Shown here one piece after another: positions 1 to 16,492 of a stretch of 16,492 nt of DNA. Positions within the stretch are counted from its first letter, which is position 1. Each line of letters begins with the position of its first letter. Source of the stretch: Desulfovibrionaceae bacterium UBA3823. GTDB taxonomy: Bacteria; Desulfobacterota; Desulfovibrionia; Desulfovibrionales; Desulfovibrionaceae. The stretch covers positions 5,167-21,658 of the forward strand of contig DFDR01000170.1 of the NCBI GenBank assembly GCA_002369295.1. The letters are read 5' to 3'. The notes under the pieces are model-generated. The model made no database searches and was not told the DNA's origin. It saw only the letters and a list, made by a program, of their open reading frames with translations. A program made the translations under genes and the position numbers.

Positions 1-20
1 AGGCGGCGCCCGGAAGCCGG

Positions 21-893
21 TCAGGGCCTGGCGAACTGCCCGCCCGAGACGTAGAAGGTGTTTTCCACGATGAAGAGGGCGTGGGGATCGATGCCGTAGA
101 CGAGGTGCTCCAGCCGCTTCACGGCGATGTTGCTGGTGACGGTGAGCAGAATTTCCCTGTCCGTGCCCGAATAGCCCCCCTTGCCCCGCAGGAGCGTGAC
201 GCCGAAGCGCTCCTGGACGAGCACGGCCTCGGCTATCTCCTCCCCGCGCTCCGAGACGACGAGCACGAGCTTGCGCTTGTTGAAGAGGCCGAGCACGTAC
301 TCGAGGACGCTCGAGGAAATGAAGAGCATGATGAGGGTGGCGACTATCTTTTCGAGGCTTGTCCCGAACGCGCAGGCAACGCCGAAGAGGGTGCAGTTGA
401 AAAGGAAGGAGAACTGGCCGATGGGGATGTTCCAGCGCTTTTGCAGCACGACGCCCACGATGTCCGTGCCGCCGGAGGAGCCGAGGCTGCGGAGCATGAG
501 GCCGCAGCCGGCGCCGTGGAGCACGCCGCCGAAAACGGCCGCGTAGAGCTCGTTGTGCAGGGGAACGGCGAGCCCCAGGTGGGCGTAGGCAAGGCCGGCC
601 GCCGTGGTCACGGCCGTGCCGTAGGCCGTGTAGAGCAGAAAGCGCCGGCCAACGAAGCACCAGCCCCAGAGGAAGAGCGGAGCCGAGAGGACGAGGTACC
701 AGCTCGGAGCGTCGAGCAGGCCGGTCCAGTACTGGGCAAGCAGCGCCATGCCCATGACGCCGCCGGAGAGAAAGCCGTGCTGGGCCGCTATGCACTGCAG
801 GCAGAGGGCGGTGAGGGCGCCGCCTGCGGTGAGCAGGAGAAGGTTCCACCAGACGGCCTCGGCAAGCCGCGGATTGTAGGTGCGCTTGAGCAT
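21..893 (-). CDS. YitT family membrane protein with C-terminal DUF2179 domain
   Basis: A 290-residue polytopic inner-membrane protein. Five to six hydrophobic segments are visible (roughly residues 15-35, 64-82, 88-110, 115-135, 159-180, 182-204). The loop motif SSGGTDI at 139-145 and the following NIPIGQ at 155-160 are typical of YitT/DUF161 proteins. Residues about 207-284 form the soluble DUF2179 domain, with GVTLLRGKGGYSG and the ending IDPHALFIVENT. The length matches the family. The transported substrate or role of this family is not established. I chose the ATG at 893 because it lies 17 nt after the stop of the upstream permease and begins a normal YitT N-terminus; the reading frame stays open far upstream, but that part has no family resemblance. 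The Shine-Dalgarno is weak, which suggests translation coupled to the upstream gene. The gene is complete, ending 20 nt from the window edge. Confidence 0.9.
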   Translation of the reverse strand: MLKRTYNPRLAEAVWWNLLLLTAGGALTALCLQCIAAQHGFLSGGVMGMALLAQYWTGLLDAPSWYLVLSAPLFLWGWCFVGRRFLLYTAYGTAVTTAAGLAYAHLGLAVPLHNELYAAVFGGVLHGAGCGLMLRSLGSSGGTDIVGVVLQKRWNIPIGQFSFLFNCTLFGVACAFGTSLEKIVATLIMLFISSSVLEYVLGLFNKRKLVLVVSERGEEIAEAVLVQERFGVTLLRGKGGYSGTDREILLTVTSNIAVKRLEHLVYGIDPHALFIVENTFYVSGGQFARP

Positions 894-910
894 GGACGTC
901 CCGGGCGCTC

Positions 911-1759
911 CTAGCCGAGCAGGGGCTGGATCACGTTGAGGGACCAGAGCATCTTCATGGCGACGATGACAAGGAAGCAGGCAAAGGCCTTCTTGAGCTT
1001 GGCCGTGGGCAGGGCGTGGGAGAGGCTGGCGCCCACGGGGGCGAAGAAGAAGCTCACGCAGGCGATGCCGAGGAAGGCCAGGACGCTGACGTAGCCAAAG
1101 CAGCCTTCCGGAAGACCCGGGGCCTGCCAGCCGCCGACGATGTAGCTCACGGTGCCGGCCACGGCGATGGGAAAGCCGATGGCCGCCGACGTGCCGACGG
1201 CGTGGTGCATGGGCACGTTGCAGAAGGTCATGAAGGGCACGGAAAGGGTGCCGCCGCCGATGCCGACGAAGCTGGAGACGAGGCCGATGACGCCGCCAGC
1301 CGTGCAGGTGCCGGCAAAGCCCGGCATCTCGCGGGAGGCCTTGGGCTTGTAGCCGGAGAGCATCTGGGCTGCCACGAAGAGCAGGAAGACGATGAAGAAG
1401 GCCCGCAGGAAGAATGTCGGCATGCGCGTGGCCACGAGGCCGCCGCAGAAGGTGCCGAGGAGGATGCCGGGAGTGATGTGCTTCAGGATGTCGAAGTGCA
1501 CGGCGCCGCGCTTCCAGTGGGCGCGCGAGCTGGAGACGGAAGTCACCATGATGCTGGCCAGGGAGGTGCCGAGGGCGAGCTGGTGGATCTGGCCCTCGGG
1601 GTAGCCCAGCATCTCGAAGACGATGTCGAGCATGGGCACGATGACGATGCCGCCGCCGACGCCGAGCAGGCCTGCGAGCACGCCGGCCACGGCGCCGCAG
1701 CCCATGAAGGTGGCGATGGGAATCCACATGGCCTGAAGATAGCTGATGACCGCTTCCAT
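911..1759 (-). CDS. TauE/SafE family permease (sulfite or organosulfur anion exporter-like)
   Basis: A 282-residue, eight-segment membrane protein of the TauE/SafE (DUF81) family. The family's internal duplication is visible: GVGGGIVIVP at 33-42 and VGIGGGTLSVP at about 165-175 are the two copies of the signature. Characterised members export sulfite, sulfoacetate or related anions, or take up small organic acids; the substrate here cannot be read from sequence. Sulfite export would suit a sulfur-respiring organism, but that is inference. The ATG at 1759 has a good Shine-Dalgarno (GGAGG on the minus strand at 1768-1772, 8-nt spacer). The gene is the first of a probable two-gene transcript with the YitT gene (17 nt between them) and is divergent from the pyrB leader. 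Confidence 0.93.
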   Translation of the reverse strand: MEAVISYLQAMWIPIATFMGCGAVAGVLAGLLGVGGGIVIVPMLDIVFEMLGYPEGQIHQLALGTSLASIMVTSVSSSRAHWKRGAVHFDILKHITPGILLGTFCGGLVATRMPTFFLRAFFIVFLLFVAAQMLSGYKPKASREMPGFAGTCTAGGVIGLVSSFVGIGGGTLSVPFMTFCNVPMHHAVGTSAAIGFPIAVAGTVSYIVGGWQAPGLPEGCFGYVSVLAFLGIACVSFFFAPVGASLSHALPTAKLKKAFACFLVIVAMKMLWSLNVIQPLLG

Positions 1760-1836
1760 GAAAAAAGCCTCCCTGCAGTCGAAAGATGTCCGATCTTGTA
1801 AGGGCAGACGCCCCGGCTGTCCAGCGGCCGCGATCC

Positions 1837-1865
1837 TTTACAAATCCTTTTGCGGGCAGTATCTC
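1837..1865 (+). promoter_or_regulatory. Weak candidate promoter for the pyrB leader
   Basis: TTTACA (1837-1842) and TATCTC (1860-1865) are separated by 17 nt. The -35 is good but the -10 matches only three of six positions, and transcription would begin almost at the leader ATG (1873). This is the best sigma70-like pair I see between the divergent permease start and the leader ORF, and it remains tentative. Confidence 0.25.
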
Positions 1866-1872
1866 TTGGGCC

Positions 1873-1986
1873 ATGAAGCACTGCGTCTGCACAAGGCTTG
1901 CGGCCCTCGGGCCCGAAAACGCTGCCGCGCGGCAGCTCTGCCCCTTTTTTCTTCCTCCGCCCTCAAGGCGGTTTTTTTTTGCCTGA
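1873..1986 (+). CDS. Probable pyrB operon leader peptide (PyrL-like, attenuator-coupled)
   Basis: A 37-codon ORF upstream of pyrB. It starts MKHCVCTRL, contains PFFLPPP where the RNA is a pyrimidine tract (1941-1956), and ends RRFFFA, with three Phe codons formed by the T run of an intrinsic terminator. The stop (1984-1986) lies 4 nt beyond that run. E. coli PyrL, as I remember it, has the same architecture: a short peptide with C-V near the N-terminus, a Phe run encoded by a U-rich pause region, and a reading frame that crosses the terminator. The role would be to let a ribosome close behind a paused polymerase block the hairpin when UTP is low. The Shine-Dalgarno is weak. An in-frame ATG at 1786 would give a 66-residue version. 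The gene is inferred from position and layout, not from a database match. Confidence 0.55.
   Translation: MKHCVCTRLAALGPENAAARQLCPFFLPPPSRRFFFA
1921..1936 (+). repeat. Perfect 16-nt palindrome in pyrB leader, possible pause hairpin
   Basis: GCTGCCGC followed by GCGGCAGC forms a perfect palindrome. In RNA it can fold as a 6-bp stem with a GCGC loop. It lies 4 nt before a run of 16 pyrimidines (1941-1956) and 20 nt before the terminator stem. In the pyrBI model a hairpin followed by a U-rich tract slows RNA polymerase in a UTP-dependent way. That role is inferred from position. Confidence 0.5.
1957..1980 (+). terminator. Intrinsic terminator/attenuator in pyrB leader
   Basis: CCGCC (1957-1961), loop CTCAA, GGCGG (1967-1971), then nine T residues (1972-1980). 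It points toward pyrB, yet no plus-strand gene precedes it apart from the short leader ORF, so it must act on the pyrB leader transcript. This is the key evidence for attenuation control of pyrB-pyrC. The stem is short (5 bp) but all GC. Confidence 0.8.
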
Positions 1987-2053
1987 GCGCAGGCGCTAGG
2001 AAACACCAGACACACCCGGCCATGCCCAAGGTGCCGGACTGGAGGCGCACACT

Positions 2054-2992
2054 GTGGAAAAAGACAACCGCTATCTCTGGAAGCACAAGGATCTCCTCGA
2101 CGTCACCCAGCTGAGCCGGGAGGATACCGACCACCTGCTGGACCTCGCCGCCAGCTTCCAGGAAATCAACAAGCGTCCGGTCAAGAAGGTTCCCACCCTC
2201 AAGGGCAAGTCGATCATCCTCTTCTTCGCCGAGAACAGCACGCGCACCAAGACGAGCTTCGACATCGCCGGCAAGCGCCTCTCGGCAGACACTCACGCCC
2301 TTTCCAAGTCGGGCTCCAGCATCAACAAGGGCGAAAGCCTCAAGGACACCGGCCAGACCCTCATGGCCATGAATCCCGACGTCATCGTCATCCGCCACTC
2401 CTCCAGCGGCGCGGCGGAGTATCTGGCCAGGCTCCTGCCCTGCTCCATCGTCAACGCCGGCGACGGCTGGCACGCCCATCCCACCCAGGCCCTGCTCGAC
2501 AGCTACTCCCTGCGCCAGGTGTGGGGCCCCAGCTTCAAGGGCAAGACCCTGCTCATCCTGGGCGACATCGCCCACAGCCGCGTGGCCCGCTCCAACCTCT
2601 ACCTGCTCAGCCTCCTCGGCTGCAAGGTGCGCTTCTGTGGCCCCAGCACCCTGCTTCCGCCAGGCATAGACGGGTGGAACTGCGAGGTCTTCACGGACAT
2701 CGAGGAAGCGCTCAAGGGCGTCGATGCCTGCATGTGCCTCAGGCTCCAGCTGGAGCGCCAGGAAGCCGGCCTGCTGCCGGATCTGCTCGAGTACTCCCGC
2801 CGCTTCTGCCTCACGCGCGAGCGCCTGAACCTGGCCAATCCAGGCTGCAAGGTGCTCCATCCCGGTCCCATGAACCGCGGGCTTGAAATCGCCGACGAGC
2901 TGGCGGACTGCCCGGAATCCCTCGTCCTCGACCAGGTCTCCGCCGGCGTGGCCGTGCGCATGGCCGTGCTCTACCTGCTGGCCACGCGCTAG
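2054..2992 (+). CDS. pyrB: Aspartate carbamoyltransferase catalytic subunit
   Basis: Catalyses carbamoyl phosphate plus L-aspartate to N-carbamoyl-L-aspartate, the committed step of pyrimidine synthesis, in the cytoplasm. The 312 residues match the family. The carbamoyl-phosphate loop STRTKTSFD is at 62-70, the SSINKGES loop at 88-95, HPTQALLD at 142-149, and [11 protein letters not shown] lies near the C-terminus. The start is GTG at 2054 with TGGAGG ending 8 nt upstream; the ATG at 2022 is out of frame. No regulatory subunit gene (pyrI) follows; pyrC begins 49 nt after the stop. Expression is probably controlled by the upstream leader attenuator. The lack of pyrI suggests that feedback acts on transcription rather than through a PyrI subunit, unless pyrI lies elsewhere. 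Confidence 0.97.
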
Positions 2993-3041
2993 TCCGTCCC
3001 CGGCACCCTACCGCAAGGAACATCCTTCTGGAGTGATGATA

Positions 3042-4304
3042 ATGAAATTCTGCCTTACCAACGCCCGGCACCTGGGATGCGACGTCGATCTGCACATCGA
3101 AGACGGCAAGGTCGTCACCATGACGCCAGCCGGCAGGATCCCGCCCGCCGGGGACGAAGCCGTCGAGGACGCCCAGGGCCTGGTGCTCCTGCCCGGCCTC
3201 ACCGACTGCCACGTGCATCTGCGCGAACCCGGCTTCGAATGGAAGGAGGACATCGCCTCGGGCCTCGAGGCCGCCGCGCACGGCGGCTTCTGCCAGGTCA
3301 TGTGCATGCCCAACACCAATCCCTGCAACGACACGGCCGGCGTCACCTACCTCATGATGGCCAAGGCCCTGAAGAGCCATCCCCACGGCCCCAGGCTCTG
3401 CCCCGTGGCGGCGGCCACCCTCGGCCTCAAGAGCCAGACCATGGCGCCCCTCGGCGAACTCAAGGAAGCGGGCTGCGTTGCCGTCTCCAACGACGGGCGC
3501 CCCATGACCAACACCGAGCTCATGCGCCGCACCATGGAGTACGCCCACGACCTCGGGCTCGTCTTCACCGACCACTGCGAAGACCTCCAGCTCGCTCCCG
3601 GCTACCTCATGAACGAGGGCGCCGTCAGCGGCGAGCTCGGCGTCATGGGCCAGCCCGTGGTCGGCGAAGCCCTGCAGGTGGCCCGCGACTGCATGCTTGC
3701 CGAGTACCTCGGCATCCCCGTGCACATCGCCCACGTCTCCTGCAAGCTGGCCGCCGACGTCATCGCCTGGTTCAAGTCGCGCGGCGCCAAGGTCACCGCC
3801 GAGACCTGCCCCCACTACCTGCTCCTCGACGAAACCCTCATGGCCGGCTACAACGCCTGGGCCAAGGTGAACCCGCCCCTGCGCACCCCGGCCGACCGCG
3901 AGGCCATGGTCAAGGCCGTCAAGGACGGCACCATCGACATCATCGTCACCGACCACGCCCCGCACGCCGACCTCGACAAGGACCAGACCCTGGACGAGGC
4001 CCCCAACGGCCACACCGGCCTCGACCTTTCCCTCTCCCTGATCTGGGGCCTCGTGCGCGAAGGCGCCCTCAGCGAAGCCGACGTCGTGCGCCTCATGGCC
4101 GAAAAGCCTGCCGAGATCTTCAGCCTGCCCGTCAACCGCTTCAATCCCGGCGACCCGGCCGACTTCATTCTCTTCGATCCCAGCCTCGAATGGGTGGTCT
4201 CACCCGAGACCATCTACTCCAAAAGCTGCAACACCCCGCACCGCGGCAAGACCCTCCAGGGCCGCTGCGTCCACAACTGGATAGGCGGCGTCAAGCTCTT
4301 CTAG
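3042..4304 (+). CDS. pyrC: Dihydroorotase (class I)
   Basis: Interconverts N-carbamoyl-L-aspartate and dihydroorotate, the step after pyrB, in the cytoplasm. The protein has 420 residues, the usual class I length. The zinc-site motif HVHLREPG is at 57-64. Later metal or catalytic motifs are TDHCED, HIAHVSC, CPHYLLLDE and the VTDHAPH segment with its Asp. These mark the bacterial class I enzyme rather than the shorter E. coli type. Of two nearby in-frame ATGs (3036 and 3042) I prefer 3042, because TGGAG at 3029-3033 then has an 8-nt spacer. It is the second gene of the pyr transcript. It is followed by a long hairpin (4321-4374) before the MEMO-like gene. Confidence 0.96.
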   Translation: MKFCLTNARHLGCDVDLHIEDGKVVTMTPAGRIPPAGDEAVEDAQGLVLLPGLTDCHVHLREPGFEWKEDIASGLEAAAHGGFCQVMCMPNTNPCNDTAGVTYLMMAKALKSHPHGPRLCPVAAATLGLKSQTMAPLGELKEAGCVAVSNDGRPMTNTELMRRTMEYAHDLGLVFTDHCEDLQLAPGYLMNEGAVSGELGVMGQPVVGEALQVARDCMLAEYLGIPVHIAHVSCKLAADVIAWFKSRGAKVTAETCPHYLLLDETLMAGYNAWAKVNPPLRTPADREAMVKAVKDGTIDIIVTDHAPHADLDKDQTLDEAPNGHTGLDLSLSLIWGLVREGALSEADVVRLMAEKPAEIFSLPVNRFNPGDPADFILFDPSLEWVVSPETIYSKSCNTPHRGKTLQGRCVHNWIGGVKLF

Positions 4305-4320
4305 GCCGTCCTGCCCTGCC

Positions 4321-4374
4321 AAGCCTCCGCGCGGATCCGCCCCGCCAGGCCGGGGCCACGGACCCGCGCGGCTT
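4321..4374 (+). repeat. Long imperfect stem-loop between pyrC and the MEMO-like gene
   Basis: The outer arms AAGCC (4321-4325) and GGCTT (4370-4374) pair. After a 3-nt bulge, GCGCGG (4329-4334) pairs with CCGCGC (4364-4369). One A-C mismatch is followed by TCCG (4336-4339) with CGGA (4359-4362), and an inner stem CCCCG (4340-4344) with CGGGG (4351-4355). About 20 base pairs form over 54 nt. No U-run follows, so it is not a standard intrinsic terminator. It could be an RNA stability or processing element, or it could trim read-through into the next gene. Confidence 0.6.
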
Positions 4375-4415
4375 CGTGCATCCACGCCCTTCCCCCCGTC
4401 CGCAAGGAGGCTGCC

Positions 4416-5276
4416 ATGCCCGAACGCACCCCTGCCGTTGCCGGCAGATTCTATCCCGCAGGCGCCGAAGAAGCCCTGGCGGCCATCGAAAACCTGGCCT
4501 CGCAGGCAGGCCGTCTGGCCGACAGGATTGGTCCCTGGGATCCGCCCGCCAAGCACCCCCGCATCGTCATGCTGCCCCACGCCGGCTGGATCTTCTCCGG
4601 CCTAGCCACCATGGCGGCCCTTGCCGGCGTCGCCCTGAAAAAGCGCCTCGTTGTCCTGTGCCCCAACCACACCGGCCAGGGACGCCCCTTTGGCGTATGG
4701 CCCGACGGCGAATGGCAGACCCCGCTCGGCAAGGTGCCCGTGGACGCCGAACTGGCCCAGGCCCTCTGCCGGCAGGCCCCCTTCCGCGAAGATCTCGCCT
4801 GCCACCGCGGGGAGCACTCCATCGAAGTGCTCCTGCCCTTTCTGCTCTACCGCGCCAAGCCCGAGATCCCGCGCATCACGCCGGTCTGCGTCGGCACCCA
4901 GGATGCAGCCAGCCTCGAGCAGGCGGGCCAGGCCCTCGCCAGGGCCATTGCCGAGACGGATCCCGACGGCATAGGCATCATCGTGAGCAGCGACATGAAC
5001 CACTACGAAAGCGAGGAGACGACGCTGGAAAAGGACAAGATCGCCCTCGCCCAGGTGGTCGCCGAAAACCCTGGAGGCCTGCTGGAGGCCTGCCGCCGGC
5101 ACCATGTCACCATGTGCGGATGCAGCCCCATGGCGCTGGCCCTCTGGTGCGTCCATGCCCTGCGCAGGGAAGGCGAAGCCGTCCCGAAGCCTGCCGTCGT
5201 CGTCCACGACAGCTCCGGCCGGGTCTCCCGCGACCACGCGCACGTGGTGGGCTACGCCGGCTGCCATGTATTTTAG
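4416..5276 (+). CDS. AmmeMemoRadiSam system protein B (MEMO1 family)
   Basis: A 286-residue MEMO-family protein, related to extradiol dioxygenases. Family motifs are in order: PAVAGRFYP at 6-14, PHAG with H55, CPNHTG with H85, EHSIEVLLPFL at 133-143, SSDMNHY at 191-197, and CGCSPM at 234-239. H55, H85 and C234 correspond in order to the human MEMO1 metal-binding His-His-Cys set as I recall it. The bacterial function is not established; the family name comes from its co-occurrence with AMMECR1 and a radical SAM enzyme. That radical SAM partner is in this window (12941-13954, minus strand). The ATG at 4416 has an excellent AAGGAGG (4404-4410, 5-nt spacer). It lies 111 nt after pyrC on the same strand, so it may share the pyr transcript. 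Confidence 0.93.
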   Translation: MPERTPAVAGRFYPAGAEEALAAIENLASQAGRLADRIGPWDPPAKHPRIVMLPHAGWIFSGLATMAALAGVALKKRLVVLCPNHTGQGRPFGVWPDGEWQTPLGKVPVDAELAQALCRQAPFREDLACHRGEHSIEVLLPFLLYRAKPEIPRITPVCVGTQDAASLEQAGQALARAIAETDPDGIGIIVSSDMNHYESEETTLEKDKIALAQVVAENPGGLLEACRRHHVTMCGCSPMALALWCVHALRREGEAVPKPAVVVHDSSGRVSRDHAHVVGYAGCHVF

Positions 5277-5319
5277 ATCAGTGTTCTTATCAATTCTTAA
5301 TTTACAGCGAGCTCTGAAT

Positions 5320-5769
5320 ATGCATAAAATCTACGTCATCCTCTTCTGCTTTGTATTTATTTTCTTCTCAAACATATGCACTTCATATTCAGCTGGATAT
5401 GAAAAAACGCTCTGGCGCTTTGCTGAAAAGCATGAAGGTGGAGATATTGAACCTTCTGAATTCTGCTATATGACATTTGGAAGCAAAAACGTCCTTATGC
5501 ACTGGATTACTCCAGCCGAACCAGAGAGCGTTGATATTTTTACAATCACTAAACAAAGTGGCAATAACTTCTGCGCTAAAGCTATAGATGCGTATGAAGT
5601 TGATAGAGAAAATGACAAGCTTGAAAAGTCAACGCCTTCCCGCGATGCCATATGCGGCAGCTTTTCGGGCGGCAAGCTCGTGATCAAGGACTGGATTACG
5701 CTGCACAAGATTGACGGCGATCTCAGAAGAGCCTTTCCGGAGGCGCTGCTGAACAGGTACGCGCGCTAG
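5320..5769 (+). CDS. Small secreted protein of unknown function, AT-rich
   Basis: I do not recognise this protein. It has 149 residues with a clear Sec signal peptide: MHK, then a strongly hydrophobic stretch to about residue 20, and SYSA|G as a likely cleavage site near 28. The mature part is about 120 residues and soluble-looking, with three cysteines (in SEFCYM, NNFCAKA, DAICGSF). By hand count, 5281-5640 is about 38% GC, while 5641-5760 is about 57%, against much higher GC in the neighbours. This suggests acquired DNA or a recombination junction inside the gene. The ATG at 5320 is chosen because it starts the signal peptide; an in-frame ATG at 5266 overlaps the MEMO-like gene by 11 nt and adds 18 residues. 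The Shine-Dalgarno is weak in both cases. The gene is convergent with the nuclease gene. Confidence 0.65.
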   Translation: MHKIYVILFCFVFIFFSNICTSYSAGYEKTLWRFAEKHEGGDIEPSEFCYMTFGSKNVLMHWITPAEPESVDIFTITKQSGNNFCAKAIDAYEVDRENDKLEKSTPSRDAICGSFSGGKLVIKDWITLHKIDGDLRRAFPEALLNRYAR

Positions 5770-5777
5770 CGGCGCTC

Positions 5778-5795
5778 AGGCCTTTTCCGAGGCCT
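5778..5795. terminator. Short inverted repeat between convergent genes
   Basis: AGGCCT (5778-5783) and AGGCCT (5790-5795) form a 6-bp stem with a TTTCCG loop. It sits between the convergent secreted-protein gene and the nuclease gene and overlaps the nuclease stop codon. There is no U-run on either strand, so termination activity is doubtful. Confidence 0.25.
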
Positions 5796-6735
5796 ACCAG
5801 GAAAGGGCCCGGCCCAGGTAGGAGCGCAGCATCCGGGTAAAGCGCAGGACGGCTGCCGGCCTTGGCCGGCTCTCCCTGCGCGCTTCGCTTCTGCCGTCGG
5901 CGCCGCTTCCGGCCTGCCGTGTCTGCCACTGGGGATCGACCTCCAGCGCCGGCACGGGAACGGGGACATCGCGCCACAGGCCGGCCTCGAGGCAGGGCTT
6001 CTTGACGAAGCGGTTGGGATTGCCCTGCAGGGCTTCGATGCGCAGGGCCCGGGTGCATTCCCACTGGTCGACGGGGTGCATCCTGTCCCAGGCCTCCATG
6101 AGCCGGCGCTGGGCGCGGCTGAGGTGCAAGGCCGGATAGTTCTCCGCCATGTAGAGGGTGCTACGGGCAAGGGTCCCCTTGGCTGAGTCCGGCGGCTCAG
6201 CGCGCCGTCCCCGGACGTCCACCTTCATGGGGCAGTTGCCGAAGGTCCAGTCCTCTCCCGGCAGCTCGTCGTAGCGGAAGTTGCTGCGTAGCGCGTTCAC
6301 GGCGCCCACCGAGGGATAGAGGTTGTACATGTCCGCCTCCATGCGGCGGAACTCGGGATTGGTCTGCGCGCAGCGCCGCCCCCGGAAGGCCCGGCCCTGG
6401 GCATCGCTGCACTGGGGCGCGCCCTCGCGCCATTCGATGAAGGCCCGGCCGAAGTTCTCCGCAGGCACGGAGTGCTCCCACTCCATGCGCAGGGCGCGGT
6501 CTGCGTGCTTCGGCGTCTGGAAACCCCTGCCAACGGCAATGCGCTTGCGCTCGTCGAAGGCGTAGCCACAGTAGACGGTGACGCGGTGATCGGCGTAGAC
6601 CTCGCGCTCAAGCCAGCGCTTGGCCTGGGCCAGGCTCCAGTTGCCCTCGTTGCCGGCCGCCGATCCCGGCTCAGGGCACGCCACCAGCAAGCCCCCGCAG
6701 ACGGCGCAGACGGCAAGGAGGAAGGCTGTTCGCAC
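5794..6735 (-). CDS. Endonuclease I family nuclease, probable lipoprotein
   Basis: A 313-residue exported nuclease of the EndA/Dns (Endonuclease I) family, which cuts DNA or RNA outside the cytoplasm. Characteristic segments are MEWEHSVPAENFG with E87 and catalytic H88, DMYNLYPSVGAVNALRSN at 135-152, the KVD...EP...AKGTLAR block at about 171-191, and WECTRALRIEALQGNPNRFV at 225-244. Several cysteines could form the family's disulfides. The N-terminus has LLVAC with C20 as a lipobox, so the protein may be membrane-anchored rather than free; a signal peptidase I site near GSAAG is the alternative. The C-terminal 50 or so residues are a basic extension beyond the core. The start is GTG at 6735 with GGAGG at 6740-6744, a short 4-nt spacer. 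The sensor kinase stop is 13 nt upstream, so the two are probably cotranscribed. Confidence 0.92.
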   Translation of the reverse strand: MRTAFLLAVCAVCGGLLVACPEPGSAAGNEGNWSLAQAKRWLEREVYADHRVTVYCGYAFDERKRIAVGRGFQTPKHADRALRMEWEHSVPAENFGRAFIEWREGAPQCSDAQGRAFRGRRCAQTNPEFRRMEADMYNLYPSVGAVNALRSNFRYDELPGEDWTFGNCPMKVDVRGRRAEPPDSAKGTLARSTLYMAENYPALHLSRAQRRLMEAWDRMHPVDQWECTRALRIEALQGNPNRFVKKPCLEAGLWRDVPVPVPALEVDPQWQTRQAGSGADGRSEARRESRPRPAAVLRFTRMLRSYLGRALSW

Positions 6736-6748
6736 GTGTCCTCCAGCC

Positions 6749-9700
6749 CTACTTGCCGAGCAGCCTGGCCAGCATCTTCATCATGGCGGGCACGTCGTAG
6801 GGCTTGGCCAGATGGCCGTCCATGCCGGCGTCCATGGCCGTCTTCCGGTCTTCCAGAAAGGCGTTGGCCGTCACCGCAACGATGGGCACGTCCGCCTTGC
6901 GGGGATCGTCGAGGGCACGTATGCGCCTGGTGGCCTCTATGCCGTCCATGCACGGCATCTGGATGTCCATCAGAATGATGTCATAAGTGCCTGCCGGAGC
7001 GCTCTCCATTTTCTCCACAGCCACCGTGCCGTCGCCAGCGATGTCGACCTCGAAGCCGACCCCCTCGAGTATCTCCTCGGCGATCATCTGGTTGAGCTCG
7101 TTGTCCTCGGCAAGCAGGATGCGCTTGCCGGCGAAGTCCAGAGCCGGGTCTCCGCCGGCCTCTGCGGGCCCGGTCCCAGCGTCGATCTGCAGCGCCCCGC
7201 GCAGTTCGGACAGGAAGAGGGGCCTGGGGCAGAGAGCCGTCGCTCCGGCCTCCTTCGCCGCAGGCTCCATGACGCTCCCTTCATCGGCCACGAGGACGAT
7301 GGATGCTTCCCTCCCTGCGGCCTTGCGTATGCCTCGGACAGCCTCGATGCCGTCCGCGCCGGACCTCCCGGCATCGACAACGTAGACGCTGAAGGCGTCG
7401 CCCTGCTCAATGGCCAGCGCCGCGAGAGCGGGGGCATCGCAGCAGCCAGCCGGGTCGGCCCGCATTCCGAGCTTGCGCAGCATGGCGCAGATGGCAGGAC
7501 GGCGCTCTTCGGCGCCGGCTACGAGGGCACGCCGGCCCTGCAGTTCTGGCAGAGGCTGGGGCTCGGCCTGCGTGCCGCTGAGCTTGCAGTGAAGGCTGAC
7601 AACGAACTCGGTGCCCTTGCCCTCCTCGCTTTGCACCGCTATCTCGCCACCCATCATGTCGACGATGTTCTTCGTGATGGCCATGCCGAGGCCCGTGCCC
7701 TGGATGCCACTGACAGTCGACGTCCTCTCCCGGGTGAAGGCCTGGAATATGGTCTTCTTGAACTCTTCGCTCATGCCAATGCCGTTGTCCTTGATGCGGA
7801 ATTCAAAGACGGCTCTGCCCACGGCATCGGACGGTAGCTCGGCGATGCGGAAGCTGACGGCTCCGCCCTCGGGCGTGAACTTGATGGCGTTGGAGAGGAT
7901 GTTGAGCAGCACCTGGTTCAGGCGAAGCTTGTCGGCGACGATGTCTTCGTGGGCAATGTCCTGCACATCGACGGTGAACTCCAGGTGCTTGGCGCTGACG
8001 TTGGCCTGGATGATGGCCTGCAGCTCGCGGACTAGCGCCGGCAGATGAATTTCGGTTTCCTCAAGCGTCACCTTTCCGCTCTCGATGCGGCTCATGTCGA
8101 GAACGTCGTTGATGAGGGAAAGCAGATGCTGGCTCGAGAGGGCAATCTTGGAAAGATAGTCCTTCACCAGCGCCGCGTTGTCGAGGCGTTCGACCGCCAG
8201 CGCCGTAAAGCCGACGATGGCGTTCATCGGCGTGCGCATGTCGTGGGACATGTTGTTGAGGAAGACCGTCTTGGCCCTGTTGGCGGCCTCGGCCTTGTTG
8301 AGCGCGTCGGACAGGGCGTCCTGGCTTTCGGCCAGCATCCTGTTCTTTTCCTCCAGCTCTTTGCGGGCGAGTTCCTTGGCGAGTGCCTCCTCTCTCGAGC
8401 GCCGGACGTCGCGGACAAGGAAGCCTATCACAAGCAGCACAACTGCCAGCACCGCGCCCGCAATCTCTTCCTTGTAGTTGTTGAACAGCTCGGCCAGCGT
8501 AAGAGTATAGAGCGCGTTCGCATGGTGGCTGGCCAGGCCATGGAGATAGCTTTCGCCCAGCACCCTGAGGCCTCGGTTCAGGAACTTGAGCAGGCCCTCG
8601 TTGCCGATCCGCACGCCGAAGCACCGCGGGGCGGGGTCCTTCATCTGCCAGACCGAAAGCTGGCTGAACGTGCTGCGCCTCAGAATCTCCTTGGCCCGCA
8701 TGCTGTTCAGCGTCGTCGCGCCCACCTTGCCGGCGATGACGGCATTCAGGCACTCCTCGGTGGTGGGGTAGAATTCCAGCCGGGCCTTCGGGAAATGGGC
8801 CTTGACATAGTAGAGCTGCATGCGGTTGCCGGCGTTCAGCGCAAAGCTCTCCTGCTTGTCTGCGCTGTATTCGCCCCTGTAGACGATGTCTATCGTCGAG
8901 GAGACGACCGGCCTCGACTGGTAGATGCCGCTTTCCTCGGCATAGTACGCTCCGCCTCCGACGGGAAAGGCGATGTCAATGGCTCCCCTGCCTATGTCCT
9001 CCACCATCTTGACGTAGCTGTCGTAGCCTTGGAAGATCACCTTGATGCCCTCGACGCCAAGTTCCTGCAGGATCTTGGGAACGATGTCGGCCACGACGCC
9101 GGTCGCACGACCCTGCCCGTCCGTGTCGCTGTACGGCATGTAGTGGTCCAGGTAGCCGACCTTCAGCGACTTGCAGGACCGCATCCACGCCACCTCCCCG
9201 ACAGAGAAGGCTCGGCTCGAAAGGCTGATGGGATAGTACTTCATGCGCAGGCTGTGCAGGTAGTGCGGCTCGTCGGCCTGGAGGCGCGTCTGGGCCGAGT
9301 TCAGTTCGTCCAGCAGTTCCGGGCGCGCAATGCTGGTGCACAGGTAGTAGTCCGATGCACCAAAGGCGCAGAGAACCTCGGCCTGCTTCCTTCCGTAGGC
9401 GCCGTCGCCCTCGGCCGCGAGCACGTCAACCTGCCCGCCGTCGAAGGCTTCATAGAGCGCGGTGTAGTCCTTGAAGGTCACAATTTTGGCCTTGACGCCG
9501 TACATAGCCAGATACTTGGCCAGCGCGCCGGCGACGGCGCTGTCCAGAACGCCGATCTTCCGGCCGGACAGCGTGGATGGCTCGGCGGTGATGCTCTCGT
9601 CGTTTTCGTGCTTCACAAGGCTGTAGATCTCGCTGCCCATGGGCGTTTCGGGAAAGCCGATGCGCCCCTTGCGGTCCTCCTTCCAGGCAAGCCCCGCTAG

Positions 9701-10000
9701 CAGGTCGATCTCCCCCTTCAGCAGCTTCTCGTAGAGTTCGCCGAACGAGCCGTACACGTACTCGTACTTCCAGCCCGTATATTCGGCGAGCTTGCGGTAG
9801 TACTCGTAGGCATAGCCCGTTCTGACGGCGCCAGGCGCCGCGCCTTCCTGGAAGACCTCGTTCTCGTAGTAGCCTACGCGGACAGACGCGCCGTGCTCCG
9901 CTAGGGCTGGAACCGCCTGAGCGCAGAGAAGCCAGCAAGCACCAAGGAGGTGCAGAACTGGCAGCAGCCGCCTGATGAACTGTGAGAAATCAAAGGCCAT
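6749..10000 (-). CDS. Hybrid sensor histidine kinase with two periplasmic solute-binding domains
   Basis: A 1083-residue BvgS/EvgS-like kinase. In order: signal peptide (1-34); SBP_bac_3 Venus-flytrap domain 1 (about 38-270); flytrap domain 2 (about 278-490); one membrane helix (about 513-530); a coiled linker (531-575); a HisKA domain with NMSHDMRTPMNA and phospho-acceptor H586; an HATPase domain with NQVLLNILSNAIKF (695-708), DNGIGM (738-743) and GTGLGMAI (768-775); receiver 1 (about 822-937); and receiver 2 (about 959-1082). Receiver 2 is intact, with E965/D966, D1012, T1044 and K1066. Receiver 1 keeps D876 but lacks the acidic pair and the conserved lysine (CPRP at 924-927). No PAS or HPt domain is visible. 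The flytraps probably bind a small periplasmic ligand; its identity is unknown. The ATG at 10000 has AAGGA (10009-10013, 8-nt spacer). No separate response regulator lies in the window. Confidence 0.95.
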   Translation of the reverse strand: MAFDFSQFIRRLLPVLHLLGACWLLCAQAVPALAEHGASVRVGYYENEVFQEGAAPGAVRTGYAYEYYRKLAEYTGWKYEYVYGSFGELYEKLLKGEIDLLAGLAWKEDRKGRIGFPETPMGSEIYSLVKHENDESITAEPSTLSGRKIGVLDSAVAGALAKYLAMYGVKAKIVTFKDYTALYEAFDGGQVDVLAAEGDGAYGRKQAEVLCAFGASDYYLCTSIARPELLDELNSAQTRLQADEPHYLHSLRMKYYPISLSSRAFSVGEVAWMRSCKSLKVGYLDHYMPYSDTDGQGRATGVVADIVPKILQELGVEGIKVIFQGYDSYVKMVEDIGRGAIDIAFPVGGGAYYAEESGIYQSRPVVSSTIDIVYRGEYSADKQESFALNAGNRMQLYYVKAHFPKARLEFYPTTEECLNAVIAGKVGATTLNSMRAKEILRRSTFSQLSVWQMKDPAPRCFGVRIGNEGLLKFLNRGLRVLGESYLHGLASHHANALYTLTLAELFNNYKEEIAGAVLAVVLLVIGFLVRDVRRSREEALAKELARKELEEKNRMLAESQDALSDALNKAEAANRAKTVFLNNMSHDMRTPMNAIVGFTALAVERLDNAALVKDYLSKIALSSQHLLSLINDVLDMSRIESGKVTLEETEIHLPALVRELQAIIQANVSAKHLEFTVDVQDIAHEDIVADKLRLNQVLLNILSNAIKFTPEGGAVSFRIAELPSDAVGRAVFEFRIKDNGIGMSEEFKKTIFQAFTRERTSTVSGIQGTGLGMAITKNIVDMMGGEIAVQSEEGKGTEFVVSLHCKLSGTQAEPQPLPELQGRRALVAGAEERRPAICAMLRKLGMRADPAGCCDAPALAALAIEQGDAFSVYVVDAGRSGADGIEAVRGIRKAAGREASIVLVADEGSVMEPAAKEAGATALCPRPLFLSELRGALQIDAGTGPAEAGGDPALDFAGKRILLAEDNELNQMIAEEILEGVGFEVDIAGDGTVAVEKMESAPAGTYDIILMDIQMPCMDGIEATRRIRALDDPRKADVPIVAVTANAFLEDRKTAMDAGMDGHLAKPYDVPAMMKMLARLLGK

Positions 10001-10307
10001 GGTGCAGGTCCTTGTGCAGTCGTCGTGAAGGAAGAAGTTCAGCCCCAGGAACAGGACTTCGGCAAGGACTTCTGCCCTGGCAGAGCCTCATCACGGGCGA
10101 CGCAACAACGCTCAGAATATGCTGATGAACTCGGCATCAGCTCACCCCCTGCGACAATGCAGCGAGGCAGCTGAGCTATGCCGTTGAAAAGCCCCTAGTA
10201 TCAGCGCTTCCTGCATTCTTATGCCCCATTATCTCTGAACGGGCAACAGGAGGCTCTCCGCGCGACAGGAAGCAGAGCCCCGGGGCCTGCCGTGGAGAGG
10301 GGGCAGA
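10001..10307. other. Intergenic region with no gene, leader side of the sensor kinase
   Basis: I see no coding sequence here. It holds the kinase Shine-Dalgarno, a 7-bp inverted repeat (GCTGATG 10121-10127 and CATCAGC 10135-10141), and a second weak one (GGCTCT and AGAGCC around 10252-10280). A minus-strand TATTCT near 10115-10120 could be a -10 for the kinase, but I find no matching -35. No duplicated tRNA end or attachment-site copy is visible next to tRNA-Pro. Confidence 0.5.
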
Positions 10308-10346
10308 AAAGCATAAGGGCCTCCGGCACAGATCGTGCAGGAGGCC
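10308..10346 (-). terminator. Intrinsic terminator of the tRNA-His/tRNA-Pro transcript
   Basis: Read on the minus strand, GGCCTCC and GGAGGCC (plus positions 10340-10346 and 10318-10324) form a 7-bp stem. A second stem, GCAC/GTGC, continues above a single mismatch around a 5-nt loop. A tail containing CTTATGCTTTT follows. It begins 12 nt beyond the encoded CCA of tRNA-Pro, the expected place. Confidence 0.8.
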
Positions 10347-10358
10347 TGAAAAACATGA

Positions 10359-10435
<77 letters not shown>

Positions 10436-10488
10436 GCGATATGAAAACGCCCCACAACGTGACCGCTGCAGGGCTTTTCTAGCTTGTC

Positions 10489-10566
10489 TGGGGCGAATGG
10501 AGAGACTTGAACTCTCGGCCCCCTGGGCCACAACCAGGTGCTCTGGCCAACTGAGCTACATCCGCC
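10489..10566 (-). tRNA. tRNA-His (anticodon GTG)
   Basis: A 78-nt cloverleaf with encoded CCA. The acceptor is 8 bp (GGCGGATG with CATTCGCC), including the extra G-1:C73 pair that is the identity element of histidine tRNAs. The anticodon stem CCTGG/CCAGG holds TTGTGGC (anticodon GTG). The T stem is GAGAG/CTCTC with loop TTCAAGT. It is the first gene of the pair and is divergent from murA. Confidence 0.98.
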
Positions 10567-10580
10567 GTGCAGGAGAGCTA

Positions 10581-10607
10581 ATTACACGCCATCGCAGGTC
10601 TTGGCAA
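10581..10607 (-). promoter_or_regulatory. Candidate promoter for the tRNA pair
   Basis: On the minus strand TTGCCA (plus 10602-10607) lies 15 nt before TGTAAT (plus 10581-10586), which is 14 nt upstream of the tRNA-His 5' end. Both boxes match five of six consensus bases, but the spacer is shorter than the preferred 17 nt. Confidence 0.45.
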
Positions 10608-10715
10608 GCTTTTTCTGCAGGCAGGGCGCATTTTCCGGCCACATGCGCCTCGAGGAGAGTCTTGCCAATCTCTGGTTTTTTTGCCGCCTTGCAGCTATAC
10701 TTGCCCCCACGCCCG

Positions 10716-10750
10716 GCATGCCGCAGGTCACGCCCTGGCCTGCGGCATGC
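10716..10750 (+). repeat. Perfect 12-bp inverted repeat in the murA upstream region
   Basis: GCATGCCGCAGG (10716-10727) and CCTGCGGCATGC (10739-10750) are separated by 11 nt. It lies 15 nt after a TATACT box (10696-10701), a plausible murA -10 without a good -35, and ends 24 nt before the first Shine-Dalgarno copy. If transcription starts from that box, the repeat would form a stable hairpin in the 5' UTR. No U-run follows, so a simple terminator is unlikely. It could also be a binding site for a dimeric protein. Confidence 0.6.
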
Positions 10751-10774
10751 AGCGAAAGCCCGGGAAACCATCCT

Positions 10775-10797
10775 AAGGACTCTGCCAAGGACTCTGC
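10775..10797 (+). repeat. Tandem duplication carrying two Shine-Dalgarno copies before murA
   Basis: AAGGACTCTGCC (10775-10786) is followed directly by AAGGACTCTGC (10787-10797), and then the murA ATG. The second copy supplies AAGGA with a 6-nt spacer and sets the start. The first is an extra upstream copy that cannot itself position a ribosome on this ATG. Confidence 0.7.
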
Positions 10798-12060
10798 ATG
10801 GACAAACTGATCATCGAAGGCGGCACGCCCCTCGAAGGAGCGATTGAGGTCAACGGCTCCAAGAACGCGGCCCTGCCCATTCTCCTTTCCTCCATTCTTC
10901 TGGAAAGCCCGCAGACATTCCGCAACGTGCCGGATCTGCGCGATATCCACACCACCCGCAAGCTGCTGGAGCTACTCGGCCTGCACTGCGCCTACGACTG
11001 CGAGCGCCACGAAATGCGCATGGAGCCGGGCCCGCTGGTTCCAGAAGCCCCCTACGAGCTGGTGCGCACCATGCGCGCCTCGGTGCTCTGCCTCGGCCCC
11101 CTGCTCGCCCGCCTCGGCCAGGCCAAGGTCGCCTTGCCCGGCGGCTGCGCCATCGGCGCCAGGCCCGTGGACCAGCACCTCAAGGGCTTTGAAAAGATGG
11201 GCGCGAGCTTCGAGCTGGAGCAGGGCTACATCGTCGGCCGCTGCGACCGCCTGCGCGGCGCCGAAATCACGCTCGACATGCCCACGGTGGGCGGCACGGA
11301 AAACCTCATCATGGGCGCCTCCATCGCCGAAGGCGAAACCGTCCTGCATAACGCCGCCAGAGAGCCCGAAATCGTCGATCTGGCGAATTTCCTCAACAGC
11401 TGCGGCGCCGACATCCAGGGCCAGGGCTCAAGCACGATCACCGTGCGCGGCGTGCCGAAGCTCATCGGCGCCGACTATGCCGTCATGCCGGACCGCATCG
11501 AGGCCGGCACCTTCCTCGTGGCTGCCGGCATCACGGGCGGACGGCTCTTCGTGAAGAACTGCCCCATGCAGGCCCTCGAGGCCGTGGTCCTCAAGCTCCA
11601 GGCCATGGGCATGGCCTTCCGGGAAGAGGATGGCGGCGTGTGGGCCTCCATCGACGGCCCCATCCAGCCCTGCGACCTCAAGACCCAGCCCTACCCCGGC
11701 TTCCCCACGGACATGCAGGCTCAGCTCATGGCCATGATGTGCCTAGCCAGCGGCACCAGCATGGTGGACGAGCGCATCTTCGAAAACCGCTTCATGCACG
11801 CCTCGGAGCTCGTCAGAATGGGTGCGCGCATCTCCATCACCGGCCACTCCGCCGTGGTGCGCGGCGTGCCGAAGCTCATCGGCGCCGAAGTCATGGCATC
11901 GGATCTGCGGGCCTCCGCCTCGCTGGTGCTGGCAGGCCTCGCCGCCGAAGGCACCACGCAGGTGCGCCGCATCTACCACCTCGACCGGGGCTACGAACGC
12001 ATCGAGAACAAGCTCTGCAAGGTGGGCGCCAAGATCCGCCGCGAACACGAGATAGACTAG
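10798..12060 (+). CDS. murA: UDP-N-acetylglucosamine 1-carboxyvinyltransferase
   Basis: Transfers enolpyruvate from PEP to UDP-GlcNAc, the first committed step of peptidoglycan synthesis, in the cytoplasm. The 420 residues match the family. K22 and N23 in the SKNAALPIL segment bind substrate. The loop GGCAIGARP carries catalytic C117 and R122 (E. coli C115 and R120), and FPTDMQAQ holds the general base D305. Because the active-site residue is Cys rather than Asp, the enzyme is of the fosfomycin-sensitive type; that follows from family knowledge. The ATG at 10798 has AAGGA with a 6-nt spacer. It is divergent from the tRNA pair and followed 60 nt later by the BON lipoprotein gene on the same strand. 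Confidence 0.98.
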
Positions 12061-12089
12061 CGTCCTGAACTTCCGCAGCACAACCACGC

Positions 12090-12120
12090 AAGGAGGGCGG
12101 GGAAGCTCCCCGCAGCGCCT
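12090..12120 (+). promoter_or_regulatory. Shine-Dalgarno separated from its start by a perfect hairpin
   Basis: AAGGAGG (12090-12096) lies 24 nt before the ATG at 12121, too far for normal initiation. The intervening 12097-12113 is a perfect hairpin: GCGGGGA, loop AGC, TCCCCGC (7 bp). If the hairpin is folded, only 7 nt (12114-12120) remain between the Shine-Dalgarno and the ATG, an ideal spacing. No in-frame start exists between the two. This reads as a structured, hairpin-bridged ribosome binding site. Confidence 0.6.
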
Positions 12121-12870
12121 ATGACCCGACTTTTCCAAGCTCTCGCCGCCGTCTGCCTGGCCGGCGTCCTGCAGGGATGCGCCATCTGGGGCGGCATCGA
12201 GGACGAACGCCTCATGGACACCATGGCCTCCGACAAGGCCGTCTCCCTGATCACCAAGAACAACCTCATGGCCGAGAAGCTCGGCGACGGATGGAACATC
12301 AACGTCTACACCTACTATGGGCACGTCTTCCTCGTCGGCGAATGCCCCGAAGGCCTGCGCGCCAAGATGGTGGAGATAGCCAGGCGCGACAACCGCGTCC
12401 GCTCCGTCACGCCGCACTGGTTCGAGAAGCCGGCCAAGAAGCTCCCTGCCGGCGCCGGCGACTTCAAGATCGGCTCCAACGTGCGCTTTGCGCTCATCGG
12501 CGCCAAGGAGCTCAGCTCAACCCGCGTCGACACCGAAACAAACGCCGGCCGCGTCGTCCTGCTCGGCGTCGTGGCCAGCGAGAAGGAGAAGCAGATCGCC
12601 ATCAAGGCTGCCCAGAACGTCCAGTACGTTCAGAGCGTGACCAGCTACCTCTTCGAGTCGAAGCAGGGCACCGAACTCGGCTTCACGCCCGCAGAGGAGA
12701 GCTATCCCGGCACCTACACGGAAACGCACAAGGATTTCCCCGGCGAGCGCCCCCACCAGGAGGCCACGCCTGAAGCCGCTCCCAGGACGCCCGGAGACGA
12801 GGCCGGCGTGCCCCCCATCCCGGAATCCCCCCTGCCCGAGGGTGGCGAAATCCGCGGCCGCGACATCTAG
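12121..12870 (+). CDS. Lipoprotein with two BON domains
   Basis: A 249-residue lipoprotein with lipobox LQGC (C20), which supports the ATG at 12121. Two BON-like modules follow: about 34-103 (containing VYTYYGHVFLVGEC and ending VRSVTPHWFE) and about 116-185 (containing GRVVLLGVVASEKEKQIAI and ending VQSVTSYLFE). This is the layout of DolP (YraP)-type envelope proteins, which bind phospholipid surfaces. The remaining 60 or so residues are a Pro/Glu-rich, probably disordered tail (TPEAAPRTPGDE and similar). Specific function is unproven; envelope integrity is a reasonable guess from the domain type and from sitting after murA. Translation probably depends on the hairpin-bridged ribosome site described at 12090-12120. 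Confidence 0.87.
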   Translation: MTRLFQALAAVCLAGVLQGCAIWGGIEDERLMDTMASDKAVSLITKNNLMAEKLGDGWNINVYTYYGHVFLVGECPEGLRAKMVEIARRDNRVRSVTPHWFEKPAKKLPAGAGDFKIGSNVRFALIGAKELSSTRVDTETNAGRVVLLGVVASEKEKQIAIKAAQNVQYVQSVTSYLFESKQGTELGFTPAEESYPGTYTETHKDFPGERPHQEATPEAAPRTPGDEAGVPPIPESPLPEGGEIRGRDI

Positions 12871-12895
12871 CGGCAGGCCCGCAGGCATGCCGCAC

Positions 12896-12922
12896 GGCGC
12901 CGGGGGAAAGTCCTCCGGCGCC
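12896..12922. terminator. Strong hairpin between convergent genes
   Basis: GGCGCCGGGGGA (12896-12907) and TCCTCCGGCGCC (12911-12922) form a 12-bp stem with one G-U pair and a 3-nt loop. It lies in the 70-nt gap between the BON lipoprotein and the converging radical SAM gene. No U-run follows on either strand, so it may act as a 3'-end stabiliser or with Rho rather than as a classic intrinsic terminator. Confidence 0.5.
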
Positions 12923-12940
12923 GCCTTGGCGTTCAGCGGT

Positions 12941-13954
12941 CTAGGTCCACACGCCGGCAAGCCGCTGCCCGCAGGAGGGGCAGACGCCCTTGACGAGCCT
13001 GGTCACGGCAAAGCCTCTGCGCTCGATGAGCACGGTTCCGCAGCCGGGGCAGCGCGTCGACGAGCTCTTGGCCGAGCGGAGGTTGCCGGCATAGGCGTAT
13101 CTGAGACCTTCGGCCTCGCCAATGGCGCAGGCCCGCAGCACCGTTGCCTCAGGCGTGGGCGGGCGGTCCTGCATGCGGTAGCAGGGGAAGAAGGCGGACA
13201 CGTGCCAAGGCGTGTCGCGGCCGAGTTCGCAGGCAATGAAGTCAGCAATGGCCTTGAACTCGGCATCGCTGTCGTTGAGGCCCGGGATGGCGAGCGTCGT
13301 CACCTCGACCCACCAGCCGAGGCGCTTCATGGCCGCAAGATTGCGCTTCACCGCGTCGAGGCTGCCTGAGCAGACCATGCGGTAGACCTCGGGGCTGAAG
13401 GTCTTGAGGTCAATGTTGGCTGCCGTGATGCGGGGTCCAAGCTCGCGCAGGCATTCTTCGGACATGCAGCCGTTGGACACCATGACGGTGCGCACGCCCT
13501 CCGCCAAGGCAAGATCCGCCGTCTTTGCCATGAGCTCGAAGAACACCGTCGGCTCGTTGTAGGTGAAGGAAATGCTGGGTATGCCGTGCGCCCTGGCGCT
13601 GCCCACGATGTCCTGGGGGCGCACCGGCCGCTGGCCCGAGCAGTCGCCCGTTTCCGCAGGGCGCCTGGAGATGCTCGAATTCTGGCAGAAGCGGCAGGCG
13701 AAGTTGCAGCCGAGGGTGCCTATGGAGAGCGTCCTCGTTGCCGGCAGGAAGTGGTAGAGCGGCTTCTTCTCCACCGGATCCAGATTGACGCTCGCGACGG
13801 CATCGCCGACCAGCGTTCTCATTTCGCCGGCTTCGTTGACACGCACGCCGCAGAAGCCCTTCTGGCCCGGCTCCAGCGAGCAGCGCCGAAAGCACAGCCG
13901 GCACCGGACCCGGCCCCCGTCCAGACGTTCCCACAAGGCTGCCTTGACTGACAT
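12941..13954 (-). CDS. AmmeMemoRadiSam system radical SAM enzyme
   Basis: A 337-residue radical SAM protein. The N-terminal Cys cluster is C18, C21, C25 and C35 (in CRLCFRRC and GFCGVR). The radical SAM CxxxCxxC is CNFACRFC (C83, C87, C90), followed by QN. A C-terminal zinc-ribbon-like pair, CPGC (302-305) and CPSC (325-328), ends just before AGVWT. The order and the phrases YNEPTVFFE and NIDLKTF are those of the AmmeMemoRadiSam radical SAM family, which resembles pyruvate-formate-lyase activases. Its substrate is not established. The MEMO-like partner is at 4416-5276 in this window; the AMMECR1 partner is not seen. The ATG at 13954 has AAGGAGG with a 6-nt spacer. The open frame extends 68 codons upstream without family resemblance, so I reject the longer start. 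It is divergent from purM. Confidence 0.94.
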   Translation of the reverse strand: MSVKAALWERLDGGRVRCRLCFRRCSLEPGQKGFCGVRVNEAGEMRTLVGDAVASVNLDPVEKKPLYHFLPATRTLSIGTLGCNFACRFCQNSSISRRPAETGDCSGQRPVRPQDIVGSARAHGIPSISFTYNEPTVFFELMAKTADLALAEGVRTVMVSNGCMSEECLRELGPRITAANIDLKTFSPEVYRMVCSGSLDAVKRNLAAMKRLGWWVEVTTLAIPGLNDSDAEFKAIADFIACELGRDTPWHVSAFFPCYRMQDRPPTPEATVLRACAIGEAEGLRYAYAGNLRSAKSSSTRCPGCGTVLIERRGFAVTRLVKGVCPSCGQRLAGVWT

Positions 13955-14209
13955 GGCGTTCCTCCTTGGCAGGGCATGGCTTGCGGACCCTGCCGATGCG
14001 CCAGCATAGCACCATGCGCCACGGAAGGTCACGCTGGCTGGGTGAGGCAGGCGCCCCCAGCCGGCAGAGAGCATGCCGCTGGCCCGCCAGCATCGTGCAG
14101 CCGGTCGTGCGCCTGCCCCCGGCCACGCACCGGAACCGCCCCTCCATGGCGCAATCATGCCGCAGACGAAAAAATGCAGAAAAAACCGATCTGCAATGGC
14201 TTCTTCCGC

Positions 14210-14238
14210 TTGGGATCCGATATAAATTTTGCTATCAT
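14210..14238 (+). promoter_or_regulatory. Promoter of purM
   Basis: TTGGGA (14210-14215), 17 nt, then TATCAT (14233-14238) preceded by TG at 14230-14231, giving an extended -10. Two A-rich blocks (14169-14174 and 14180-14185) lie upstream and may act as an UP element. The predicted start would leave a 5' UTR of about 19 nt with AAGGAG at 14253-14258. The heptamer ATCCGAT occurs twice, 22 nt apart (14215-14221 and 14237-14243), on either side of the -10, and could be an operator. Confidence 0.6.
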
Positions 14239-14263
14239 CCGATCCGCTATTGAAGGAGTTGCT

Positions 14264-15325
14264 ATGTCTACAGAACGCGCTAAAGCCTATACTGAATCTG
14301 GTGTCAACATCGAAGCCGGCAACGCGCTGGTCAGCAAAATTAAGGACCTTGTCAAGGCAACCCAGACCAAGGGCGTGCTATCCGACATCGGCGGCTTCGG
14401 CGGACTCTTCCGTCCCGACATCACCGGCATGAGCACGCCGGTGCTCGTCTCCTCCACAGACGGCGTCGGCACGAAGCTCAAGCTGGCCTTCCAGTACAAC
14501 AAGCACGACACCGTCGGCATCGACCTCGTTGCCATGAGCGTCAACGACATCCTCGTGCAGGGGGCCATGCCGCTTTTCTTCCTTGACTACTTTGCCACGG
14601 GCAAGCTGGACGTCGAGGTAGCCAAGACCGTGGTCGCCGGCGTCGCCGAGGGCTGCAAGCAGTCCGCATGCGCCCTGCTCGGCGGCGAAACGGCCGAGAT
14701 GCCCGACATGTACGGCGAGGGCGAGTACGATCTCGCCGGCTTCTGCGTTGGCATCGTAGACAATAGCAAGCTCATCGACGGCTCCACCATCCGCGTCGGC
14801 GACGTCATGCTCGGCATAGGCTCCTCCGGCATCCACTCCAACGGCTACTCCCTTGTCCGCAAGGTCCTCAAGGCATCCGGCCTCAAGGGCGACGATCCCT
14901 TCCCCGGCGACGAGGGCAGATCCGTGGCCGACGTGCTGCTCGCCCCAACCATCATCTACGTGGACTGCATCAAGTCCCTGCTCCGCGACATTCCCATCAA
15001 GGGCATGGCGCACATCACCGGCGGCGGCTTCTACGACAACATTCCGCGCGTCCTGCCGAGCCAGGTCGAGTGCGACATCCAGTTCGGCAGCTGGGACATT
15101 CCGCCTGTCTTCCACTGGCTAAAGGAGCAGGGCAAGCTGACATGGCCCGAAATGCTCCAGATCTTCAACTGCGGCATAGGCTACGTGCTGGTGGTTCCCG
15201 AAGAGCGGGCCGAGGAGACAGTGAACCGCATCCAGGCTTCCAGCCTGAAGGCCTGGAAGATAGGCAACATCGCCCTCCGCGGCTCCGAAGAGCGGGAGCA
15301 GATCCAGATCGCCTTCGACAGCTAG
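14264..15325 (+). CDS. purM: Phosphoribosylformylglycinamidine cyclo-ligase (AIR synthetase)
   Basis: Closes FGAM to aminoimidazole ribotide with ATP, the fifth step of purine synthesis, in the cytoplasm. The 353 residues match the family. SSTDGVGTKLKLA (63-75) is the ATP-binding glycine loop. GAMPLFFLDYFATG, LLGGETAEMPDMY, IGSSGIHSNGYSL, HITGGGFYDNIPR and FNCGIGYVLVV follow in the standard order. The ATG at 14264 has AAGGAG (14253-14258, 5-nt spacer); the open frame upstream of it crosses the promoter and is not coding. The gene is monocistronic by layout: its own promoter upstream and an intrinsic terminator (15359-15388) downstream. No purN lies alongside. Confidence 0.97.
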   Translation: MSTERAKAYTESGVNIEAGNALVSKIKDLVKATQTKGVLSDIGGFGGLFRPDITGMSTPVLVSSTDGVGTKLKLAFQYNKHDTVGIDLVAMSVNDILVQGAMPLFFLDYFATGKLDVEVAKTVVAGVAEGCKQSACALLGGETAEMPDMYGEGEYDLAGFCVGIVDNSKLIDGSTIRVGDVMLGIGSSGIHSNGYSLVRKVLKASGLKGDDPFPGDEGRSVADVLLAPTIIYVDCIKSLLRDIPIKGMAHITGGGFYDNIPRVLPSQVECDIQFGSWDIPPVFHWLKEQGKLTWPEMLQIFNCGIGYVLVVPEERAEETVNRIQASSLKAWKIGNIALRGSEEREQIQIAFDS

Positions 15326-15358
15326 GCCTTCCGGCGCGCCTGCACCCACGCATTTCCC

Positions 15359-15388
15359 AAGGGCCCGTTGTCTGCAGCGGGCCCTTTT
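15359..15388 (+). terminator. Intrinsic terminator of purM
   Basis: AAGGGCCCG (15359-15367) pairs with CGGGCCCTT (15378-15386) around a 10-nt loop, and the T run spans 15385-15388. It lies 33 nt after the purM stop. Confidence 0.85.
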
Positions 15389-15436
15389 CCTTTGCCGTCA
15401 GCCCGGACGACTGCAGCTTTGCGCCCAAGGCTGGAT

Positions 15437-15452
15437 TGCAGGCGCGCCTGCA
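15437..15452 (+). repeat. Perfect 16-nt palindrome upstream of the LapG-like gene, possible operator
   Basis: TGCAGGCG/CGCCTGCA is a perfect palindrome. It sits directly before TGCTACAAG (15453-15461), which could be an extended -10 for the downstream protease gene. Twelve of its bases (GGCGCGCCTGCA) recur at 15333-15344, just after purM. A dimeric repressor site is possible but unproven. Confidence 0.4.
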
Positions 15453-15545
15453 TGCTACAAGACAGCGCCCTCCCCCCGGAGGCATCAAAGGCCTGCCCAG
15501 GGGCACTTGGCCCCCCCAGCACGCCAGCCAAGGAGAGTCTGTCCC

Positions 15546-16352
15546 ATGATTCCGCCACGCCTTCAGCGCCGTTCCGCAGCAAGCCGTTCCGCAGCCCTTC
15601 TGGATCTCGTCGCCGTCCTGGCCCTCGGCGTCCCTGCTCTGCAGCCGGAGCCTGCCCTCGCCGTCCCTCGGCTCGACAGCGGGCTTGCCACCCCGCAGGA
15701 ACGCATGCGCGGCCTGCTCAATTCCATCGAGATCCGCCTCCAGCGCCACCTTCCCCAGATGGAAGATCTCGAGGCGCGCGAGCGCCAGCGCCCCCTGCGC
15801 CGAAGCGACCGCGTGGGCAAGGCGAGCTACGGTGCCGTTCTCGACGGCGCGTCCAGGCTCCAGGGACAGGCCAGGCTCCACTTCGTCAACAGCGTCTGGA
15901 ACAATCTCCGCTACGTCGCCGACAAGGAACTCTACGGCATGGAGGACTACTGGGCTACCCCCGCCGAAACGGCCAGACAGGGGGCCGGCGACTGCGAAGA
16001 CCTCGCCATCGCCAAGTACTACACGCTCCGCGACCTCGGCCACGCGACAGGCAGCCTGCGCCTCATGCTGGTGGCCCTGCGCCGATCCGGGGAACCCCAC
16101 ATGCTCGTCTGCGTCCGGGGAAAGGACGGTGTGCACTGTCTGGACAACAGGCGCAGGCGCCTCTTGAGCGACAGGGAAGCCTCCCTTGCCTACAGGCCCA
16201 TTGTCTCTGCCAGTGAACGCCTCGCTGTCCTCCACCTCTCCCCCAAGCCGACAGGCCGCCTTGCGACCAATGCACGCGCCAGAGCGCCCCTGGCAGCGCA
16301 GAGAGCGCAGGCAGGTCTGGTCCAGCAGTCCGCAAACGCACCGCGATTCTAG
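15546..16352 (+). CDS. LapG-like periplasmic cysteine protease (bacterial transglutaminase-like, BTLCP)
   Basis: A 268-residue exported protein of the BTLCP family. Residues 1 to about 40 form a signal peptide with a basic start, a hydrophobic stretch and ALA|VP as a likely cut. The catalytic triad is visible as C150 in GAGDCEDLAIAKYY, H185 in EPHMLVCV and D200 in HCLDN. The spacing (35 and 15 residues) is close to that of known LapG. LapG proteases clip large surface adhesins and are held by LapD when cyclic-di-GMP is high; neither LapD nor an adhesin is in the window, so the substrate is unknown. The last 35 or so residues are a basic, Ala/Arg-rich extension. The ATG at 15546 has AAGGAG (15530-15535) with a 10-nt spacer; an upstream in-frame ATG at 15507 precedes that site and is rejected. 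Confidence 0.9.
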   Translation: MIPPRLQRRSAASRSAALLDLVAVLALGVPALQPEPALAVPRLDSGLATPQERMRGLLNSIEIRLQRHLPQMEDLEARERQRPLRRSDRVGKASYGAVLDGASRLQGQARLHFVNSVWNNLRYVADKELYGMEDYWATPAETARQGAGDCEDLAIAKYYTLRDLGHATGSLRLMLVALRRSGEPHMLVCVRGKDGVHCLDNRRRRLLSDREASLAYRPIVSASERLAVLHLSPKPTGRLATNARARAPLAAQRAQAGLVQQSANAPRF

Positions 16353-16492
16353 CAGGACAGAAAGCAGAGGGCGCAGGCAGGCCCCCGAAGGACTTGCCTG
16401 GCAGCCTGCCAGAGTCCCCTGCCTGCTGGACAAGCCAGGCCTGCCGGAGCGCGCCAAAGACGGCACCGGCAACGCAAAAAGCCCCGGAGCTC

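Follow-up and report, generated by a model that had tools for sequence, protein, structure and literature searches.

A predicted leaderless reading frame runs through a putative pyrBC attenuator in Desulfovibrio

The pyrBC operon and its leader

The window (16,492 nucleotides, the whole stretch of DNA analysed, from a Desulfovibrionaceae genome) carries a pyrBC operon on its plus strand. Its first gene, pyrB (2054–2992, GTG start), encodes the catalytic subunit of aspartate carbamoyltransferase (Pfam OTCace_N/OTCace; NCBIfam aspartate carbamoyltransferase) and has a Shine–Dalgarno sequence, GGAGG, at 2041–2045. The second is annotated as the dihydroorotase gene pyrC (3036–4304), bearing out the first-pass annotation, which had placed pyrC rather than pyrI 3′ of pyrB. 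The nearest named record is a Desulfovibrio sp. metagenome-assembled genome (L001, PyrB 96% identical). The upstream neighbour, a TauE/SafE permease by Pfam (911–1759), lies on the opposite strand, divergent from pyrB, so there is no upstream gene for a hairpin ahead of pyrB to end. AmmeMemoRadiSam protein B (4416–5276) directly follows pyrC, with the radical SAM enzyme of the same system (12941–14158) some 8 kb away. Rfam at the gathering threshold finds two tRNAs in the whole window and nothing else.

Ahead of pyrB, on the same strand, a predicted pyrBC promoter is formed by a −35 box, TTTACA (1837–1842), kept across relatives, and a candidate −10 box, TATCTC (1860–1865), 17 nt 3′ of it. An ATG follows 7 nt on, at 1873, and opens a leader ORF of 37 sense codons and a TGA (1873–1986); no Shine–Dalgarno sequence stands 5′ of this ATG and we predict the ORF to be leaderless. 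Along the ORF lie a perfect palindrome, GCTGCCGCGCGGCAGC (1921–1936), a possible hairpin; a tract of 16 pyrimidines including T6 (1941–1956), a candidate nucleotide-sensitive pause region; and an intrinsic terminator, the putative attenuator (1957–1980). The stem–loop (1957–1971) has five G–C pairs around a 5-nt loop, CTCAA, with a folding energy of −8.3 kcal/mol, and is followed by nine T (1972–1980). The ORF crosses it entirely, the first base of its stop (TGA, 1984–1986) falling four bases past the T run. ORF, palindrome, pyrimidines, GC stem, T9 and pyrB had all been read by the first-pass annotation and all are there in the letters; the promoter-like pair was absent from it.

Neither the hairpin nor the frame is exceptional in the window alone. 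The terminator at 1957–1980 is the one terminator-like site in 1750–2100, against a mean of 0.7 (s.d. 0.9) in shuffled sequence, and in such GC-rich DNA dinucleotide shuffling leaves 28.5 of 46 genus leaders with an open frame. The promoter call likewise rests on conservation, since TATCTC matches TATAAT at three of six bases and a consensus promoter scan of 1750–2100 lists no promoter, the TTTACA pair included. That scan also lists none 3′ of the terminator, a reading limited by its missing the TTTACA promoter. The significance of the arrangement is that of its conservation in the sequences of relatives, not of the window sequence by itself.

Conservation in Desulfovibrio and the wider order

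We sampled 79 Desulfovibrio genomes and located pyrB in 75 of them (E ≤ 1e-60; no pyrB at this threshold in G004, G031, G056 and G116). A first set of 58 loci (L081–L138, L081 being that of the window genome) was examined before the other 17, which were fetched later as a fresh test but are not independent: the upstream DNA of L193 is identical to that of an earlier locus and several others are close relatives. Named loci L001–L039, partly duplicates of these genomes, were inspected outside the count of 75.

A terminator was called by script within 200 nt 5′ of pyrB in 71 of the 75 loci (55/58 in the first set, 16/17 in the later one), or 70/75 if a doubtful call in L136 is dropped; L130, L131, L133 and L190 have none. 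L131 has kept its TTTACA promoter, but neither a terminator nor an ATG 6–8 nt behind the −10 box. L190 (G117) shows repeated CCTGCAT-like units 5′ of pyrB where the terminator is absent. Many terminators of L087–L132 have CCCCGTTG..CARCGGGG in common despite diverged leaders. A strict version of this pattern, run against five genomes, had a single hit, at pyrB of G055; it carries little weight, since the remaining four genomes have pyrB terminators that depart from the strict form.

The shared layout of promoter, ATG, terminator and pyrB occurs in 58 of the 75 loci, with 53 distinct leader sequences; L121, L135, L185, L197 and L199, whose leader start is ambiguous, fall outside it. Across these 58 leaderless-type loci the −35 box is TTTACA in 57 and TTGACA in one, flanked as CTTTACAA in 55, with a spacer of 17 nt (52 loci) or 18 nt (6 loci) to the −10 box. 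The ATG follows that box by 6, 7 or 8 nt (29, 18 and 11 loci), which puts the predicted transcript start at the ATG or one to two bases from it. The base before the ATG is C or T in 57/58, and an SD-like match of 4 nt precedes it in 5/58. We thus infer the transcript start from promoter spacing, and the leader ORF is predicted to be leaderless. As a genome-wide pattern, TTTACA-N17-TANNNT-N6-8-ATG has one match in each of four complete relatives, at the pyrB leader in three and elsewhere in the fourth; a reversed control pattern has one match, in one of the four. The pattern misses G000, the window genome, whose −10 box has a final C. By eye, the −35 region of several loci reads as a CTTT-AC-AAAG palindrome, a possible operator.

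In 44 of the 58 loci at most 31 nt separate the stem from the pyrB start (taken from the alignment to the query), so that a full promoter would not fit between them and transcription there must cross the terminator; the window, with 82 nt between stem and pyrB, is outside this argument.

Read from the leader ATG, the frame stays free of stops as far as the terminator stem in 57 of the 58 loci, against 13/58 and 26/58 for the frames shifted by one and two bases. Its first stop lies in the stem–loop in 19 loci, beyond it in 37 and upstream in one, with none in sight in one more; the exception, L138, has kept promoter, ATG and terminator, but its frame is 5 codons long. As the loci are related, independent events are fewer than these raw counts, so we clustered the 53 distinct leaders. 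Clustering at 75% identity gives 31 groups, of which 30 are fully open where shuffling predicts 19.5 (P = 3e-6); at 60% identity there are 15, with 14 open and 8.4 predicted (P = 0.001). Nor is openness a by-product of a terminator held in one frame, for the distance from ATG to stem falls in all three residues modulo 3 (19/16/11 of 46 leaders). The 17 later genomes supplied 12 leaderless-type loci, all 12 open (other frames 4/12 and 3/12). The first-pass annotation had proposed conservation of ORF and terminator together in relatives as its test, and the outcome is positive, in the later genomes as well.

Seven loci that depart from the leaderless layout have instead a frame led by an SD-like sequence, which extends to the terminator or almost to it (L084, L085, L096, L124, L128, L137 and L191); these were picked by eye among all frames listed and weigh less than the 58. 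In L084 the stop begins 10 nt 5′ of the stem. In L137 a GTG frame stops 16 nt 5′ of the stem, with a TTG 4 nt upstream whose frame crosses it, and L191 has a TTG start.

What is conserved appears from these comparisons to be the openness of the frame, not its amino acids. Five disjoint pairs of equal-length leaders differ by 22, 25 and 24 bases at codon positions one, two and three, against 5, 5 and 80 for pyrB in the same pairs (first 240 nt minus the first two codons). A sixth pair, L117/L119, with one difference at a second codon position, was left out of these sums. Codon-level conservation of the leader peptide was looked for and is absent. Openness of this kind fits translation through the terminator, and argues against amino-acid sensing or a functional micropeptide.

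Loci also differ in whether an SD stands ahead of pyrB. A match of at least 4 nt is found before pyrB in 21 of the first 58 loci (L081–L138) and is absent in 37; the window, with its GGAGG, is among the former. In 29 loci read for both genes, pyrC has a match in 28 and pyrB in 9 (20 without), the pyrC count being the more lenient, as the best of several nearby starts was taken. The difference suggests that pyrB may rely for its translation on the leader ribosome or on some other route. Translational coupling by an ATGA overlap was considered as a rule for Desulfovibrio and rejected: the leader stop falls on the pyrB start in 10 of 46 cases, and since pyrB usually begins ATGA even that count is weak.

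A comparable arrangement exists in a second genus, g12, from another family of the order (L202–L217). A GGGAC..GTCCC-like terminator lies 5′ of pyrB in 14 of 16 genomes. Of these 14 terminator-bearing loci, 13 have a frame that begins with ATG and meets no stop before the stem, against 0/14 and 8/14 for the other frames; the g12 leaders are closely related among themselves. In the exception, L215, the stop begins 10 nt 5′ of the stem; L216, which has ATGAAT, was scored by eye. The leader stop overlaps the pyrB start as ATGA in 10/14. By eye, promoter, terminator and leader look unrelated to their Desulfovibrio counterparts, and the leaders are poor in T (0.14) and rich in A (36%).

In an initial sample, 32 loci came from other families of the order, and the script called no terminator in 21 of them; outside g12 only L162 looks like a convincing case, with an ATG frame that crosses the terminator. 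Terminators were not found in the 150–420 nt upstream of pyrB in Nitratidesulfovibrio-like L012, L015 and L017, where pyrB seems by eye to lie close behind another reading frame. In Mailhella L019 and L022 a TTTACA promoter is present, its −10 box followed about 30 nt later by a terminator, and there is no ATG at 6–8 nt; to judge by these features they possibly carry a pyrB attenuator devoid of such a leader ORF. Such a scattered distribution, with sequences so unlike, speaks for repeated origin.

Proposed mechanism, its signal and its competitors

The order of promoter, ATG and terminator, the open frame and the lack of amino-acid conservation are plain in the sequences, and we consider it likely that they serve transcription attenuation of the pyrBI type, read by a ribosome that translates the leader. 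In the scheme we propose, transcription would begin with the A of the ATG at 1873 or with a neighbouring base, and a ribosome would load on the leaderless 5′ end, while RNA polymerase passes the pyrimidine-rich stretch towards a terminator some 84 nt downstream. Most plausibly, a shortage of UTP (or CTP) would make polymerase pause or slow there; the ribosome behind it, its frame leading into or through the hairpin, would then be near enough to prevent the stem from forming, and polymerase would read on into pyrBC. When nucleotides are plentiful, polymerase would outrun the ribosome, the hairpin would form and transcription would end. The peptide would be irrelevant to this scheme, an open frame alone being required.

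For a leader of the window type, sensing of UTP (or CTP) is plausible on the base composition. In 46 leaders the last 10 nt ahead of the stem have a T fraction of 0.48, compared with 0.21 for sequence 5′ of the −35 box and 0.18 for the opening 60 nt of pyrB, and 24 of the 46 leaders hold a T run of five or more where 3.2 are expected by shuffling. The other 22 have none, T over the whole leader averages 26%, and g12 is T-poor and A-rich; because T tracts are not universal, UTP is doubtful as a general signal across lineages. The first-pass annotation had called the attenuator UTP-sensing; a T-rich tract is enriched, and the incomplete distribution of runs (24/46) and the T fraction of 0.14 in g12 leave UTP as a candidate signal. 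The palindrome it pointed out is present in the window; a 5-bp version was noticed in two close relatives only, L082 and L083, from inspection by eye and not from a tally across all loci. A common pause hairpin was also looked for by folding the leaders alone and rejected, the folds being hardly more stable than those of shuffled sequence (mean z −0.44; 3 of 45 below −2, with L138 omitted as too short). A passage in PMC9291695 indicates that the pyrL pause seems independent of an RNA hairpin, which fits the absence of a common hairpin here.

The closest competitor keeps the ribosome-read attenuator and changes its signal, so that general transcription–translation coupling, ribosome availability or leaderless initiation itself would be read and pyrimidine synthesis tied to translation capacity. 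It overlaps with our best explanation and differs in the signal only. In its favour, no leader property other than frame openness proved to be conserved, part of the genus lacks T tracts, and g12 leaders contain little T. Against it stand the number of leaders with T runs, well above the shuffled 3.2, and the T peak just before the stem, where a nucleotide-sensitive pause would help. We rate it as somewhat unlikely.

PyrR offers another route. Of 61 genomes, 53 encode a homologue scoring above the family cut-off, that of the window among them (L177; G000:C129:14373-14900), and PyrR could bind the leader RNA with UMP or UTP and favour the terminator, leaving the ORF incidental. We give this low probability. 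Rfam reveals no PyrR RNA element up to E = 10 in window positions 1700–2100, 13 relative loci and 8 pyrR loci, and relaxed searches no other pyrimidine-linked element, although a divergent element is possible; G065, G073 and G081 (loci L150, L153 and L149) have pyrR and no pyrB terminator; and the open frame would be left unexplained. We found no account of a role for PyrR in Desulfovibrio in the open-access literature searched.

Very unlikely, to our mind, is a constitutive partial terminator or small-RNA end whose ORF is fortuitous in GC-rich DNA. Chance-level values for both hairpin and open frame in the window would suit it, but not the frame-specific openness (57/58), the narrow distance from −10 box to ATG or the SD-led frames that, by eye, replace the leaderless one in seven loci. 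Leaders of the trp type stop 5′ of their competing hairpins. Attenuation by amino-acid sensing of the trp or his kind, for Arg or Pro for example, we dismiss as extremely improbable: there is a short ORF 5′ of a terminator, and the pooled peptides of 46 leaders hold 12.1% Pro, 10.8% Arg, 10.8% Ala and 10.5% Phe, but differences are even over codon positions, the listed peptides have no control-codon run in common by eye, and the frame stops in or beyond the terminator in 56/58 loci.

Ribosome-read attenuation through this frame remains our preferred reading. A broader proposal would have the Desulfovibrionales evolve a pyrBI-like attenuator separately from the enterobacteria, load its ribosome on the first base of the transcript and perhaps also use it to start pyrB, which is SD-less in most species; we offer this tentatively and lean slightly against it as a whole. 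If it is true, one short open frame gates both transcription and translation of an operon and is selected solely for being open, and the sulphate reducers provide a second, apparently independent case, implying that the design is easy to evolve and that a ribosome binding site is dispensable. The leaders also amount to a natural test of what such an attenuator requires, with dozens of species in which the frame is kept open and the peptide drifts. In other Gram-negative bacteria, too, pyr genes preceded by an intrinsic terminator should be checked for frames that cross it.

Comparison with known attenuators

We found no report of this pyrB leader in the open-access literature searched, most subscription papers being outside that scope, nor within it a leaderless start combined with a frame that crosses a pyrB terminator. 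Desulfovibrio is absent from the main text of a broad attenuator survey (PMC2965389). The attenuator design is known; the predicted leaderless version, the host group and the apparent selection for openness only are new as far as these searches go.

Gram-positive pyr attenuators controlled by PyrR likewise have a terminator ahead of pyr genes, and the window genome has a PyrR homologue; they differ from the present case in that a leader ORF occurs here and the PyrR RNA element was not found. Leaders of the trpL and ilvL type sense charged tRNA through their codons and competing hairpins. Those of Sinorhizobium trpL and Corynebacterium ilvL resemble ours in a leader ORF that starts, in our case by prediction, at the first base of the transcript, whereas here there is no conserved codon run and the ORF enters the terminator. 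For Sinorhizobium trpL such a start is described in PMC7298713, and leaderless initiation is discussed for the C. glutamicum ilvBNC attenuator in PMC11857589. Ribosome reinitiation at leader genes is treated in PMC4833913.

The closest known system is E. coli pyrL–pyrBI. Control of a pyrimidine operon by coupling of transcription to translation is described there in PMC10135430 and PMC5021804: at low UTP polymerase pauses and a trailing ribosome suppresses the pyrL terminator. According to PMC10135430, 49% of the pyrL template requires U. Both systems have a short ORF running through an intrinsic terminator near pyrB and a T-rich stretch in the leader, and their parts follow in the same order. 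They differ in that the start codon of E. coli pyrL is preceded by a 5′ leader, whereas here the ATG is predicted to stand at the transcript start with no SD. From ATG to stem the window leader is 23% T and that of pyrL 33%; pyrC takes the place of pyrI downstream, and pyrB lacks an SD in 37/58 relatives. The PyrL peptide can be aligned over five residues only. Kinship with PyrL was examined and rejected: a single BLASTP comparison matched PFFLP to PFFFP and nothing else (E = 0.13), and the terminators look unlike by eye. The likeness of the two peptides, which the first-pass annotation had remarked on, accordingly fails as a sign of kinship, the Phe runs being there because T runs are. Leader peptides drift freely, so that missing similarity to PyrL is weak evidence against common descent. 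Where the same annotation had suggested an independent or ancient version, ‘independent’ fits better and ‘ancient’ less well, and its main proposal, that a non-enteric bacterium has a pyrBI-like attenuator built on a leader ORF, is supported by the conservation of ORF and terminator. To judge by the sequences, this attenuator probably works like that of enteric pyrBI and probably is not descended from it.
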